A stretch of 64,000 nucleotides of DNA from Lentisphaeria bacterium (GTDB lineage Bacteria; Verrucomicrobiota; Lentisphaeria; Victivallales; Victivallaceae), in assembly GCA_017462015.1 (NCBI GenBank), contig JAFTRX010000054.1, forward strand, positions 62,001 to 126,000, written 5' to 3'. Every line of letters starts with the position of its first letter. The stretch's first letter is position 1. Below are positions 1 to 64,000 of the stretch, piece by piece. The position numbers and the translations under genes were made by a program. A model generated the notes under the pieces. The model saw only the letters and a list, made by a program, of their open reading frames with translations, was not told the DNA's origin and searched no databases.

Positions 1-315
1 CTCGCCGAGAACGGCATCTCCCTGCAATTCCGGGTGGCGGGCAATATATTTGATTTCGCGGAGGTCAAAGTGCTGCCAGCAATGGGGGCAGGTGACCCAG
101 GTGGCGGGGCCTTCGTTAAACGCAGGTTCTGCGGGCGCGGGTTCTTCCGGGATTTCCGGCATTACCGGAGGCGGAACCGGTTCTACTGCCGGCGGCGGCG
201 GTTGTATTGGAACGTGGAAGCGGAAATCGCAAACACTGCATGCAACTTTTTTTCCCTGAAATTCTTCGCCGAGTTCATATTCAGTGCCGCAGTTCGGACA
301 TTGAAAGATACACAT
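1..315 (-). CDS. Zinc-ribbon protein, N-terminal part (runs off the window)
   Basis: Read on the minus strand from an ATG at 315; 105 codons are present and the 3' end lies outside the window. The protein begins MCIFQCPNCGTEYELGEEF and has a first CxxC pair (CPNC) and a second (CSVC) in the first 35 residues, the form of an MJ0042-type zinc ribbon. A proline-rich linker follows (about residues 40-70), then another CPHC motif near residue 80. Such proteins are often membrane or regulatory proteins with an unrelated C-terminal domain, which cannot be seen here. GGAG lies 11 nt before the start, and a promoter-like TTGAAA/TATATT pair lies upstream at 401-429. No function can be assigned from this part. 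Confidence 0.75.
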   Translation of the reverse strand, partial: MCIFQCPNCGTEYELGEEFQGKKVACSVCDFRFHVPIQPPPPAVEPVPPPVMPEIPEEPAPAEPAFNEGPATWVTCPHCWQHFDLREIKYIARHPELQGDAVLGE

Positions 316-400
316 GATAACAACATCTCCAACAAATAAAAAATTTTGTAAAACCCTGATATATGGAATAAATTCCCCACAAAAATACTATATACACTAT

Positions 401-429
401 AATATAGTTATACCAGATATAAATTTCAA
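401..429 (-). promoter_or_regulatory. Promoter for the zinc-ribbon gene
   Basis: On the minus strand TTGAAA (424-429) and TATATT (401-406) are separated by 17 bp. It lies about 85 bp upstream of the zinc-ribbon ATG and matches the promoter form repeated through the window. Confidence 0.55.
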
Positions 430-482
430 GTGAAAAATATATTGCTATTAAAAAAAACCACAACTGTCCCATAAAAAACAGA

Positions 483-610
483 CTGCGGCGGCGCCTCGTG
501 GGCAATCTTACCGGCAAATCTGCGGACTCATCTTCAGTCGAGGACGTAAGTCCACTCCTTCAGCTTCGCCTTGATTTACCGGCAACCTTGCCCACGCGGC
601 GCCGCCGCAG
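483..610. repeat. Family A inverted-repeat element, copy 1
   Basis: Two 38-nt arms (483-520 and 573-610) are complementary at 33 of 38 positions, giving a long hairpin or terminal-inverted-repeat element of 128 bp. The arms begin CTGCGGCGGCGCC and end near a conserved CAAATC/GATTT core. The 52-nt centre holds a small GGAC-GTAA-GTCC hairpin (542-553). The element starts 24 bp after the rarA stop codon and ends in an A-run (T-run on the minus strand) at about 470-480, so it could also act as the rarA terminator. The rest of the 316-633 gap holds only the AT-rich promoter region of the zinc-ribbon gene; no gene is seen there. Confidence 0.8.
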
Positions 611-633
611 GTCATCTTTTTATGAGACAGCGG

Positions 634-1932
634 CTAATTTTTCTTGGAACGGAGGTTCTCCCAGTAGGCGAGGCGGCGGGAGATCTCGCGTTCAAAGCCG
701 CGTTCAACCGGGCGGTAGAAGCGTTTTCTGCCCATCGCTTCCGGGAAATAATTCTGACCGGAAAATCCGTCCGGGGTGTCGTGGTCGTAGATATAACCTT
801 TACCGTAACCGAGATCTTTCATCATTTTGGTCGGTGCATTGAGGATGTGAGCCGGGGGAGTGAGTGAAGAAAACTCTTTGGCAGCTCGCTTTGCAGCGTA
901 CCAGGCGGTCTCCGCGGCATTGGATTTTGGGGCAGTTCCGAGATAGATGATAAGTTCAGCTATGGCGAGTTCGCCTTCGGGAGAGCCGAGGCGGTCATAG
1001 GAATCCCAGGCGGCGATAGCGAGGGAGAGGGCGTTGGGGTCGGCAAGTCCGACATCTTCGGAGGCGAAGCGGGTGAGGCGGCGGAGGATGTAAGCGGGAT
1101 CTTCGCCGCTTTCAAGCATGCGTGCCGCCCAGTAGAGCGCGGCATCGGTGTCTGATCCGCGAAGAGATTTATGCAGTGCGCTGATAAGATTGTAGTGACC
1201 GTCACGGTCTTTGTCGTAAATGGGGGCGCGGCGTTGAACGACTTTGAGCAGAGCATCGGTATCGAGTATCTCGTTCATGCCGGTGAGATCGTAAACGGTT
1301 TCGAGGAGGTTGATAAAATATCTGCCGTCACCGTCCGCAAGATCGATAAGGGTTTGACGGGCATCGGGAGTCACGGGCAGTGGACGTGCCATGATGTTTT
1401 CGGCACGGGCGGTGAGCTGTTCGAGCGCAGACGCGGAAAGCGGTTTGAGCGTAAAAATCTTACAGCGGCTGAGCAGTGCGCTGTTGAGTTCAAAAGAGGG
1501 GTTTTCGGTAGTGGCGCCGACGAGGACGACCGTACCGTTTTCGACAAAGGGAAGAAAACCGTCCTGCTGTGCGCGGTTGAAGCGGTGTATCTCATCGACA
1601 AAAAGGAGGGTGCCTTCGCCGTACTGGTGATATTTTGCTGCATCATCAAAGGCTTTACGCAGATCGGCTACACCGGAAAAGACGGCTGAGAGCGCCGTAA
1701 AACGCAAATTGGTGCGGGAGGCAAGGATGCGTGCCAGTGTGGTTTTTCCGCAGCCGGGAGGCCCCCAGAGGATAAAGCTGGACAACTTGCCCGAATCGAT
1801 CATGCGGCGCAACGGCGCACCTTCGCCGAGCAATTCATCCTGACCGACGATATCTTCGATCGCTGTCGGGCGCATCCGGTCGGCAAGCGGGCGGGTGACC
1901 ATGGAGTCGGAGAAAAGTGAATTTTGTTCCAT
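634..1932 (-). CDS. rarA: Replication-associated recombination protein A (RarA/MgsA), AAA+ ATPase
   Basis: 432 aa, full length for the family. RarA is a clamp-loader-like AAA+ ATPase that acts at stalled replication forks. Visible motifs are Walker A GPPGCGKT (57-64), Walker B LLFVDEIH (109-116), and a sensor-1 region GATTENPSFE near 138 followed by the SRC arginine-finger segment. The C-terminal half carries the MgsA tetramerisation-type region (LGTAPKSNAAETAW, GYGKGYIYDHD). It is transcribed from the CYTH gene side with only 3 bp between the two genes, so the pair is probably co-transcribed. A family A repeat follows its stop codon. Confidence 0.95.
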   Translation of the reverse strand: MEQNSLFSDSMVTRPLADRMRPTAIEDIVGQDELLGEGAPLRRMIDSGKLSSFILWGPPGCGKTTLARILASRTNLRFTALSAVFSGVADLRKAFDDAAKYHQYGEGTLLFVDEIHRFNRAQQDGFLPFVENGTVVLVGATTENPSFELNSALLSRCKIFTLKPLSASALEQLTARAENIMARPLPVTPDARQTLIDLADGDGRYFINLLETVYDLTGMNEILDTDALLKVVQRRAPIYDKDRDGHYNLISALHKSLRGSDTDAALYWAARMLESGEDPAYILRRLTRFASEDVGLADPNALSLAIAAWDSYDRLGSPEGELAIAELIIYLGTAPKSNAAETAWYAAKRAAKEFSSLTPPAHILNAPTKMMKDLGYGKGYIYDHDTPDGFSGQNYFPEAMGRKRFYRPVERGFEREISRRLAYWENLRSKKN

Positions 1933-1935
1933 AAC

Positions 1936-2424
1936 TTATTCTCCGTCAGATGTTTTGTCCCAGGTGGAATATGGTTCGCGGCTCAACGCGCGGTTGGTGT
2001 AGCGCTTGTCGTCGGAGACTTCCATTCCCAGCCAATCAGGAACGCGGAAGGTGGTATACGGTGTCGGAAGTTCGATTTCCGCAGTAAAGAGCGGGGCATT
2101 GGCGTTGAGATACTCGTCAACTTCCCAGACAAGACCATTTTCGGCGGGGATGGTGTAACGGATTTTTTCGACAATGGAATCTTTGGTCATGGTGTCAAGC
2201 ATGGTATCGGCATCCTCCGGCGGGATCGGGTATTCAAACTCCGCACGGGATATGCCGCTGGCGCGGCCTTTTATCGTAAGAAACGCAGCTGTATCGGTGC
2301 GGCGGACACGGATGGTCGATACGGCACCGCCGAGATAGCCCTGACGCATCGGGGTCGCAGAGGTGACACTGTTCCGCCATGAGTCGGAGGAAACGAGGAA
2401 TTTGCGTTCTATTTCAACAGCCAT
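1936..2424 (-). CDS. CYTH domain protein (triphosphate-binding)
   Basis: 162 aa with the defining N-terminal EIERKFLV motif (residues 4-11), then alternating charged strands (RVRRT, LTIKGR, EFEYPIP, EVDEY, AEIELP) that form the CYTH tunnel. CYTH enzymes hydrolyse or cyclise triphosphates; single-domain bacterial members are often inorganic triphosphatases or have unproven substrates. A short sequence resembling a weak ribosome site, GGAAAAAAAG, precedes the ATG. A strong terminator of the upstream gene lies at 2443-2482, so either read-through or a promoter not recognised here drives it. Confidence 0.85.
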   Translation of the reverse strand: MAVEIERKFLVSSDSWRNSVTSATPMRQGYLGGAVSTIRVRRTDTAAFLTIKGRASGISRAEFEYPIPPEDADTMLDTMTKDSIVEKIRYTIPAENGLVWEVDEYLNANAPLFTAEIELPTPYTTFRVPDWLGMEVSDDKRYTNRALSREPYSTWDKTSDGE

Positions 2425-2442
2425 GAACTTTTTTTCCGGATT

Positions 2443-2482
2443 AAAAAACGGAGGAAACGCCGTTTGGCAGCGTTCCTCCGTT
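2443..2482 (-). terminator. Rho-independent terminator after the GGGtGRT gene
   Basis: On the minus strand a 12-bp stem (ACGGAGGAACGC paired with GCGTTTCCTCCGT, one wobble or bulge) is followed directly by TTTTTT. It starts 27 bp after the GGGtGRT stop codon. Confidence 0.8.
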
Positions 2483-2508
2483 GGGATCAGTAGACTTCCT
2501 GACGAAGA

Positions 2509-3507
2509 TTACTTCGCCTGGGAAACCGCCACGGCAACCGCGACAGAGGCACCGACCATCGGGTTGTTACCCATACCGATCAGACCCATCATCTCGACGT
2601 GAGCCGGGACGCTGGAAGAACCGGCGAACTGGGCATCACCGTGCATGCGGCCCATGGTATCGGTCATGCCGTAGCTGGCGGGACCGGCAGCCATGTTGTC
2701 CGGGTGGAGGGTACGACCGGTACCACCGCCGGAGGCGACGCTGAAGTATTTGCGGCCGTTTTCGGTAGCCCACTTCTTGTAGGTACCGGCGACGGGGTGC
2801 TGGAAGCGGGTCGGGTTGGTGGAGTTACCGGTGATGGAGACGTCAACACCTTCGTGGATCATGATGGCGACACCTTCGCTGACATCATCGGAACCATAGC
2901 ACTTGACCGCAGCTTTGGGACCATCGGAGAAAGCTTTTTCTTCAACGATCTTGAGTTCGCCGGTGAAGTAGTCGTATTCGGTTTCAACATAGGTGAATCC
3001 GTTGATGCGGCTGATGATGTAAGCGGCATCTTTGCCGAGACCGTTGAGGATGACGCGGAGAGCTTCTTTGCGGACTTTGTTCGCAGTCTTGGCGATACCG
3101 ATGGCGCCTTCAGCGGCGGCAAAGGATTCGTGACCGGCGAGGAAGCAGAAGCACTTGGTTTCTTCGCGCAGCAGCATGGCGGCGAGGTTGCCGTGGCCGA
3201 GACCGACAGCGCGGTTGTCAGCAACAGAACCGGGGATGCAGAACGCCTGAAGACCGATACCGATCTTTTCAGCGGCGTCGGCGGCATCTTTGGCACCGGC
3301 TTTGAATGCGATGGCGGCACCGAGGGTGTAAGCCCAGACGGCGTTTTCAAATGCGATGGGCTGAACGCCCTTGACGATAGCTTCCACGTCAACGCCTTTG
3401 GCAAGGCAGAGGTCGCGGGCAGCTTCGAGACTTTCAATACCGTATTCGGCAAGCGCTTTTTCGATTTTGGCGATCCGGCGCTCGTAACCTTCAAATTTCA
3501 CGCTCAT
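2509..3507 (-). CDS. GGGtGRT family protein
   Basis: 332 aa. The family is named after the motif GGGTGRT, seen here at residues 260-266 inside SVASGGGTGRTLHPDNMA. Cysteines occur at 34, 90, 119, 121 and 203; CFCF at 119-122 is notable. No catalytic activity has been established for the family as far as I know. The gene lies 24 bp downstream of a NifU-like scaffold gene under one promoter and is closed by a strong terminator, so the two form a closed two-gene operon. The pairing points to Fe-S cluster or metal-cofactor handling, which is inference from context. Recognition of the family is from the named motif and overall sequence. Confidence 0.9.
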   Translation of the reverse strand: MSVKFEGYERRIAKIEKALAEYGIESLEAARDLCLAKGVDVEAIVKGVQPIAFENAVWAYTLGAAIAFKAGAKDAADAAEKIGIGLQAFCIPGSVADNRAVGLGHGNLAAMLLREETKCFCFLAGHESFAAAEGAIGIAKTANKVRKEALRVILNGLGKDAAYIISRINGFTYVETEYDYFTGELKIVEEKAFSDGPKAAVKCYGSDDVSEGVAIMIHEGVDVSITGNSTNPTRFQHPVAGTYKKWATENGRKYFSVASGGGTGRTLHPDNMAAGPASYGMTDTMGRMHGDAQFAGSSSVPAHVEMMGLIGMGNNPMVGASVAVAVAVSQAK

Positions 3508-3531
3508 AGTATGAACTCCTAAATTTATATG

Positions 3532-4236
3532 TTACTGTTTGCGCGGGTCGATCTTTTTGACAGCTTCGTCGAAGCGGCCATAGGATTTGACGTTGTTTTC
3601 AAACGCTTCGGCAGGGGCGGCACCATTGCGGATGGCTTCCATCATCTTGCCGAGGTGGACGAACTTGTAACCGATGATCTCATCGTTGGCATCCAGACCG
3701 ATTTCGAGGACATAGCCTTCGGCCATTTCCAGGTAACGGGGTCCTTTTTCCAGAGTGGAGAACATGGTACCGACCTGAGAACGCAGACCTTTGCCCAAGT
3801 CTTCCAGACCGGCGCCGATGGGGAGACCGTTTTCGCTGAAAGCAGTCTGGGTACGGCCGTAGACGATCTGCTTGAAGAGTTCGCGCATGGCAACGTTGAT
3901 GGCATCGCAGACCAGGTCGGAGTTCAATGCTTCGAGAATGGTCTTGCCGGGAAGGATTTCAGAAGCCATAGCGGCGCTGTGGGTCATACCGGAGCAGCCG
4001 AGAGTTTCGACCAGCGCTTCCTGGATCACGCCGTCTTTGACGTTCAGCGTGAGTTTGCAGCATCCCTGCTGCGGAGCGCACCAGCCGATACCGTGGGTCA
4101 GACCTGAAATATCACTGATTTGTTTGGATTTTACCCATTTTCCTTCTTCCGGAATCGGGGCGGGACCGTGTTTGACACCTTTGGCGACACGGCACATCTG
4201 CTCAACTTCATGTGAGCACTGATAGGGACAACTCAT
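3532..4236 (-). CDS. NifU-like iron-sulfur cluster scaffold-type protein
   Basis: 234 aa from ATG 4236; this start was chosen because AGGAG lies 9 nt upstream, while a longer reading frame to 4296 would place translation inside the promoter. The protein carries conserved-looking cysteines at 3, 7, 15, 53, 59, 60, 81 and 110, with segments GWCAPQQGCCKLTL and ETLGCSGMTHSAA resembling the IscU/NifU N-terminal fold, in which cysteines hold a nascent Fe-S cluster. It is longer than classic IscU (about 130 aa) and has an extra C-terminal domain. It is first in the operon with the GGGtGRT gene. Confidence 0.85.
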   Translation of the reverse strand: MSCPYQCSHEVEQMCRVAKGVKHGPAPIPEEGKWVKSKQISDISGLTHGIGWCAPQQGCCKLTLNVKDGVIQEALVETLGCSGMTHSAAMASEILPGKTILEALNSDLVCDAINVAMRELFKQIVYGRTQTAFSENGLPIGAGLEDLGKGLRSQVGTMFSTLEKGPRYLEMAEGYVLEIGLDANDEIIGYKFVHLGKMMEAIRNGAAPAEAFENNVKSYGRFDEAVKKIDPRKQ

Positions 4237-4296
4237 TCTCCGGTTCTCCTGTTGATTAAAGGTTGCACAAAGCAAAATAGCTGTAACATACTCCAT

Positions 4297-4324
4297 AATA
4301 TAGCACGTGAATATAAAAAATCAA
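4297..4324 (-). promoter_or_regulatory. Promoter for the NifU-like/GGGtGRT operon
   Basis: TTGATT (4319-4324, minus strand) and TATATT (4297-4302) are spaced 16 bp, giving a leader of about 50 nt before the ATG at 4236. It is divergent from the aldolase promoter. Confidence 0.6.
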
Positions 4325-4359
4325 GTCGCGTCAAGTGACAAAACATTGCAGATTTTTAC

Positions 4360-4388
4360 TTGATTTTCGGTTCAATGTGCGCTATATT
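4360..4388 (+). promoter_or_regulatory. Promoter for fba
   Basis: TTGATT (4360-4365), a 17-bp spacer and TATATT (4383-4388). The expected start near 4396 leaves a leader of about 45 nt; AAGGAG lies 9 nt before the ATG at 4443. Confidence 0.65.
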
Positions 4389-4442
4389 ATATGTACGTAA
4401 ATACGGACAACCGTAAACCATAAAAAATCAAGGAGTCAAAAA

Positions 4443-5420
4443 ATGGTCGATTACAAATCCCTCGGATTGGTGAACACCCGCGAACTTTTCGCGAAGGCCG
4501 TCAAAGGCGGATACGCTATCCCCGCCTACAACTTCAACAATATGGAACAGCTGCAGGCTATCATTCAGGCTTGCGTTGAAACCGAATCCCCGCTGATCCT
4601 CCAGGTCTCCAAGGGCGCCCGTGAATACGCCAACCAGACCTTGCTGCGCTACATGGCTCAGGGTGCGGTCGAGTATGCCAAAGAGATCAACAACGGCAAA
4701 CTCATCCCCATCGTTCTGCACCTCGACCACGGTCCCGATTTTGAAACCTGCAAAAGCTGCATCGACTTCGGCTTCTCCAGCGTCATGATCGACGGATCCC
4801 ACCTTCCCTACGAAGAAAACATCGCCGAAACCCGCAAGGTTGTTGAATACGCCCACGCTCACGATGTCACCGTCGAAGGCGAACTCGGTGTTCTCGCCGG
4901 TGTTGAAGATGATGTCAAGGCTGAAACCCACACCTACACCCGTCCGGAAGAGGTCGAAGACTTCGTCAAACGTACCGGCGTGGATTCTCTTGCCATCGCC
5001 ATCGGTACCAGCCACGGCGCTTACAAGTTCAAGCCCGGCGACGATCCGAAAATCCGTCTGGACATCCTCGCTGAAATCGAAAAGCGTATCCCCGGATTCC
5101 CCATCGTTCTCCACGGTTCTTCCAGCGTTCCCCAGGATCTGGTCAAGATCATCAACGAAAACGGCGGTAAACTGAAAGATGCCATCGGTATCGGCGAAGA
5201 CCAGCTCCGCGCCGCTGCCAAGAGCGCTGTCTGCAAAATCAACATCGACTCTGACGGCCGTCTCGCCATGACCGCTGCCATTCGCAAGGTCTTCAACGAA
5301 AAGCCGGGCGAATTTGACCCGCGTAAATATCTCGGTCCTGCCCGTACCAGCTTGAAAGAGCTGTACATCCGCAAGAACAAAGAAGTTCTGGGTTCCGCCG
5401 GACACGCGTTCGACAAATAA
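4443..5420 (+). CDS. fba: Class II fructose-1,6-bisphosphate aldolase
   Basis: 325 aa, normal for the family. The enzyme cleaves fructose 1,6-bisphosphate to dihydroxyacetone phosphate and glyceraldehyde 3-phosphate in the cytoplasm using a zinc ion. Zinc-ligand motifs are visible: HLDHG (93-97), GELG near 147, GTSHGAYKF and VLHGSSSVP, followed by KINIDSD in the phosphate-binding part. It is a single-gene unit with its own promoter and a strong terminator, and its codon use is strongly biased to C-ending codons, as expected for a highly expressed glycolytic gene. Confidence 0.95.
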   Translation: MVDYKSLGLVNTRELFAKAVKGGYAIPAYNFNNMEQLQAIIQACVETESPLILQVSKGAREYANQTLLRYMAQGAVEYAKEINNGKLIPIVLHLDHGPDFETCKSCIDFGFSSVMIDGSHLPYEENIAETRKVVEYAHAHDVTVEGELGVLAGVEDDVKAETHTYTRPEEVEDFVKRTGVDSLAIAIGTSHGAYKFKPGDDPKIRLDILAEIEKRIPGFPIVLHGSSSVPQDLVKIINENGGKLKDAIGIGEDQLRAAAKSAVCKINIDSDGRLAMTAAIRKVFNEKPGEFDPRKYLGPARTSLKELYIRKNKEVLGSAGHAFDK

Positions 5421-5480
5421 TTCTGCACAACGATTTCCCGGAGAATATCACTTCCTCCGGGAAATATTTGCGAATTGAGA

Positions 5481-5525
5481 GGGAGCTGCTGCAAAACCTT
5501 GAGTTTTGCAGCAGTTCCTTTTTTT
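5481..5525 (+). terminator. Terminator after fba
   Basis: Stem GGAGCTGCTGCAAAAC / GTTTTGCAGCAGTTCC with a CTTGA loop, followed by eight T. A second 10-bp hairpin (5434-5464, TTTCCCGGAG/CTCCGGGAAA) lies just before it. The convergent EptA-like gene ends at 5551. Confidence 0.9.
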
Positions 5526-5550
5526 GCTGACGTGGAAGAGGGGATCCCGG

Positions 5551-7236
5551 TTACTGTGCGGGGATATAATCCTCTTCTCCCCAGGCGATCACCCGGCGCG
5601 GCGGCAGGTATCCCGGAGAGAGGAGATCATCCTGTGCCGGAATCATCTTTGCCGGTATCTGCATCAACCGGGCAATAAGCTGCAGGGCAAGGTCGGTTTG
5701 GAATGGTTTATCTGCTGCATGCCGGGCAAGTTTTACCGTTTCCGGATAGTGTTCCCAGTATGCCGCGTTGAAATATAAGAGCATCGGGATTTCGTAATAT
5801 ACCGCTTCACGGGTGGTCATGGAACGGCGGGATATTGGTTCTTCGCTGTGATCCGGGATGTAAAGCACGAACGCCGGTTGGGGACAATTTTCCGCCGCAG
5901 CGTGTATGTCGGCAATAATGCTGTTTGTATACACGATACTGCGATCATAGGCATCCAGGCCGCGCAAAAGATGCGAATACTTTTTTTGCCACGCTTCCGG
6001 AACCCGGAAATTCTGGTCATAATGACTTCCCATTAAATGAACAAAATGCAAATTGGCGTTATCTTTGGAGTTGGATATTTCCTGACAAACCGGAGACAGA
6101 AGTTCGCCGTCATAATGGTTTTTCCCGTCATCGGAATAGGAGCGTTTGCGGTCAGCGTTGGTGAAAAGCAGAGCCAATACGCTTGACCATGCCCCGTGTG
6201 AACGCTGCATATCATGCAGTGATACGGCGGCGCCGGCATGTTGGAAGTATTCGCAAATCCCATATTCCGGAGGAGTGTATTTGTTCAATATCCGGGCATT
6301 GGTCAGCATGAAAAATATGGAGTGCATGGTCGATGCTGTCGCACTGATGGTATCGGTAAAACATATCATTCCGTTGTCGTATGAATGTTTCAGAAAACAG
6401 TCGGTGTCTTTATTGTAGCCATACAGCGAGTGGTGGGCGCGATTGTCGGACTCGCCGATTATAACGATTCCGGAGACGGGACGTGGGTTCTGTTTCAAAA
6501 CATCCTTCATTTCCGGCGGCAGTACCGGAGCGGCAACGGTGCGCGCCGCCGTGGTGAGAAAATGGTCTTTTGTATTCAGATCGACGACAAAGCTCCATAT
6601 CTGATCCGGGTGGTTGCGCAGTGTGCTTTCTCCGGGGAAAAGCAGGGTGAATGCCGTGCAGAAAAGCAATATCAACAGTTGGATACTGCACTTTGCCGGG
6701 GTTTTGAATTGGTGCAGAATAAAAAATATTCCAGTTGAAACAAGCATTATCAGCATCGACAGCAGCAGCGGTATCAGCGCATTGCCCTGACTGAACATCG
6801 CGGTGAAATATTCCCGTATCTCCTGCCGGTCAGTAGCGCGCAGTATCACGATCATATCTTTCATCGGACACGAATAACGCACGACCATGTAGCAGTCGGT
6901 CACTCCCAGCAGAAGTTCCATGCATGTAAAGATGGTCAATGCGGCTGTGGCGAATTTTCCGGGAAGCAGTTGGAGCAGGGCATAAATTCCGGTCCACAAT
7001 ATCCACACTTGCAGCAGAGCAATATAATTTCCCGGTGTGGCGAGGATTTCTGCAACAGCTCCCATTCCCCGGAAACAGCTGTTGTCGAATGCCCATAGCG
7101 CGGCGGTGAACCGGAACAGCCAGCTCAAAGTCAATGATGCAATGAATACAAAATAACGCAGAGAGAAAAATTTTTTGATTTCAACGGTATCAATATTGCC
7201 CATTTTGAGGAGCTGTTTCAGTTTTTTGCTGTTCAT
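5551..7236 (-). CDS. Inner-membrane phosphoethanolamine transferase-like protein (EptA family)
   Basis: 561 aa. Five hydrophobic helices lie in the first 205 residues (about 28-50, 70-91, 95-117, 152-175, 184-201), followed by a periplasmic alkaline-phosphatase-superfamily domain. In the domain GESDNR (261-266) matches the family's GETAR metal-binding strand, SATAST (298-303) holds the nucleophile threonine position, and HLMGSHYD (399-406) and PDHSEE (460-465) match the other metal-site motifs. Family members add phosphoethanolamine to lipid A or core sugars. The motifs deviate from the consensus (GES for GET, DHSEE for SDHGE), so the donor or acceptor may differ. Its ATG overlaps the rsmE stop by 4 bp. 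Confidence 0.8.
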   Translation of the reverse strand: MNSKKLKQLLKMGNIDTVEIKKFFSLRYFVFIASLTLSWLFRFTAALWAFDNSCFRGMGAVAEILATPGNYIALLQVWILWTGIYALLQLLPGKFATAALTIFTCMELLLGVTDCYMVVRYSCPMKDMIVILRATDRQEIREYFTAMFSQGNALIPLLLSMLIMLVSTGIFFILHQFKTPAKCSIQLLILLFCTAFTLLFPGESTLRNHPDQIWSFVVDLNTKDHFLTTAARTVAAPVLPPEMKDVLKQNPRPVSGIVIIGESDNRAHHSLYGYNKDTDCFLKHSYDNGMICFTDTISATASTMHSIFFMLTNARILNKYTPPEYGICEYFQHAGAAVSLHDMQRSHGAWSSVLALLFTNADRKRSYSDDGKNHYDGELLSPVCQEISNSKDNANLHFVHLMGSHYDQNFRVPEAWQKKYSHLLRGLDAYDRSIVYTNSIIADIHAAAENCPQPAFVLYIPDHSEEPISRRSMTTREAVYYEIPMLLYFNAAYWEHYPETVKLARHAADKPFQTDLALQLIARLMQIPAKMIPAQDDLLSPGYLPPRRVIAWGEEDYIPAQ

Positions 7237-7946
7237 CGTGAAAGTTTTGCCAGCAATGCGGTGACGGCATATTCACTGCGCAGTACCCGTTGTCCCAGAG
7301 TTACCGGGGTCATTCCGGCACTTTCCAGCATCATGTTTTCATAATCGGTAAAACCGCCTTCCGGCCCTGCGGCAACGATGATTTTGCCCTGCGGCGGCAG
7401 CGGTAAAGGAGTTGCCGCCCGGGGGTGACCGAAGAGCGCCAGTGCGGAATCTTTTACCAACTGCGGCAGGATATCTTCGACAAACGGCTTGAAGCGGGTG
7501 TGATATTCAAACTCCGGATAAACGGTATCGCCGCACTGTTCAAGAGCAAGGCGTATTTCGTGGTCGAGTTCATTCTCCCGGAGAACACTGGATTGCCAGT
7601 AACTTTTTTCCACCTTTGCCGCGTGGATGAAATGTATTTTTTTCACCCCCATGGTCAATGCGCCGTGGAGGATTTTCTTGAATGTCGGCGGCCGCTGGAG
7701 CGCACACACCAGAGTAATTGGTGACGGCGGCGGGGGAGGTGTGGTCAATTCGGGCTGTAAAATGGCACGTTCATCTTCCATTGCAGTTATGACCGATGTG
7801 CCCAGCATACCGTCTTTCATTCCGGTACGGATGGTGTCTCCTGCTTGCGCTTTGATGATGTCACGCAACTGCAAAAAACGTCTCCCGGAAATGGCAATGG
7901 TTCCGGGAGAGATAAAATCACTTTGATCTATGAGCAGAAGATTCAC
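7233..7946 (-). CDS. rsmE: 16S rRNA (uracil-1498-N3)-methyltransferase
   Basis: 237 aa, the usual size. RsmE methylates U1498 of 16S rRNA with S-adenosylmethionine and belongs to the knotted SPOUT class. Motifs of the SAM-binding knot are clear: GPEGGF (194-199) and LGQRVLRSE (217-225). A proline-rich stretch (TPPPPPSP, 69-76) joins the N-terminal PUA-like part to the knot. The gene overlaps pgi upstream and the EptA-like gene downstream by 4 bp each, so translation of the three is coupled. Confidence 0.95.
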   Translation of the reverse strand: MNLLLIDQSDFISPGTIAISGRRFLQLRDIIKAQAGDTIRTGMKDGMLGTSVITAMEDERAILQPELTTPPPPPSPITLVCALQRPPTFKKILHGALTMGVKKIHFIHAAKVEKSYWQSSVLRENELDHEIRLALEQCGDTVYPEFEYHTRFKPFVEDILPQLVKDSALALFGHPRAATPLPLPPQGKIIVAAGPEGGFTDYENMMLESAGMTPVTLGQRVLRSEYAVTALLAKLSR

Positions 7947-9484
7947 TTGACCGTGTAGACCCAGTTGCCGTTGACATCCTGCCGTGAAACGTATTCACCG
8001 TTGACGGCGGCGCGGTTCAAAATGCCGGAAATTTCCACCACATCGGCATCGCGTTTGGCAAGCTTGGCAAAATCAGCGGCACTTCCGGAAAATCCCGGAT
8101 TGGCGGCGATGGCGGCAAGCAATTCACTGCGCAGAGCAAGCGCATCTTTGGCGGCAAGTTTGTATGCCTGAACCCCCGGCTGGTGGAAAGCGTTGATGTT
8201 GATGAATTCGGCGTAAATCGCCACTGCACGCTCATAAAGGGCGATGATTTGTCCCAGTTCAAAAACGGTGATCTGCGGGATGGTGATGGTGATGATCTGC
8301 CGTCCTTTGTTGCGCAGTGCGGCGCACAGACCTTCAAAGAATCCGTGCAGATAATCGCCCATGGCGGTGTTGCCGTCGACCGGCAGTTTCGCCGCATCTT
8401 TCTGCACTTCGATAAAGGTGGCAAAAAAGTCATCCCTGCCGTCATTGAGCTGCTGGATGAAGGCGTGGGCATCGGTACCGCCCTTGTTGCCGAAAACATT
8501 AAGACCCTGATGGACGACGTTGCCGTCAAGGTCGAGCTCTTTGCCCAGACTTTCCATGACCAGCTGCTGCAAATAACGTGACAGCAGTACCAGCCGGTCA
8601 CTGTATGGAACGATCACCATGTTGCGGTCGCCGTGATGATTTCCGGCGATATACCACATCGCCGCGAGGAACATTGCCGGATTGGCGGTGTAATCATCGT
8701 TTCGCGTCCATGCATCCATGGCGCAGGCACCGGCGAGGAAGGTTTTGAAATCAACGCCGGTCAACGCTGCCGGCAGATGTCCGACAATGGCGGTTTCACT
8801 GGTGCGGCCGCCAACGGAGTCTGCCATGTTGAAGATTTTGAGATAATTTGCTTCCTGTGCGTGCTTGTACAGCAGACTGCCCTGCATGGTGACGGCACAG
8901 GCATGGTCGCCGAATTTCAATCCGCGCGCGGCATAGAAATCCTCCATGGCGACCATGTTGTTGCGCGTTTCCTGCGTGCCGCCGGATTTGGAAATGACCA
9001 GATGTAAGGTCTTTTCCGGAACCATGACGGCGAGCAGATCGGCAAAACCGGCGGAGTCGGTGTTGTCAAGGAAGTAGATTTTCAATCCGTTTTTGCGCTG
9101 TTCGCGGGAAAGTTCGTTCCAATAGGGGCCGTTGACGGCAAACTGCATCAACTGCGGCCCCAGAGCAGATCCGCCGATACCGTTGACGACCACGGCATCA
9201 AATTTACCTTCAGCGCGGACACTGGCGGCAAACGCTTCCACTTCCTGAAATTCGGCACTTTCAGAATAGGAGATACGGTCCGTAAAATGAGTGACTTTAC
9301 GCTGTTCGTCCGGATTCTTGATGGCTCCGGCTTCCAGATTTTTCATTTCAGAAGCGGCGCGGGCGAATGCCGGTGCCATGGCGGTAAGGTCGCTGTCCTG
9401 AAAATTCATTCCGGCGAACGAAATTGCAAAACCGCTGGCGTTGTCGCGCAACGTATATTTTTCTGACCGATCGATCCAATTCAT
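7943..9484 (-). CDS. pgi: Glucose-6-phosphate isomerase
   Basis: 513 aa from ATG 9484 (MNWIDRSEKY); AGGAG lies 13 nt before it, and a longer frame would need a TTG start inside that site. The enzyme interconverts glucose 6-phosphate and fructose 6-phosphate. Visible motifs are GIGGSALGPQ (102-111), the SIS phosphate loop SKSGGT (165-170) followed by QETRNN, and the C-terminal segment VQAYKLAAKDA. It is the first gene of a three-gene coupled unit with rsmE and an EptA-like gene. No good promoter was found; a family A repeat sits just upstream. Confidence 0.95.
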   Translation of the reverse strand: MNWIDRSEKYTLRDNASGFAISFAGMNFQDSDLTAMAPAFARAASEMKNLEAGAIKNPDEQRKVTHFTDRISYSESAEFQEVEAFAASVRAEGKFDAVVVNGIGGSALGPQLMQFAVNGPYWNELSREQRKNGLKIYFLDNTDSAGFADLLAVMVPEKTLHLVISKSGGTQETRNNMVAMEDFYAARGLKFGDHACAVTMQGSLLYKHAQEANYLKIFNMADSVGGRTSETAIVGHLPAALTGVDFKTFLAGACAMDAWTRNDDYTANPAMFLAAMWYIAGNHHGDRNMVIVPYSDRLVLLSRYLQQLVMESLGKELDLDGNVVHQGLNVFGNKGGTDAHAFIQQLNDGRDDFFATFIEVQKDAAKLPVDGNTAMGDYLHGFFEGLCAALRNKGRQIITITIPQITVFELGQIIALYERAVAIYAEFININAFHQPGVQAYKLAAKDALALRSELLAAIAANPGFSGSAADFAKLAKRDADVVEISGILNRAAVNGEYVSRQDVNGNWVYTVK

Positions 9485-9537
9485 AGTAACTGCAAAGCTC
9501 CTTTTAAGCAAGTCCTGTTTTTTTGTAAAAATACAAC

Positions 9538-9647
9538 CTGCGGCGGCGCCTCGTGGGCGCTTCTTGCGGGCAAATCGGCGGACTCATCCTCGGTCGAGTA
9601 CAGTCGTACACTCCCTCGGCTTCGCCTTGATTTACCCGCAACCTTGC
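9538..9647. repeat. Family A inverted-repeat element, copy 2
   Basis: The left arm 9538-9576 begins CTGCGGCGGCGCCTCGTGGGC like copy 1; the right arm (9629-9647) is shortened. The inner pairing is kept but changed in both arms: TTGCGGGCAAATC pairs with GATTTACCCGCAA, where copy 1 has ACCGGC paired with CCGG. The small central hairpin is GTAC-AGTC-GTAC (9598-9609), also changed on both sides relative to copy 1. The left flank AAAAATACAAC is shared with copy 3. Confidence 0.75.
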
Positions 9648-9651
9648 CGCA

Positions 9652-9892
9652 CGATCCATCCGCCGGTCGAGTTCAGTCTTTTTTTCGAACCCTGCGGCGG
9701 CGCCCCGTGGGGAGCAATCAGCGTTCAGCTGATTGCGTGAAGAGCGCCTCCGGCGCGTGAAGATGTGAAGGTGTGAAGTGCGCCCTTGCGGGCGTAAGGA
9801 TGTTATGTTTTTTATTCTTAGGGCGCTTCTTGCTCCTGTCCTCCGTAGCCATCAAGGCGAAGGAGGATGCTCCACGATCCATCCGCCGGTCG
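9652..9892. repeat. Composite of repeat fragments and mini-hairpins upstream of pgi
   Basis: This is the rest of the 9485-9951 gap and holds no gene. GATCCATCCGCCGGTCG occurs at 9652 and 9876 and again at 45678. A second partial family A arm (CTGCGGCGGCGCCCCGTGG) starts at 9692. Between 9715 and 9785 is a chain of short palindromes (GCAATCAGC..GCTGATTGC, GCGCCTCCGGCGC, GCGCCCTTGCGGGCG) separated by repeated GTGAAG units. A reverse fragment containing AAGGCGAAGGAGGAT lies near 9853. Confidence 0.6.
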
Positions 9893-9951
9893 CAAACAAG
9901 CTGTTTTATCAGCTTTCGCGTTTCACAAAATTCGGGACATTACCAATTTTA

Positions 9952-10704
9952 TCACTCTTCGATCTGATCCGCGATGGAATCGTCGATGAGGTAGTTGGCG
10001 GTGACGTTCTGGACATCATCGCTCTCTTCCAGACGTTCGATCATGCGGATGACCTGAGAGGCGACTTTGGCATCGGTGATGTTGACGGTCATCTCCGGTT
10101 TACGGGTCTGTTCGGCGGTGTCGGGAACGATGCCGTTTTCTTCAAAGACCTTGACCAGAGCTTCAAAGTTTTCGGGATCGGCCCAGATTTCGGCTTCGCC
10201 GTCTTCGACGATCAGATCGTTGGCACCGGCATCGAGAACGATGTCCATAAGTTTTTCTTCATCAGCCCATTCGCCGGTGATGATGAAGTGAGCCTGCCGT
10301 TTGAACATACGGGAGACCGCACCGGAAGCGGCGAGGTTACCGTTGTTGCGTTCAAACGCCATACGGACTTCGCTGATGGAACGGTTGCGGTTATCGGTCA
10401 GGCAGTCAACGATAACGGCGACACCGCCGGCACCGTAACCTTCGTACATGATTTCTTCAAAGACCACATCGCCCAGTTCGCCGATACCTTTTTTGATGGC
10501 GCGATCGATGTTGGCGTTGGGCATATTGACTGCTTTGGCAGCGGTAAGTGCGGCGCGGAGCGCGGGGTTGGTGGCAGGATCGGCACCGCCGTTTTTGGCA
10601 GCGACCATGATTTCCTTACCGACGCGGGAGAACATTTTACCCTTCTGCTTATCGGCGGCTTCTTTTTTGTGCTTGATGTTTGCCCATTTACTGTGTCCGG
10701 ACAT
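9952..10704 (-). CDS. yebC: YebC/PmpR family protein
   Basis: 250 aa, the standard length, beginning MSGHSKWANIKHKK, the near-invariant start of the family. Proteins of this family are described as DNA-binding regulators or as ribosome-associated factors relieving stalling, so the exact role here is open. Further family marks are GKMFSRVGKEI, YEGYGAGGVAV and DCLTDNRNR. It is a single-gene unit with a strong promoter (10762-10790). A family A/fragment region lies downstream. Confidence 0.93.
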   Translation of the reverse strand: MSGHSKWANIKHKKEAADKQKGKMFSRVGKEIMVAAKNGGADPATNPALRAALTAAKAVNMPNANIDRAIKKGIGELGDVVFEEIMYEGYGAGGVAVIVDCLTDNRNRSISEVRMAFERNNGNLAASGAVSRMFKRQAHFIITGEWADEEKLMDIVLDAGANDLIVEDGEAEIWADPENFEALVKVFEENGIVPDTAEQTRKPEMTVNITDAKVASQVIRMIERLEESDDVQNVTANYLIDDSIADQIEE

Positions 10705-10761
10705 AATAAACTCCTGTTATTTTATTTCTGTGTTCTGAAAAACTGAAACCTTTATCTTTAT

Positions 10762-10790
10762 AATATACTGCAACAACTCAATTAAATCAA
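10762..10790 (-). promoter_or_regulatory. Promoter for yebC
   Basis: TTGATT (10785-10790, minus strand), 17 bp, TATATT (10762-10767); AGGAG precedes the ATG at 10704. Confidence 0.65.
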
Positions 10791-10834
10791 GTCCCGCCAG
10801 CAAAAATCACAGTTGTCTAACAGAGCTGTCCCAC

Positions 10835-10863
10835 AAAAAACAACCAACGGCGCCGCCGTTTGG
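10835..10863 (-). terminator. Terminator of the two-component/EamA operon
   Basis: On the minus strand CCAAACGGCGGCGCCGTTGG folds into a stem 3 bp after the EamA stop codon and is followed by TTGTTTTTTG. The T-run continues into the TGGGACAG motif shared with 464-480 and 62428-62442. Confidence 0.7.
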
Positions 10864-10865
10864 TG

Positions 10866-11768
10866 TTACAATACAGTCATCACCAAACCGCTGACAATAA
10901 GCAGACTTCCGGCAATTTTAGTTGCGGAACAACGTTCTTTCAAAATCAGGATACCGCCCGCCACCCCGACCAGCAGCCCCAGCTGCCGGAAGACCTGGAC
11001 AAACGAAACATTGGTGACATAATTCATCGAAATCAGCACCAGCGCATACGCAAAAGTGGCAAAACCTCCGGCATATACCGGAGTGAAATTGCGTTCCCGG
11101 ATCAGGGATTTAAGATTTTCGCGTTCTGTCTTCCAGCACAGAATTACAGTCAACAGCAGCGAGGTCAGCATTATACCCCGGCTGGAATAGTAGGTTAGCG
11201 CCATTATCGGTTTGCTGATCCCGGAGAGGGAACTCCGCATTACCGCCTGTGCCTGACTGTCAAAAATGGTGTAACCGGTCGTCCCCAGCGCCACGATGGT
11301 GACAAAGAGCAGACTGGGGTTGATATAATTTTTGATTTTGAAGTCGGAGAAACTTTTCAGCGGCATCAGCAGACATCCGGCAAAGACCACTGCCATTCCC
11401 AGCAACGACATGAGTGTAAGCGGTTTGCCCAGTCCGAATATACCGGTGATCGCCGCGGTGAACAGTAACGGCAAACTCCGCATCATCGGGTAAGCCGTCG
11501 ACATTTCCATCGTCCGGTAAGCGCGCATCAATCCGCAGCAGTAGAGCAAATCTGCCATTACGGAACAGAACATCAAAAGATAATATTTCCCCGGAAGTGC
11601 AAGAACATTCACCGGGGTCCAGAATTGCAGATGGAGCCAGCAGCAAGCCGAGGTCATGCAGATAACCGTATAGTAGGCGACGTTCATTTTGGATTTTTTG
11701 GCGATCAGGTTCCACGAAGCGTGGAAGGTGACGGATAAAAGCAGAAGTATGAAAGCGGTAAGTGTCAT
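10866..11768 (-). CDS. DMT-superfamily transporter (EamA type)
   Basis: 300 aa with about ten hydrophobic helices in two repeats of five, the EamA layout. The first repeat spans roughly residues 1-138 and the second 150-300; the final segment (GVAGGILILKERCSATKIAGSLLIVSGL, quoted in parts: GGILILKE, IAGSLLIVSG) is the typical end of each EamA repeat. These inner-membrane carriers export amino acids, nucleosides or other small metabolites; the substrate cannot be told. It lies 19 bp after the histidine kinase gene and shares its operon and terminator, so it may be an output of that signalling system. Confidence 0.8.
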   Translation of the reverse strand: MTLTAFILLLLSVTFHASWNLIAKKSKMNVAYYTVICMTSACCWLHLQFWTPVNVLALPGKYYLLMFCSVMADLLYCCGLMRAYRTMEMSTAYPMMRSLPLLFTAAITGIFGLGKPLTLMSLLGMAVVFAGCLLMPLKSFSDFKIKNYINPSLLFVTIVALGTTGYTIFDSQAQAVMRSSLSGISKPIMALTYYSSRGIMLTSLLLTVILCWKTERENLKSLIRERNFTPVYAGGFATFAYALVLISMNYVTNVSFVQVFRQLGLLVGVAGGILILKERCSATKIAGSLLIVSGLVMTVL

Positions 11769-11787
11769 TTTAAAGAAGTTCTCCTGT

Positions 11788-13473
11788 TCAAGATTCTGTG
11801 TTGATGGTTATGGAAAAAGCAGTCCCTTTGCCCGTTTCGGATGTGACATCCAGTTCCCATTTGTGCGCCATTGCCACCGCTTTGACCAGAGCCAGTCCCA
11901 GTCCGTTGCCGGAGAGGTGACGGCTGGCATCGGCGCGGTAAAAACGGTCAAAGATGTGCGGCAGATCTTTTTCGGCAATACCGCAACCGGTGTCCTGTAC
12001 GGTCAGAACCACAAATTTCTGTTCCCGGGTCAACGAGATGAAAACTCCGCCTTCCAAAGTAAATTTAAGCGCATTTTCCACCAGATTTGCCAGCATCCGC
12101 TGGAACATGGTTTTATCCGCTTCAACAGTGACCGCTTCCTCCGGAAGATGGAGTTCCAGAGTCAACCCTTTTTCTTCAAAACCCGGCTGCATGAAATCGC
12201 CGAAGTTCCGGATGATGCGGACAAGGTCAAGGTTTTCCTTGTTGAGTGCATCAGGATGGGCGGTAGTCCGGGAAATATCCATGATGGTGTTGACCAGAGC
12301 TTTCAATCTCAGAGTCTCTTCCAGAACAGAAATGCAGACGTTGTGGACTTCCTCACTCAGTTCCCGGTTGTGCAGAAGCAGTTCCACGGTACCGGAGATC
12401 CGGGTCAGCGGAGTGCGGAGATCATGGGCGACGTTGTCGGACATCATCTTCATTTCGTTGAGCAGATTTTCGGTTCGTTCATTCATGTCGTTGAAGGTCT
12501 CCATCAGGGTGACGATCTCTTCGTCAGTGTAAGGGATTTTTTCGATACGGTAGCTGTAATCGCCATTGGAGATGCTCTTCATGGCAAGAGTGGTCTGGCG
12601 GATGCCATGGATGAAACGGCGGGCGATGATCCACGCCACCGCGATACCGGCTCCGGTCACGCTGAACAGAACACCGGAAAATATTGCCATGCATTGTCTT
12701 ATCAGACGGTCGCGGTTTTTGATGGAACGTCCGATAAAGAGTTTGCCCAAGCCGGGGATGTCGCTCTTCAAATAACGGAAAGAACCGACTTCAAAGGCGG
12801 TATCTTCCGGGTGGTCTCCAGCTAAAACCTTCTGATGTTTGCTCAGATTTTCTCCGGTGTGAAGAATCGTTTTTCCGGTGTTGCTGTCCCGGATCACGGC
12901 GATGAACCCCTTGTGTCCGCGGGAACGGGCCAGTTCAGCAAAGCGGCGTTTTAAACTCAGCAGAGGATTTGGTTTGACCGGTTTGGCATGCAGCTGTAAG
13001 CGCAACTGCATCAAATTGGAAGGCTCTTTGACCAGTTTGGAGTAAACGGAACCATCTTGCCGCACCCGGCAGGTATAATATTTCCCCTGAAAATATATGG
13101 AGGCGGTGTGATATTTCAAAGGTTCGCTCTTTCCTTCCGGCACCGGACCGTTGTCCAGACGGGCGGCGAGCAGTTCCATGTCGGGAAAACGCTTTTCCAA
13201 TACCGCCCGGTCGGAAGCCGGATAATTGCGGCGTCCCTCTTCGCCCGGAAGTTCCGGAACAGACGGCTGCGGGGATTGGATGGATAGATTATATACCTCC
13301 TGCATGTTCCGGGAAATGTGCAGAGCCTCCTTGTCTCCGGTACGGTTTATTTCGTGATAAATGCGATAGGAAGCGACCGCAAATATCAGAGAACAGGAGA
13401 TGATAAAGAGCAGGGAATAAATCAGTACCAGACGGATCTTCAGAGAGATCCGCAGGGAATTATTCAAGAACAT
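11788..13473 (-). CDS. Membrane sensor histidine kinase (CusS-like architecture)
   Basis: 561 aa. TM1 is at about 14-36, a periplasmic sensor domain at 37-260, TM2 at 261-284, HAMP at 285-337, then HisKA with the phosphorylated His350 in DNVAHDLRTPLTRI, and the HATPase domain with N box Asn467 (LVENALKF), G1 DTGCGIA (494-500) and G2 GNGLGLAL (522-529). All catalytic residues are present. The start overlaps the response regulator gene by 14 bp, so the pair is co-translated. The MSDNVAHDLRTPL signature is common in heavy-metal sensors such as CusS, but the periplasmic domain gives no clear ligand. Confidence 0.9.
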   Translation of the reverse strand: MFLNNSLRISLKIRLVLIYSLLFIISCSLIFAVASYRIYHEINRTGDKEALHISRNMQEVYNLSIQSPQPSVPELPGEEGRRNYPASDRAVLEKRFPDMELLAARLDNGPVPEGKSEPLKYHTASIYFQGKYYTCRVRQDGSVYSKLVKEPSNLMQLRLQLHAKPVKPNPLLSLKRRFAELARSRGHKGFIAVIRDSNTGKTILHTGENLSKHQKVLAGDHPEDTAFEVGSFRYLKSDIPGLGKLFIGRSIKNRDRLIRQCMAIFSGVLFSVTGAGIAVAWIIARRFIHGIRQTTLAMKSISNGDYSYRIEKIPYTDEEIVTLMETFNDMNERTENLLNEMKMMSDNVAHDLRTPLTRISGTVELLLHNRELSEEVHNVCISVLEETLRLKALVNTIMDISRTTAHPDALNKENLDLVRIIRNFGDFMQPGFEEKGLTLELHLPEEAVTVEADKTMFQRMLANLVENALKFTLEGGVFISLTREQKFVVLTVQDTGCGIAEKDLPHIFDRFYRADASRHLSGNGLGLALVKAVAMAHKWELDVTSETGKGTAFSITINTES

Positions 13474-14128
13474 AACCGATGCCGCGTACCGTGTGGATCA
13501 ACTCTTTGCCGAAAGGTTTATCGACTTTTTCCCGGAGTTTGCAGACCCGGGTCTCGACGATATTGGTCGAGGGATCGAAGCTGTACTCCCAGACATTTTC
13601 CATCAGCATACTGCGGGTGACGACCCGGTGAGCGTTGCGGACGAGATATTCCAGAAGGTCATATTCGAGCGGCGGCAGGTCGATAAGTTTACCGGCCCGG
13701 GTGACTTTGCGTGAAATGATGTCGATTTCCAGATCTTCCACCGTAAGAACCGTCGGCTCTGCGCTGAGAGTGACCCGGCGGAGCTGGGCCTGGATATTGG
13801 CAAGAAGTTCTGCCACGGAAAAGGGTTTGGCAAGGTAGCAGTCGGCACCGGAGTGGAGTCCGTGGACTTTGTCATCCAGAGAACTCTTGGCACTCAGAAC
13901 GATCAGCGGAGCATTTTTTCCGGCGGCGCGGAGTTTTTCGATCACGGTGAAACCGTCGATTTCCGGAAGCATGATGTCAACGATGCCGCAGTCGAAATCT
14001 TCGCTCAACCCCATCTCCAGACCGTTGGCACCGTCGGAAGCGTAGCAGGTTTCATATCCGGCATCTGCCAAAGCCCGAAGCAAAAAATCAGCGGTCTTTT
14101 TGTCGTCTTCAATAACCAGTATTTTCAT
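13460..14128 (-). CDS. OmpR/PhoB-family response regulator
   Basis: 222 aa. The receiver domain (1-120) has the acidic pair D8-D9, the phospho-acceptor Asp51 (GIVDIMLPEIDGF) and Lys101 (LAKPF). The winged-helix DNA-binding domain occupies about 128-222, ending in VETRVCKLREKVD and HTVRGIGYVLE. It is the first gene of the operon regulator-kinase-EamA transporter, with its own promoter at 14169-14197. Confidence 0.93.
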   Translation of the reverse strand: MKILVIEDDKKTADFLLRALADAGYETCYASDGANGLEMGLSEDFDCGIVDIMLPEIDGFTVIEKLRAAGKNAPLIVLSAKSSLDDKVHGLHSGADCYLAKPFSVAELLANIQAQLRRVTLSAEPTVLTVEDLEIDIISRKVTRAGKLIDLPPLEYDLLEYLVRNAHRVVTRSMLMENVWEYSFDPSTNIVETRVCKLREKVDKPFGKELIHTVRGIGYVLE

Positions 14129-14168
14129 AATTAAAACCTCTCCCGGTTGCTAAAATATATTTTTATAT

Positions 14169-14197
14169 AATATAACGCATAAAATGTATTTTTTCAA
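14169..14197 (-). promoter_or_regulatory. Promoter for the two-component/EamA operon
   Basis: TTGAAA (14192-14197, minus strand), 17 bp, TATATT (14169-14174), about 40 bp before the ATG at 14128. Confidence 0.6.
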
Positions 14198-14215
14198 ATT
14201 TTTCTCCATTTGCGG

Positions 14216-14243
14216 TTGCATTTTTTTAAAGAAGGGCTATTTT
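14216..14243 (+). promoter_or_regulatory. Probable promoter for the HD-domain gene
   Basis: TTGCAT (14216-14221), 16 bp, TATTTT (14238-14243). It would leave a very short leader, with GGAGG at 14251-14255, so it is less certain than its neighbours. Confidence 0.35.
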
Positions 14244-14261
14244 TTGTGGCGGAGGTCAATT

Positions 14262-14819
14262 ATGGATTTTGCTGATGAGATAATAGAACGTTTTTATTTC
14301 CGGACACCGGAGTTGCGCCGGGTGCTTTTGAAACACAGTAAGCAGGTGCGGGACAAAGCTCTGCAGTTGTGCGAAGATGCGCAGCTTGAACTTGACTTGC
14401 AACTGGTGTCTGATGGCGCGATGCTTCACGATATAGGAATCATAAAATGTCACGCTCCGGATATTTTCTGCCCGGGGGAGTTGCCATACATCGCACACGG
14501 GATCGCCGGTGCCGGGATGCTGCGGGCTTTGCCGGGAGAGATGGAACGTTTGGCTCGTATTTGCGAGCGCCATACCGGAAGCGGATTGACAGCAGAGGAG
14601 ATCGCAAGTCAGGGTTTGCCGCTGCCGGTGCTGGATTTTCTGCCGGAAACTCTGGAAGAAAAGGTGATCTGCCTTGCCGACAAATTTTTCTCCAAATCCG
14701 GGGAGATGAAAGAAAAGCCGCTGCCGCTCATCCGGAAGCAGATGGCGAAATTCGGTCCCGCTTCACTGGCACGTTTCGATGAACTTTGCCGGATTTTCGG
14801 CTGTTTCAGTGAAAAATGA
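14262..14819 (+). CDS. HD-domain phosphohydrolase-type protein
   Basis: 185 aa from ATG 14262, chosen because GGAGG lies 6 nt upstream; a longer frame from 14184 would start inside the promoter. The HD metal-site residues are visible: His25 (LLKHSKQV), His56-Asp57 (GAMLHDIGI) and a later YIAHGIAGAGM with RICERHTGSG. HD proteins hydrolyse phosphate esters of nucleotides. The layout resembles small stand-alone HD proteins (HDIG type), whose substrates are mostly unknown. It stands alone, 77 bp before the SIS gene, which has its own promoter. Confidence 0.85.
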   Translation: MDFADEIIERFYFRTPELRRVLLKHSKQVRDKALQLCEDAQLELDLQLVSDGAMLHDIGIIKCHAPDIFCPGELPYIAHGIAGAGMLRALPGEMERLARICERHTGSGLTAEEIASQGLPLPVLDFLPETLEEKVICLADKFFSKSGEMKEKPLPLIRKQMAKFGPASLARFDELCRIFGCFSEK

Positions 14820-14840
14820 TACTTTTTTCCAAAAAAGCCC

Positions 14841-14869
14841 TTGTATTTCTCTGCAAGTGCGGTTAAATT
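14841..14869 (+). promoter_or_regulatory. Promoter for the SIS-isomerase/cdsA/Lrp run
   Basis: TTGTAT (14841-14846), 17 bp, TAAATT (14864-14869), about 28 bp before the ATG at 14897. Confidence 0.5.
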
Positions 14870-14896
14870 AAGCCCGGAAAGAAGGTGTTTGTAGTT

Positions 14897-15532
14897 ATGA
14901 AAAGATATCTCGAGGAACTTGAATCACGCTATCCGGTGTTGACGGAGACTATTCCGGCGATAGGAGAATTGATAAGTGCCATGATCTCTCTTTACCGCAA
15001 TGACGGCACGTTTTTTGTTGCCGGAAACGGCGGAAGCGGAGCGGATTCGGAACATATTTGCGGAGAATTGCTCAAAGGTTTCTGCCGGAAACGCCCCCTT
15101 TCTGCGGCGGATGTGGAAAATTTGAAAAAGTGCGGCGATAACGGTTCTGTTCCCTTCGGAACTCAACTGCAGAACGGATTGCGGGCGGTCTCTCTGCTTT
15201 CGCATCCGGCGCTGACCACTGCTTTCGGGAACGATGTTGACCCTGATCTGGCATTTGCCCAGCAGTTGTGGACGCTGGGGCGCAAGGACGATCTGTTTTT
15301 GGGAATATCCACCGGCGGCAACGCCTCCAATATCCGCAAGGCGTTTATCACCGCCCGGGCGAAGAATATCAAAACCTGTCTGTTGACCGGAAACCGTCAC
15401 GGCTGTTGTGAAGAGTTTGCCGATATAGTAATTGCGGTTCCGGAACGGGAGACGTACCGCATACAGGAGTTGCATCTGCCGATATATCATACGGTGTGTC
15501 TGGCGGTTGAAGCTGAATTTTTCAAGGAGTGA
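14897..15532 (+). CDS. SIS-domain sugar isomerase, sedoheptulose 7-phosphate isomerase-like
   Basis: 211 aa from ATG 14897, with a GAAAGAAGG ribosome site 11 nt upstream. The phosphate-binding loop GNGGSGADSEH (43-53) is the GmhA signature (GNGGSASDAQH in that family), and a second loop GISTGGNASN follows near 140. GmhA makes D-glycero-D-manno-heptose 7-phosphate for lipopolysaccharide core, but related SIS proteins act on other sugar phosphates. The cdsA gene begins 9 bp downstream, which fits an envelope-lipid context. Confidence 0.8.
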   Translation: MKRYLEELESRYPVLTETIPAIGELISAMISLYRNDGTFFVAGNGGSGADSEHICGELLKGFCRKRPLSAADVENLKKCGDNGSVPFGTQLQNGLRAVSLLSHPALTTAFGNDVDPDLAFAQQLWTLGRKDDLFLGISTGGNASNIRKAFITARAKNIKTCLLTGNRHGCCEEFADIVIAVPERETYRIQELHLPIYHTVCLAVEAEFFKE

Positions 15533-15541
15533 CCGGGAACG

Positions 15542-16369
15542 ATGTTCAAGTTCAGGATTATCGGATTTACGCTGTTGATGGGTCTGCTGGGCGGAATATT
15601 TTTCTGGCGTCCGTACGGCTGGTATCTTTTTCTGGCGGCGGCTCCGCTGATGACGGCACTGGCGGTTTATGAGTGTGCGAAAATGCTGCACGATTCCGGA
15701 CGGAAAAATTTTCCGGCAGCGGCGGCAGGATTGTTTTATATCACAGCGATGGTGATGCTCTTCGACCGGCTTTCGACCGCTGTTGTGGTGTGCGGAGCGG
15801 CGGCAAGTGTCGGTGGAGGCGTACTGCTGCTGATGAAGAAAGATGAACTTCTGGAAAAACTGCTGGCCTCCGGAGGCGTGTTCATGCTGCTCACCCCGGC
15901 GATGCTGGGCTTGCTCACCAGTTACAACTGCACTGCCGGACGAGCCCCTGTGGGGGCGTGGTTACTCTTTTTGTGTCTGGCGACTAAAGCTACTGATACC
16001 GGAGGCTACATCGTCGGCACATTGACTGCCAAACTCCCCGGAGGAAATCACAAGATCGCTCCGTCGCTCAGCCCGAAAAAGTCGTGGGAAGGGCTTGCCG
16101 GAGGAATGATACTCTCTCTTATTGTGGGAATGATATTTGCAAAATTTGCATCATACGCACCGTTGTGGTGGTATTTGAGTGCGGCAGCAGTGCTGAGTTT
16201 GGGAAGTTTCTTCGGAGATTTGGCGGAGTCGGCGGTCAAACGCATGTGCAATGTCAAGGATTCCGGACATTGGGTTCCCGGTATGGGCGGTGCGTTTGAC
16301 GTTCTGGACAGCTTTATTTTCAACGGAATTGTCTTTCCCATATTGATTGCTGTACTTGAAATGATTTGA
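15542..16369 (+). CDS. cdsA: Phosphatidate cytidylyltransferase
   Basis: 275 aa with about eight membrane helices. CdsA makes CDP-diacylglycerol from phosphatidic acid and CTP in the inner membrane. The conserved C-terminal part is present: ATDTGGYIVG (150-159), SPKKSWEG (177-184), GDLAES (225-230), VKDSGHWVPGMGG (238-250). After that the family usually reads x-D-R-x-D-S; here it is AFDVLDS (251-257), so the arginine-type position is valine. An Lrp-type regulator gene follows 2 bp after its stop. Confidence 0.92.
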   Translation: MFKFRIIGFTLLMGLLGGIFFWRPYGWYLFLAAAPLMTALAVYECAKMLHDSGRKNFPAAAAGLFYITAMVMLFDRLSTAVVVCGAAASVGGGVLLLMKKDELLEKLLASGGVFMLLTPAMLGLLTSYNCTAGRAPVGAWLLFLCLATKATDTGGYIVGTLTAKLPGGNHKIAPSLSPKKSWEGLAGGMILSLIVGMIFAKFASYAPLWWYLSAAAVLSLGSFFGDLAESAVKRMCNVKDSGHWVPGMGGAFDVLDSFIFNGIVFPILIAVLEMI

Positions 16370-16371
16370 TA

Positions 16372-16863
16372 ATGAAAAATAAAATATTGAAATTATTGCG
16401 GGAAAATGCCCGCATGGAGTTTTCAGAAATAGCATTGCGCTGCGGCATATCTTCTGCGCAGGAAGTGGCGGATATCGTAGCCGGGTTGGAGCGCTCCGGA
16501 GTGATCCGGGGTTACACCGCAGTGACGGATGATTTTGCTGTGTCCGGAGTTCCTGCTCCGGTCAAGGCGATCATCGAAGTCAAAGTCACCCCGCGCCGGG
16601 ATGGCGGATTTGATCAGGTGGCGCAGAGGATCGCCAAATTTCCGGAAGTGACAGACTTGATTTTGCTGTCCGGAAGCTGTGATCTTCTGCTGACCATCCA
16701 AGGTGAAAGTTTGCAGGAAGTGGCAAATTTTGTCGCTGAAAAACTGGCAACTATCGACGGTGTGATTTCAACCTCTACCGGATTCATGCTCCGCAAGTAT
16801 AAGGAATCCGGTCGCATAATGCTGAATGATGAAAACTATGAACGACTCAAGATCTGTTTCTGA
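16372..16863 (+). CDS. Lrp/AsnC family transcriptional regulator
   Basis: 163 aa from ATG 16372; a TTG six bases upstream is also possible. The N-terminal winged helix (about 1-55, with SSAQEVADIVAGLERSGVIRGYTA) binds DNA and the C-terminal RAM domain (about 60-150, VKAIIEVKVTP, LLSGSCDLLLTIQ) binds an effector, usually an amino acid. Its end overlaps the aminotransferase gene by 38 bp, so it is likely a local regulator of amino-acid metabolism. The RAM core has GSCDLLL where G-x-D-L/Y is expected. Confidence 0.88.
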   Translation: MKNKILKLLRENARMEFSEIALRCGISSAQEVADIVAGLERSGVIRGYTAVTDDFAVSGVPAPVKAIIEVKVTPRRDGGFDQVAQRIAKFPEVTDLILLSGSCDLLLTIQGESLQEVANFVAEKLATIDGVISTSTGFMLRKYKESGRIMLNDENYERLKICF

Positions 16864-18013
16864 AAAATTTGTCGCCCCGCACATTGCCGGATTGCCCAAA
16901 AGCGGTATCCGGAAGTTCTTTGAACTGGTCAACTCCATGGATGATTGTATCTCGCTGGGGGTGGGAGAACCCGATTTTACTACGCCGTGGAGTATCCGGG
17001 AGAGTGGAATATACTCACTGGAATCCGGTCATACCGGCTATACTTCCAACCTCGGTATGCTGAAGCTCCGGGAGGAGGTGTGCCGTTATCTGCAGAAAAA
17101 TTATCATGCGGCGTACGATCCGGCAACGGAGTGTCTCGTTACCGTTGGAGTGAGTGAAGCGTTGGATCTGGCGTTCCGGGCATTGATTTCTCCGGGAGAC
17201 GAGGTGATTTATTCTTCTCCGGCGTATGTTTCCTACCCGGCAGGCATCGCTATGGCGCATGGAGTGCCGGTGCCGCTGCCGACCCGGATGGAAAACGGTT
17301 TTGCGGTTGCGCCGGAGGATTTGAAAAAACTGATCACTCCCCGGACGAAGGCGATGCTGCTGAATTTTCCCTGCAATCCGACCGGGGCGGTGATGGATCG
17401 TTCACAGCTGCGGCAGATCGCGGATATTGCCATCGAACATGATTTGGTGGTGCTGACCGATGAAATATATTCCGAATTGTGCTATGCCGATGAATATGTT
17501 TCTATTGCCGCGTTCCCGGATATGAAGGAGCGGACGGTATTCCTTCACGGTTTGAGCAAGGCATTTGCCATGACCGGATGGCGGATCGGTTTTGCCTGCG
17601 GACCGGAAGCGGTGATCGATGCCATGATGAAGATACATCAGTACAGCATCATGTGCGCGCCGACGATGGCGCAGGAAGCGGCATTGGAGGCGCTCAAACG
17701 TGGTGAACGGGCTATGTTTGAGATGAAGGAGAGCTACCGGGAACGGAGAAACTTTTTTGTTGCCGGATTGAATGATGCCGGGTTGAAATGTCTGATGCCG
17801 CAGGGAGCGTTTTATGCTTTCCCGTCGGTAACAGAAACCGGATTGAGTTCGGAGGAATTCGCTGAAAAGCTGTTGAAAGAACAGCATGTGGCGGTGGTTC
17901 CGGGAACGGCATTCGGTCCCGGCGGAGAGGGGTTTGTCCGCTGCTGTTATGCCACGAGTGCGGCAGAACTCCGGGAGGCGCTGGTCCGGATAAGGCGTTT
18001 TCTTGGACGCTGA
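16826..18013 (+). CDS. Class I/II pyridoxal-phosphate aminotransferase
   Basis: 395 aa, fold type I. The PLP lysine is Lys245 in HGLSKAFAMTGWRIGF; FPCNPTGAVM (181-190) and TDEIYSE (211-217) hold the cofactor-ring contacts, and RCCYATS near the end holds the substrate-carboxylate arginine. It resembles the PatA/AspC-like subgroup often found next to an Lrp regulator, where it acts on aspartate, aromatic or branched amino acids. The start overlaps the regulator by 38 bp; ATG codons at 16826, 16829 and 16838 are all possible. Confidence 0.9.
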   Translation: MMKTMNDSRSVSEKFVAPHIAGLPKSGIRKFFELVNSMDDCISLGVGEPDFTTPWSIRESGIYSLESGHTGYTSNLGMLKLREEVCRYLQKNYHAAYDPATECLVTVGVSEALDLAFRALISPGDEVIYSSPAYVSYPAGIAMAHGVPVPLPTRMENGFAVAPEDLKKLITPRTKAMLLNFPCNPTGAVMDRSQLRQIADIAIEHDLVVLTDEIYSELCYADEYVSIAAFPDMKERTVFLHGLSKAFAMTGWRIGFACGPEAVIDAMMKIHQYSIMCAPTMAQEAALEALKRGERAMFEMKESYRERRNFFVAGLNDAGLKCLMPQGAFYAFPSVTETGLSSEEFAEKLLKEQHVAVVPGTAFGPGGEGFVRCCYATSAAELREALVRIRRFLGR

Positions 18014-18020
18014 ATAAACT

Positions 18021-18038
18021 TTCCGCTTCCCCGCGGAA
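18021..18038. terminator. Small hairpin between convergent genes
   Basis: TTCCGC-TTCCCC-GCGGAA lies between the aminotransferase stop and the folK stop. It lacks a T-run on either side, so a terminator role is only possible. Confidence 0.3.
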
Positions 18039-18040
18039 TC

Positions 18041-18508
18041 TCAACATCTTTCTTTTAAAGAAGCAAGAGCGGAGAGGATGGTGGTTCCGTCGGGGAAGCT
18101 CCAATCGGGGGCGATTTCGGAGAGTGGGGCGAGGACGAATTCGCGGAGTTTAGCGCGGGGGTGTGGGATGGTAAGGTGCGGGGTGTTGATTTCGAGTTGG
18201 TCAAAGAGGATGATATCGAGGTCGAGGATACGGGATTCACGGCTGCTGTGTATGGCGGGTCTGCCGGAAGCGATTTCGATTTGCTGGCAGAGTGCGAGGA
18301 GTTCTTCCGGGGAGGCGTACCACGTCCCGGTTATGGCGCGGTCGATAAAATCCGGGGTGCCGGGGACACAATCAACGGCGGCGGAGTGAAAGATTTTGCT
18401 GATTTTTTTAATGGAAAAACCATTTTTTTCCAGTTCTGCAATGGCAAAAGCCATGGCATTTTCGCTTTGCGGCAGATTTCCGCCGAGCATAATTGCACTA
18501 TTCGACAT
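18041..18508 (-). CDS. folK: 2-amino-4-hydroxy-6-hydroxymethyldihydropteridine diphosphokinase
   Basis: 155 aa, standard for HPPK. The enzyme pyrophosphorylates the pterin in folate synthesis. The signature SRILDLDIILF (RxxDLDIL of the family) and the following PHPRAKLREFVLAPL are clear, as is the N-terminal MLGGNLPQSENAM, where most members have LGSNLGD. It is a single gene, convergent with the aminotransferase and divergent from fmt. Confidence 0.93.
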   Translation of the reverse strand: MSNSAIMLGGNLPQSENAMAFAIAELEKNGFSIKKISKIFHSAAVDCVPGTPDFIDRAITGTWYASPEELLALCQQIEIASGRPAIHSSRESRILDLDIILFDQLEINTPHLTIPHPRAKLREFVLAPLSEIAPDWSFPDGTTILSALASLKERC

Positions 18509-18549
18509 AAAAACGTTCGCTTTTTTTGATTTATTGGTGTATATTATCT

Positions 18550-18578
18550 AATATGAATGTATACAGGAGTTTTTGCAA
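18550..18578 (-). promoter_or_regulatory. Promoter for folK (with a weak opposing fmt promoter)
   Basis: Minus strand TTGCAA (18573-18578), 17 bp, CATATT (18550-18555). On the plus strand TATATT at 18540-18545 with TTCGCT 18 bp upstream could serve fmt; the two would overlap in the 70-bp gap. Confidence 0.45.
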
Positions 18579-19547
18579 GTGTTGAAACAATTAAAAGTCG
18601 TTTTTCTCGGTTCCGGTCCGATCGCAGTGCCGATCATGGAGGCGTTGTACAACTCTGATGCGATAGAATTGATGGAAGTTGTGACGCAGCCGGATCGTCC
18701 GGCAGGTCGCAAGCGGGTACTGACACCGACACCGCTGGGCAGTGCGGCATTGGCGTTGGGAGCGGAACCGCTGAGGGTGCCGGATGTCAATGCTCCGGAG
18801 TTTCTGGAACATCTGGCAGGTCTTGAGCCGGATATGTTGTGTGTAGTCTCATTCGGACAGATATTGAAGTCACCTCTTCTGGCGCTGCCGCGTTGCGGTT
18901 GTGTCAATGTGCATGCATCGTTGCTGCCGCTGTATCGCGGTGCTTCCCCTATTACTCAGGCACTGCTCAACGGTGACAGTATGACTGGCGTTGCGTTCAT
19001 GGAGATGGAAAAGGGCTTGGATTCCGGGCCGGTGTACCGGACAGAGTATTGTCCGCTGGACGGAACGGAGTACGCCGATGGATTGGAGTTGAAGCTGGGC
19101 AGAATAGCCGCTGACGTTGCCGCAGAAACATTGTGTGATATTGCTCAGGGCAAATTACCGGGCGAGATCCAGGACAAGACCCGGGTGACGGTGTGCCGCA
19201 AAATATCCAAACGGGACGGACGTTTTTCCTGGAGTTTCAATGCTGCGCACATCGAGCGCATGACCCGGGCATTTTTCCCGTGGCCGGGGGCAGTGTGCGA
19301 CTATCTTTCTCCGGAAGGCAACGCCGGGGTCATCAACATCTGCAAGGCGGCAGTCATTGAAAATTCCACGCTTGCCCCCGGAGAGTGTGCCGATATTCCG
19401 GGGAAACTTATCGTCGGATGCGGCGAAAACACGGCTTTGGAAATCATCGAACTCATTCCTTCCGGAGCAAAACGGATGAACGCCGCAGCGTTCCGCAACG
19501 GTTTGCGCGGGCGGGTTCCGCTTTTCCCGGAGGAGATAGCAATTTAA
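18579..19547 (+). CDS. fmt: Methionyl-tRNA formyltransferase
   Basis: 322 aa from GTG 18579, chosen because AGGAG (18565-18569) lies 9 nt upstream; the in-frame TTG at 18573 is too close. Fmt formylates initiator Met-tRNA using 10-formyl-tetrahydrofolate. The catalytic residues Asn110, His112 and Asp148 are present in NVHASLLPLYRGASPI and EKGLDSGPV. A C-terminal OB-like domain follows (about 208-322). RNase G/E begins 16 bp downstream. Confidence 0.94.
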   Translation: MLKQLKVVFLGSGPIAVPIMEALYNSDAIELMEVVTQPDRPAGRKRVLTPTPLGSAALALGAEPLRVPDVNAPEFLEHLAGLEPDMLCVVSFGQILKSPLLALPRCGCVNVHASLLPLYRGASPITQALLNGDSMTGVAFMEMEKGLDSGPVYRTEYCPLDGTEYADGLELKLGRIAADVAAETLCDIAQGKLPGEIQDKTRVTVCRKISKRDGRFSWSFNAAHIERMTRAFFPWPGAVCDYLSPEGNAGVINICKAAVIENSTLAPGECADIPGKLIVGCGENTALEIIELIPSGAKRMNAAAFRNGLRGRVPLFPEEIAI

Positions 19548-19563
19548 CGGAAAAAGTAATTTT

Positions 19564-21168
19564 ATGGAAAACAAGCACAAGGAGATCATTCTTAATTGTG
19601 AAAAAATGGAGCGCCGTTTTGCTCTACTCAGCGGCGGCAGGATAGAAGAGTATAAAATTGAACGCGATGACAATACTCCGCAGGTCGGAGATATTTATCT
19701 GGGAAAGATTATCAATCTCGACATTTCGCTTCAGGCGGCATTCGTTGATATCGGTGCCGCTAAAAATGCCTTCCTCCATTTCCGGGAGATGATACCGGGC
19801 AATTCTGAGTTGATCGAACAATTTCAAATGGAACAAATGGAACGGCTCAGTTCCGGCAAAAAGAGTTCCAAAAAAAACAAGAGCAGCGGTGCTAAAGCAT
19901 CGCTGGAACAGCAGCGGCGCAAATCACGCATCACTCCGGAAGATATCCCCGATATATTCAAGCCCGGAATGGAAATTCTGGTTCAGGTGGTGAAAGCTCC
20001 CATCAGTACCAAGGGCGCGCGCGTTTCAACCGACATCTCCATCCCCGGCAGATTTCTGGTGTTGATGCCGTACTGCAATCATATCGGTTTGTCTACCCGC
20101 ATTGAAAGCGCTCCGGAACGGGAGCGGCTGCATAAAATCATTGAAGCTCTCAATATCCCCGAAGGAATGGGTGTCATTTGCCGTACCGTTGGCGAAGGCA
20201 GGCGCGCCACCAGTTTCAAGCGCGATTTGGAACTCTTGATGGATTATTGGGACAAGATCACCTCGGAGATGGAAGAGGTATCCGCTCCGGCACTGCTCTT
20301 TACCGAACCCAACCTTATCGACCGGACGGTGCGGGATTTTGTCACCGAAGAGATCAGCGGCATCACCGTGGATGATCCGGCGGCATACAAGAAGATACGC
20401 GACACTCTCAAGCGCATCGGCGGCAGTAAAATGGTCTCGCGCGTGCATTTGTACAGCGGCAACGAGCCGGTGTTTGAATATTACCACATCGACGAACAAT
20501 TGGTAGAGGTGTTTCAGCGGAAGGTGAAACTTCCCGGCGGCGGAGAAATCGTCATTGATGAGACCGAAGCGATGATTGCCATTGATGTCAACTCCGGGCA
20601 TGGGCGGAAGGCGGCAGAACAGCCGGACTTTATTCTCAAGACTAATCTGGAAGCGGCGGAGGAGATCGCCCGCCAGTTGCGGCTGCGTGATATCGGCGGT
20701 CTGGTGGTTATCGACTTTATCGACATGCGTTCCAGCTCTGACCGTGATGAAATTCTGCGGGTGATGAAGCGGCTGACCAAGGATGATCGTGCCAAGACGC
20801 GGGTTTTGCCGTTGAGCAAACTTGGATTGATGGAGATGACCCGGCAGCGCGAACATGAAAGTATTCAGGCTCAGGTGTTCACGCCGTGCCCCTACTGTCA
20901 GGGCAGCGGACTGGTGAAATCCCCGGTGACGATGAGCGCGGAAATTCAGCGGAAACTCAACTCCATCATGCGCGATAAAAAATACAAAGGTGTCGCGTTG
21001 CGGGTCTTTATGCATCCGGAGGTACTTGCCCGTCTGCGCAACGAAGATGCCCATTTGCTCAGTGCGATGGAGTCGAAATATAAAAATGAACTCTCTTTCC
21101 GTGCCGATCCCGTTCTTCATTATGAGGAGTTCAAGCTGGTCGATGTCGATACCGGCGTGGAAGTGTGA
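19564..21168 (+). CDS. rng: Ribonuclease E/G family endoribonuclease
   Basis: 534 aa, closer in length to RNase G than to RNase E. It has an N-terminal S1-like domain (about 36-165) interrupted by a Lys/Ser-rich insertion at 97-122, then the RNase E/G fold. Catalytic metal ligands are in AIDVNSGHG (339-347, Asp341) and VIDFIDMR (382-389, Asp384). A zinc-link pair CPYCQGSG (442-449) matches the CPxCxGxG motif that joins subunits. The family processes rRNA 5' ends and decays mRNA. Its stop overlaps or lies within 25 bp of pdxB. Confidence 0.92.
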   Translation: MENKHKEIILNCEKMERRFALLSGGRIEEYKIERDDNTPQVGDIYLGKIINLDISLQAAFVDIGAAKNAFLHFREMIPGNSELIEQFQMEQMERLSSGKKSSKKNKSSGAKASLEQQRRKSRITPEDIPDIFKPGMEILVQVVKAPISTKGARVSTDISIPGRFLVLMPYCNHIGLSTRIESAPERERLHKIIEALNIPEGMGVICRTVGEGRRATSFKRDLELLMDYWDKITSEMEEVSAPALLFTEPNLIDRTVRDFVTEEISGITVDDPAAYKKIRDTLKRIGGSKMVSRVHLYSGNEPVFEYYHIDEQLVEVFQRKVKLPGGGEIVIDETEAMIAIDVNSGHGRKAAEQPDFILKTNLEAAEEIARQLRLRDIGGLVVIDFIDMRSSSDRDEILRVMKRLTKDDRAKTRVLPLSKLGLMEMTRQREHESIQAQVFTPCPYCQGSGLVKSPVTMSAEIQRKLNSIMRDKKYKGVALRVFMHPEVLARLRNEDAHLLSAMESKYKNELSFRADPVLHYEEFKLVDVDTGVEV

Positions 21169-21188
21169 CATTTCAACGAAAGCGATAT

Positions 21189-22307
21189 ATGATGAAAATT
21201 GTTGCCGATGACAAGATCCCGTATCTGGCAGGAGTGCTGGAGCCGTATGCCGAAGTGGTCTATCTTCCCGGCGGAAAGATTTCTCCGGCCGATTTGAAAG
21301 ATGCCGATGCCCTTATCACCCGTACCCGTACCCGGTGCAACCGGCAGCTTCTGGGAACAAGTTCCGTTAAGCTGGTCGCCACTGCCACCATCGGTATCGA
21401 CCATATCAATACTGCTGAATTGGATGCTCTCGGCATAAAGTATTGCAACGCTCCCGGCTGTAATGCCGCCAGTGTGAAAAATTATATTGCCAGCGCGTTG
21501 GCGGCGCAGAACCGGGATCTGACCGGTTTGACCTTGGGGATCATCGGTGTCGGACATGTGGGAAAACTGGTTGCCGAAGTCGGTTCTGCCATGGGGATGA
21601 AGGTGCTGCTCAACGACCCCCCGCGCGCTGAAGTTGAGGGAAAAAACGGTTTTACAGAACTGGATGAATTGCTTGTAAATTCAGACGTCGTGACCATGCA
21701 TGTGCCGTTGGAACACGGCGGCAAGTATCCTACGGTAAATATGGCAGATGCGGCATTTTTCGCCAAAATGAAGCGCGGCGCATACTTTTTCAACAGCTGC
21801 CGGGGCGAAGTGATGGTCAAAGAGGCGTTCCTTGACGCCAGAAACAGCGGCAAACTTGCCGGAGCTTTGATCGATGTCTGGCCGGATGAACCGGAGTTGG
21901 ATTTGCGTCTGGTCGCGGCAGTGGAGATCGGTACGCCGCACATTGCCGGATATTCCAAAGAGGGCAAAGCCAACGGTACGGCGGCAAGCATCCGCGCGGT
22001 GGCGGAGTATTTTGACTTGCCCGCATTGAAAGATTTTCAGCTGCCGGAAGGAACTTTGCCGAAACCGGTTTTCCCGGAAGATATTGAAATTGACGGTACA
22101 TTGCCGCTGTGGCAGCAGATAAACCGTGCGGTATTGCATGTGTATGATGTGCGCAATGATGCCGCGGCACTTGCTGCTGCTCCGGAAAAATTTGAAGAGT
22201 TGCGCGGCGGATACTGGAATCGCCGGGAATTTACCGCATTTACTGTACATGGAGCTTCGGCAGAGGCGCAGCGCGCACTTGCCGTTTTGGGATTCAACAT
22301 TGGGTGA
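21189..22307 (+). CDS. pdxB: 4-phosphoerythronate dehydrogenase
   Basis: 372 aa from ATG 21189 (MMKIVADDKIPYL; ATG 21192 is equally possible). PdxB oxidises 4-phosphoerythronate with NAD in the DXP-dependent route to pyridoxal phosphate. The 2-hydroxyacid dehydrogenase marks are present: GIIGVGHVGKLVAEVG (nucleotide fold), FNSCRGEVMVKEA (catalytic Arg) and GTPHIAGYSKEGK (catalytic His), and the C-terminal dimerisation domain is of PdxB type. serC at 34429 could supply the next step. It ends 5 bp before the cysK start. Confidence 0.88.
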   Translation: MMKIVADDKIPYLAGVLEPYAEVVYLPGGKISPADLKDADALITRTRTRCNRQLLGTSSVKLVATATIGIDHINTAELDALGIKYCNAPGCNAASVKNYIASALAAQNRDLTGLTLGIIGVGHVGKLVAEVGSAMGMKVLLNDPPRAEVEGKNGFTELDELLVNSDVVTMHVPLEHGGKYPTVNMADAAFFAKMKRGAYFFNSCRGEVMVKEAFLDARNSGKLAGALIDVWPDEPELDLRLVAAVEIGTPHIAGYSKEGKANGTAASIRAVAEYFDLPALKDFQLPEGTLPKPVFPEDIEIDGTLPLWQQINRAVLHVYDVRNDAAALAAAPEKFEELRGGYWNRREFTAFTVHGASAEAQRALAVLGFNIG

Positions 22308-22312
22308 TCTGT

Positions 22313-23230
22313 ATGAAAATCTTCAACAACATTCTCGAAACCGTCGGCGGTACTCCGCTGGTCAAAATCAATAAACTCAACCGCACAAACGCGGAAATCG
22401 TTGCCAAAATCGAATCATTCAACCCCGGCGGTTCCGCTAAAGACCGGGTCGGTATCGCGATGATCGAAGCTGCTGAAAAAGCTGGCATCCTCTCTCCCGG
22501 CGGTTTGATAATCGAACCCACCAGCGGCAACACCGGTGTCGGCTTGGCACTGGCGGCGGCGATAAAGGGTTACCGGCTCATTTTGACGATGCCCGATTCC
22601 ATGAGCGTGGAACGGCGCAAACTTCTGGCGGCATACGGAGCGGAAATCGTTCTAACCCCCGGTGACGGCGGAATGAATGCCGCGATTGCCAAAGCCGAAG
22701 AGCTTCACCGCGCCAACCCCGGTTCCATTATTCCGGCGCAGTTCAGCAATCCCGCCAATCCGGAGATCCACCGCCGTACCACGGCGCAGGAGATCATCGC
22801 TGATACTGACGGCGATATTGCCGCTTTTGTCGCCGGTGTCGGTACCGGAGGAACGTTGACCGGTATTGGAGAAGTGTTGAAAGAGTTGAATAAAGATATC
22901 AGAATCATCGCTGTTGAACCCGATTGCAGTGCGGTCATCTCCGGTAAAGCTCCCGGCGTGCATAAACTCCAGGGTATCGGTGCCGGTTTCATCCCGGAAA
23001 TTCTGAATACTGCGATCATCGACGAAGTCGTTCCCGTCAGCGCTGATGATGCCGGAAAAACGGCGCGTGCTGCCGCGTGTGAAGAAGGATTGCTTATCGG
23101 CATCTCCGGCGGTGCGGCACTCTTTGCCGCCTGTGAAATTGCCAAACGTCCGGAGTTTGCCGGAAAACGTATCGTCGTTTTGCTCCCCGATTCCGGCGAG
23201 CGCTATTTGTCAACGTGGCTGTTTGATTGA
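22313..23230 (+). CDS. cysK: Cysteine synthase A (O-acetylserine sulfhydrylase)
   Basis: 305 aa from ATG 22313. The enzyme makes cysteine from O-acetylserine and sulfide using PLP. Lys43 in SFNPGGSAKDR binds PLP; TSGNTG (70-75) binds the substrate; GVGTGGTLTGIGEVL binds the phosphate; PDSGERYLST closes the protein. The pdxB stop lies 5 bp upstream, so both are probably on one transcript with rng and fmt. A family B repeat begins 3 bp after the stop codon. Confidence 0.95.
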   Translation: MKIFNNILETVGGTPLVKINKLNRTNAEIVAKIESFNPGGSAKDRVGIAMIEAAEKAGILSPGGLIIEPTSGNTGVGLALAAAIKGYRLILTMPDSMSVERRKLLAAYGAEIVLTPGDGGMNAAIAKAEELHRANPGSIIPAQFSNPANPEIHRRTTAQEIIADTDGDIAAFVAGVGTGGTLTGIGEVLKELNKDIRIIAVEPDCSAVISGKAPGVHKLQGIGAGFIPEILNTAIIDEVVPVSADDAGKTARAAACEEGLLIGISGGAALFAACEIAKRPEFAGKRIVVLLPDSGERYLSTWLFD

Positions 23231-23233
23231 CTT

Positions 23234-23322
23234 GGGGCGGCGATCTTGCTTGCTCCCGCGAGCCTTGCGGTCGTCGCCGCTCGGGTCGAGGACAGTAGTC
23301 CACTCCCCTCGCGGCGTTTTGG
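23234..23322 (+). repeat. Family B repeat, head module, tandem copy 1
   Basis: An 89-bp unit beginning GGGGCGGCGATCTTGC and ending CCTCGCGGCG. It contains nested pairings (GCGGCGA with TCGCCGC around CTTGC/GCGAG) and the small GGAC-AGTA-GTCC hairpin. The same unit repeats immediately at 23323. Confidence 0.8.
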
Positions 23323-23545
23323 GGGGCGGCGATCTTGCTTGCTCCCGCGAGCCTTGCTGTCGTCGCCGCTCGGGTCGAGGACAGTAGTCCACTCCCCTCG
23401 CGGCTCCTCGGCAAAACTCCCGGATAGCGGCGCGATATCGCCGCCTATAGGCTTGGCTGGCTGTGTGTCGCCTGACGGCGACCAAGGTAGTGGTGAGTTG
23501 CGCCACCTGCCGGTGGCTTATAGAACGCCTTGCGGCGTTTTTCGG
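23323..23545 (+). repeat. Family B multi-hairpin repeat, full copy
   Basis: After the head module come, in order, GCGGCGCGATATCGCCGC, GTCGCCTGACGGCGAC, GCCACCTGCCGGTGGC and AACGCCTTGCGGCGTT followed by TTTTT. Each is a short self-complementary hairpin separated by a conserved linker. A further isolated copy of the GGCGGCGCGATATCGCCGCC palindrome with its TATAGGCTTGGCTGGC linker follows at 23548-23584. The element fills the 23231-23623 gap between the convergent cysK and MATE genes; no gene is seen here. Confidence 0.8.
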
Positions 23546-23623
23546 GGGGCGGCGCGATATCGCCGCCCTATAGGCTTGGCTGGCTTTTCGTTTTTTCGGC
23601 GCGCGCCAGTTGCCGGATGTCAG

Positions 23624-25009
23624 TTATTTTATCTCCAGATCGTCGAATTGACGGAGTTTAGCCCGTTTGAGCATATTGCGGCAGATAACGAAGAGCATCG
23701 TTCCGTTGATCAAGCCGACGATTGCCCAGGATATCGGGTAGGAGATCATCAAATTTTCCATTGTCTTGTAATGCGGGAAGATAAAGAATACCCACGCCAC
23801 GCGCAGTACACACGCTCCAAACAAGGTGACGATCGTCGGACGGAACGAGTGCCCCAGTCCGCGCAACGCTCCGGCAATGACTTCAATTGCCGCCACCATG
23901 AAGTAGAAGGTCAACTGGTAATTCATCCGCAACACACCCCACTCGATAACTTGCGGATCGGGATTGTATATCGCCAGCAGCTGACGCTTGAAAAGCAATT
24001 CCAGTGCGCTCAATACGATCGCAATGGCACATCCGCAACCCAGACAGAGGAAGATACTGCGCATGACCCGCTTGTATTTTTTTGCTCCGTGGTTCTGTCC
24101 GACAAAACTCACCACCGCAAGTCCGAATGCTCCAAATGCGGTATGTACCACCCCTTCCAGACTCAGTGCCGCCGTACTTCCGGCAATAGCCTGATATCCG
24201 AAAAAGTTGATGGACGACTGGATGATGATGTTGGAGATGGAATAAAACATACCCTGCACTCCGGCGGGTATTCCAATACGGAACATCTCTTTGAATATGC
24301 CCCAGTGGATGTGCAGTTTTTTGAAAAACAACCGGTACTGTTCCCGGGTGCAGACCAGCGCCCGCAGAACCAATACCGCTGATACCAGATTGGAGATCTT
24401 GGTGGCAATGGCAACCCCCGCAGCATCCATTTTAAATACGATGACGAAGATGAGGTTCAGTACGACATTCACAATCCCTGCGACCACCATGTAAATCAGC
24501 GGGCGCTTGGTATCGCCGACCGCCCGGAGAATGGCACTGCCGAAGCTGAACAGTACCATGAACGGTGTACCCAGACACCAAATCCAATAGTAGATTTTAG
24601 CTTTTCCCATGATATCTGCCGGAACTGCCATCAGCTCCAGCATCGGCCCGGTGACGATAAGTCCCAGTATCATCATAAACACACCACCGATACACGCAAT
24701 CGAAATCGCAGTATGGACAGTACGGAATACATTTTTTTCGTCCTTTGCTCCAATGTAACGGGCAACCAGCACGTTGACTCCTGAAGCTATACCCCAGAAC
24801 AGATTGAGCATCAAATTGGTGAATCCCGGCGCCGCGCCGACTGCCGCCATTGCTTTGGCAGAGGCGAAGCGGCCGACAACGATCAAGTCTGCGGCGTGGA
24901 ACATCAGCGCCATGATGTTTGCCATCATCAAAGGAATGGCGAATTGAATTATTTTTTTCAACAACGGCCCGTTACACATGTCGATTTTGTATTTGTTTAC
25001 GGATGCCAT
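23624..25009 (-). CDS. MATE family multidrug/sodium-coupled exporter
   Basis: 461 aa from ATG 25009 with GGGGA upstream; a longer frame to 25102 would start before the promoter. About twelve hydrophobic helices in two bundles of six are visible. Family marks include NIMALMFHAADLIVVGRF in TM1 and FGLAVVSFVGQNHGAKK before TM8. MATE proteins expel cationic drugs or metabolites across the inner membrane using Na+ or H+ gradients. The gene stands alone, downstream of the rlmI end, with its own weak promoter. Confidence 0.9.
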   Translation of the reverse strand: MASVNKYKIDMCNGPLLKKIIQFAIPLMMANIMALMFHAADLIVVGRFASAKAMAAVGAAPGFTNLMLNLFWGIASGVNVLVARYIGAKDEKNVFRTVHTAISIACIGGVFMMILGLIVTGPMLELMAVPADIMGKAKIYYWIWCLGTPFMVLFSFGSAILRAVGDTKRPLIYMVVAGIVNVVLNLIFVIVFKMDAAGVAIATKISNLVSAVLVLRALVCTREQYRLFFKKLHIHWGIFKEMFRIGIPAGVQGMFYSISNIIIQSSINFFGYQAIAGSTAALSLEGVVHTAFGAFGLAVVSFVGQNHGAKKYKRVMRSIFLCLGCGCAIAIVLSALELLFKRQLLAIYNPDPQVIEWGVLRMNYQLTFYFMVAAIEVIAGALRGLGHSFRPTIVTLFGACVLRVAWVFFIFPHYKTMENLMISYPISWAIVGLINGTMLFVICRNMLKRAKLRQFDDLEIK

Positions 25010-25026
25010 AATTTTTTCCCCGGAGA

Positions 25027-25055
25027 TTTTTAAATTGAACTTTTTACTTTGACAA
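25027..25055 (-). promoter_or_regulatory. Possible promoter for the MATE gene
   Basis: TTGTCA (25050-25055, minus strand), 17 bp, TAAAAA (25027-25032). The -10 match is poor. A perfect 16-bp palindrome, TTCCGGCATGCCGGAA (25066-25081), lies just upstream and could be an operator or the end of the rlmI transcript. Confidence 0.4.
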
Positions 25056-25086
25056 CAATATTTGCTTCCGGCATGCCGGAAAAGGC

Positions 25087-26271
25087 TCACATCATAGAAC
25101 ACAACCCTTTCAGGTAAAACGTTTCCGGAACCGAAAGCAGAACCGGATGATCCGGTGCCTGGGTGAATTTTCCGGTGATCTTTGCATCAACACCGGCATC
25201 CAGCGCGGCGGCAGCTGTGATCTTTTGGAACAGGTCGCTGTCCATCAATCCGGAACAGGAAAAGTTGAACATCACTCCTCCGGGATTGAGCAGTTTGAAG
25301 CCCAACCTCGCCAGATCCTGATAACCGCGGCAGCCCCGCATCAACGCTTTTGGGGAATCGATGAGTTTCGGCGGGTCGAGGATGACCAGATCGAACTTTT
25401 CTCCGGCGGCGGCAAGTTCCCGCAGTACGGTGAAACCGTCCCCCTGCCGGTTTTCAAAGTTGGAGGAAAAACCGTTGAGCGCGAGATTTTTTTCCGCCAT
25501 CTTCAATGCCGGTGCGGAAGAGTCCACGTTGATAACACTCTTTGCTCCGGCTCCGAGCGCCACACAACCGAAAGCTCCGGTATAGGAGAAGAGGTTCAGC
25601 ACTCTCCGGTTTTGAGCAAAGCGGCGCAGTGTCCGCCGTGCTTCACGCAAGTCAAAATAAAACCCGGTCTTTTGACCGTATTGCAGATCGACATTATATT
25701 TAAGACCATCTTCGGTGATGACCAGTTTTTCCGGCAACGGCGCTCCGCACAGGAACCCGCATCGGGCGGGCAGTCCTTCTTTTTTGCGGATCGAGGCATC
25801 GGAACGGTCAAACACCGTGTCGATACCGTCAAGTTCCAAAAGCAGTTTGCCGATAAGTTCCCGGTACTTTTCCGCACCGGTACTGAGAAACTGCACGGCG
25901 GCACAGTTGGCGTAACGGTCAACGATTATTCCCGGCAGTTGATCTGACTCTGAATAAATAAGACGGCAACCGCCATCGGGGGCATCCAGACCGAGTGCAC
26001 TGCGCAGATTTGCCGCTTTCATAATGCGGTTGCGGAAAAAGGATTCATCGATTTTTTCTTCCGGATCGAAACTCCACACTCTGCCGCACAACTGCGATTG
26101 CGGTGACCATGCGGCATTTGCCAGATGTTTATCTTTGGCAAACACCTGTATCGTGTCTCCGGGCGCCGGGGAACCGGTCACTTCCTGCACGGCTCCGGAA
26201 TATATCCACGGATGGCGGCGCAGGAGGGATTTTTCCCGTCCGGGTTTGAGATACAAACGGGGTAAACTCAT
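25087..26271 (-). CDS. rlmI: 23S rRNA (cytosine-C5)-methyltransferase, RlmI type
   Basis: 394 aa, as in RlmI, which makes m5C1962 in 23S rRNA. An N-terminal PUA domain (about 1-80, RLYLKPGREKSLLRRHPWIY) is followed by a central domain and a Rossmann-fold methyltransferase: VLNLFSYTGAFGCVAL (SAM loop), LVILDPPKL (motif IV) and FNFSCSGLM (catalytic cysteine strand). Its ATG overlaps the nrdR stop by 4 bp and it ends the long minus-strand chain that starts at rseP. Confidence 0.9.
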   Translation of the reverse strand: MSLPRLYLKPGREKSLLRRHPWIYSGAVQEVTGSPAPGDTIQVFAKDKHLANAAWSPQSQLCGRVWSFDPEEKIDESFFRNRIMKAANLRSALGLDAPDGGCRLIYSESDQLPGIIVDRYANCAAVQFLSTGAEKYRELIGKLLLELDGIDTVFDRSDASIRKKEGLPARCGFLCGAPLPEKLVITEDGLKYNVDLQYGQKTGFYFDLREARRTLRRFAQNRRVLNLFSYTGAFGCVALGAGAKSVINVDSSAPALKMAEKNLALNGFSSNFENRQGDGFTVLRELAAAGEKFDLVILDPPKLIDSPKALMRGCRGYQDLARLGFKLLNPGGVMFNFSCSGLMDSDLFQKITAAAALDAGVDAKITGKFTQAPDHPVLLSVPETFYLKGLCSMM

Positions 26272-26717
26272 TTCTTCAACCCCTTGATCTCTGAAATAAA
26301 ATCAGATGCCGCCTGAAACTGACGGTAGACCGAGGCAAAACGCACAAATGCCACCTGATCCAGTTCGCGCAGCTCTTCCATTACCCGTTTACCGATCTCC
26401 AGACTGTCCACCTCTTTTTCAAAATCCCGCAACAGTCCGGCGGTGATTTTACCGACGATAAGGTCGATGTCGTCACCGGAAATATCCCGCTTGTAGCAGG
26501 CATTCACAATACCGGCGCGGAGTTTGTCCCGGTTGAAATCCTCCCGGCTGCGGTCACGTTTGACCACCTTCAACTCTTCCGGGATGACACTTTCAAAGGT
26601 GGAAAAACGCCGTCCGCACGCCAGACATTCCCGGCGGCGGCGGACTCCGAGTCCATTGCGTACACTGCGGGAGTCGATTACTTTATCGTTGTCATTATCA
26701 CATTGTGGACAGCGCAT
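26268..26717 (-). CDS. nrdR: Transcriptional repressor NrdR
   Basis: 149 aa, the usual length. NrdR represses ribonucleotide reductase genes by binding NrdR boxes, sensing ATP/dATP through its ATP-cone. The zinc ribbon (Cys3, Cys6, Cys31, Cys34) with VRRRRECLACGRRFSTFE and the ATP-cone (about 49-139) are complete. No ribonucleotide reductase gene is in the window. It begins right at the stop of the lipoprotein gene upstream and overlaps rlmI by 4 bp. Confidence 0.95.
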   Translation of the reverse strand: MRCPQCDNDNDKVIDSRSVRNGLGVRRRRECLACGRRFSTFESVIPEELKVVKRDRSREDFNRDKLRAGIVNACYKRDISGDDIDLIVGKITAGLLRDFEKEVDSLEIGKRVMEELRELDQVAFVRFASVYRQFQAASDFISEIKGLKK

Positions 26718-27764
26718 TTATCTCTCCTGACGTAAAAATTCTATCACTGCCAGCGGGGCAACGACAACTCCGCCGAATGACGGATATTTGCGGAAGTTCT
26801 GACCGGCATAATCCAGGGCGCGGCAGAAGTCGTTCCAATCCCGGCGGCGCAGTTTACCGGTATTCTCTGAGACGTGTCCGGCGAGCGAAATCACCAGCAG
26901 AATCGGCTTGCTTCCGCTGGCTTTCAACTCATCTTCAACTTTTTTAACCAGCTGCGTCGGCACATTTCCGCTGTTGATGACCATAACTTGACCCAGTTTT
27001 TGGAAATCTGCAATCGTTCCGATACTGAGTTTGCCCTCTGCCGCATTCTGATGATAAAAATCGTGGATCGCCAGTTTCAACGGCGGCAATCCCGGCAGTT
27101 GGGCAATTTCTTTCAACTGCGCGTATGTGTCGCGCATGAGCATATCATTGTCCTGGCCGATGCCGTAACGGTTTTCGCTCCACGCATAAAGCTTGCCGTG
27201 AGAACGTTCCACGTTGGCATTGGTGTAAAAGTGCGGTTCAACCACAATGGTCAAACCGGCGGGCTTTCTGACATCTTCCGGCAAATCATTGCAGAAATCA
27301 ATGACTTTCTTTGCAGCATCGTGCAGTGTCGGATATGTCGGCAGCAGCGGCCGCAACAGACGGTTGCTGTGATACACCCGGTAATAATCCCGCTGAAAAA
27401 TCACGATCTCTGCCGGAATATCTCTTTTTTCCAGACTGCGGAGCAATTCAATAAAAGAGTCGTTCAGCGCGCTTTCCGTGGTGATGCAGCAATACGCGCG
27501 GTTGAAACCGAGCGCGGCGATTCGTCCGGCAACCGCTTCGGTACTGAAGCGGTTTTCAAATGCTTCCGGATAGATGCCGACACCCCGCTCCGGGAAGGTG
27601 CGGGTAACGGCTTTGAACTGCTTCACTCTGGCAGCACTGACGTGACTTTCAGCGATATTCGCCGGTGTCGCTCCCGGAGTCACATGGCGCGGCGGAGTGG
27701 AACAGCCGCCGGTTATCAGCATTATGATAACCGCCGTGCAACCGGCTGTCAACATTTTTTTCAT
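26718..27764 (-). CDS. Predicted lipoprotein of unknown function
   Basis: 348 aa. A lipoprotein signal peptide is clear: MKKMLTAGCTAVIIMLITGGC with the lipobox ITGGC at about 17-21. The mature part alternates short strands and helices (VAGRIAALGFNRAYCCIT, IPAEIVIFQRDYYRVYHS, GLTIVVEPHFYT, PLKLAIHDFYH, PILLVISLAGH), a pattern like a TIM-barrel glycoside-hydrolase-type fold, but no catalytic motif is recognised. The stop directly abuts the nrdR start and the start overlaps the metallo-hydrolase stop by 1 bp. It could bind or cut a periplasmic sugar; this is a guess from fold pattern only. Confidence 0.75.
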   Translation of the reverse strand: MKKMLTAGCTAVIIMLITGGCSTPPRHVTPGATPANIAESHVSAARVKQFKAVTRTFPERGVGIYPEAFENRFSTEAVAGRIAALGFNRAYCCITTESALNDSFIELLRSLEKRDIPAEIVIFQRDYYRVYHSNRLLRPLLPTYPTLHDAAKKVIDFCNDLPEDVRKPAGLTIVVEPHFYTNANVERSHGKLYAWSENRYGIGQDNDMLMRDTYAQLKEIAQLPGLPPLKLAIHDFYHQNAAEGKLSIGTIADFQKLGQVMVINSGNVPTQLVKKVEDELKASGSKPILLVISLAGHVSENTGKLRRRDWNDFCRALDYAGQNFRKYPSFGGVVVAPLAVIEFLRQER

Positions 27765-28639
27765 TACAAATATACCTCCAATCCGTCAAACGCAACTCCG
27801 ATCCCTTCCGGATTGAAACGCGCTTCCAGCTGGTCGTGGGTCATGTGTCCGTTGTGGGAGAAATGGTTGACAAAATATTGAGTTGAGGCGTCGACCAAAC
27901 CCAGTTCTTCCAGCCGCTGTTTGGTATCAACTACATACTTTCCACTCATGTGGTTGTTGAATCTGTCATAACCGCAGCCGCAGCAATCGTTGAATACGGC
28001 GGCAAGTTTGATATTCAACTTTGCCAGATATTCCCAGTTCTCATCACAAAAGACACCGGTATCGTTGGCAATCATGAAATATTTATCCTCCCAGCGGATG
28101 ATGTAGATCATCGGTTCTTCGGTACTCACCGAAACCATGTGGTTCGCTTTCAGCGGATAGATAGTCATGTCGACATCGGGCAATTCGACAGTCTGGAAGG
28201 GATACAGTTCGTGTACTTTCATTTGCAGACAGGAGAAATCACCGTGAAACCCAAGCGTTTTTCCGCCGTTCCAGGCAAACTGATTGATCTTCCGCACGAC
28301 ACCAGCGCCGCCGTAGATATTCAGCGTGTTGTCCGGCGCAACTTTAGAAAAGCTCGACCGCCGGTAGTTGAACAGCGTGGTATCAAAATGATCATCATGG
28401 CTGTGCGTAACGATGACGTGGCGCAGTTTTTCACTGTGCAGATGGTACTTGTACTCCTGCGCCATCGCGTCTGGGCCGAAGTCGATGCGCACAAAATCCC
28501 CCAGCTGATAACTGGTGCGCAAACGGAAATCTTTTCCGCCGTTTTTCCACGCGGCACGGCAGGTTTCGCAATCACAGAATATTGCCGGGATACACTCCGC
28601 TGCCGCACTGCCAAGAACAACTATTTTTTTGTATTTCAT
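27764..28639 (-). CDS. MBL-fold metallo-hydrolase, PhnP-like
   Basis: 291 aa. The metal-site motif HSHDDH (79-84) and later His/Asp positions (NHMVSV, ANDTG, HFSHNGHMTHD) mark a metallo-beta-lactamase-fold hydrolase. The N-terminal CDCETC (22-27) resembles the zinc-binding cysteines of PhnP, a cyclic phosphodiesterase. No phosphonate genes lie nearby, so the substrate is open. It lies 17 bp after metY and overlaps the lipoprotein gene by 1 bp. Confidence 0.85.
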   Translation of the reverse strand: MKYKKIVVLGSAAAECIPAIFCDCETCRAAWKNGGKDFRLRTSYQLGDFVRIDFGPDAMAQEYKYHLHSEKLRHVIVTHSHDDHFDTTLFNYRRSSFSKVAPDNTLNIYGGAGVVRKINQFAWNGGKTLGFHGDFSCLQMKVHELYPFQTVELPDVDMTIYPLKANHMVSVSTEEPMIYIIRWEDKYFMIANDTGVFCDENWEYLAKLNIKLAAVFNDCCGCGYDRFNNHMSGKYVVDTKQRLEELGLVDASTQYFVNHFSHNGHMTHDQLEARFNPEGIGVAFDGLEVYL

Positions 28640-28656
28640 CGTATATCCTCCCGGGT

Positions 28657-29934
28657 TCAGGCGCGCAACGCCTGGTCAAGGTCAGCTTTGATATCCTCGA
28701 CATTTTCGATACCGACCGAAAGGCGGATGAGGTCAGGGCTGACACCGGCGGCGATAAGTTCGCTGTCGCTGAGCTGACGGTGGGTCATGCTCGCCGGATG
28801 GAGGACGCCGGTACGCACATCGGCGACGTGGACGACGATATTGGCAAGTTTAAGCGCGTTCATCGCCCGTTCGCCTGCGGCTTTGCCGCCCTTGACACCG
28901 AAGCACAAGACGCCGGATGCCATGCCGTTGCGGAAATATTTCTGCACTTTGGCGTATTCGGCATTGCCGGGAAGTCCGGGGTAATTGACCCAGCTGACGT
29001 TGGGGTGGTTCTGCAAAAATTTGGCAACTTCCAGCGCGTTTTCGCTGTGGCGTTCAATGCGCAGCGGCAAGGTTTCACAGCCGAGGTGGGAGAGGAACGC
29101 GTTTAACGGCGCCATCGGAATACCATAATCCCGCACCAGCTGGACGCGCAATTTCACGGAGAACGGCGCTTCTGCAAAGTCGCGGGTGTAGACGACACCG
29201 TGGTAGCTTTCATCCGGTTCAGTGAATTCCGGGAATTTGCCGCAACCCCAGTCAAAACCGCCTTTTTCCACCACAATACCGCCGACACTGGTCGCGTGAC
29301 CGTCGATATATTTGGTTGTGGAATGAGTGACGATATCAGCGCCGAAATCGAAGGGATTGCACAGCACCGGGGTCGGGAAGGTGTTGTCGACGATCAGCGG
29401 CAGACCGAAGGCGTGCGCCGCTTTGGCGTAGAGTTCAAAATCGGCAACGATCAGCGCCGGGTTGGCGAGCGATTCCACAAAGACCGCTTTGGTGTTGGGA
29501 CGGATGGCGGCAACGACCTCATCGCAGGTGGCATCCGGGGTGACGAAGGTGATTTCGATACCGGCTTTCTTCAGCGTGTTGGTGAAGAGGGAAACGGTTC
29601 CGCCGTAAAGGCTGGAGAGTGCCAGCACATGATCGCCGCATTTGGCGATGTTGAGCAAGGCGTAAGCATTGGCAGCCTGTCCGCTGCTGAGGGCAACGGC
29701 GGCAACACCTTTTTCCATGGCGGCGATCTTCTTTTCAAAGCAATCCACGGTGGGGTTGGCAAGGCGGGAGTAGAAAAATCCGGCTTTCTTCAAGTCGAAC
29801 AAATCGGCAACGCTCTGCACATCGTTGTATTTGAATGTGGTGCTCTGCACCAGCGGCAGAATCCGGCTTTCGCCGTCCTGAGGTTCGTAACCAGCCTGAA
29901 CCGCCAGGGTCTCTATTTTCCAGTTTTTATCCAT
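28657..29934 (-). CDS. metY: O-acetylhomoserine sulfhydrylase (MetY type)
   Basis: 425 aa, the length of MetY rather than the shorter MetB/MetC. The PLP enzyme turns O-acetylhomoserine and sulfide into homocysteine for methionine synthesis. Lys208 in HSTTKYIDGH binds PLP; YSRLANPT, SSGQAANAYAL and LYGGTVSLF are family marks, and the C-terminal HPASMTHRQL and LSVGIENVEDI close it. AGGAC precedes the ATG. It starts 25 bp after the BrkB stop, and with cysK it gives two sulfide-fixing routes in this window. Confidence 0.93.
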   Translation of the reverse strand: MDKNWKIETLAVQAGYEPQDGESRILPLVQSTTFKYNDVQSVADLFDLKKAGFFYSRLANPTVDCFEKKIAAMEKGVAAVALSSGQAANAYALLNIAKCGDHVLALSSLYGGTVSLFTNTLKKAGIEITFVTPDATCDEVVAAIRPNTKAVFVESLANPALIVADFELYAKAAHAFGLPLIVDNTFPTPVLCNPFDFGADIVTHSTTKYIDGHATSVGGIVVEKGGFDWGCGKFPEFTEPDESYHGVVYTRDFAEAPFSVKLRVQLVRDYGIPMAPLNAFLSHLGCETLPLRIERHSENALEVAKFLQNHPNVSWVNYPGLPGNAEYAKVQKYFRNGMASGVLCFGVKGGKAAGERAMNALKLANIVVHVADVRTGVLHPASMTHRQLSDSELIAAGVSPDLIRLSVGIENVEDIKADLDQALRA

Positions 29935-29959
29935 TTTTCAGTCCTCTTGATTTTATGTT

Positions 29960-31204
29960 TTATTTGATATTTATTACAGGGATGTTGAGTTCACTTCCGG
30001 CGGCGCTGGCTTCGAGTTCATCGAATGCGTGGTCGAATACCGAAAATTCTGCAGTCTCCGCATCGCCTTTGCCGTTGACGATTTTCAGAAAATCCAGCAC
30101 GGTGAACTTTTCCGGCGGCACTCCGGGCAGGTAGGCGAGCTGCTGTTTTTCATCTCTGGTACGGCAGATGATCTTTTTTTCCAGCAGTTCAGAGATTTCC
30201 AGTTTCAGCATGGTCTCCGGCAATTTCAACTCCTGCATCAGCTCCAATTCAGTCAAGCTGCCGCGTCCTTCAGTGAAGTTGCGGAAAATTTTTCTTATGA
30301 CCGCCAGCTGATGTTCGCGGCACAAGCGCAGACTGCGTTCTTTTTCTTTGCCGTTTGCAAAGATTCCGCTGTCGATGTTCTGGCTGACAAAACTTATTTC
30401 CGCTCCGAACAAAACGATCTGCCACGACCAGTTCATCCACACCAGAAACAGCGGCAATGCGGCGAAACCGCCGTAAATCCGGTTGTAGGAAAACACCTTT
30501 TTCTGCAGCAGCAAAAAGCTGTTTTGCAGTACCACAAAGGCAATACCCGCCACCAGCGCCGCAAAAAACGCGCTCGTCAACCGTACCCGCGTGTTGGGCG
30601 CACACCGGTAGATCACCGTGAACAAAAGACAGATAAACAACACCGTGACCACCTCTGCCAATGTGTCGGCAATGGCAAGTTTGTTCAGCAGTTCATAGCG
30701 GTCGGCAAGTTGATTCAATCCCTTGCGCATCATCACACCTGCGGCACCGGTGATTATCATCAAAAACGGCGTGAACAACGTCAGTGACAGACAGTTGGTA
30801 AGTTTCCGCCACCAGTTGCGCCCATTGGGCAGATCCCAGACTGCGTTGAATGCCCGCTCAATGTTGTTTATCAACCAGATAACCGTCCACAACAGGGCGA
30901 CCACACCGATACCGGCAACGATACCGCCGGATGCTTCTGAAAGAGTTCGTTCAGCAAGTTCGTAAATGTATTTAAGCATCTCCCGGTGGTGCTGCGCCCG
31001 GGAATTGATGGCATCTTGCAGATTCTGTTCCAGCGCAAAGCCTTTCGCGATCCCGAAGAGCAGCGCGGCTACCGGAACGATGGCAAACATGGTATAGTAG
31101 GTCAACAGCACCGCCCGCTGGGCGTGCTGTGCCGAAACATAACGCCGTCCGGAGATGACGAATATGTCGAAAACGGTTTTTATCCGGCTCTTTAAATCAG
31201 ACAT
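29960..31204 (-). CDS. YihY/BrkB family membrane protein with C-terminal winged helix
   Basis: 414 aa. Six membrane helices lie in about residues 25-270 with family marks AVLLTYYTMFAIVPVAALLFG and GGFAALPLFLVWMNWSWQIVLFGAEI. The C-terminal 130 residues (about 285-414) are soluble and helix-rich (LAVIRKIFRNF, LELMQELKLPETMLKLEISELLEKKII), like the winged-helix tail found in some bacterial members. The family was once called ribonuclease BN, which is wrong for this protein type; its activity is unknown. Neighbouring genes are spaced about 20 bp on both sides. Confidence 0.85.
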   Translation of the reverse strand: MSDLKSRIKTVFDIFVISGRRYVSAQHAQRAVLLTYYTMFAIVPVAALLFGIAKGFALEQNLQDAINSRAQHHREMLKYIYELAERTLSEASGGIVAGIGVVALLWTVIWLINNIERAFNAVWDLPNGRNWWRKLTNCLSLTLFTPFLMIITGAAGVMMRKGLNQLADRYELLNKLAIADTLAEVVTVLFICLLFTVIYRCAPNTRVRLTSAFFAALVAGIAFVVLQNSFLLLQKKVFSYNRIYGGFAALPLFLVWMNWSWQIVLFGAEISFVSQNIDSGIFANGKEKERSLRLCREHQLAVIRKIFRNFTEGRGSLTELELMQELKLPETMLKLEISELLEKKIICRTRDEKQQLAYLPGVPPEKFTVLDFLKIVNGKGDAETAEFSVFDHAFDELEASAAGSELNIPVINIK

Positions 31205-31222
31205 GTCAACTACCTTTACAAC

Positions 31223-31888
31223 TTATTTCGGTTCAAGCAGATACTCGATCAATGCAAAATTGTCAGCGATAAAATCGGCATTTTCAAAGGACTCCTGCCG
31301 GTGTCCGGGCAGGAAGATCACCTCTTTGCCGCCGTAGGGAGTTATACACTCCACGCACTGCGGATAAATACCCTCGTCGGTGTTGGTTTCCATCAGTACA
31401 GTCATGGGAAGCATCTGCTCGCATTTGATGTAAATCTCATCATCTGCCAGCGTGAAATCTTTCAATTTTGCCGTCAGCGGATGGCGGCTCTTGGCGACCG
31501 TGGTGGTAAAGGTGCGCACCGGATGGATGGAACGTTCCACATTATCCGGGTCGTTGGGGCGCACCCAGCGGAAACCGCAAATATCCCGCCACCACTGCCA
31601 CTGCCAGAATGCCGCGGATGAACCGTGCAGCATCAGGATGTTACCGCCGCGTTCAATGTAACGTTTGACCGCAGCTTCCGCACCGGCACCGGCATGCGGC
31701 TGACCGCAGGTGGTGGCGATCATGTTCAATATAAGCAGTTCACAATCGCGTTCCCAGTCGCCGCGTTCCAGAACGTCCCACTGATTTTCGGTGAAGACGG
31801 TACGTTTTGCCAACTCGGCAGGAAACTGTTCGTAAAGTTTTGCTCCGCAATGTTTTTCAAAGTGTGAATCAGCGAAAAAGTAGATCAT
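31223..31888 (-). CDS. ThuA-like protein
   Basis: 221 aa with a class I glutamine amidotransferase-like Rossmann core: VLERGDWERDCELLILNM, IERGGNILMLHGSSAAFW (nucleophile-elbow-like loop), FTLADDEIYIKCEQM and EVIFLPGHRQES. ThuA-like proteins occur in carbohydrate gene clusters and their chemistry is mostly unknown. There is no signal peptide. The start overlaps the upstream membrane-anchored protein gene by 4 bp. Confidence 0.75.
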   Translation of the reverse strand: MIYFFADSHFEKHCGAKLYEQFPAELAKRTVFTENQWDVLERGDWERDCELLILNMIATTCGQPHAGAGAEAAVKRYIERGGNILMLHGSSAAFWQWQWWRDICGFRWVRPNDPDNVERSIHPVRTFTTTVAKSRHPLTAKLKDFTLADDEIYIKCEQMLPMTVLMETNTDEGIYPQCVECITPYGGKEVIFLPGHRQESFENADFIADNFALIEYLLEPK

Positions 31889-32613
31889 TTTTTCTTCCTC
31901 CGTTCCCCGTCTCCATGTTGTTTGAATTTGTCGTTGTGCTGAGAGTTGATTTTGTTGATACGTTCACGTTGACGGGAGAGATTGTAGGGGTTGTTTCTTC
32001 CGCCGCCGCCGTAACCGCTGCTGCCGCGCACCGGACGGGAGGGGGATGCCGGAACTGCAGTTTCATCATGGATACGGCTGTCGTATATGACGTGTTCGTA
32101 CTTGTCTTCTTCAGCTTTCTTCTTCTTCTTCGGGACAAACATCTTTTTCAAGAGCTCTTTGTCGACTCCCTGGGTACGGATAGTTGCCAATGATGTGCGT
32201 ACAGTTTTGGCATGATTGGGGTTGACCATGATCAAGTAGAACAAATACGCCGTTGCCAGCAATGATGCCAGCAATACCAGCAGTACCGGCGCGATAACCA
32301 GCCAGAACCAGCATTTGAAAACATGACGGCGGAAATTTTTTTCCGCTTCGGTCGTCTTGGCTGGCGGCAAATGCGGAACGGTCTTGCTGGACATATCCAC
32401 TTTTTCTGCCGGTTTGCCGTCCTTCGTGCGTTCCGGAGAAGCCGCATTTCGGGGAAGTTCTGGAATATTGACTTTGACTTCCGTCAACTCCGGAAGCGGT
32501 GCAGTTGCCGGAGCGGAGTCAGTTTGCTCTTCCCGGGGCTTTGTTTTTTTGCCCAATGGAGAAAATTTGAGTTTCAGCTCAATTTTTTCTTCTTTTTTGT
32601 TTTCTTCAGTCAC
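31885..32613 (-). CDS. Single-pass membrane protein of low complexity
   Basis: 242 aa, not recognised. The first 95 residues are charged and proline-rich, one hydrophobic helix follows at about 101-128 (WLVIAPVLLVLLASLLATAY), and the C-terminal 115 residues are basic, with a run of five lysines and glycine/asparagine-rich stretches (GSSGYGGGGRNN). It is probably a bitopic inner-membrane protein with disordered tails. It lies between queC (17 bp) and the ThuA-like gene (4-bp overlap) on the same strand. Confidence 0.7.
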   Translation of the reverse strand: MTEENKKEEKIELKLKFSPLGKKTKPREEQTDSAPATAPLPELTEVKVNIPELPRNAASPERTKDGKPAEKVDMSSKTVPHLPPAKTTEAEKNFRRHVFKCWFWLVIAPVLLVLLASLLATAYLFYLIMVNPNHAKTVRTSLATIRTQGVDKELLKKMFVPKKKKKAEEDKYEHVIYDSRIHDETAVPASPSRPVRGSSGYGGGGRNNPYNLSRQRERINKINSQHNDKFKQHGDGERRKKK

Positions 32614-32629
32614 AGTACACCTCCGGGAT

Positions 32630-33316
32630 TTACGGGAATGTTACTCCATCACTGTAAAGGGTCGGATCCGCCACTCCGGCTTCAACAAAGCCGCGGTGAC
32701 GGAGAAAACAGCTGTCACACTTGCCGCAGGATCTGCCTGCTTTATCCGGATTGTAACAGCTGGTGGTCATGCTGTAATCCACGCCGAGACTGATCCCGAG
32801 TTTGATGATTTCAGCCTTGGAGAGTGCCTGAAGCGGAGTATGGATGTTCCACTTCCAGTTCTCATCCACCGCGCAGGTTCCCAACCGGGCAGTTTCGGCA
32901 AAACTTTCGATGAACGGTTTGCGGCAGTCCGGATAACCTGAGTAGTCCACGCTGTTCACGCCGATGTAAATATCGTGCGCTCCCAGCACTTCGCCCCACG
33001 CCGTTGCCAGAGAGAGAAAAACCATGTTGCGCGCCGGAACGTAGGTGATGGGAATACCGCTGTCGCTGTGGTCAGGTACATCAATAGCATCATCGGTCAG
33101 TGCGGAACCTCCCCATTGGGCGAGGTCGAGTTTAAAAATGCGGAACTCTTTTGCTCCAAGATGTTTTGCAGTTTGCTCCGAGGCGGAAAGTTCACAGCGG
33201 TGCCGCTGACCGTAATCAAAACTCAAGGCGTAACACTCAAAGCCGTCTTTGCGCGCCTGGGCAAGACATGTCGCAGAATCCAGACCGCCGCTTAAAAGAA
33301 CGATGGCACGTTTCAT
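32630..33316 (-). CDS. queC: 7-cyano-7-deazaguanine synthase
   Basis: 228 aa from ATG 33316, chosen for the GGAG 9 nt upstream. QueC converts 7-carboxy-7-deazaguanine to preQ0 with ATP and ammonia. The PP-loop SGGLDSATC (9-17) is at the N-terminus, and zinc ligands CYNPD and CGKCDSC lie near the end. It is the last of a queD-queE-queC run with gaps of only 4-11 bp, giving preQ0 for queuosine. queF and folE are not in the window. Confidence 0.95.
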
Positions 33317-33320
33317 AGTT

Positions 33321-33959
33321 TCAAACTCCTTTTTTGTCACCCCAGATCACCTTGTGCATCTGGATCTGCATGCGCACCGGATGGGGAGACGCGATGACCC
33401 ATTGGGCAAGAGTTTCCGGTGCAATGCGATCCCAGACCGGTGAAAAGAGCAGGTTCGGGGTTTTATCGGCAAGATGATATTTTTCAATGACACTTTCCGC
33501 AAAATCAAAATCATTGCGGTCAGAGACGACGAATTTCACTTCATCGCGGGAAGTGAGACCGGAATATGCGGCATAACAGTTGTGTTCTGACATGCCGGAT
33601 GCCGGAAGTTTGCAATCCACGATCCGGCAGCATCCTTCGGGAAGGACGGAAAAGTCCACAGAACCGTTGGTTTCGATAAGGACGGTTTTCCCGGCATCCA
33701 GAAGTTTTTGCGCCAATAACGGTGTCTCTTTCTGAAGCAGCGGCTCGCCGCCGGTTATTTCAACGACAGTTGCATCTGATGCTTCGGCGAGGGAGACAAG
33801 TTCTTCAATGGAAAAGAGTTCTCCACCTTCCCATGCGTAGCTGGTGTCGCAGTAGGAGCAACGCAGATTGCACCCGGCAAGCCGGATAAAAAAACAGACT
33901 TTCCCGGCGTGGGTGGATTCACCCTGCACACTTTTGAAAGTCTCAATGATTTGAAGCAT
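33321..33959 (-). CDS. queE: 7-carboxy-7-deazaguanine synthase
   Basis: 212 aa from ATG 33959 ([14 protein letters not shown]). It is a radical-SAM enzyme that contracts the pterin ring of 6-carboxytetrahydropterin. The cluster motif is Cys30-x3-Cys34-x2-Cys37 ([12 protein letters not shown]), with [10 protein letters not shown] as the SAM-binding GGE motif. The ribosome site is weak, which suggests coupling to queD, whose stop is 11 bp upstream. Confidence 0.93.
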
Positions 33960-33969
33960 AGCGCAAATA

Positions 33970-34338
33970 TTATTCTGAATATATGATTCTACTGGCAGAG
34001 GACTCCGCAATGCTGACCCGGGCAACTTTGATATCGGAAGTGTTCAACTTTTCCGACATCTGACGATAAATACTGCGGGCAAGCACTTCGCTGGTCGGGT
34101 TGATCTCCTGAAATTCCGGCAGTTCGGACAAGTTACGGTGATCGTACTGGTTGATGACTTCATCCAATGCGGCCTTGAGCAGCTTGAAATCCAGAGCAAT
34201 ACCGATTTCGTTGAGTTTATCTGTAACGACAGTTACCGTGACACCATAATTATGCCCGTGGAGATTACGGCAGTCGCCGTTGTAACCTTTGAGCTGATGG
34301 GCGGCGGCAAAAGAACGATCAATTTCGATTTCAAACAT
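33970..34338 (-). CDS. queD: 6-carboxy-5,6,7,8-tetrahydropterin synthase
   Basis: 122 aa from ATG 34338, with AGGAA and GGGAG upstream; a longer frame to 34407 would run back into the serC terminator. QueD converts dihydroneopterin triphosphate to carboxytetrahydropterin. Zinc ligands His14, His27 and His29 (AAHQLKG, LHGHNYGV) and the catalytic Cys23 are present. No preQ1 riboswitch-like structure was seen in the short upstream gap. Confidence 0.93.
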   Translation of the reverse strand: MFEIEIDRSFAAAHQLKGYNGDCRNLHGHNYGVTVTVVTDKLNEIGIALDFKLLKAALDEVINQYDHRNLSELPEFQEINPTSEVLARSIYRQMSEKLNTSDIKVARVSIAESSASRIIYSE

Positions 34339-34363
34339 TTCCTGTCTCCCATGTATAAAAGTC

Positions 34364-34420
34364 AAAGGCTCCGGAGGGTGGAGAGCAGTATTGTCTGCTT
34401 CAACCATCCGCCGGAGCTTT
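34364..34420 (-). terminator. Terminator between serC and queD
   Basis: On the minus strand a long stem, AAAGCTCCGGCGG...CCTCCGGAGCCTTT, with an inner GAAGCAG/CTGCTCTCC pairing, is followed by TTTGACTTTT. It begins about 8 bp after the serC stop. Confidence 0.75.
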
Positions 34421-34428
34421 ATCGGAGA

Positions 34429-35511
34429 TTAGCGGTTGGCGCTTTCAAACTTCTTCATGAAGTCGACCAGCGCGATAACGCCTTCAGCGGGCATCGCGTT
34501 GTAGATGCTGGCACGGCATCCACCGACCAGACGGTGACCTTTGAGCTGGGTAAGTCCGGCAGCGGTGGCTTCGGAAACAAACTTGGCATCGAGTTCATCG
34601 TTGGGGGTGCGGAAGACGACGTTCATTCTGGAACGGTCGAGACCCTTGACCGGGCAGCTGTAGAAGCTGCTGGCATCGAGGAAGTCATAGAGAATCTTCG
34701 CTTTTTCGTTGTTCATCTTTTCGACGCCGGCAAGACCGCCGTTTTCCTTGATCCAGTCGGTGACCAGAGCCAGGAGGTAGATTGCGAAGGTCGGCGGGGT
34801 GTTGAACATGGAGCCGTTTTCGATGTAGGTGGAGTAACGGAGCATGGTCGGAACTTTGGCGTCGTCGGTGCGTTCCGCCAGATCCTTGCGGAGGACGACC
34901 AGCGCGACACCGGCAGGACCGAGGTTCTTCTGGGCACCGGCGTAGATCATACCGAACTTGGAAGCATCGAACTGACGGGACATGATGTCGCTGGACATGT
35001 CAGCGATGAGGGGGACACCGGCCGGGGCTTCGGGAAGGTTGAAGTACTGAGTCCCGGCGATGGTGTTGTTGCTGGTGATGTGCATGTAAGCCGCGCCCGG
35101 AGTGAGCTTCCACTGATCCTGAGCGGGGATGTGATCATACTTGTCATCGCGGGAGCTGGCAACGACGTTGACATTTCCGAACATCTTGGCTTCTTTGATC
35201 GCCTTGTTGCTCCAGACGCCGGTATCGACATAGTCGGCAGTTCCGCCGTTGAGGAAGTTCATGGCGAGCATGGCGAACTGCATGCTGGCGCCGCCCTGAA
35301 TGAAAAGAACAGCGTAATCATCGGAGAGGTTCAGGATCTCTCTGACGTTGGCTTCCGCACGGTCGATGACCGGCTGGAAGAATTTGCCGCGGTGGGAAAG
35401 TTCAAGAATACCACTGCCGCTGCCCTGATAGTCGATAAATTCAGCCTGAGCTTTGCGCATGACGGATTCCGGGAGCATCGCCGGACCGGCTGCAAAATTG
35501 TAAATCTTCAT
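34429..35511 (-). CDS. serC: Phosphoserine aminotransferase
   Basis: 360 aa. SerC makes 3-phosphoserine from 3-phosphohydroxypyruvate and can also act after PdxB in pyridoxal phosphate synthesis. It starts MKIYNFAAGPAMLPESV, the family's usual N-terminus, and the PLP lysine lies in YAGAQKNLGPAGV. Codon use is strongly biased, as for fba. It has its own promoter (35577-35605) and terminator, so it is a separate unit inside the minus-strand chain. Confidence 0.95.
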   Translation of the reverse strand: MKIYNFAAGPAMLPESVMRKAQAEFIDYQGSGSGILELSHRGKFFQPVIDRAEANVREILNLSDDYAVLFIQGGASMQFAMLAMNFLNGGTADYVDTGVWSNKAIKEAKMFGNVNVVASSRDDKYDHIPAQDQWKLTPGAAYMHITSNNTIAGTQYFNLPEAPAGVPLIADMSSDIMSRQFDASKFGMIYAGAQKNLGPAGVALVVLRKDLAERTDDAKVPTMLRYSTYIENGSMFNTPPTFAIYLLALVTDWIKENGGLAGVEKMNNEKAKILYDFLDASSFYSCPVKGLDRSRMNVVFRTPNDELDAKFVSEATAAGLTQLKGHRLVGGCRASIYNAMPAEGVIALVDFMKKFESANR

Positions 35512-35576
35512 AATCCTCTCCTTGCCTTTCCCCGCAGAAACTTTTTCACTGCGGTAATATCTGTTGGTTATTTCAT

Positions 35577-35607
35577 AATATACACTTGAAATGTTTAAAT
35601 TTCAAGT
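35577..35607 (-). promoter_or_regulatory. serC promoter with an overlapping palindrome
   Basis: TTGAAA (35600-35605, minus strand), 17 bp, TATATT (35577-35582). A perfect 9-bp inverted repeat, ACTTGAAAT-GTTTAA-ATTTCAAGT (35584-35607), covers the -35 box and the spacer, so it could be an operator. The U32 gene ends inside it at 35595. Confidence 0.6.
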
Positions 35608-37610
35608 CTTTCTGCCGGGTAAAGCTCATAAACATTGCGGTTTTTGCGTACGGTGAAGCGGTTGTTCCGTTCGTCGTGCCATTTTCCGGTCGGCAGCGGG
35701 AGTCTGGTGACCAGAAGCGGATGCGTGCCGGAACTGCGGAAAACCGGGAGCGCGGAACGCTTTTGCAACGCGGAAAAAGCGGCATCATCCAGCTCCGGAG
35801 CTGCTTCGGCGGCGGTGATGCCAAGAGTTTGCATCAGCGTTGCGGCTTGAACGTTGCATACCGGAATCGGGAACAGTACATTGACTTGTACGTCGGTATA
35901 CGGTTTGAGCAGGGTGAAGCCGTGCCAGTGGGTGATGTTGAAAGTGCGGATGCCCGCGCGGTACTGCTTTTCGATTTCGCGTTCAAGCTCTTTGAGTTCC
36001 CCTTCGGGGACAAATGCCGGAAGAGTGAAGGATGCTTTTTTGTCCGGCTCTGCGGCCGGGGCAGGAGCTTCCGGAGTTTGAGTAACTTCCTCAAAGAATG
36101 AGGTCATTTTTTCCGCGTGGAAAGAAAAATACTCTTCCAGAGAGAGCTTTTGAGCTGTCTCTTCCCAAAATTCCCGGCGCATCTTTTTTAATTCAGCCGC
36201 CGGGACGAAAAATTTTCCATCCACATTGACGGAGATTTTTCCGGTGCGCCACGGTTCAGGGACACCTTCAGAAAAACATTTTTCCACCTCCACTGCGTTT
36301 AAAGGGTGCTTCTCCGCCGGGGAGAAAGCACACTCTCTGATAAAGGTGTGTCCGGCAAGAGTGAGGCAAAACTTCTCTGCGCTGAAATCGATTTTCAAAT
36401 CCAGCGGATAGCGCAGGCGGGGAAGATTTGCCGCCTGCCGGGAAAAATCAAATCCGTTTTCTCCGATTTTCAGTAATTGCCACTCTGCTCCGGCAGAAAA
36501 ATCACCCGGTATAAAGACCCGGCATCCGGCTTTTACCTTCAACGCCCGCACTCCGGGGGCGGACTCCATTTTGGTAAGAGAAAAGGAGTCCCCGTCTCCG
36601 CCTTGCGGCGGTTGAAAACGCAGACGGTCGCCCAGATGCAATGGGGATAACGTGGAGACAAGTACGCCGCGGCGGGTTATTTTTTCCACTTTGGCAGCCG
36701 GAGTTCCGAAAACGCCGGATATCCGGCTGTCAACGAGTGCGCGTTTGGCGGGGAAATCGTAGAATCCGAGTGTTTTGCGTCGGGACAGCGCGGAACAGAG
36801 AATATTTTCTGCTTCCCGGAGGGCGGCATCTCTTTCTCCGGGGGCGGCATCCAGAAGCATCCTGTAGGCGCGAGCAGTTTTCCAGACATAATCCGGAGAG
36901 CGGAGACGTCCTTCGATTTTCAAAGAGGCAACGTTGCACGCTTCAAGTTCATCCAGCAGTGTCGTGGCGCACAAATCTCCGGGAGAGAGAAAGAACCCGT
37001 TCCCCTGCGGGGTAGTATACCGGCGGCGGCAGGGCTGTTTGCACCGTCCGCGGTTGCCGCTCTGGTCGTAGAGAAAACCGGAGAGCAAACAGCGCCCGGA
37101 AAGCGAACAGCATAATGAGCCGTGGATGAATACTTCCAGTTCAAGTCTGGTCTGCCGGGAAATTTTTTTCAACTCATCAAGAGTGATCTGCCGTTCCAGA
37201 ATGACCCGGCTCACTCCCAGAGCTTCCATCGCCGCAACTCCGGCGGAATTATGGATACCCATCTGAGTGGATGCATGCAGTTTCAGCTCCGGAAAATATT
37301 TTTTGACCACTTTGATGATGCCGGGATCCTGTACGATAATGGCATCCGGATGGAGCCGGTCGAGGGTGGTCAATGTTTCAAAAAGGCTTCCAAGTTCGTC
37401 CTCTTTTACCAGAGTGTTGAGCGTGACGTAGACTTTTTTGGAATTTTCGTTGGCGAAACGGATGAGTTTGCCCAGCGTTTCCGGAGTGAAATTTTCTGCC
37501 CGCATCCGGGCATTGAATGCTCCGGACAGACCGCAGTATACCGCATCGGCACCACCGGCAAAGGCGGCAAGGGCAAGTTCCGGATTTCCGGCAGGAGAGA
37601 GCAGTTCCAT
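35595..37610 (-). CDS. U32 family peptidase-like protein, probable RNA hydroxylation enzyme (RlhA/TrhP type)
   Basis: 671 aa. The N-terminal U32 domain (about 1-280) has MELLSPAGNPELALAAFAGGADAVYCG, split here as LLSPAGNPELALAAF and GGADAVYCGL, then HASTQMGIHN and the cysteine cluster LCCSLSGRCLLSGFLYD with GRCKQPCRRRY, which in this family are cluster ligands. The middle (about 290-560) matches the DUF3656-type region, and the C-terminal part (about 560-671) is a second U32-like segment. The length is close to E. coli RlhA/YdcP, which hydroxylates C2501 of 23S rRNA, and longer than TrhP. It lies 14 bp after an unknown gene. Confidence 0.82.
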   Translation of the reverse strand: MELLSPAGNPELALAAFAGGADAVYCGLSGAFNARMRAENFTPETLGKLIRFANENSKKVYVTLNTLVKEDELGSLFETLTTLDRLHPDAIIVQDPGIIKVVKKYFPELKLHASTQMGIHNSAGVAAMEALGVSRVILERQITLDELKKISRQTRLELEVFIHGSLCCSLSGRCLLSGFLYDQSGNRGRCKQPCRRRYTTPQGNGFFLSPGDLCATTLLDELEACNVASLKIEGRLRSPDYVWKTARAYRMLLDAAPGERDAALREAENILCSALSRRKTLGFYDFPAKRALVDSRISGVFGTPAAKVEKITRRGVLVSTLSPLHLGDRLRFQPPQGGDGDSFSLTKMESAPGVRALKVKAGCRVFIPGDFSAGAEWQLLKIGENGFDFSRQAANLPRLRYPLDLKIDFSAEKFCLTLAGHTFIRECAFSPAEKHPLNAVEVEKCFSEGVPEPWRTGKISVNVDGKFFVPAAELKKMRREFWEETAQKLSLEEYFSFHAEKMTSFFEEVTQTPEAPAPAAEPDKKASFTLPAFVPEGELKELEREIEKQYRAGIRTFNITHWHGFTLLKPYTDVQVNVLFPIPVCNVQAATLMQTLGITAAEAAPELDDAAFSALQKRSALPVFRSSGTHPLLVTRLPLPTGKWHDERNNRFTVRKNRNVYELYPAERLEI

Positions 37611-37624
37611 AATGATCGCTCCGG

Positions 37625-38491
37625 TCAGTCGTTCATTTTGATTTTGCTCCGGCGTCGGGGAGGACGGCGTAAAGAGGAATCATGATCCACGCCGCAGCTG
37701 AACCGGACGGCGCAAGCTCCGGCGGAGGCGATATTCAAAGCGAAGCTTGTGCGCTGTTCCGGAGTGACATTGTTCTGCATTTGCGCCTCCCGTACCAGTT
37801 GGAAGCGGGGACGGGAGAAGAAGAGTTCCACTATGCCCCAGACGGGGGGAATAAGCTCCGGAGAAAGAAGATTTTCCGGAATTGCCAGATAACATTGGTC
37901 GGCAACTCCTGCCTGCCGGATGCGCTCAAGTTTACTGCCTTTGCACAAAATCTCCAACTCTTTGGTGATCGTGCGGCAGAGTTTGTGATATTCCCGGTTG
38001 GCTGAAGAAGCATAATCCCAACTGCGGAACTCGGAAAAGAGATCATCGGCGGCGGCAAGATGCGGTTCCTGTTTCCGGATAAGAGCTTCCATTGCCGTTT
38101 TTTCGTTTTGCAGAGCGTTTATCATCTCCATTCGTTCAACTTTTCCGGCGCAGTCGGCAAAACAGTTGTCGATATCGTTGTACATCATCACCAGTGCGGT
38201 GCGGGTGACGACTGCGCCGCTGCGGCGGGCATGCTTCCAGAAACCGGCGACTGAAGCACGGTATTTGCTGGTGCGCGTCGGGACGTTCAAAGCGATGGCA
38301 TCCGGATTTTTTGAGACGAGGAACGCCATCGCCGCCTGCTGCAGTTCAGCACGGGAGAGGAGCCTGGTTTTCTTCTCCAATTCAACCGTGACCGGAATTT
38401 CCGGTTCAGGAGCAACTGCGCTGGGATCGGGGGTGTTGGCGGCATTGAATTCCGCAAATTCAAAAAGATCCATATTCTGATCGTTATTCAC
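37625..38491 (-). CDS. Conserved-looking protein of unknown function
   Basis: 288 aa, not recognised. An acidic Pro-rich N-terminus (1-45) precedes a mixed alpha/beta domain. Segments such as RAELQQAAMAFLV, VPTRTSKYRASVAGFW, TALVMMYNDIDNCF, LIRKQEPHLAAADDLF, and VADQCYLAIPENLL-PELIPPVWGIVEL have the order and spacing of a PD-(D/E)xK nuclease-like core, but the ExK lysine position is not evident. The C-terminal 12 residues are basic (RRPPRRRSKIK). It sits between a small lipoprotein gene and the U32 gene with 14-bp gaps. The nuclease idea is only a fold-level guess. Confidence 0.7.
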   Translation of the reverse strand: MNNDQNMDLFEFAEFNAANTPDPSAVAPEPEIPVTVELEKKTRLLSRAELQQAAMAFLVSKNPDAIALNVPTRTSKYRASVAGFWKHARRSGAVVTRTALVMMYNDIDNCFADCAGKVERMEMINALQNEKTAMEALIRKQEPHLAAADDLFSEFRSWDYASSANREYHKLCRTITKELEILCKGSKLERIRQAGVADQCYLAIPENLLSPELIPPVWGIVELFFSRPRFQLVREAQMQNNVTPEQRTSFALNIASAGACAVRFSCGVDHDSSLRRPPRRRSKIKMND

Positions 38492-38505
38492 GGCGGTACT
38501 CCCGG

Positions 38506-38898
38506 TTAAAAATATTTGCCATTTTTAGTTCCGAACACATTATCGCTTCTTTTGTTGCGGGATTTTCGGTTGCGCTCATTGATGCGGCGGATCTCCGGAT
38601 CATCTGAGGGATAACGGCTGGCGCCCATGGCTCCTTCGACCAGAGCGCGTTCCCGGTCGTTGAGTTCGGAACTGGTGATCGGCTGAACCTTGACCGGTTT
38701 GCCCCGGTGAAAAACCGTGTCAAACAGTTTGTCTCCGGTCTCTCCCGGTTTTGCCGGACGTTTTTGGGGTTTCTTTTTTGCCGGGGCGGAACGCTTCATC
38801 GACTCCGGAGTGCGGGAAAACATGTTGCGGAAACTGCGGCAGCCGGTGGCGGTAAAGAGCAGAAGCATCGAGGCGGCAAAAATGATACGAGTGGTCAT
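38506..38898 (-). CDS. Small predicted lipoprotein
   Basis: 130 aa. The N-terminus MTTRIIFAASMLLLFTATGC has a clear lipobox (TATGC, Cys20). A Lys/Pro-rich linker (34-52, KKKPQKRPAKPGE) follows, then GDKLFDTVFHRGKPVKVQPI and a helical segment with many charged residues (SELNDRERALVEGAMG, IRRINERNRKSRNKRSD). The size and linker suggest a lipoprotein that reaches through the cell wall, but no partner is evident. It lies 17 bp after rlmN. Confidence 0.7.
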   Translation of the reverse strand: MTTRIIFAASMLLLFTATGCRSFRNMFSRTPESMKRSAPAKKKPQKRPAKPGETGDKLFDTVFHRGKPVKVQPITSSELNDRERALVEGAMGASRYPSDDPEIRRINERNRKSRNKRSDNVFGTKNGKYF

Positions 38899-38915
38899 AA
38901 ATCGTCTCCGTGTTA

Positions 38916-39938
38916 TTATTTTTTCATTCGTGATATCCGCAACTGACCGCAGGCGGCAGATTTTTTACCGCCCCGTTCCACCCGGCGGGTGACGCGGGCT
39001 CCGGCAGATTTTATCTCATTTTCAAAATTTTCGATCACCGTGCGTTCCGGACGGCGGAAATCTCCGTCAGTGGCATTGTAGGGAATAAGGTTGATTTTCG
39101 CGTGATGGCTGATGGCGATCTGCGCCAGTTTCCGTGCCGAATCGAGGTCGTCGTTGATTCCGGCAATCATGGTGTATTCCAATGTGTATTGACGGTTGTT
39201 TGCATCCCGGCAGAGATCGGCGGCTTTCAAGATTTCTGCGATACTGAAGCGGACACGCGCCGGGATGAGTTTGGCTCTTATATCATCGCTGACGGCATGC
39301 AGACTGACGGCGAGATTGTACTCTTTTTTCAACTCTGCAAACTTCAGCATACCGGGGACATAACCGCTGGTTGAGACGGTGATCCGGCGCGGTGACATCC
39401 CGAATCCATCGGGAGAGGTCAAAATTTCCAACGCGGGAAAAAGCTGTTCCACGTTGAGCATCCCCTCTCCGATGCCCATAAAGACCAGATTATCCGGGAA
39501 ACCGGCACGTTTGGTTCCCAGCATAAACTCTTCAATAATCTCTCCGCAACTCAAGTTGCGGGTCAACCCGTTTTTTCCGGAGGCGCAGAAGTAACATCCG
39601 ACCGGACAGCCGACCTGCGTACTCAGGCAGAAGGTCAACCGTTCTTCTGCGGGGATGACGACCATTTCGATACATTCGCCATCGTGCAAAGTCAGCAGCA
39701 GTTTTTCCACTCCGTCCCCGGAGGATACGATTTCAGAAATTTGAGTTCCCGGCGCGTGAAAATCCTCCTTCAGAAGTGTACGCATATTCTGAGGCAGATT
39801 CAACATTGCATCAGGATCAATTTCGACTTGTTCATAGAGCCAGTTGGCAAGCTGTTTGCTCCGGAACTTAGGTAATTTCCGTTCCAGACACCATTGGGTC
39901 AAAGTATCGATATTGCTTCCGGCAAGAAAAGGCTTCAT
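38916..39938 (-). CDS. rlmN: 23S rRNA (adenine-2503-C2)-methyltransferase
   Basis: 340 aa. RlmN is a radical-SAM enzyme that makes m2A2503 in 23S rRNA and m2A37 in tRNA. The cluster motif is Cys111-x3-Cys115-x2-Cys118 (GCPVGCYFCASG). The methylated cysteine is about Cys330 in SAACGQL and the second catalytic cysteine Cys104 lies in LTFCLSTQ. Both are needed, so the enzyme looks active. Its ATG overlaps the stop of the TPR-like gene by 4 bp. Confidence 0.94.
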   Translation of the reverse strand: MKPFLAGSNIDTLTQWCLERKLPKFRSKQLANWLYEQVEIDPDAMLNLPQNMRTLLKEDFHAPGTQISEIVSSGDGVEKLLLTLHDGECIEMVVIPAEERLTFCLSTQVGCPVGCYFCASGKNGLTRNLSCGEIIEEFMLGTKRAGFPDNLVFMGIGEGMLNVEQLFPALEILTSPDGFGMSPRRITVSTSGYVPGMLKFAELKKEYNLAVSLHAVSDDIRAKLIPARVRFSIAEILKAADLCRDANNRQYTLEYTMIAGINDDLDSARKLAQIAISHHAKINLIPYNATDGDFRRPERTVIENFENEIKSAGARVTRRVERGGKKSAACGQLRISRMKK

Positions 39939-41452
39939 TTTGACAACTCCTGTGTCAATTCTCCGGCGCGGGCGTAGTCAAATTCGGAATCCTCGCTTTT
40001 GGCGGCAAGTTTCGCTTTCCGCAGATATTCCCGGGCGGCATCTTTGTCATTGGTTGCGGCGAGTTCGATTTCGGCGGCGTGGAGCAGTATGGTGGACTGC
40101 GACTCTGCCGGATTGGCGAATTTCAAGGCAAGGCGGATGAAGCTGCGCGCCTGTTTGAATTGTTTTTTCCGGTAGAGCAGATATGCCATACTGTCGAGAT
40201 ACGCCGGATTTTTCGGTTCTGCATTGAGCGCGGATTTCAGCAGTTTTTCAGCTCTGTCGAGTTCGATGTTCAAGACGGCAAAGTTGTACGCGATGGCGTT
40301 GGCAATGGAGGGCAGAAGGAGTTGCTTCGGATTTTTCTCTGCGGCAGCGGCGATCTGTCTGAGCATCGTTTGGTTTTTGGTGTGCCAGATCATATCGAGC
40401 ATTGCCCGGACGACCCACGGGGAAGAGATGGTTCCGGAAGCAAGAATACCGGCAGAGTGTTTCTCTGCGGTTTGGTACTCTTTTTTCCAGACGGCGCGGA
40501 TAAGTTGAACTTCTTGGGGCTGGAAAAATTTATCCAGTTTGGACGGATCATCAAAATACATAGTCAGGACGAAGGCGCCGAATGTGGAATTTTCCACTTT
40601 GGAAACCAGAGACAGCAGTTTGCGGTCTTTGGAGACGAATGCTGCTTCGTAGATTTGCTCGCGTAAAGCTCTATTCCGGGAACCTGAGATTTTTTTCGCG
40701 TAAATGCCGGCGCGCTTGAGGCAATGGGTGTTGTACACCTGCAAAAGTGCGGCAGATTCCGGGAAGAAAAGAACCTCTTCCAGAGCAATGAGTTTGTTCA
40801 ACGTCTCATCGTAATACTTTTTACATCCGGTTGCCGGAAGCGTCTGCCAGCGGTCGAAGTTTGCCGCCGAACAGTGTTCTTCCCACGCTCCGTTCCAGAA
40901 GAGGAAGAGCGCATGGTAAAGCAGTTCAAATCTGATTTCGGGAGCAAGATCATCCGGAAGCGCGCTGACGGGGCGGTAGATAACAGCTCCCCCGTCCAAG
41001 CAGGAGTTGTTCCGGATGTGGTACGCTGTATGTTTGGATACAATTTGGACGACACTCTGCCATTCGACGGAGGTCAACGCTGAAAAATCGCACTTGCTGA
41101 AAAATTTTTTCCGGTAATCATCCTGCGTTTTCTCCTCCGGGATGAATTTCAGGGCGATGGCGGTGATGGCAGGGATGCCGCCGTGCCGTTTGAGCAAATT
41201 TTCGGCAGACTGCTTCATCGGTTGAGTGATTTTCTGTCCTTTGAACGATGTTGAAATCACCAGATCAAGTTCGGCGGCTTTTTCCGGATATGCTTCCAGC
41301 AGCTGCAGAAGACGTTCCACTTTCAATACCGGAACCGAGATGGTCAGGGCATCATTATATTGCCGGTAAAAACGGCTGTGATCTGCCGCCGGGGCAAACG
41401 AAGTGAAGGCGGTCAGCAGCAGAAGAATGGTCAGTTTGGTTCTCTTTTTCAT
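39935..41452 (-). CDS. Exported TPR-like protein
   Basis: 505 aa. A Sec signal peptide is seen (MKKRTKLTILLLLTAFTSFAPAAD, quoted in part TILLLLTAFTSFAPA), with cleavage after about Ala22 and no lipobox cysteine. The C-terminal third (about 395-500) has TPR-like repeats: LDRAEKLLKSALNAEPKNPAYL and YLLYRKKQFKQARSFIRLAL are typical helix pairs. The middle is helix-rich but not recognised. It may be a periplasmic scaffold. Four-base overlaps join it to ispG and rlmN. Confidence 0.75.
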   Translation of the reverse strand: MKKRTKLTILLLLTAFTSFAPAADHSRFYRQYNDALTISVPVLKVERLLQLLEAYPEKAAELDLVISTSFKGQKITQPMKQSAENLLKRHGGIPAITAIALKFIPEEKTQDDYRKKFFSKCDFSALTSVEWQSVVQIVSKHTAYHIRNNSCLDGGAVIYRPVSALPDDLAPEIRFELLYHALFLFWNGAWEEHCSAANFDRWQTLPATGCKKYYDETLNKLIALEEVLFFPESAALLQVYNTHCLKRAGIYAKKISGSRNRALREQIYEAAFVSKDRKLLSLVSKVENSTFGAFVLTMYFDDPSKLDKFFQPQEVQLIRAVWKKEYQTAEKHSAGILASGTISSPWVVRAMLDMIWHTKNQTMLRQIAAAAEKNPKQLLLPSIANAIAYNFAVLNIELDRAEKLLKSALNAEPKNPAYLDSMAYLLYRKKQFKQARSFIRLALKFANPAESQSTILLHAAEIELAATNDKDAAREYLRKAKLAAKSEDSEFDYARAGELTQELSK

Positions 41453-42534
41453 TTTTCCAGCTCCGAAATAAAAAATTGCAATGCTTCGTCGCGGGTGGCT
41501 TTGCGGATGACTGTGCCGTTGCGGAAGATGATCAATTCACCGTTTTTGGTTCCGCTTATGCCCAGATCGGCATCCCGCGCTTCACCGGGGCCGTTCACCG
41601 GACAGCCCATGACCGCGATTTTTTTCAGTCCGGTACGTTTTCCGGAGGCTTTGAACTCCTGGATGATGTTTTCTATATCGCAGGTCAAGCCGAAGAGATC
41701 GATCTCAGTTCTGCCGCAACTCGGACAGGAGACGATTTCCGGCAGGGCATCGCGAATCCCGCACGCTTCCAATATTTTTATGGCGGCAAAGACCTCCTCC
41801 ACCGGAGACGCGGTCAAACTTATCCGCATGGTATCACCGATGCCGTCCAAAAGCAGTCCGCCCAGCGCGGCGGCAGATTTTACGGTTCCGCGTTGCGGAG
41901 TACCGGCTTCAGTCAGACCGAGATGCAGTGGATAACCGGTCATTCCGGCGAAGCGGCGGCAGGCTTTGACCGTCACGCGCACATCGGAACACTTCAATGC
42001 GACCTTGATATTGTGTACGCCGTATTGTTCAAGTGTTTGGCATTGCCGGTACGCGGCATGGCACAACTCCTCCGCAATGGCATCTTCGCGGGGGATGCCG
42101 TTTTGTATTTTGCGTTCGATCTCCTGCCGCGGCAAACTTCCGGCGTTGGCGCCCACGCGGATGGGAATGTTGGCAGAAATCACTTTGCGGGCGATACTTT
42201 TCAGCATGTTTTCATCGCGGACGATACCCGGATTGAGCCGGATTGCCGCACATCCGGCATCGACTGCTTTGAGTGCCATTTCCGCGTTGAACTGGATGTC
42301 TGCCACCAGCGGAAGCGGAGATTCTGCGGTTATCCGGTAAAGTGCAGTTATGTCTTCATCTTTATCCACCGAAACCCGGCTGATCTGACATCCGGCATTT
42401 GCCAACTGGCGCAACTGGGCAAGCGTGGCAACAGCATCCGAGGTGGCGGTGTTGCACATGGATTGGATGGATACCGGATAATTTGAACCGATACCCACGT
42501 TTCCCAACATGAAATTACGGGTTTTGCGGCGCAT
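41449..42534 (-). CDS. ispG: 4-hydroxy-3-methylbut-2-en-1-yl diphosphate synthase
   Basis: 361 aa. IspG (GcpE) is the Fe4S4 enzyme of the MEP isoprenoid pathway. The cluster cysteines lie in EIVSCPSCGRTEID and AVMGCPVNGPGEA, and RIGAN-type RVGANAGSLP and VALKCSDV mark the barrel. Its ATG lies 20 bp inside the end of rseP and its stop overlaps the TPR-like gene by 4 bp. IspG and RseP are often neighbours in other bacteria. Confidence 0.94.
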   Translation of the reverse strand: MRRKTRNFMLGNVGIGSNYPVSIQSMCNTATSDAVATLAQLRQLANAGCQISRVSVDKDEDITALYRITAESPLPLVADIQFNAEMALKAVDAGCAAIRLNPGIVRDENMLKSIARKVISANIPIRVGANAGSLPRQEIERKIQNGIPREDAIAEELCHAAYRQCQTLEQYGVHNIKVALKCSDVRVTVKACRRFAGMTGYPLHLGLTEAGTPQRGTVKSAAALGGLLLDGIGDTMRISLTASPVEEVFAAIKILEACGIRDALPEIVSCPSCGRTEIDLFGLTCDIENIIQEFKASGKRTGLKKIAVMGCPVNGPGEARDADLGISGTKNGELIIFRNGTVIRKATRDEALQFFISELEK

Positions 42535-44200
42535 TTTGAGTGGTTCCTGCGGGGGATGGTTTATCCGGGATGACTTTGTTTACAGCACGGCGGATGTCAA
42601 AGAAGGTGACAAAGAGCATCAGCGACACCAGAAGGGTGACGAAGATGTAGGAAAGAACTTTGGTGACCTGCATCGGTATCGGACGGCGGAAGATGATTTC
42701 CAGCAGCCCGAAGAAGATGTGTCCGCCATCCAGCACCGGCAGCGGCAGCAGATTGAAGATAGCCAGAGCAAAACTTACCACCACCATCATGTAAATACCG
42801 ATCATTGGAGAGGTTTTGACGGAGGTGAAAAGCACGATGCCGATACCCAGCGGACCGGACATGTGGCTGGGTTTCAATGTGCTGGTACTTTTGGTCAGAC
42901 CGAGCTTGTTGCCCAGTCCGGTGGCGATACCGCGCAGTGCTTTCCAGCTCATCATGACCGTGTCAACAAATTGCTGCACCGGAGACGGATGGTCGTATAC
43001 CGCCATGGAAATACCGATGTCGGCAGGGATCAACGCCTGCGGAGTAAGGTTGAATTTTATCTTTTTTCCGTCGCGGATGACTTCCAGTTCAACCGGCGCG
43101 CCTTTGGTTTGGGCGATAGTTTGCTGAACCACGCCGATGGAGGTTATTTTTATGCCGTTGATGGTGTGGAGCTGGTCTTTAAGCATCACACCTGCCATGG
43201 GGGCAGGGTGTCCCTTTATCATATCGGCAACGGTGACCGGCTGGTCTTTTCCTTTCTGCTCCATGGTGATGCCGATGAGGTAAAGGGTGTATTTGTCAGC
43301 AAGTCCAAGCAGGGGCTGCGGGACAACGGTTACATCGAGAAGTTTCCCCTGCCGTTCCACGGTGAGAGTCAGCGGCTTATTGCAGGAGAGGTCGATCTGC
43401 ATCTGGAACTGCCGGTAATCGCTGAGTTCGATCCCGTTGGCGGCAATGACGATATCTCCGGCTTTAAGTCCGGCTTTCTCTGCAACCGAACCGCGTTTGG
43501 GGAAGATTTTTATCGGAACGCGCGGAGTGAAAAACGGATAACCGACCCCCTCTTTGCGGATGCTTCCGGGGGCGTTGGGGTTGTCAACAGGGGTGTAACG
43601 GACGGTAAAAATCTTCCCATCCCGGCGGACGGTCAGTTCCACTTCGCCGGTGGTGTAGAGTATCTGTTCAACAAATTTTGCCCAGGAGAGGAAAAATTCT
43701 TCGCCGTTAAGCTTGGTGATAACATCGCCCTTGCGCAGACCGGCACGGTATTCCGGAGATGTTTCCACAATGCTCTGGACGGTGATCTCGCGCATTTTCG
43801 GCGTGTCCTGCGGCATACCCCAAATCCAGATGATGCACCCGATGAGCAAGCCGGAGATGATATTGAACAACGGACCCGCCGCTGCCGTGATTATCCGTTC
43901 TTTGGCAGTTCCCGGGCGCAGTTCCGTTCCGTCTGCGGCCTTGGGGACGGCATCGCTGGCATCGATTTGCGGAATTTCCACATAACCGCCGAAGGGAAGA
44001 TAGCCTATTCTGTACTCCACGCCCTTATATTTTTTGCGCCAGAAAGGACGGAAGCCCAACGAAAAGGCATCGATATGCAACCCCAGCATTTTCGCCGCCA
44101 GAAAGTGTCCCAGCTCGTGAAACAATATACAAAATCCCAATGCGGCAAAAACAAAAATCACCGCTCCGGCGGTCCCGAGATGACTCCAAAAAGTTTCCAT
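42515..44200 (-). CDS. rseP: RIP metalloprotease RseP (site-2 protease, M50)
   Basis: 561 aa, about 110 longer than E. coli RseP. The zinc motif HELGH is at 28-32 in the first helix and the third ligand is in LPLPVLDGGH near the C-terminus, flanked by two final helices. Three PDZ-like units lie between: ETSPEYRAGLRKGDVITKLNG, SVAEKAGLKAGDIVIAANG and GHPAPMAGVMLKDQLHTING (each quoted as marks within 20 residues). Most relatives have one or two. RseP cuts membrane anti-sigma factors and cleared signal peptides. A promoter lies at 44244-44271. Confidence 0.92.
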   Translation of the reverse strand: METFWSHLGTAGAVIFVFAALGFCILFHELGHFLAAKMLGLHIDAFSLGFRPFWRKKYKGVEYRIGYLPFGGYVEIPQIDASDAVPKAADGTELRPGTAKERIITAAAGPLFNIISGLLIGCIIWIWGMPQDTPKMREITVQSIVETSPEYRAGLRKGDVITKLNGEEFFLSWAKFVEQILYTTGEVELTVRRDGKIFTVRYTPVDNPNAPGSIRKEGVGYPFFTPRVPIKIFPKRGSVAEKAGLKAGDIVIAANGIELSDYRQFQMQIDLSCNKPLTLTVERQGKLLDVTVVPQPLLGLADKYTLYLIGITMEQKGKDQPVTVADMIKGHPAPMAGVMLKDQLHTINGIKITSIGVVQQTIAQTKGAPVELEVIRDGKKIKFNLTPQALIPADIGISMAVYDHPSPVQQFVDTVMMSWKALRGIATGLGNKLGLTKSTSTLKPSHMSGPLGIGIVLFTSVKTSPMIGIYMMVVVSFALAIFNLLPLPVLDGGHIFFGLLEIIFRRPIPMQVTKVLSYIFVTLLVSLMLFVTFFDIRRAVNKVIPDKPSPAGTTQNAPQNP

Positions 44201-44243
44201 AGCTTTCCTGTCTTTAATTGCTGAAAAATAGTTACTTCTTTAT

Positions 44244-44271
44244 AAAATAGCCTCTCAAGGCAGTTTTTCAA
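44244..44271 (-). promoter_or_regulatory. Promoter for rseP-ispG-TPR-rlmN chain
   Basis: TTGAAA (44266-44271, minus strand), 16 bp, TATTTT (44244-44249), about 44 bp before the rseP ATG; AGGAAAG precedes the start. Confidence 0.5.
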
Positions 44272-44282
44272 GTTTTTTCAGC

Positions 44283-44311
44283 TTGTTTTAATGCCATTAC
44301 CGTGTTATATT
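44283..44311 (+). promoter_or_regulatory. Promoter for folD
   Basis: TTGTTT (44283-44288), 17 bp, TATATT (44306-44311), about 48 bp before the folD ATG. Confidence 0.55.
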
Positions 44312-44358
44312 TTGAAAATGACAAATTTTATCTTCAAATCCGGAAAGGAATTTTTATT

Positions 44359-45240
44359 ATGGCAACAATAATTGACGGTAAAGCTGTCGCCGCTAAACTC
44401 AATCAGGAAACCGCAAAACTGGTGGCTGAACTTGCCGCCAAAGGCAAAAAAACCACTCTGGCAGTCGTCCTCGTCGGAGAAGATCCGGCAAGTCAGGTCT
44501 ATGTCCGCAATAAGATCCGCACCTGCGGAGAGGTCGGCATCATCTCCCGGGAGGTGCGCATGTCCAAAGAGAGTACCACCGAAGAGGTTCTCGAAGTGGT
44601 GAATGCTCTCAATAATGATCCGGATGTGGACGGAATTCTGGTGCAGTCTCCCCCGCCGCCGCAGGTCGATGAAGAAAAGGTTATCGAAGCCATCCATCCG
44701 GACAAGGACGTTGACTGCTTCGCTGAACGCAACGTCGGCAGACTGCTGATCGGTCAGAAAGCGGGATTTCGCCCCTGCACCCCCTGGGGCGTTATCGAAC
44801 TGCTCAAACATTACGGTGTCGATCCCGCCGGAAAACACGCGGTCGTCATCGGCAGAAGTAATATCGTCGGTAAGCCGATGGCAGCGTTGCTGATGCAGAA
44901 AGGCGCGACTGCCAACGCCACCGTTACTGTTGTCCATTCCCGCACTCCGGATATCACCCGTTACACCCGCGATGCAGATATCCTTATCGCCGCCATCGGC
45001 AAAGCTAACTTTGTCCGCGGTGAAATGGTCAAGCCCGGAGCCGTGGTCATCGACGTCGGTATCAACCGTATCTTTGATGAAAAATTGGGTAAAAACCGCT
45101 TGACCGGTGACGTTGATTTTGAAGAGTGCGTTGAAGTTGCCTCTATGATCACTCCGGTTCCCGGAGGCGTCGGCCCCATGACCATCGCCGTACTGATGCA
45201 GAACGCTTACATCGCCAGCAAACAGCGCTTCGAAGCGTGA
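44359..45240 (+). CDS. folD: Methylenetetrahydrofolate dehydrogenase/cyclohydrolase
   Basis: 293 aa from ATG 44359 (AAGGA 9 nt upstream). FolD interconverts methylene-, methenyl- and 10-formyl-tetrahydrofolate with NADP. Marks are VGEDPASQVYVRNKIRTCGE (where relatives have Y-x-x-x-K), DGILVQSPPPPQVDE, PCTPWGVIELL, VVIGRSNIVGKPMA and GGVGPMTIAVLM. The tyrosine-lysine catalytic pair YVRNK is present. The formyl donor it makes serves fmt. A NifX-like gene follows 33 bp later. Confidence 0.95.
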   Translation: MATIIDGKAVAAKLNQETAKLVAELAAKGKKTTLAVVLVGEDPASQVYVRNKIRTCGEVGIISREVRMSKESTTEEVLEVVNALNNDPDVDGILVQSPPPPQVDEEKVIEAIHPDKDVDCFAERNVGRLLIGQKAGFRPCTPWGVIELLKHYGVDPAGKHAVVIGRSNIVGKPMAALLMQKGATANATVTVVHSRTPDITRYTRDADILIAAIGKANFVRGEMVKPGAVVIDVGINRIFDEKLGKNRLTGDVDFEECVEVASMITPVPGGVGPMTIAVLMQNAYIASKQRFEA

Positions 45241-45273
45241 TCTCACTCCATTATATTTAAAGAAAGGGATACT

Positions 45274-45654
45274 ATGAAAATCGCAGTTACTTGTGAAAAC
45301 GGAATGGTCTTTCAGCACTTCGGCCACACTCCCGGATTTGCCATCTTTGAAGCTGAAGATAACAAGATAATTTCTGAAAAACAACTCTCTTCCGGTGATT
45401 CCGGTCACGGCGCTCTTGCCACTCTCCTTGCCGCCGAGAATGTCGATGTCCTTATTTGCGGAGGTATCGGCGGCGGAGCTATCAATGCCCTCTCCAATGC
45501 CGGAATAAAGGTCGTAGGCGGAGCTGAAGGAGATGTCCGGGCGGTCGCCGTTGCTTTTGTCAACGGTGTTCTGCAAGTCCGGGAAAACTTCCATTGCAAC
45601 CACCACCATCACGATGGTGGTCACACCTGCGGCAGCGGCTCCTGCTCACATTGA
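45274..45654 (+). CDS. NifX/NifB-C-terminal-like dinitrogenase-cofactor family protein with His-rich tail
   Basis: 126 aa. Residues 1-110 form the RNase H-like NifX/NafY fold: MKIAVTCENGMVFQHFGHTPGF, split as MKIAVTCENGMVF and HFGHTPGFAIFE, then LICGGIGGGAINAL and AGIKVVGGAEGDVRAVAVAF. The tail CNHHHHDGGHTCGSGSCSH is rich in His and Cys and probably binds metal. There are no nitrogenase genes; stand-alone members of this family occur in many anaerobes with unknown function. AAAGG precedes the ATG. Confidence 0.85.
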   Translation: MKIAVTCENGMVFQHFGHTPGFAIFEAEDNKIISEKQLSSGDSGHGALATLLAAENVDVLICGGIGGGAINALSNAGIKVVGGAEGDVRAVAVAFVNGVLQVRENFHCNHHHHDGGHTCGSGSCSH

Positions 45655-45670
45655 GTAGAGCAGCTTTTTT
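45642..45670 (+). terminator. Terminator overlapping the NifX-like stop codon
   Basis: CTGCTC (45642-45647) pairs with GAGCAG (45658-45663), followed by C and six T. The stem begins inside the coding sequence. Confidence 0.55.
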
Positions 45671-45677
45671 GAAAAAG

Positions 45678-45902
45678 ATCCATCCGCCGGTCGAGTTCGT
45701 GACTGCGTTAAACGCATTATGGTCTCATTTTTTGTGAAAAATACAACCTGCGGCGGCGCCTCGCGGGCAATCTTACGGGCAAATCAGCGGACTTCCGGCT
45801 TCATTACATTACGCCGCGACAAGCATCTTCACACCTTGCCACGGCGGAGCTTCAGCGGAGACGGGTCCTTCTGCTTCACCTTGATTTACCCGCAACCTTG
45901 CC
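45678..45902. repeat. Family A element, copy 3, with its flank
   Basis: GATCCATCCGCCGGTCGAGTTC-type flank starts at 45678. The left arm (45748-45785, CTGCGGCGGCGCCTCGCGGGC) and right arm (45883-45902) keep the inner pairing ACGGGCAAATC/GATTTACCCGC, but the centre is unrelated to copies 1 and 2 and lacks the GGAC/GTCC hairpin. The gap 45655-46051 between the convergent NifX-like and six-hairpin glycosidase genes holds this element, a family C hairpin and no gene. Confidence 0.7.
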
Positions 45903-45981
45903 TCAAACGCATTAAATACGACCTGCGATGCCGCGACAACGGAGCGGCAAAATAGTTCGCTTTTCTCGGAAAGGGGTGGGG

Positions 45982-46037
45982 TGCGGGGAGGGGGAAACCC
46001 ACATTTCTCGTGAAAAGAGGGTTTCCCCCTCCCCGCA
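45982..46037 (+). repeat. Family C hairpin, copy 1 (orphan)
   Basis: Two 26-nt arms (45982-46007, 46012-46037) pair at 24 of 26 positions around a TCGT loop. It is preceded by CGCTTTTCTCGGAAAGGGG, similar to the other two copies, and lies 14 bp beyond the stop of the minus-strand glycosidase gene. The plus strand reads in part like the prepilin leader (SLFSERGGVRGGGNPHFS). Confidence 0.75.
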
Positions 46038-46051
46038 AATACCATCCCCCC

Positions 46052-47236
46052 TTATCGGGATGCGGTGAGTTTGATATATGAGGCGGCGGCTTGGATAAAG
46101 AAGATGGTTCCGAGGTCACGCAGATAATATGGTGAGCGGTCGGTACCGTCCGGGAAGTTGACTTTTTCCAGAACTGCGCCCTGCAAATTGGGATCTTTGG
46201 AGTTGGTGAACTGCATAGCCATGCAATAGTTTATCGCCAATTCGGCACGGGAGAGCCAGTAATTGCGTTCTCCGAGTGCTGAACGGTCCATAAAGCAGAG
46301 GGCGGCGCAGGCGCTGCCGCTGGTGGCGTGACCGAAGCTGGCGGTACGGAAATCGGCACCGGTATCACGGATGATGCCGCCGTCGCGGCGGAGGGCTTTA
46401 TCGTACCACTCAACGGAGCGGCAGAAAACACCGAGGAAACGCTGGTCGCCGGTTTCGTTGAACATGGTGAGCATGGGGCGTCCCCACCAGTAGGCGTGGC
46501 GGGGATGGATGATACCGGTTTGCGGGTTGCAGGGACAGATTTTTATCCAGTTACCGGAGGGATACTCCTCTTTGACCAGAGTTTCGGCGATAGCGCAGGC
46601 AATGTCAAAGTAGCGTTTGTTGCCGGTGAGTTTCCAGGCGGAAACGAAGACGGCATCGTCCAGCAGGGGGCGGTTTTGAGCGCCCCACAAGCCGAAGATG
46701 AAACTGCTGCTGGTGATCTGATAGTAGTCGAAGAATTTGCCGAGGTTGTCCTGCCATGCTTTGCGGGCGACCCAGTCCACAGCTTTCAGTGCGGCATCGC
46801 GGTAGCGGGGATCTCCGGTGGCGTCGGAAAGTTTGAACATGCCGTCGATACTTTCCAGAATTGCCGAAGTGTTGACCAGATCGCAACGGTCTTCAAAGGC
46901 GGGGAAAAGTCCGGCATCATCGCCGGATTTTATCTGATTGTTGAGGAGGAATTCCGCGCAGTAGCGGGCATCATCCAGCAGAGAGGGATCATCCAGGATT
47001 TCTGCGGCGGCGACGAGAGCTTTGACGCCCTGACCGGTGTGCCAGTAGGGGCAGAAGACGTCCCAGGTACCGGTGGCGGCATCGTATTCGCCGCGCAGAG
47101 CGCCGTGCCAGTCGGCATAGTTGAAAGATTCACCTTTTTTTCCGCAGGGGACATTATCCTTTACCGTGGCGACTTGAGTCAGCCATTGGACACCGAGGCG
47201 GAGGTGATGTTTGAGTTTGCTGATGTCGATACTCAT
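46052..47236 (-). CDS. Six-hairpin glycosidase-type protein (GH88/GH105/AGE-like fold)
   Basis: 394 aa without a signal peptide, so cytoplasmic. The chain is made of paired helices with aromatic-rich loops (YADWHGALRGEYD, CPYWHTGQGVKAL, LVNTSAILESIDGMFKL, WWGRPMLTMFNETGDQRFL, YYLRDLGTIFFIQAAASY), the pattern of an (alpha/alpha)6 barrel. The sequence is not close enough to name a substrate; unsaturated uronyl hydrolases and sugar epimerases share the fold. It is the last gene of the C45-prepilin-DUF4838 operon, 37 bp after the DUF4838 gene, so it may act on sugars released outside. Confidence 0.75.
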   Translation of the reverse strand: MSIDISKLKHHLRLGVQWLTQVATVKDNVPCGKKGESFNYADWHGALRGEYDAATGTWDVFCPYWHTGQGVKALVAAAEILDDPSLLDDARYCAEFLLNNQIKSGDDAGLFPAFEDRCDLVNTSAILESIDGMFKLSDATGDPRYRDAALKAVDWVARKAWQDNLGKFFDYYQITSSSFIFGLWGAQNRPLLDDAVFVSAWKLTGNKRYFDIACAIAETLVKEEYPSGNWIKICPCNPQTGIIHPRHAYWWGRPMLTMFNETGDQRFLGVFCRSVEWYDKALRRDGGIIRDTGADFRTASFGHATSGSACAALCFMDRSALGERNYWLSRAELAINYCMAMQFTNSKDPNLQGAVLEKVNFPDGTDRSPYYLRDLGTIFFIQAAASYIKLTASR

Positions 47237-47273
47237 TTTTTCTTATTGTTCAATTTAATGGTTTTATGCGGCC

Positions 47274-49337
47274 TTATTTTACCCGGGCGTGCTCCCAGCC
47301 GCCGCAGAAGCGTTCATAGACCGCGAAGTGTCCGAAGTTACAGATGAAGTCAGCTTCAGCGGATTGGCGGAACGCGACCAGTTCTCTGAATGCTTTAGTG
47401 TATTTATCCCGGAGCTTGACCCGTTCGGCGCGCGGTTTATTGGCGGCTTTCGCCAATTGCCACACTTTGTGCGCGGCGCGGCAGTTGCGGGTAAGTTCGG
47501 CATCGCGGAGACCTTTGCGGAGGTAGTCGATGCGTTTGAGAACAAGTTCATTTCCGGCGGCGCGGCGGCTTGCGGCATCGAGGAGCTTGTTCGCTTCGAC
47601 AAAGAGTTCCGTCGGATAAAGGTCGGCGGTGATGATGAAGAAGTTGGCATGGCCGCCGCCGATGTTGCCGCGGTTGTCAACGTTGGAGGTGCGGATCTTG
47701 TCATACTTCTGCTGGGAAATGGTGGTGCAGAACTTTTCCCAGAAGTTGAGATATGCGGTGATCTCCTTGTCTGCCGGAGCGAAGGCGGAAGTGTACTCGC
47801 GCAGCGCGTTTTCGTAACCGAAATCCGGCTGACGGTGGGAACGGATCAGGCTGTACAGCATCATGCCATGATTAGCCCATGCGCCGGTGAGGGAGTCGAA
47901 GTTGGTTCCGATCATGCCGCGAGAGGCGGCGTAGGTGAAGTCGCGGGTGATACGTCTGCCGAGGTTTACCGGCATATTCCAGCCCATAAGCATGTAGTTG
48001 GGGCGCAGGACAAACTGCCGGATACCGGCGGCGCGCCAGCCTTCGACCTTCTCTTTCAGCGATTTGGTCGCCTTTTCGCCGTACGGGAAACCGCCGCTGG
48101 GGACAAAGTTGAGGATAATATCTTCGCTGAGGCGGGTGTTTTTGGGGGCTTCAGTGTAGTTGGCATACGCGTACGCGATCACGCGGGCATTGGGGTTGAC
48201 CTTTTTCGCTTCAGCAAGCACCGCCATGTAGAACTTGGCGTAACGGTCAGAGAGATGCGGGGGATCGTTGACCTTGACCACCTTGTCACCGTCTTCGCCC
48301 CATTGGACGTAGGAGAGGCGGTGGAAACGTCCGCTGCGGGTGAGCGGGTCTTTGCCTTTGCCCCAGTAGTCAGAGGCGGCAAAACGGGGATCATCGGCAT
48401 CCCAGGCGCGGCATTGGGCACAGGTACACATGCCCGGGGTATCGTTTTCGCAGAGATTGATAAGCGGGGGATTGTTTTTGTTGGTGCGGTTGATAGAGCT
48501 CTTCCATTTTTTGACGATGAGCTGATGCAGACCGGGGTTGGAGACACACATGGTGATGTATTCGCCCACCGGGTCGCCTTTGAGGGGTTCACGTTTGCCG
48601 TTGGGGAGAAGCGAGAAATATTCCGGATGGGTTTTGCCGTATTCGCGCCAGTAATGGGCGAAAGCGTGTCCCTGATAAAGATTTTCCGTTGCTCCCATGC
48701 GATGACGGATGAGGAAAAGTCCCTGCGCCGCGATGAATTTGTCGCGGCTGGCTTTGCTTGACCAGCCATAGGGGGCTTTCTGTCCGGTTTCCCGCATGCG
48801 GCGGGCGACGAGGGGTTCTTTGCCGGAGCGGTCGAGTTTGCCGACTTCAAGTTTTTTGCGTGCCGGGATGATTTCACCGAGTTCGCCGGGGAAAATCCAC
48901 TTCACGCCGAGATCTTTTTCCAGATAATCATAAACCGCGTAAAGCGTACCCTGACAGGCGGCGCTCCACTGGTGACCGACTCTATTGCCGTTGCGGTCAC
49001 CGCCGGTGAAAATCACACCGTCTTTGACATTTTTGATCTGGTGATGATCCATTGCAAATTTGCTTTTGTCGATACCGGCAGCGCGGGCAGCGGCAGTATT
49101 GCCGATGTAAAAATGGTACGGAAGCGCGCTCTTTTGGCTCTCTTTGACGATGGCGGGTTTTATCCCGGTCATCTTGCCGAAGTGGTATTGCAGCTCGTTG
49201 GCAGCAAACGCTTCGGCATGATTCGGCTTGTCCGGAACGATGATGTCGGCACTCCATTTACCTTGATCGAAAGCGGTGAATGCGGATGATTGCAACGCCA
49301 GCATTGCCACGGCACACAGCAATATAAACTTTTTCAT
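47274..49337 (-). CDS. Secreted DUF4838-type protein, probable glycan-active enzyme
   Basis: 687 aa from ATG 49337 with AAAGG upstream. A signal peptide is seen (MKKFILLCAVAMLALQSSAF). The first domain (about 20-155) resembles the small alpha/beta domain that precedes catalytic barrels in GH20/GH67-like enzymes (AFAANELQYHFGKMTGIKP), then the DUF4838 barrel (about 160-560) with HAFAHYWREYGKTHPEYFSLL, ENDTPGMCTCAQCRAWD and AYAYANYTEAPKN (quoted as short marks). A helical C-terminal part ends the protein. The activity of the family is not settled. It is 18 bp after the prepilin-type gene. Confidence 0.8.
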   Translation of the reverse strand: MKKFILLCAVAMLALQSSAFTAFDQGKWSADIIVPDKPNHAEAFAANELQYHFGKMTGIKPAIVKESQKSALPYHFYIGNTAAARAAGIDKSKFAMDHHQIKNVKDGVIFTGGDRNGNRVGHQWSAACQGTLYAVYDYLEKDLGVKWIFPGELGEIIPARKKLEVGKLDRSGKEPLVARRMRETGQKAPYGWSSKASRDKFIAAQGLFLIRHRMGATENLYQGHAFAHYWREYGKTHPEYFSLLPNGKREPLKGDPVGEYITMCVSNPGLHQLIVKKWKSSINRTNKNNPPLINLCENDTPGMCTCAQCRAWDADDPRFAASDYWGKGKDPLTRSGRFHRLSYVQWGEDGDKVVKVNDPPHLSDRYAKFYMAVLAEAKKVNPNARVIAYAYANYTEAPKNTRLSEDIILNFVPSGGFPYGEKATKSLKEKVEGWRAAGIRQFVLRPNYMLMGWNMPVNLGRRITRDFTYAASRGMIGTNFDSLTGAWANHGMMLYSLIRSHRQPDFGYENALREYTSAFAPADKEITAYLNFWEKFCTTISQQKYDKIRTSNVDNRGNIGGGHANFFIITADLYPTELFVEANKLLDAASRRAAGNELVLKRIDYLRKGLRDAELTRNCRAAHKVWQLAKAANKPRAERVKLRDKYTKAFRELVAFRQSAEADFICNFGHFAVYERFCGGWEHARVK

Positions 49338-49355
49338 ATAAATTACCTTTATCAA

Positions 49356-50192
49356 TTATTTTTTGTTGCCCCAGAAATAGGTGGTGACATTGAAACTTTC
49401 ATCGTAAAACTTGCGGCTGACCAGCTCCGCATGGCCATCGGTAAACAGCATCGGAATGACTTTTTTATGCGCGGCAAACAAACGGGCGGAACCGGCTTGT
49501 GCGATGGCGTTAGCCCACGAATCCGGCGTGTCTGAGGAGATATGCGTTTTCGGCGGACGGTCGCAAACCACGCCATACCGTATGCCGCAGGTGTAGAGCC
49601 ACGTCTTGGACATGGTACGGATCTGTGAAATTTTGGTGGAGTCTTCATCTCCGGTACGGCAGATCATATTCATCTTCAAATGCTTGGTCAAACCGTGGTG
49701 TCCGTTCATCCCGTAAGTGGTTGTGACATCTTTGACCGCAGAGGCGGCAGCACATTTCCAAAACCCGCTCTCCCGGCTCGGAACGTAACCGCGCGGTTTA
49801 TTTGACGATCCGGTAAGCTGCCGGTAATGGTAACCGTAGTTCTCATTGTTGTTTGCGCTGTTCCAGCAAACGCACGGTTTGTAATCGTTGCTGTCATCAA
49901 CATAACTCTGCACTCCGTGACCGATCTGCTTGAGCGTGCTGAGACAACTGCTTGCCTGCCCCCGGGCGCGGGCGCTCTGCAGAGCGGGCAGCAGTACTGC
50001 TGCCAATATCGCTATAATAGCAATCACCACCAGCAATTCTATTAAAGTGAAACGGGCGTGTGCGGGGGACAAAGGAAACTTTTTTTCACGGGAAAAAAAG
50101 TTTTCTCTTTCCCCCGCGCCCCCTTTCTCTTTCAAAAAAAGCGGTGTGTTTTGCTGCTGTAAGACATCGGTACTTTGGCTGTATTGTCCCAT
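49356..50192 (-). CDS. Prepilin-type N-terminal methylation-domain protein
   Basis: 278 aa from ATG 50192, chosen because GGAGG lies 5 nt upstream; a longer frame starts at 50204. An unusually long leader (1-47) precedes [18 protein letters not shown] (48-65), with Glu52 at the conserved +5 position. The residue before the cut site is Arg47, not Gly. A coiled helix [25 protein letters not shown] and a C-terminal domain with paired cysteines (CVCW, FWKCAA, CDRPP) follow, and the end has the H[16 protein letters not shown] form seen in planctomycete/lentisphaera pseudopilins. Residues 26-44 are encoded by a family C hairpin. It is second in the AraC-linked operon. Confidence 0.85.
50062..50117 (-). 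repeat. Family C hairpin, copy 2, inside the prepilin leader
   Basis: Two 26-nt arms (50062-50087, 50092-50117) pair at 23 of 26 positions around a CCGT loop (coding strand). It codes for residues 26-44 of the prepilin-type protein, just before FTLIELL. The upstream flank CGCTTTTTTTGAAAGAGAAA matches the flanks of the other copies. Confidence 0.8.
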
Positions 50193-50207
50193 TTTTTCCT
50201 CCATGGT

Positions 50208-51212
50208 TTACCAGACTCTTTTATATTCATTTTCACACGGATGTCCGTCTGCGACCCAAACCTCGCCCTTTTCCGGCAGGTTTATCATCGACCATTTGGT
50301 CAGAGAACGCGCTTCTCCGGCATGACGGCAGGGCGCGTATGGCGATGAGTGGTCGCTCAGGATAGTTTTGACATCGTTCATGCTGTGCGGAACGGGCAGT
50401 TGTGCCAGATATTCGCTCCGCGCGGCGCAGAAGGGACGGTATGCCGGCTCACGCATGTCGGCAAATTCCACCTCCGGCGCGCAATAGAGATTGGTCGAAT
50501 ATGCGTACGGAACATTTTCACTGCGCTTGACCAGTTTCGGTACTGCGGCATCGATGAAGAATGTATTTTTATACTTATCTCCGACGGCGATGGAAAATCC
50601 TTTCCCCGTCAGCGGATAACGACCGAGTTTTTCCAATACTTCCCCGCTGGTGCGGCACTCTTTCATTACCTGCATCATCGCCAGGCGGATATCCACCCGG
50701 TCGCCGCTTTTGTCAAACTTTGACCCCACTGAACCGTGCGTGTTCGCCACCCCTTCGGCATTCATCGAATCCAGTCCGCTCAACCATCCGGTATAGGTGA
50801 CCGTCACTACCGGAATACCGTTGTCCGGGCGGCGGATAAGCGTGACGAAGCGGCACTTTTCCGTGGCACCGGCATCGTTGTTTTTGGCAACGATGACCCC
50901 CTCTGCTGAATCGTTGAGCAGCAGCGGTGTACAGCGTTCCGTTTTATTGTCGAAAGTATCGACGAAGTTCATCGCCATCAATATTTTGAAATCAACATTG
51001 GCGCCTTCAGCAATTCCGCACAGCTCTTCATAAATTTCCGGCAGATATATCGGCAGTATCCGGTTCGCTTCGGCAAAAAATCCGTCCACCCGCTCCGGCG
51101 CAACGTAAAGTCTGCCGATGTTTTCCACTTCATACTGGATATCGGCACGCGCTCCTTCACCGTACTGTCTGCCCATTTCCCGGGGAGTTCCACTGCACTC
51201 GATCGTGGTCAT
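50208..51212 (-). CDS. C45-family (acyl-CoA:6-APA acyltransferase-like) Ntn hydrolase
   Basis: 334 aa from ATG 51212 (AGAGG upstream); the in-frame ATG further up would lie before the promoter leader. Family features: MGRQYGEGARADIQ, EELCGIAEGANVDFKILMAMN, then Cys94 (TERCTPLLL), which fits the nucleophile freed by self-cleavage after a propeptide of about 93 residues. Later marks are VAKNNDAG, TYTGWLSGLDSMNAEGVA and STNLYCAPE. Such enzymes hydrolyse or transfer acyl groups on amides. It is the first gene of the operon divergent from araC. Confidence 0.82.
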   Translation of the reverse strand: MTTIECSGTPREMGRQYGEGARADIQYEVENIGRLYVAPERVDGFFAEANRILPIYLPEIYEELCGIAEGANVDFKILMAMNFVDTFDNKTERCTPLLLNDSAEGVIVAKNNDAGATEKCRFVTLIRRPDNGIPVVTVTYTGWLSGLDSMNAEGVANTHGSVGSKFDKSGDRVDIRLAMMQVMKECRTSGEVLEKLGRYPLTGKGFSIAVGDKYKNTFFIDAAVPKLVKRSENVPYAYSTNLYCAPEVEFADMREPAYRPFCAARSEYLAQLPVPHSMNDVKTILSDHSSPYAPCRHAGEARSLTKWSMINLPEKGEVWVADGHPCENEYKRVW

Positions 51213-51236
51213 TTTTTGACTTTCCTCTGTTGCTGA

Positions 51237-51300
51237 TTGCACTTTTTATCGTTTGCAGGATAATATACTTCAAGCAGATAGGATATGCAATTGCACTTTT
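51237..51300. promoter_or_regulatory. Direct repeat in the araC/C45 intergenic region
   Basis: TTGCACTTTT occurs at 51237-51246 and 51291-51300, 54 bp apart (about five helical turns), on either side of the C45 -10 box. TGCAATTGCA (51286-51295) is a perfect palindrome overlapping the second copy. They are candidate AraC-type half sites. Confidence 0.4.
51262..51290 (-). promoter_or_regulatory. Promoter for the C45-prepilin-DUF4838-glycosidase operon
   Basis: TTGCAT (51285-51290, minus strand), 17 bp, TATATT (51262-51267), about 50 bp before the C45 ATG. Confidence 0.6.
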
Positions 51301-51333
51301 GAAGCATTTTTTTACAATATTGAAACACTCTGC

Positions 51334-51362
51334 TTGCACATGTCATCACGGTGTGTTATATT
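51334..51362 (+). promoter_or_regulatory. Promoter for the AraC regulator
   Basis: TTGCAC (51334-51339), 17 bp, TATATT (51357-51362). It rules out starts upstream of about 51370 and supports TTG 51393. Confidence 0.6.
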
Positions 51363-51392
51363 ATTTTTGCGGTGAAAACAAGGGAGGTGGAT

Positions 51393-52184
51393 TTGTATTA
51401 CGCATTTTCTTTTTACAACGGTGAGTTGGGTTTTTACGTCCGTTCCATCGGGCACTTTGACTACGCTCCCGGCGAGATGGCGCGGCGGAAAACCGCTGCT
51501 TTCGGCGAGATATTCTGGTGTATTTCCGGCAGTGGTCACTTTGTCGATGCTGAAGGCAACACTCATATCCTGCATCCCAACTGGGTCTGGTATTATCCTC
51601 CCGGTTCAACGCATATCCACGGTGCCGCGTCAGAACATTTTCACTACCGCTGGCTGACGATAGACGGGCCGTTGGCAAAACACCTCTTTGACGGCTTCAA
51701 TATCGTTCCCGGTATGACCTTTGCCGGTATTTGTCCGGAAGAGTATTTTGAACGTATCGCTTCTGCCATTTCCGACCCATCCCGGATGCCTGATATGCTG
51801 TGCAATGCGGTCTGTATCCTCTCTCAAATCAACTCCGGCGCCGGGAAACATGACTCTTCCGGCGGTTCTATCGCCGCCGCCGCCCGCGCTCTTATTGACC
51901 ACAACTTCCGTGATTTGTCGCTCAATGTCGAATCCATTGCCGACCAGCTCGGCCGTCACCGCGTTTCCGTTGCCCGCGATTTCAAACTCATGTACGGCAT
52001 CTCCATTTCCAGCTATCTCCAATCCTGCCGTTATCAGGAGGCTTTTTACCTTATCCGGGAAACAACATTGCCGCTGGCGGAAATCCCTGCTTTGTGCGGT
52101 TTCAGCTCCATCAACTATCTCTCCCGCGTTATCCGCGCCATGACCGGCATTACTCCCGGGGAGCTCCGCCGTTCTGGGAAGTAG
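51393..52184 (+). CDS. AraC-family transcriptional regulator
   Basis: 263 aa from TTG 51393, chosen because AGGGAGG (51381-51387) lies 5 nt upstream and the only alternative in-frame start falls inside the promoter. The N-terminal cupin-like sensor (about 1-140) has aromatic residues typical of sugar-binding members (FGEIFWCISGSGHFV, HPNWVWYYPPGSTHIHG). The C-terminal double helix-turn-helix (about 165-260) includes LSLNVESIADQLGRHRVSVAR and YQEAFYLIRETTLPLAEIPALCGFS, ending with the usual GITPGELRR. It is divergent from, and probably regulates, the C45 operon. A family B repeat starts on the last base of its TAG stop. Confidence 0.88.
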   Translation: MYYAFSFYNGELGFYVRSIGHFDYAPGEMARRKTAAFGEIFWCISGSGHFVDAEGNTHILHPNWVWYYPPGSTHIHGAASEHFHYRWLTIDGPLAKHLFDGFNIVPGMTFAGICPEEYFERIASAISDPSRMPDMLCNAVCILSQINSGAGKHDSSGGSIAAAARALIDHNFRDLSLNVESIADQLGRHRVSVARDFKLMYGISISSYLQSCRYQEAFYLIRETTLPLAEIPALCGFSSINYLSRVIRAMTGITPGELRRSGK

Positions 52185-52395
52185 GGGCGGCGATCTCGCT
52201 TGCTACTGCGAGCCTTTCCGGCGGACGGCGGCTCGGTTGAGGACAGTAGTCCACGCCCTCGCCGCCGCCTTGGAAAAACTCGCATTAGCGGCGCGATATC
52301 GCCGCCTATAGGCTGGGTTGGCGTATGTGTCGCCTGACGGCGACCAGGGTAGTGGTGATGGGCGCCACCTGCCGGTGGCTTATGGTAGGGCTGGC
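52184..52395 (+). repeat. Family B multi-hairpin repeat, copy after araC
   Basis: Begins GGGGCGGCGATCTCGC on the stop codon of araC, then the GGAC-AGTA-GTCC hairpin, the GCGGCGCGATATCGCCGC palindrome, GTCGCCTGACGGCGAC and GCCACCTGCCGGTGGC in the usual order. The head module is more diverged than in other copies. The full gap 52185-52788 holds this, a tandem repeat, an inverted fragment and a terminator; no gene is seen. Confidence 0.78.
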
Positions 52396-52428
52396 GCACT
52401 GCGGAGTGCCACTTGGAGCGGGAGTTTT

Positions 52429-52475
52429 GTACGGATGTGTACGGATGTGTACGGATGTGTACGGATAGGTACGGA
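52429..52475. repeat. 10-bp tandem repeat
   Basis: Three perfect copies of ACGGATGTGT (52431-52460) followed by ACGGATAGGT and ACGGA. It lies between the forward and inverted family B pieces. Confidence 0.85.
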
Positions 52476-52546
52476 GGATGGGCTGTTGGAGTGAGCGGCA
52501 AGCCGGTTGGAGGGGCTGGCGCACTCCAGTCTGCTCCCTCCGAATC

Positions 52547-52622
52547 AACGCCGCAGGCGTTGCATAAGCCGCGTAAGCGGCGCACCCTACACACTACTCT
52601 GGTCGCCGTCAGGCGACACACA
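52547..52622 (-). repeat. Family B tail module, inverted fragment
   Basis: On the minus strand the order GTCGCCTGACGGCGAC, a linker with GTAGTG, GCCGCTTACGCGGC and AACGCCTGCGGCGTT repeats the tail of family B. The second hairpin stem differs from the other copies (GCCGC/GCGGC instead of GCCACC/GGTGGC) while staying paired. Confidence 0.65.
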
Positions 52623-52682
52623 CTCCAGTTGATCCGCCCCGAAATCCACTCCGCCGCAATCGGCGCGGGTTTCGTGTGATGA

Positions 52683-52762
52683 CAACAAGAAAGCGGCAGG
52701 TGACGTGAACTTCTGTTCACGAATCCTGCCGCTGACGCAGTTGGCGCGCACGAGGACGCGCC
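52683..52762 (-). terminator. Terminator of the RND operon
   Basis: Minus strand stem GCGGCAGG/CCTGCCGC with an inner CGTGAAC/GTTCACG stem, followed by TTTCTTGTTG. A second hairpin, GGCGCG-CACGAGGA-CGCGCC (52743-52762), lies between it and the stop codon. Confidence 0.65.
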
Positions 52763-52788
52763 GTCCTCTGTTCGCACAGAAAATGCCC

Positions 52789-55700
52789 TTACTTACGATC
52801 TTTGACGAAGGCGAAGTACAGTGCGGGGATGACGTAGAGAGTAAGCAGTGAGGCGACGGTCAGACCGCCGACCACACCGATACCGCAGCTGGCGCGCAGT
52901 TCCGAACCCAGACCGGTACCGAACGCCATCGGCAGCATACCGGCGACCGAGGCGATACTGGTCATGACGATCGGACGGAATTTGGATTCAGTTGCTTTCA
53001 GCATCGCTTCATGGGTGGACATGCCCTGTTCACGCAGCACACCGCATTCGTCGATGATCAGAATGGCGTTGTTCACCACGATACCGATCATCATGACGCC
53101 GCCGAGCAGTCCCATCATGGACATCGGCATCTGGAAGAGCCACAGTGTGGCATACATTCCCAGGAAGCCCAACGGCACGGTGAACATGATGAGGAACGGT
53201 TTCGTCCACGACTCCATGATACCGGCAATCAGCAAATAGGTCAATATTGCCGCAAGTGCGATCACCTGAATAAACTCTCTGGCAGTTTCGTTCATCATCT
53301 CCACGTTACCGCTCATGCGGACGTTGTATCCCGGCGGCAGTGCATTTTTGGCAGTGTCGCCGATGACTTTGGAAACTTCACCCAGAGCTTTGCCGGGGGC
53401 GGTGTTGGCAAAGAGCCACATGGTACGCACTTTGTCGTAACGGTTGATGACCACCGGGCGGGCATCTTCGGTGATGTTGGCGAGAACTTCGGTACTCAAG
53501 GGAGAATTGTTCCTGGTCGCCGGAGCGTTCTGCCGGAGCTGATCTTCTCCATATTCTTTGGCGTTCTTGACGCGGATGTCAAATACACGGGCGCCGCTGC
53601 GGAAGTCACCGACTTCGATACCGTCAAGCGAACCGAGGAGATATTCGTACAACTTTTCTGCAGAAACACCCATGTTTTGCAAAATGGTACGGTTGGGAGA
53701 GATGTTGATGTTCATCTTACGTTCACGGCGGCTGGAGTCAAGGTCGCGCGTCAATCCCAGCTGCGGCAGTTTTTCCATAACGGCGATTTCGGCAGCTTCC
53801 AGCACTTCAAGGTCAGGACCGTTGATAACGCACCGGATTTCCGCACCGCTGCCGCCGAAGGTCGCCGGGATGGAGAGCGTGACCAGACAGTTGTCCATGT
53901 AGGCAAGCTCTTTGCGCAGGATGTCCTGAAGGTCGTAAATGGTCTCTTTGCGTTCCAGTTTGCCGGTGGTTTTGAGGTTGATCTGTCCGATGTAAACGGC
54001 GGCAGACACCTGACCGCGGGTACTGTTGGCAGTACCGATCTGGATATTCATACCCTTGACGAAATCATATTTTTTGATATGATCGGCGGCCTCCATGATG
54101 AGCCGTTCTGTGGTGTCAAGATTGTAGTAGGTCGGAAACTCAAACTTGATCCGGATCTCGCCCTGGTCGCAGAAGGGGAGGAAGCTCAAGCCCACCTGCG
54201 GGACGATGAAGAAGTAGATCGCCGCACTCAAAGCAATAACGATCGTCAGCAATGTCTTGGGATAGCGCGCAGTCCATTCGATACTGCGGTTGAATACGCG
54301 GCAGAGCCAGTCGTAACCTTTGTCCCAGGGGATGAACATGGTTTGGATAAGGCTCTTTTTGTCCCGGTTGTCCACGTTGCCTTTCTTGAGCAGCAGACAG
54401 CTGAGGATCGGGGTCAGCGTGAAGCTGACAAAGAGCGACACCAGTGTTGCCGCCACCATGACCCCGGCGAAGGGAACCATCATACTGCCGATACGGGTTG
54501 TCATCATCATCACCGGAACGAAGACGACCACGTTGGTCAACGCACTTGCCGACACGGCGGCGATAACTTCTCCCGTGCCGTTTTCGGCGGCAGTTTTGAT
54601 GTCTTCCTTGCGGTCAAGGTGTTTATAGATGTTTTCGATGACCACGATGGAGTTGGTGACCAGAACACCCACGGAACAACCCAGCGAGAGCAGTGTCATA
54701 ATGTTGAAGGAGTAATCCAGATATGACATCGCCGCGAAGGTGACGATGACCGAGATCGGCATGGAGATCATAACGATAAAGGTCGAGCGCAGATCGTGGA
54801 GGAAGAGGAAGAGCAGCACAGCGGTCAGGATAACGCCGGTGATGATACTGCTCCAGGCGTCATCCACGGATGCCTGGATGAATTCACCGGAGTCACGGAA
54901 CCAGACCAGCTCCATACCCGTCGGAAGTTCACCGCTTTTCTTCATCTGTTCGACACGTTTGCGGATGCCGTTGATAACTTCGATAGCGTTGGCTTCACCT
55001 TTTTTAACGATGTTGAAGCGGGCGGCGGGTTTGCCGTCAACGTAGGCTTTACTGCGGACTTCGCGGCTCATCAGTTTGATTTCGGCGATGTCGCGCAGAT
55101 AAACGCGTTTGTTCTGATAAGTGCCGATTTCAAGGGATTTGATCTCTTCAAAGTCTTTGAAGTCACCGACAAAGGTGACGTTCTTTTCCACCTTGTCCAT
55201 TTGGATACGGCCGAGAGGTTTGCGGACGTTGTTGGCTTTGAGCTTGCTGACGATGTCGTTGATGGAAATATTCATCGCAGTGAGCTTTTCCCGGTTGAGC
55301 AGGACGTGGATCTGCATCTCGTTGGCACCGTAGACGCGCACTTCACCGACACCGGGGACGGAGGAGAAGCGGTCGGCGATGGTGTCATCGGCGAAGTCAT
55401 AAAGATCATCCTGGGTCCGGTCACCGACCAGAAACGCCTGAACCACGGTGGTGGCGTTGGTGTCGATTTTCCGGATGGTCGGTTCTTTGGCACCGTCAGG
55501 AAGGTCTTCGCGGATACGGTTGAGCGCTTCACGGATGTCGGTGGCGGCAACGTCCACGTCGATACCCATGTTGAACTCCAGCTGAATTTGCGCCTGGTCT
55601 TCGATCGCCATACTGGTGACGTGGCGGATACCGTCCAGAGAGGATACCGCGTCTTCGATACGTTTAATGACTTCGACTTCGATTTCCGAAGGACTGGCAC

Positions 55701-55857
55701 CCTGATATTCGCAGCGCACCAGAACGGTCGGGATCTCCATGTTGGGGAGAAGGTCGATACTGAGTTTGGGATAAAGAGAGGCGCCGATCATAATCAACAC
55801 GATTATAAAAGCCGACATCGCGATCGGGCGGCGCACTGACCATCTGCTTAAAAACAT
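52789..55857 (-). CDS. RND-family efflux pump inner-membrane subunit
   Basis: 1022 aa, standard for AcrB/MexB-type (HAE1) transporters: twelve helices and two large periplasmic loops. Marks include SRWSVRRPIAMSAFI (N-terminus), FVPVMMMTTRIGSMMVPFA, and FCDQGEIRIKFEFP (pore-domain start of the second half). In TM4 the proton-relay pair Asp-Asp of AcrB (LVDDAIVVVEN) is Thr401-Asn402 (LVTNSIVVIEN), and in TM10 the relay lysine is Asn929 (IVVNNAILIIDE, with Asp936 nearby). The pump may use other acids or another energy coupling. It follows its adaptor gene by 23 bp; no TolC-type gene is present. Confidence 0.92.
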   Translation of the reverse strand: MFLSRWSVRRPIAMSAFIIVLIMIGASLYPKLSIDLLPNMEIPTVLVRCEYQGASPSEIEVEVIKRIEDAVSSLDGIRHVTSMAIEDQAQIQLEFNMGIDVDVAATDIREALNRIREDLPDGAKEPTIRKIDTNATTVVQAFLVGDRTQDDLYDFADDTIADRFSSVPGVGEVRVYGANEMQIHVLLNREKLTAMNISINDIVSKLKANNVRKPLGRIQMDKVEKNVTFVGDFKDFEEIKSLEIGTYQNKRVYLRDIAEIKLMSREVRSKAYVDGKPAARFNIVKKGEANAIEVINGIRKRVEQMKKSGELPTGMELVWFRDSGEFIQASVDDAWSSIITGVILTAVLLFLFLHDLRSTFIVMISMPISVIVTFAAMSYLDYSFNIMTLLSLGCSVGVLVTNSIVVIENIYKHLDRKEDIKTAAENGTGEVIAAVSASALTNVVVFVPVMMMTTRIGSMMVPFAGVMVAATLVSLFVSFTLTPILSCLLLKKGNVDNRDKKSLIQTMFIPWDKGYDWLCRVFNRSIEWTARYPKTLLTIVIALSAAIYFFIVPQVGLSFLPFCDQGEIRIKFEFPTYYNLDTTERLIMEAADHIKKYDFVKGMNIQIGTANSTRGQVSAAVYIGQINLKTTGKLERKETIYDLQDILRKELAYMDNCLVTLSIPATFGGSGAEIRCVINGPDLEVLEAAEIAVMEKLPQLGLTRDLDSSRRERKMNINISPNRTILQNMGVSAEKLYEYLLGSLDGIEVGDFRSGARVFDIRVKNAKEYGEDQLRQNAPATRNNSPLSTEVLANITEDARPVVINRYDKVRTMWLFANTAPGKALGEVSKVIGDTAKNALPPGYNVRMSGNVEMMNETAREFIQVIALAAILTYLLIAGIMESWTKPFLIMFTVPLGFLGMYATLWLFQMPMSMMGLLGGVMMIGIVVNNAILIIDECGVLREQGMSTHEAMLKATESKFRPIVMTSIASVAGMLPMAFGTGLGSELRASCGIGVVGGLTVASLLTLYVIPALYFAFVKDRK

Positions 55858-55880
55858 GATTACTTATCTCCTTATCAACA

Positions 55881-57047
55881 TCACTTGGTAATGATCTTCA
55901 ACAACGCACCGTTGTTGATAAAGGTCTGACCGCTGACAACGAAACGTTTTCCGAGAATTTCAGCGGCGTTGACGATTTCGCAATTCTGTCCGTCGATGAT
56001 GCCGCGGATGATCTCCACTGATTCAGCGCGGTTGTCTTTGTTGACGGTGAAGGCGATGTAACGGTCGTTGGCACGAAGCAGCAGCGCATCGGAGGGAAGA
56101 CCGTAGGCTTCTTTTTCGGCGAGGATGATGGTGAGTTCACACAGCATACCGCTGACCATATTGGCACCTTCGGGAAGTTTGGCTTTAAGTTTGAAGGTAC
56201 GGCTGGCAGGATCGATGCCCGGAGCTTTGTAGGAGACCATGCAGCGCTGTTTTTTTCCCTGATTGTCCACAAATTCGACGGCAGTTTTACCGACGGTGAC
56301 TTCGTTGAAATAGACGGAGCTGATGTAGCAGACGATTTCAAATTTGTTGGGGTTTTCCAGTTTCAGGATGTTCTGACCGGTGGAGACGAACTCGTTTTCT
56401 TCCACGAAGGTCTCAAAGACCACGCAGTCAAAAGGCGCACGGATGATGGAGTCATCGAGGTTCTTTTTCGCAATGGCGAGATTACTGCGGGACTGTTTGA
56501 GCTGCGCCTCGGCGTTGACCACGGAGGCTTGAGCATTCTGGACTTCCATTTCCGCTTTTTTGTACTCAGTTTCGGCGCTTTCAAAGTTTGCCTGACTGAT
56601 GGCGCGGGAATCGCGCAGCGTAAGAGCGCGCTCGTAGTCAAGTTTTGCCTGACGGCGGCTGATCTCCGCCATCTTCAGCGCGAACTGGGCGCTCTGGAGG
56701 GCGGCTTCTTTGACTTTGATTTCATCTTCTTTGACCACGACCTGATTTTTCAGGACTTGCCGGTCGATGCTGAAGAGGATATCGCCGGTTTTACGACGGT
56801 CGCCTTCGCTGACTTTAAGCTCTTCCAGAGTACCGCTGATTTTGGCGGAGATCATGGCGTACTCCACCGGGGAGACGATGCCTTGAACCGGAAGACGTTT
56901 GCGGAACAGCTGTTTTTTCAGTTCACTGACGTTCACTCGGGTGGTACGTTCCTGAAAGGTCTTTGTTTCTTTCTTTTTGCAGCCTGCACCGAAAATCAGC
57001 ACGGAACAAGTCATTACACCGATCAAACTGCTTTTCCAGTTCAACAT
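55881..57047 (-). CDS. RND efflux periplasmic adaptor (MFP/HlyD family lipoprotein)
   Basis: 388 aa. It has a lipoprotein signal peptide (SSLIGVMTCSVLIFGAGC, lipobox FGAGC, Cys23). A lipoyl half-motif (KISGTLEELKVSEGDRRKTGD), a long coiled-coil hairpin (about 105-195, KVKEAALQSAQFALKMAEIS) and the second lipoyl half (SIIRAPFDCVVFETFVEENE) follow, then the beta-barrel and membrane-proximal domains. It links the inner-membrane pump to an outer-membrane channel. It is first in the operon and is divergent from the LysR gene. Confidence 0.9.
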   Translation of the reverse strand: MLNWKSSLIGVMTCSVLIFGAGCKKKETKTFQERTTRVNVSELKKQLFRKRLPVQGIVSPVEYAMISAKISGTLEELKVSEGDRRKTGDILFSIDRQVLKNQVVVKEDEIKVKEAALQSAQFALKMAEISRRQAKLDYERALTLRDSRAISQANFESAETEYKKAEMEVQNAQASVVNAEAQLKQSRSNLAIAKKNLDDSIIRAPFDCVVFETFVEENEFVSTGQNILKLENPNKFEIVCYISSVYFNEVTVGKTAVEFVDNQGKKQRCMVSYKAPGIDPASRTFKLKAKLPEGANMVSGMLCELTIILAEKEAYGLPSDALLLRANDRYIAFTVNKDNRAESVEIIRGIIDGQNCEIVNAAEILGKRFVVSGQTFINNGALLKIITK

Positions 57048-57097
57048 TTTTTTTGAGCCTCCTGTTATTTTACAAATATTACTAAAAAGTTAAATGA

Positions 57098-57126
57098 AAT
57101 TTACTTGCAAATATGGAAACTTGCAA
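57098..57126 (-). promoter_or_regulatory. Promoter for the RND operon
   Basis: TTGCAA (57121-57126, read on the minus strand; the box is self-complementary), 17 bp, TAAATT (57098-57103), about 50 bp before the adaptor ATG. It overlaps the LysR promoter. Confidence 0.55.
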
Positions 57127-57132
57127 TATATT
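57105..57132 (+). promoter_or_regulatory. Promoter for the LysR regulator
   Basis: TTGCAA (57105-57110), 16 bp, TATATT (57127-57132). The direct repeat ACTTGCAA at 57103 and 57119 (16-bp period) supplies the -35 boxes of both divergent promoters and may be the regulator's own site. Confidence 0.55.
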
Positions 57133-57170
57133 AAAACAGCAATCTTGATAAATGAAAGGTTATTGATTTT

Positions 57171-58073
57171 ATGGTTACACTGCGCCAACTTCAAAATTTT
57201 CTTGTTCTTGCTGAAGAGTTGCATTTTGCGAGAGCTGCTCAGATACTTGGTATCTCACAGGCGGCTTTGAGCAATGAGATAAAAAAACTTGAAACTTCTG
57301 TCGGTTGTCAGCTGTTTGACCGTTCCGACCGCTGGATGATAAAATTGACTGAAGCCGGAGTTGTTTATCTGCGGCAGGTGGGCGGAGTTCCGGAGATAAT
57401 GGAGGATGCCGGACAGTTGGCAAGGAAGGCATCGCGCGGAGAAAACGGTACGCTTTCCATCGCTGTATCCGGTTTGATCTACACCTATATCGACATCGGT
57501 CAGCTCTGCCGTGATATGCTGCATAAATATCCGGAGGTAAAACTGCGTATTTATGACACTCTGGTCTCACCGGCAACTGCGGATATGGTACGTTCCGGAA
57601 AGTGCGACATCGGTTTTTTTGCGGCCAGCAACATCTCGCAGGTGCCGGAAAATCTTGAGGTCCGCAAGCTGAACAGGATACCGTTATCCTTTGCGATACC
57701 GGCAACTAATCCGTTGGCGCATAAAAAGGATTTGAAGATACAGGATTTTAAAAACAGCCACTTTATCTTTCCTCCGGCGGAGGAGACTCCGAGGTTGCGC
57801 AAACATTTTGAAAGTTTCTTTTTCAAACATTGCCAGAGTGCGCCGCTGATCGTTCACGAAGTTGCCGGTGTCAATGGCTCATTGCAGCTGGTTCGGGCGG
57901 GGTTGGGGATAGCGCTCATTCCGCGCCCGGTGACCAATGTTTCTGAAAAAGGGGTGGTACTGCGGGATGTTCCCATCGGGATCGACCGTTTCGTCATTGC
58001 GGCATGGGACGAACATAATTCCTCAATGGTGCTGCGGAACTTTATTTCGATACTCTCTAATCAGGAACGTTGA
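57171..58073 (+). CDS. LysR-family transcriptional regulator
   Basis: 300 aa, full length. The N-terminal winged helix (1-65, LRQLQNFLVLAEELHFARAAQ and ISQAALSNEIKKLE) is followed by a periplasmic-binding-fold effector domain (about 90-295, GTLSIAVSGLIYTYIDIGQ, VNGSLQLVRAGLGIALIP). AAAGG precedes the ATG. It is divergent from the RND operon with overlapping promoters, so it is the likely regulator of the pump. Its 3' end overlaps the convergent MFS gene by 13 bp. Confidence 0.92.
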   Translation: MVTLRQLQNFLVLAEELHFARAAQILGISQAALSNEIKKLETSVGCQLFDRSDRWMIKLTEAGVVYLRQVGGVPEIMEDAGQLARKASRGENGTLSIAVSGLIYTYIDIGQLCRDMLHKYPEVKLRIYDTLVSPATADMVRSGKCDIGFFAASNISQVPENLEVRKLNRIPLSFAIPATNPLAHKKDLKIQDFKNSHFIFPPAEETPRLRKHFESFFFKHCQSAPLIVHEVAGVNGSLQLVRAGLGIALIPRPVTNVSEKGVVLRDVPIGIDRFVIAAWDEHNSSMVLRNFISILSNQER

Positions 58074-59356
58074 TCCTGCCGTTGGAACTTGCCGCGCGTT
58101 TCCGGAATGAAGTGGACGATGATCGCACCGGTAACGGCGAGAATGAGCAAACAGATAAAAAGCTTCAAATAGGCATCGGGGGAATGGATGACCACACCCT
58201 CTTTGGTGACGGGATTGCCGAATTTGTCGAGAAACCATCCCACCAGCGGAGAGAGCATTACCACGCCGAGGTAGTTGGTCATATTGTAAAAACCGGCACT
58301 GCGGGTCATGGTTCCGGGGCTGCCGAGCTCCTGCGCGGTGAGCGAGAAGGAGATCAAAGTTCCGGAGGCGATGGCAAAACTGATGAAGCAGGCTATAAAG
58401 ACCCAGGACGGCAATTTGAAATAGAGCGCGCAGCACATAACGGAAATGTTGATGACTTCCAGCGTGGAGGCGAATACCATCAGCGGTTTCCGGCGGTTGT
58501 TGCACAATCTGGTCAAGGTTGCCGAACTCATCAGCACCGTCATGCAGACCAGAGTCAAGGCGAAAATCACGCCCGCTGCACCGCCGGAACTCATACCGGC
58601 GGCATCATGAAGCAGTTTTTTACCGACAACAGTTTGGATGACGAAGTAGATGGAGAAGTTTAACGTTCCGCAAAAGACATCGAGCCACAACGGGATGTTG
58701 GCAAACATGCGGCAGGTCTCTTTCAAGCCGGAGGTCTTGGTGACTGCTGCCGGGGAAGAGGCTTTGCCGTCTTTGGTGGAATAAGCAATCAGAAACCAGA
58801 TATAGAAAAAGCAGGAGAGCAACCCCGCTGCCAGCAGAACGTTACGCCACGGGAATGCGGCGGTCAGGCGCTCAAAAGGCAGAGTTCCGAACAACCCTCC
58901 GGCATAACCGCAGACAAAAACCACTCCGATCATGACCGAATAGTTTTCTCTGCCGAAGAGGCGGTCGGATTCCCGGAGCAGACTCAGATACATGGTTCCG
59001 GCTCCGATACCGGCGATCATGCGGGCAACGTAGACAAGAGAGTGATTATTCAACAGTGGAAAAGAAATTACTCCGATACAAAAGAGCAGGCCGCCGAGAG
59101 TAACAACTCTTCTGGCGCCGAAGCGGTCGACCAGATAACCGATAAAAAGCTGGGAGAGTGAGTAGATGTAGATGAATGCCGCGCCGATATAGGTGACGTG
59201 AACCGCGTCCATTGACAGGTCGTTCTGAAGCTGATTGAAGATTTGCCCGGGAATGGCAGTGCGCTGAAAATAGCTGGTTGAGTAGAGCAGAGTCAAAGGA
59301 ACAAAGAGCAGAAAAACCCGTTTACGGGACCAGATTTCCTGAAAAAACTGAGACAT
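58061..59356 (-). CDS. Major facilitator superfamily transporter
   Basis: 431 aa with twelve hydrophobic helices and a central loop near residue 200-220. The MFS loop motif after TM2 is GYLVDRFGARRVV (73-85), and SPLVGWFLDKFG marks the second half. The first helix region SYFQRTAIPGQIFN and FTLIG-type helices suggest a glycerol-phosphate/hexose-phosphate or general metabolite carrier; the substrate is not known. It has a strong promoter with an internal palindrome. Confidence 0.88.
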   Translation of the reverse strand: MSQFFQEIWSRKRVFLLFVPLTLLYSTSYFQRTAIPGQIFNQLQNDLSMDAVHVTYIGAAFIYIYSLSQLFIGYLVDRFGARRVVTLGGLLFCIGVISFPLLNNHSLVYVARMIAGIGAGTMYLSLLRESDRLFGRENYSVMIGVVFVCGYAGGLFGTLPFERLTAAFPWRNVLLAAGLLSCFFYIWFLIAYSTKDGKASSPAAVTKTSGLKETCRMFANIPLWLDVFCGTLNFSIYFVIQTVVGKKLLHDAAGMSSGGAAGVIFALTLVCMTVLMSSATLTRLCNNRRKPLMVFASTLEVINISVMCCALYFKLPSWVFIACFISFAIASGTLISFSLTAQELGSPGTMTRSAGFYNMTNYLGVVMLSPLVGWFLDKFGNPVTKEGVVIHSPDAYLKLFICLLILAVTGAIIVHFIPETRGKFQRQDQRS

Positions 59357-59369
59357 TCGATTATTACGC

Positions 59370-59398
59370 TTGCAAAAAAGCGTCCTCCATGATACATT
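59370..59398 (+). promoter_or_regulatory. Possible promoter for rsmG
   Basis: TTGCAA (59370-59375), 17 bp, TACATT (59393-59398). Transcription from it would run through the MFS promoter, so one of the two may be wrong or they may interfere. Confidence 0.35.
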
Positions 59399-59418
59399 AG
59401 GTTTGTGATAATTTACTT

Positions 59419-59447
59419 AATATAGCACCCGGTAACGGGTTTGTCAA
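59419..59447 (-). promoter_or_regulatory. Promoter for the MFS transporter with a palindromic spacer
   Basis: TTGACA (59442-59447, minus strand), 17 bp, TATATT (59419-59424), the best -35 match in the window. The spacer contains ACCCG-GTAA-CGGGT, a perfect 5-bp inverted repeat placed where a repressor would block polymerase. Confidence 0.65.
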
Positions 59448-59456
59448 AGGTGGTAT

Positions 59457-60110
59457 ATGGATTTCAACCTTACAGAATTTGCCGGAAAAGCGGGCGTTTC
59501 CGCGCCGGAGGAGTTTGTCTGCCGGTGTGATAAATTGCGGGAATATCTGGAAAAGTATAACGAATCGGTAAATCTTACCCGGATAACCGGAGAAAATGAG
59601 TTTAACATCAAGCATGTCGCCGATTCACTGCTGTTGCCGATGGTGTTTCCGGAGCTGCGCGGAAAGGCGTTGAGAGTCGCGGATATCGGATGCGGAGCCG
59701 GATTCCCCTCGCTGGTGCTGGCGCTGGCATTTCCGGAGTGGGAAATTTGCGCGATAGACTCCATCGGCAAAAAGGTCACTTTTGTCCGGCTTGCGGCGGA
59801 GATGCTTGGTTTGACCAATCTGACTGCAATACAGGGCAGAGCGGTGGAGCTCAACCGCAAGGCGGAGTATCAGAGACGCTTCGATATCGTAACTGCCCGT
59901 GCGGTGGCGCCGTCCCCGAAGATTTACCGGGAAACAGACAAATTTACTGCGAAAAACGGCAGATGGATTTTTTATAAAACACCGGGACAGGCGGCGGAAG
60001 AGCTGCCGGAATTGCAGAAGCTCGCAAAGGTGAAATGGGAGGTCACTCCTGAAATAGAATTGCCGGGAGATGCCGGAAGCAGACTTTTTACCGTTGGAGT
60101 AACGAAGTGA
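59457..60110 (+). CDS. rsmG: 16S rRNA (guanine-527-N7)-methyltransferase
   Basis: 217 aa. RsmG (GidB) methylates G527 of 16S rRNA. The SAM loop DIGCGAGFPS (76-85), the N-terminal YNESVNLTRIT and the motif TARAVAPSPKIY match the family. The downstream gene overlaps its stop by 4 bp. It is not next to gidA/parAB genes as in many bacteria. Confidence 0.93.
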   Translation: MDFNLTEFAGKAGVSAPEEFVCRCDKLREYLEKYNESVNLTRITGENEFNIKHVADSLLLPMVFPELRGKALRVADIGCGAGFPSLVLALAFPEWEICAIDSIGKKVTFVRLAAEMLGLTNLTAIQGRAVELNRKAEYQRRFDIVTARAVAPSPKIYRETDKFTAKNGRWIFYKTPGQAAEELPELQKLAKVKWEVTPEIELPGDAGSRLFTVGVTK

Positions 60111-60823
60111 AACACTTTATCGAAAAGCATATTTGGTTTTTCAAACTGGCAGTGCTGATTGCGAGCGCAATGCCACTGGTGTTCGTGATGCGGCAGCTGG
60201 GCGATCAGTTAGATACGGCGGACAAGAACAACGCTTTGGGATATGGTGCGATGCTGGAAGTTGTGGTGTGGGGGTTCCCCTTGCTGGCATCGTTGTACTT
60301 TTTCGGTATAGTCGGAGCCAGTTTGTATTCAGGAACGTTTGCGCGAGGGGTCGTGGATTTTCTGCTTTATCCGCGCCATTTTCTGAAGGAATCTCCCGTG
60401 CTTATCTCCCGGCAGAAGGGGTTGATTGCCAACGGAGAGTATAAACTTGCGGAAAAAGAGTTGTGCGAAATGAGGTTGAAGAGACCGGCAGCGCCGGAGG
60501 TGGCATTGCAGTTGGCGGAGCTGCATGCGGTATATTTCCGTTCGCCGGAAACGGCGGTTTTGGATATACTCTATTATCTGGATATGAGAAAGTTTCGGCA
60601 TCATCCGTTGAATTTGACCATCATGATGCGTTACGCGGATTTTCAGCAGGAGTTGGGGAGATTTGAAGAAGCGGCGCAGCTTCTTGAAAATGAGTCCGGC
60701 AAGCTGTTTTACACGGCAAGAGAGCGCAAGGTATTGTGGCAACGCTCTCGCTCGCTGTCGGGCGGCGATCTCGCTTGCTCCCGCGAGCCTTGCTGTCGTC
60801 GCCGCTCGGGTCGAGGACAGTAG
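60107..60823 (+). CDS. Membrane-anchored TPR-like protein, 3' end overwritten by a repeat
   Basis: 238 aa. Two hydrophobic helices (about 13-27 and 51-75) are followed by a soluble helical part with TPR-like spacing (LIANGEYKLAEKELCEMRL, PEVALQLAELHAVYF, YADFQQELGRFEEAAQLLE). From about residue 219 the sequence GGDLACSREPCCRRRSGRGQ is encoded by a family B repeat, whose GGACAGTAG supplies the stop codon. The gene is therefore probably truncated or given a new end by the repeat; the original C-terminus is not visible. It is coupled to rsmG by a 4-bp overlap. Confidence 0.7.
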   Translation: MKHFIEKHIWFFKLAVLIASAMPLVFVMRQLGDQLDTADKNNALGYGAMLEVVVWGFPLLASLYFFGIVGASLYSGTFARGVVDFLLYPRHFLKESPVLISRQKGLIANGEYKLAEKELCEMRLKRPAAPEVALQLAELHAVYFRSPETAVLDILYYLDMRKFRHHPLNLTIMMRYADFQQELGRFEEAAQLLENESGKLFYTARERKVLWQRSRSLSGGDLACSREPCCRRRSGRGQ

Positions 60824-60979
60824 TCCACTCCCCTCGCGGCTCCTCGGCAAAACTCCCGGATAGCGGCGCGATATCGCCGCCTACGGAGTTGGCTGGCTAT
60901 GTGTCGCCTGACGGCGACCAAGGTTGTGGTGAGTTGCGCCACCTGCCGGTGGCTTATGAACGCCTTGCGGCGTTTTTTT
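60760..60979 (+). repeat. Family B multi-hairpin repeat, copy in the rsmG-operon end
   Basis: All modules are present in the standard order, ending in AACGCCTTGCGGCGTT followed by TTTTT. It begins inside the coding frame of the TPR-like gene. The rest of the 60824-61195 gap is unrecognised sequence plus a family C hairpin; no gene is seen. Confidence 0.8.
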
Positions 60980-61128
60980 CGGCGCGTACCAGTCCACTAC
61001 CGCTGCTCACTCAAGTTGGCTGTCCTGCACGTCCAGCACTAAGTTTTCGCTCCAAGTGGAACTCCGCATAGCGCCAGCGCGACCAACGGGAGCAAAAAAT
61101 ATCGCTTTTCTTAAAAAGGGATAGGGGG

Positions 61129-61188
61129 TTCGGGGGGAAGGGGAAAAATTCTTTTCTCGTGAAAAGAATTTTTCCCCTTCCCCCCGAA
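61129..61188 (+). repeat. Family C hairpin, copy 3 (orphan, perfect stem)
   Basis: A perfect 28-bp stem (61129-61156 with 61161-61188) around a TCGT loop. CGCTTTTCTTAAAAAGGG precedes it. On the plus strand one frame is open through it and reads QKISLFLKRDRGFGG then FLVKRIFPLPPEM, like the prepilin leader. It lies 7 bp beyond the stop of the minus-strand sialidase-fold gene and could also terminate it. Confidence 0.8.
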
Positions 61189-61195
61189 ATGCCAG

Positions 61196-62338
61196 TCACC
61201 TTTTGAAAAAGGGTTCAAGGTCGGATTTGTCTTCTGCGCGCTGGTGTTCAAGAGCAGCGGCATCGTATGGTTTTGCCGGAACTTTGCTGATGATCTGGTT
61301 TAAGAATGAGTTCCGGTCAATGACAGTTCCGGCGATGATATCTTCTTCGCGGAAGCGGGAGATTACGATTTCTCCGAAGGAGAAGCGGCCCCGGTCATGG
61401 ACGAGGTAGATTGTACCGTCGGCATCCTGCACGGCATCGGGATAGGAGGATTGACCTGGGTCGATCAGCAGAGAGTGTTTCCAGGTATGGCCGTCATCAT
61501 CGGAGAGGAACGCGGTCATGCGGGTGCGTTCGCGATCGGAGGATGACTGATGGCGGCTGTCATTTTTTATCAGAATGACGTTACCGGAGTTGAGGCGGCG
61601 CAGAAAGAAGCGTGCGGAGGGGTCGGCGATGCCGGTCAGGCGGGAGTCGCTCCAAGAGGCTCCGCCGTCACAGGATATGCTTTCTGCCAGAAAACCGACA
61701 CCGACAGCGGTACGGGCGAGGAACCACAGAGTGCCGTCATTGCGTTCAAGAATCATCGGTTCGTCAAAATTTCTGGCGCAGCAGCGTTTTGCCGCCTGAC
61801 GGCGAGTCCAACTTTCGCCGTTGTCTGCGGATTCGGAGTAGTGATAATTGCCTTCACGGAAATCGTAAGCGCACAAAAGCCATCTGCCGTCTTTGAGAAC
61901 GGTCGGCTGACAGCGGAGGAAACCGGGCGTGACGAAACGCGGTTCGGTGAAAACGAGTGTTTCCGCATCCGGATCGTTGCAGATGGCGGCAAAGGTGGAC
62001 AAGTGACGTTCATCATCGAAGGGGTAGTGAAAGTCGCGCTGAGTCCAGAAAATCCACATGCGGTCAGCGGGATCGAGAAAGAGTTGGATGTCGATACAGC
62101 AGATGATGTGTTCTCTCAAACTGGGGATGACCAGAAGCGGTTCGCTCCAGTGGCGGCCGTTATCATCGCTTTTGACGAGGACGTTGTAGTTGCGCAAAGA
62201 TGGTTCTCTGCTGCCGCCGGAGTACCAGCCGGCATAAAGTCTGCCCTTCGGGGTGCGTAAAATGGTGGGGCAGCCCTGCCAGAAACGTTGGGATTCAGCA
62301 AATTCGATACCGGGAGAAAGATTCAGTACTCCATGCAT
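61196..62338 (-). CDS. Sialidase-fold (BNR/Asp-box) protein
   Basis: 380 aa with four Asp boxes: SDDNGRHW (57-64), SADNGESW (170-177), SCDGGASW (222-229), SDDDGHTW (279-286), the spacing of a six-bladed sialidase propeller. Arginine and glutamate positions fit a possible active site, but the typical N-terminal FRIP motif of exo-alpha-sialidases is replaced by GCPTILRTPKGRL. There is no signal peptide, so it is cytoplasmic or the true start lies elsewhere. AAAGGA precedes the ATG and a promoter lies at 62373-62400. It stands alone. Confidence 0.82.
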   Translation of the reverse strand: MHGVLNLSPGIEFAESQRFWQGCPTILRTPKGRLYAGWYSGGSREPSLRNYNVLVKSDDNGRHWSEPLLVIPSLREHIICCIDIQLFLDPADRMWIFWTQRDFHYPFDDERHLSTFAAICNDPDAETLVFTEPRFVTPGFLRCQPTVLKDGRWLLCAYDFREGNYHYSESADNGESWTRRQAAKRCCARNFDEPMILERNDGTLWFLARTAVGVGFLAESISCDGGASWSDSRLTGIADPSARFFLRRLNSGNVILIKNDSRHQSSSDRERTRMTAFLSDDDGHTWKHSLLIDPGQSSYPDAVQDADGTIYLVHDRGRFSFGEIVISRFREEDIIAGTVIDRNSFLNQIISKVPAKPYDAAALEHQRAEDKSDLEPFFKR

Positions 62339-62372
62339 AAAACAATCCTTTCATGTGTTCATCATGGGGGTG

Positions 62373-62400
62373 AATATACCACACTCCGGGATTTTTTCAA
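62373..62400 (-). promoter_or_regulatory. Promoter for the sialidase-fold gene
   Basis: TTGAAA (62395-62400, minus strand), 16 bp, TATATT (62373-62378). Confidence 0.6.
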
Positions 62401-62505
62401 GTGATTTTTATTCCGGCAGGGGGGATTTTTTATGGGACAGCTGTATACTTTTTTTTAAAAATATGCGTAATCTGCTGAAAGATTTTCACTGGAACAGGAC
62501 TATAT

Positions 62506-62760
62506 ATGTATGAGATGTTTTTTTCTTCGGGCATTGATGCAAATTACGTTCTGCTGGTTTTTGTCGCTGTTCTGTTACTATCAAGTGTGGCGGTGTGGGA
62601 GAACCGGCGGTGTCCGGCTCTTACAACCACCGGAGCGTATTTGCATCTTGCCCATTTTCTTTGTTCACAGCTTTCCCGAAACGATGATTTGCGGCGGAAA
62701 AAATACGGTTATTTTTTTCTCGCGGTGTGTGGCAATGTTTGTTCTGTCATGCTATATTAA
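62506..62760 (+). CDS. Possible small membrane protein
   Basis: 84 codons with AGGA 6 nt before the ATG and one hydrophobic stretch (YVLLVFVAVLLLSSVAVW, about 14-31). Nothing is recognised in it and the next gene's promoter overlaps its end. A second frame at 62510 is equally open, so the support is weak. The TTTTTTATGGGACAG motif shared with two other gaps lies upstream at 62428-62442. Confidence 0.25.
   Translation: MYEMFFSSGIDANYVLLVFVAVLLLSSVAVWENRRCPALTTTGAYLHLAHFLCSQLSRNDDLRRKKYGYFFLAVCGNVCSVMLY
62730..62758 (+). promoter_or_regulatory. Promoter for the BamE-like/murF run
   Basis: TGGCAA (62730-62735), 17 bp, TATATT (62753-62758), about 40 bp before the ATG at 62799; AAAGAGG precedes the start. 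Confidence 0.45.
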
Positions 62761-62798
62761 TTATCGAAGACATTGGTTTTACAGAAAGAGGTGTATTT

Positions 62799-63395
62799 AT
62801 GAATAAAATCATGGTATTGTGTGCGGCAGCGGTGGCGGCTGTTTTGAGCGGTTGTGCTGATCCGGTAGTTTTTTCCGAAGTGTTCCAGCTGGAAAAAGGT
62901 CAGGAGATATATACGCGGTACAATCTCTGGTATGATGACCCCAAAGAGGTAAGCTGTCTCAATATTCAAAGCGGCTCTTTTATCCCCATCGGCAGCGTGG
63001 TTGAACCCATTGCCACCGACAGTTTCCCGGAACGTATCCATTTCCGCGACAAAAAAAGCGGCAAAGTTTTTGCCATCCGGTTTGAGGAGGCATACCGCCT
63101 TTGTACCATGCGTGATTTTATCGCGCAGACCTTTACCAGTAAAAATCCGCTGGATTCCATCCCCGCAAAAAGTGACCGGGATAAGAAGATACGAGCGCGT
63201 ATCCTCCGGGGAGAGGTCGTTCCCGGCATGACCCGGAACGATGTGGAGCTGGCTTACGGACCGCCGCCCGCTATCCGCACTCCGGACAAACGCAATGAGA
63301 GCTGGATCTACTGGCGTACCCCCACTCAGCAGATCCGGGTGGTTTTCCGGGATGACGTGGTACGCAATATCATCAACTCCGATGATGCACTGTGA
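62799..63395 (+). CDS. Lipoprotein with a BamE/SmpA-like C-terminal domain
   Basis: 198 aa from ATG 62799, which gives a proper lipoprotein signal (MNKIMVLCAAAVAAVLSGC, lipobox LSGC); a longer frame from 62727 has none. The C-terminal 60 residues (GEVVPGMTRNDVELAYGPP, ESWIYWRTPTQQIRVVFRDD) match the BamE fold, where a lipoprotein aids outer-membrane protein assembly. The middle part is not recognised and the protein is longer than BamE, so its role may differ. murF starts 8 bp after its stop. Confidence 0.78.
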   Translation: MNKIMVLCAAAVAAVLSGCADPVVFSEVFQLEKGQEIYTRYNLWYDDPKEVSCLNIQSGSFIPIGSVVEPIATDSFPERIHFRDKKSGKVFAIRFEEAYRLCTMRDFIAQTFTSKNPLDSIPAKSDRDKKIRARILRGEVVPGMTRNDVELAYGPPPAIRTPDKRNESWIYWRTPTQQIRVVFRDDVVRNIINSDDAL

Positions 63396-63403
63396 GTGTG
63401 GTC

Positions 63404-64000
63404 ATGAGTGCGGCGTGTTTTTCAGCAGAGGAGTTGGCTTTTGCCACCGGCGGTAAGTGGAGTTCTGACACGTCAACACTGCCTCCGGTAATGGAGATAT
63501 CCACTGACACCCGTAGCGATGGCAGGGGAAAAATCTTTTTTGCCCTTGCCGGAGAGAGCTTTGATGCTCATGATTTTCTGGATAAAGCTGCCGCATCCGG
63601 TTGTTGTGCCTTGTGTATAAGGAAAGATTTCACCGGTTTCCGTCCGGAGTTGCCCTGTCTGGAAGTCGATGATGTTTTGCGCGCGTACCAGCAGACGGCA
63701 AAGTTTCACCGCAACCGTTTTCCGAAATTGAAAGTTGCTGCTGTCACCGGCAGTGTCGGCAAGACCAGTACCAAAGAGATGGTACGGGCGATCCTGACCG
63801 GATATACCGGAAATCCCGATGCCGTGCTGTACACTATCGGTAACACCAATAATCATGTGGGTGTTCCGCAGAACCTTCTCCGTCTGAATGATAACCACCG
63901 TTATGCGGTAATCGAGATGGGAACCAGTTCCCCGGGAGAGATCTCTCCATTATCGGCAATGGCGCGTCCCGATGTCGCCGGAGTGAATACGGTAGCCGCC
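63404..64000 (+). CDS. murF: UDP-N-acetylmuramoyl-tripeptide--D-alanyl-D-alanine ligase, N-terminal part
   Basis: 199 codons are present and the gene runs off the window end. MurF adds D-Ala-D-Ala to the peptidoglycan precursor in the cytoplasm. The N-terminal domain (DTRSDGRGKIFFALAGESFDAHDF, quoted as marks) is followed by the ATP loop TGSVGKTSTKEMV (115-127), TIGNTNNHVGVPQ and VIEMGTSSPGEI, all MurF-type. ATG 63404 is used; a GTG at 63392 overlapping the upstream stop is possible. Confidence 0.93.
   Translation, partial: MSAACFSAEELAFATGGKWSSDTSTLPPVMEISTDTRSDGRGKIFFALAGESFDAHDFLDKAAASGCCALCIRKDFTGFRPELPCLEVDDVLRAYQQTAKFHRNRFPKLKVAAVTGSVGKTSTKEMVRAILTGYTGNPDAVLYTIGNTNNHVGVPQNLLRLNDNHRYAVIEMGTSSPGEISPLSAMARPDVAGVNTVAA

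Follow-up and report, generated by a model that had tools for sequence, protein, structure and literature searches.

A candidate REP/BIME-like dispersed element of one Lentisphaeria family with a strand-specific hairpin at gene 3′ ends

Well-studied bacterial genomes are rich in REP repeats. Those of enterobacteria and pseudomonads, which form BIMEs and fall into the GTAG and CGTC super-families, are extragenic imperfect palindromes that occur in dozens to hundreds of copies per genome, near the 3′ ends of ORFs and in mosaics. REP units measure 20–40 bp and lie less than 20 bp from ORF 3′ ends, and CGTC REPs have no dedicated transposase (PMC3733652). For the transposase TnpA-REP, conserved stem mismatches and strand specificity matter, and cleavage takes place at CT or CA (PMC8266576). 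REPs situated within 15 nt of a stop codon have been reported to affect translation (PMC12306157).

The element described here was found in a 64-kb stretch of DNA (the window) on contig C129 of a 2.8-Mb draft genome of a gut Lentisphaeria (G000). It is a high-copy extragenic imperfect palindrome, which is the copy-number trait of the GTAG super-family, and it resembles CGTC REPs (PMC3733652) in that no dedicated transposase was found, in its case in three carrier genomes. It departs from REPs and BIMEs in being a 121-nt single hairpin (module A) with a terminator-like module, set in one orientation to the gene and at one gene end only; its outer stems are exchanged wholesale around a fixed inner core, and no RAYT is present in three carrier genomes. 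The 5′ flanks show no consistent GTAG at the foot of module A, and module A, at ~121 nt, is longer than the 20–40 bp unit of REPs (PMC3733652). For want of agreement in the foot, the size and the RAYT, we do not class the element as a REP. A literature search found no paper linking Lentisphaerae with REP sequences.

Copies in the 64-kb window

The sequence-only reading of the window had reported three long copies in plus orientation, each behind a plus-strand gene and facing a minus-strand gene, and both statements hold. The copies lie at 23.23–23.55, 52.18–52.40 and 60.76–60.98 kb, and all three are flanked in this manner: the first by cysteine synthase A (cysK, 22304–23230, plus strand; TIGR01139, 429 bits, over the cut-off) and MatE (23624–25102, minus strand), the second by an AraC-type gene (51351–52184, plus strand) and an AcrB-type gene (52789–55857, minus strand), and the third by two ORFs (60107–60823, plus strand; 61196–62338, minus strand). 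The stretches 23324–23521 and 60760–60957 are 96% identical, and the 52.2-kb copy shows 76–87% identity. Each long copy consists of two modules, module A (~121 nt) and then module B, the latter comprising two or three hairpins plus, in about half of the copies, a terminator-like end. A GC stem followed by a T-run closes the 23.3- and 60.8-kb copies and is absent at 52.2 kb, in agreement with the claim that two of the three end in this way.

Behind cysK, the first element remnant begins 3 nt past the TGA. This remnant (23234–23322, plus strand) fuses the first 82 nt of module A with the end of module B (GGCGTTTT) and is 99% identical to 23323–23404; it is the 89-bp duplicated head, with starts at 23234 and 23323, that had been noted previously. 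The same arrangement is present in L004, and because L003 carries the whole 222-bp A+B tandem, the preferred reading of the 89-bp tandem is an A+B unit minus its middle, which was probably lost between GCGGC repeats. The full copy of module A that follows (23325–23445, plus strand) is a 121-nt imperfect hairpin with the outer stem GGCGGCGATCTTGC / GCGATATCGCCGCC, a covariance-model score of 141.2 bits (G000:C129:85325-85445) and a predicted folding energy of −64.3 kcal/mol (z −4.9). Module B (23446–23545, plus strand) contains the hairpins GTCGCC..GGCGAC and GCCACC..GGTGGC, then the terminator-like AACGCCTTGCGGCGTTTTT; the predicted fold of 23445–23545 has an energy of −46.3 kcal/mol (z −3.2) and includes a terminator-like match. 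The array ends in the remnant of a third, collapsed unit (23546–23590, plus strand; GGGGCGGCGCGATATCGCCGCCCTATAGGCTTGGCTGGC; BLAST match to query 105–140), in which the head is fused to the module A tail plus the start of module B.

The module A at 52.2 kb (52186–52306, plus strand; 130.6 bits) has a second-type inner arm, begins 1 nt past the stop codon of the AraC-type gene and has an orthologous copy in a close relative, G003 (L042, L219). Its predicted fold reaches −77.6 on the top strand and −82.9 on the bottom strand, and by sequence comparison the module B behind it (52307–52396, plus strand) is without a T-run terminator. At 52425–52475, behind this copy, is a short tandem array of about four to five units of TACGGATGTG. 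The top-scoring module A (60761–60881, plus strand; 142.3 bits) is followed by a module B (60882–60977, plus strand) in which the sequence and a terminator-like match indicate the putative terminator AACGCCTTGCGGCGTTTTTTT. The ORF ahead of this copy stays open up to the element and terminates 63 nt into module A, and the insertion may thus have altered the C-terminus of the protein.

Two distant relatives of module A, designated class 2 (487–606, 53.1 bits; 9542–9664, 54.6 bits; both plus strand), have the same core and another outer stem. They belong to a second repeat family, with many more members in G000, that combines the inner core of module A with the outer stem TTGCGGGCAAATC/GATTTACCCGCAA, of which paired variants occur, and with conserved flanks of its own, AACAACCTGC..GGTCGAGTTC. 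Nearness to stop codons is less clear as a rule in this second family than in module A copies. In L050 (G000:C109:26170), L183 (C93:18917), L185 (C114:3732), L186 (C54:12783) and L304, module A sits inside second-family flanks, as if cores had been swapped at the GGCGG/CCGCC stem base. A separate repeat at 45985–46039 and 61134–61188 forms long palindromes, GGGGAAGGGGAAAAATTC..GAATTTTTCCCCTTCCCC, just past the ends of minus-strand genes.

Across the wider set of copies, a terminator-like hairpin with a T-run was found on the top strand in 48 of 97 and on the bottom strand in 11 of 97, compared with 26% in Markov controls. The motif GGTAGT is present in module B of 48 of 100 copies, about 10 nt ahead of a hairpin, and the copies of the carrier genomes G018 and G042 have a different module B of similar build. 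The two modules are separable, because module B repeats alone in tandem at L013, L015 and L019. At these loci, at L017 and at others, a further repeated stretch, CTCACTCCAGTTGGCTGTCCTACAAGTCCTACTTGTCC...GCTCCACGTGGC, often lies directly past module B. Near-identical arrays (~95% alike) of half-length module A plus module B, L187 (G000:C61:1-3400) and L026 (C13:10575-12255), occupy the ends of two contigs.

Fold and strand preference of module A

The repeat had been described from the sequence as a string of small hairpins, a description that is not borne out for its first ~121 nt: RNAalifold, single-copy folds and covariation all reveal one long imperfect hairpin. Separate small hairpins were rejected, as the covariation resides in the long-range pairing and single copies of every subfamily fold as one hairpin (z −2.4 to −7.8). 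In an alignment of 50 copies (A1), 97.3% of cells are paired and both sides have changed in 16 of 31 pairs, with 114 double-change cells against 25.5 in shuffles and 1–11 in slid controls. When copies from a further genus of the family were added (A3), both sides have changed in 26 of 29 tested pairs, and double-change cells number 224 against 67.6 in shuffles and 45 in the best slid control; A3 was fitted to the covariance model and hence leans toward structure, and A1, an ordinary MAFFT alignment, agrees with it. The fold of module A is thereby shown to be kept by paired changes. The outer stem is highly varied in sequence yet always paired, and the inner core is nearly invariant (GCCTT..GGTCGAGKAC..GTMCACTCC..AAAAC). 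Wobble counts in paired columns, with one misassigned column pair removed, are 24 G.U to 19 A.C, a balance that does not separate RNA from DNA.

Covariation, together with the presence of the element at orthologous sites in independent genomes from other projects, refutes the notion that the copies are unrelated GC-rich palindromes or an assembly artefact, which we regard as barely credible. What could be said for an artefact is that repeats often break contigs and that no fewer than 13 of the 50 strong copies are found 300 nt or less from a contig end, where 2.8% are expected; this clustering also means that the true copy number is higher than the number found.

The bottom strand folds better as RNA in 105 of 105 copies, by a mean of 12.3 kcal/mol, whereas dinucleotide shuffles predict from composition alone a strand difference of 3.5 ± 3.8 kcal/mol. 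With DNA parameters the bottom strand is the better folded in 104 of 105 copies, and all 20 copies listed for other species and genera show the same advantage; these copy counts are not independent, because the copies are related. Where the top strand has fixed C.A mismatches, the bottom strand has G.U pairs, and the fixed internal loop becomes tandem G.A/A.G there. The strand bias is one inherited property seen repeatedly, yet it survives the complete replacement of the outer stems. Of the earlier suggestion of a structured RNA, the structure stands, with paired substitutions in both A1 and A3, although it is the bottom strand that folds better, which leaves an RNA of the top strand no more than a candidate. 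A structured antisense RNA, transcribed from the bottom strand toward the 3′ end of the upstream gene, would account for the uniform strand advantage and for the conversion of the mismatches and the internal loop into G.U and tandem G.A/A.G; it is rendered improbable by the same preference under DNA parameters and by a placement that tracks the top-strand gene, the downstream gene being co-directional in 18 of 68 copies.

Placement, distribution and turnover

The position statistics cover G000, G003, G018 and G042, with genes from a small hexamer-based caller, and single distances may for that reason be wrong. The upstream gene lies on the same strand in 94 of 102 copies and on the opposite strand in 8. 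Among 57 copies that have genes on both sides and no preceding element, 40 start no more than 12 nt past a stop codon, a REP-like location for which uniform placement in the same gap predicts 3.3; this number was reached in 0 of 200,000 simulations, the maximum being 14. All three kinds of stop codon occur in the upstream genes. A further 21 copies come after another copy or fragment, and 17 copies begin directly past a T-run, which in many cases belongs to an intrinsic terminator or a tRNA. A second genus follows the same rule, with L330 and L335 behind stop codons and L338 and L339 behind tRNA-like sequence and a T-run. The conserved feature is a position immediately past a stop codon or terminator, with the element reading in the same direction as the gene.

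An insulator between convergent genes, as proposed for the three copies of the window, is not borne out as a rule, and copies are not confined to convergent gaps: where the downstream gene could be called confidently, it is convergent in 50 cases and co-directional in 18, compared with a window baseline of 12:7 for gaps of at least 60 nt (Fisher p = 0.40).

The sequence-only reading had called for a covariance-model search of the genome and its relatives. Based on 50 copies, such a model found at least 132 matches in G000, about 50 of them close (>85 bits) and about 80 more distant, and detected the element in 22 relatives; BLAST found at least 58 matches in G000, and both whole-genome numbers are far above chance. 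The carriers are 23 of the 137 genomes of the order, all in four genera of one family and none elsewhere, and many congeners are without the element. Copies are extragenic and intergenic and form subfamilies, tandem arrays occur, and the outer stems differ widely even inside one genome (G118). A pattern scan of 84,980 genomes returned Lentisphaeria MAGs and scattered single matches in unrelated phyla, which were taken as chance. A phage origin was rejected, the core pattern having no match in 2.9 million viral contigs. None of 4227 Rfam families matches in the window at the gathering score, and a permissive Rfam search gave far sub-threshold matches only, mostly to animal miRNA models.

Comparison with G003 reveals gain and loss of the element between close species. 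There, cysK encodes a 96% identical protein and is without the element; a native terminator-like hairpin, which is missing in G000, lies past its stop codon. Among 12 further sites that could be aligned between the two genomes, 6 are without the element in G003 (C92, C74, C30:48364, C93, C55 and C78:5068), 5 are occupied in both and 1, C26:197968, holds another hairpin in G003 at the place of the element, followed by an unchanged type of module B. The native terminator-like hairpin of G003 follows the stop codon at C92 and C30:48364 as well as at cysK. Some sites are common to G018 or G042, at times with different subfamilies. The proposal of a mobile miniature element thus gains from the copy number, the subfamilies, the tandem arrays and the presence or absence of copies between close species; on the other side, no mover was found.

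These observations also bear on a conserved structured RNA of gene 3′ ends, a cis-acting 3′ UTR element in which module A, read in the mRNA, would govern translation termination, mRNA decay or transcriptional read-through and which would be kept by selection and not be mobile. Consistent with such an RNA are the deep covariation, a core fixed across two genera of the family, the sense orientation at 0–12 nt from a stop codon in 50 of 107 copies overall, the terminator-like hairpin that follows, and the sites common to several species. We nevertheless consider it unlikely, although it carries more weight than any other rival: the bottom strand outfolds the mRNA strand in all copies, half of the sites compared have no element in the closest species, tandem arrays and remnants occur, many congeners lack the element, and copies also stand behind terminators and tRNAs, outside the mRNA.

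Candidate movers and the favoured reading

REPINs with their RAYT/TnpA-REP transposases (REPtrons) have in common with the element a strand-specific hairpin, conserved mismatches and CT or CA at the feet; CT lies directly past the hairpin in most copies, and CA lies ahead of it in 22 of 40 copies of G018 and G042. Searches for the Y1 (PF01797) REP transposase found none in G000, G003 and G018, which are drafts in a set of assemblies that are 72–93% complete and can lose genes, and a single one in G008 that has no flanking copies of the element. A genuine REP/REPIN family, mobilised by a RAYT that is missing from the draft assemblies, would explain the copy number, the extragenic placement, the imperfect hairpin with its conserved mismatches and the CT/CA feet. 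With no Y1_Tnp in three carrier genomes, a length of 121 nt against the 20–40 bp of REPs (PMC3733652), and no GTAG tag at the foot, we judge it very unlikely.

Integron attC sites are likewise conserved in fold more than in sequence, are folded as the bottom strand and stand behind stop codons in gene sense, as strand-specific imperfect hairpins of similar length. That the copies are attC-like recombination sites left behind genes is nonetheless extremely doubtful. The integron integrase model TIGR02249 had no match over its cut-off in seven genomes, and the tyrosine recombinases found are generic only, as in all 14 controls. By inspection there are no R″/R′ boxes (RYYYAAC/GTTRRRY), the element ending in GGCGGCGATC...GATATCGCCGCC or CGGAGCGATC...GATATCGCTCCT, and the host genes are not cassettes and stay put where the element is absent. 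Group IIC introns insert behind terminators, and the element shares with them the position directly behind terminator hairpins; it differs in its length of 121 nt, in having no Rfam match at the gathering score, and in that reverse transcriptase (PF00078) is absent from G000, G003 and G042. G018 has a fragment-size match to PF00078 in a 104-aa frame.

The reading that we favour, at just short of an even chance, is that of a REP/BIME-like dispersed element of one Lentisphaeria family, a strand-specific hairpin that has settled at gene 3′ ends. REPs and BIMEs are the closest known kind, given the copy number, the imperfect hairpins with conserved mismatches and the nearness to ORF 3′ ends (PMC3733652; PMC8266576; PMC12306157). 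Movement, the enzyme for it and any influence on expression are inferred: the part recognised would be the single ~121-nt imperfect hairpin of module A, and a strand-specific hairpin-binding enzyme would take the single-stranded DNA of the bottom strand as its substrate and move or copy the element, gene 3′ ends being the places where insertions would land or survive. A landed element would become the new 3′ untranslated region of the gene, with module A within reach of the ribosome at the stop codon and with module B, in about half of the copies, supplying a new terminator that would replace the native one.

Four observations favour a strand-specific hairpin that acts at the DNA level: the strand bias holds with DNA parameters, CT lies past the hairpin and CA ahead of it, sites turn over, and copies stand behind terminators. 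A role as RNA is favoured by the distance to the stop codon and by the terminator-like module. Both roles may apply together, the element spreading as DNA and then becoming the 3′ end of the gene at its landing site. Against the REP/BIME-like reading, the variety of outer stems in G118 exceeds what recent copying predicts and is more like that of old functional elements, and orthologous gene ends with copies in several species also fit selection; the lack of a Y1/HUH REP transposase in G000, G003 and G018 and of GTAG at the foot of module A likewise counts against it. A bolder alternative, which we think quite unlikely, is a new class of element, a strand-specific DNA or RNA hairpin with a fixed core and an interchangeable outer stem that would target the end points of translation or transcription, swap out the native terminator and be moved by neither a Y1 transposase nor a reverse transcriptase.

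The repeat family bears on why REPs settle at gene ends and on how transposase-less REPs move. It belongs to a little-studied phylum, and in it a strong stop-codon rule with a direction, visible selection on the fold and empty sites in a close relative come together with no known mover in the main carriers, which makes both questions testable; a covariance model is at hand with which the element can be detected across a whole bacterial family.
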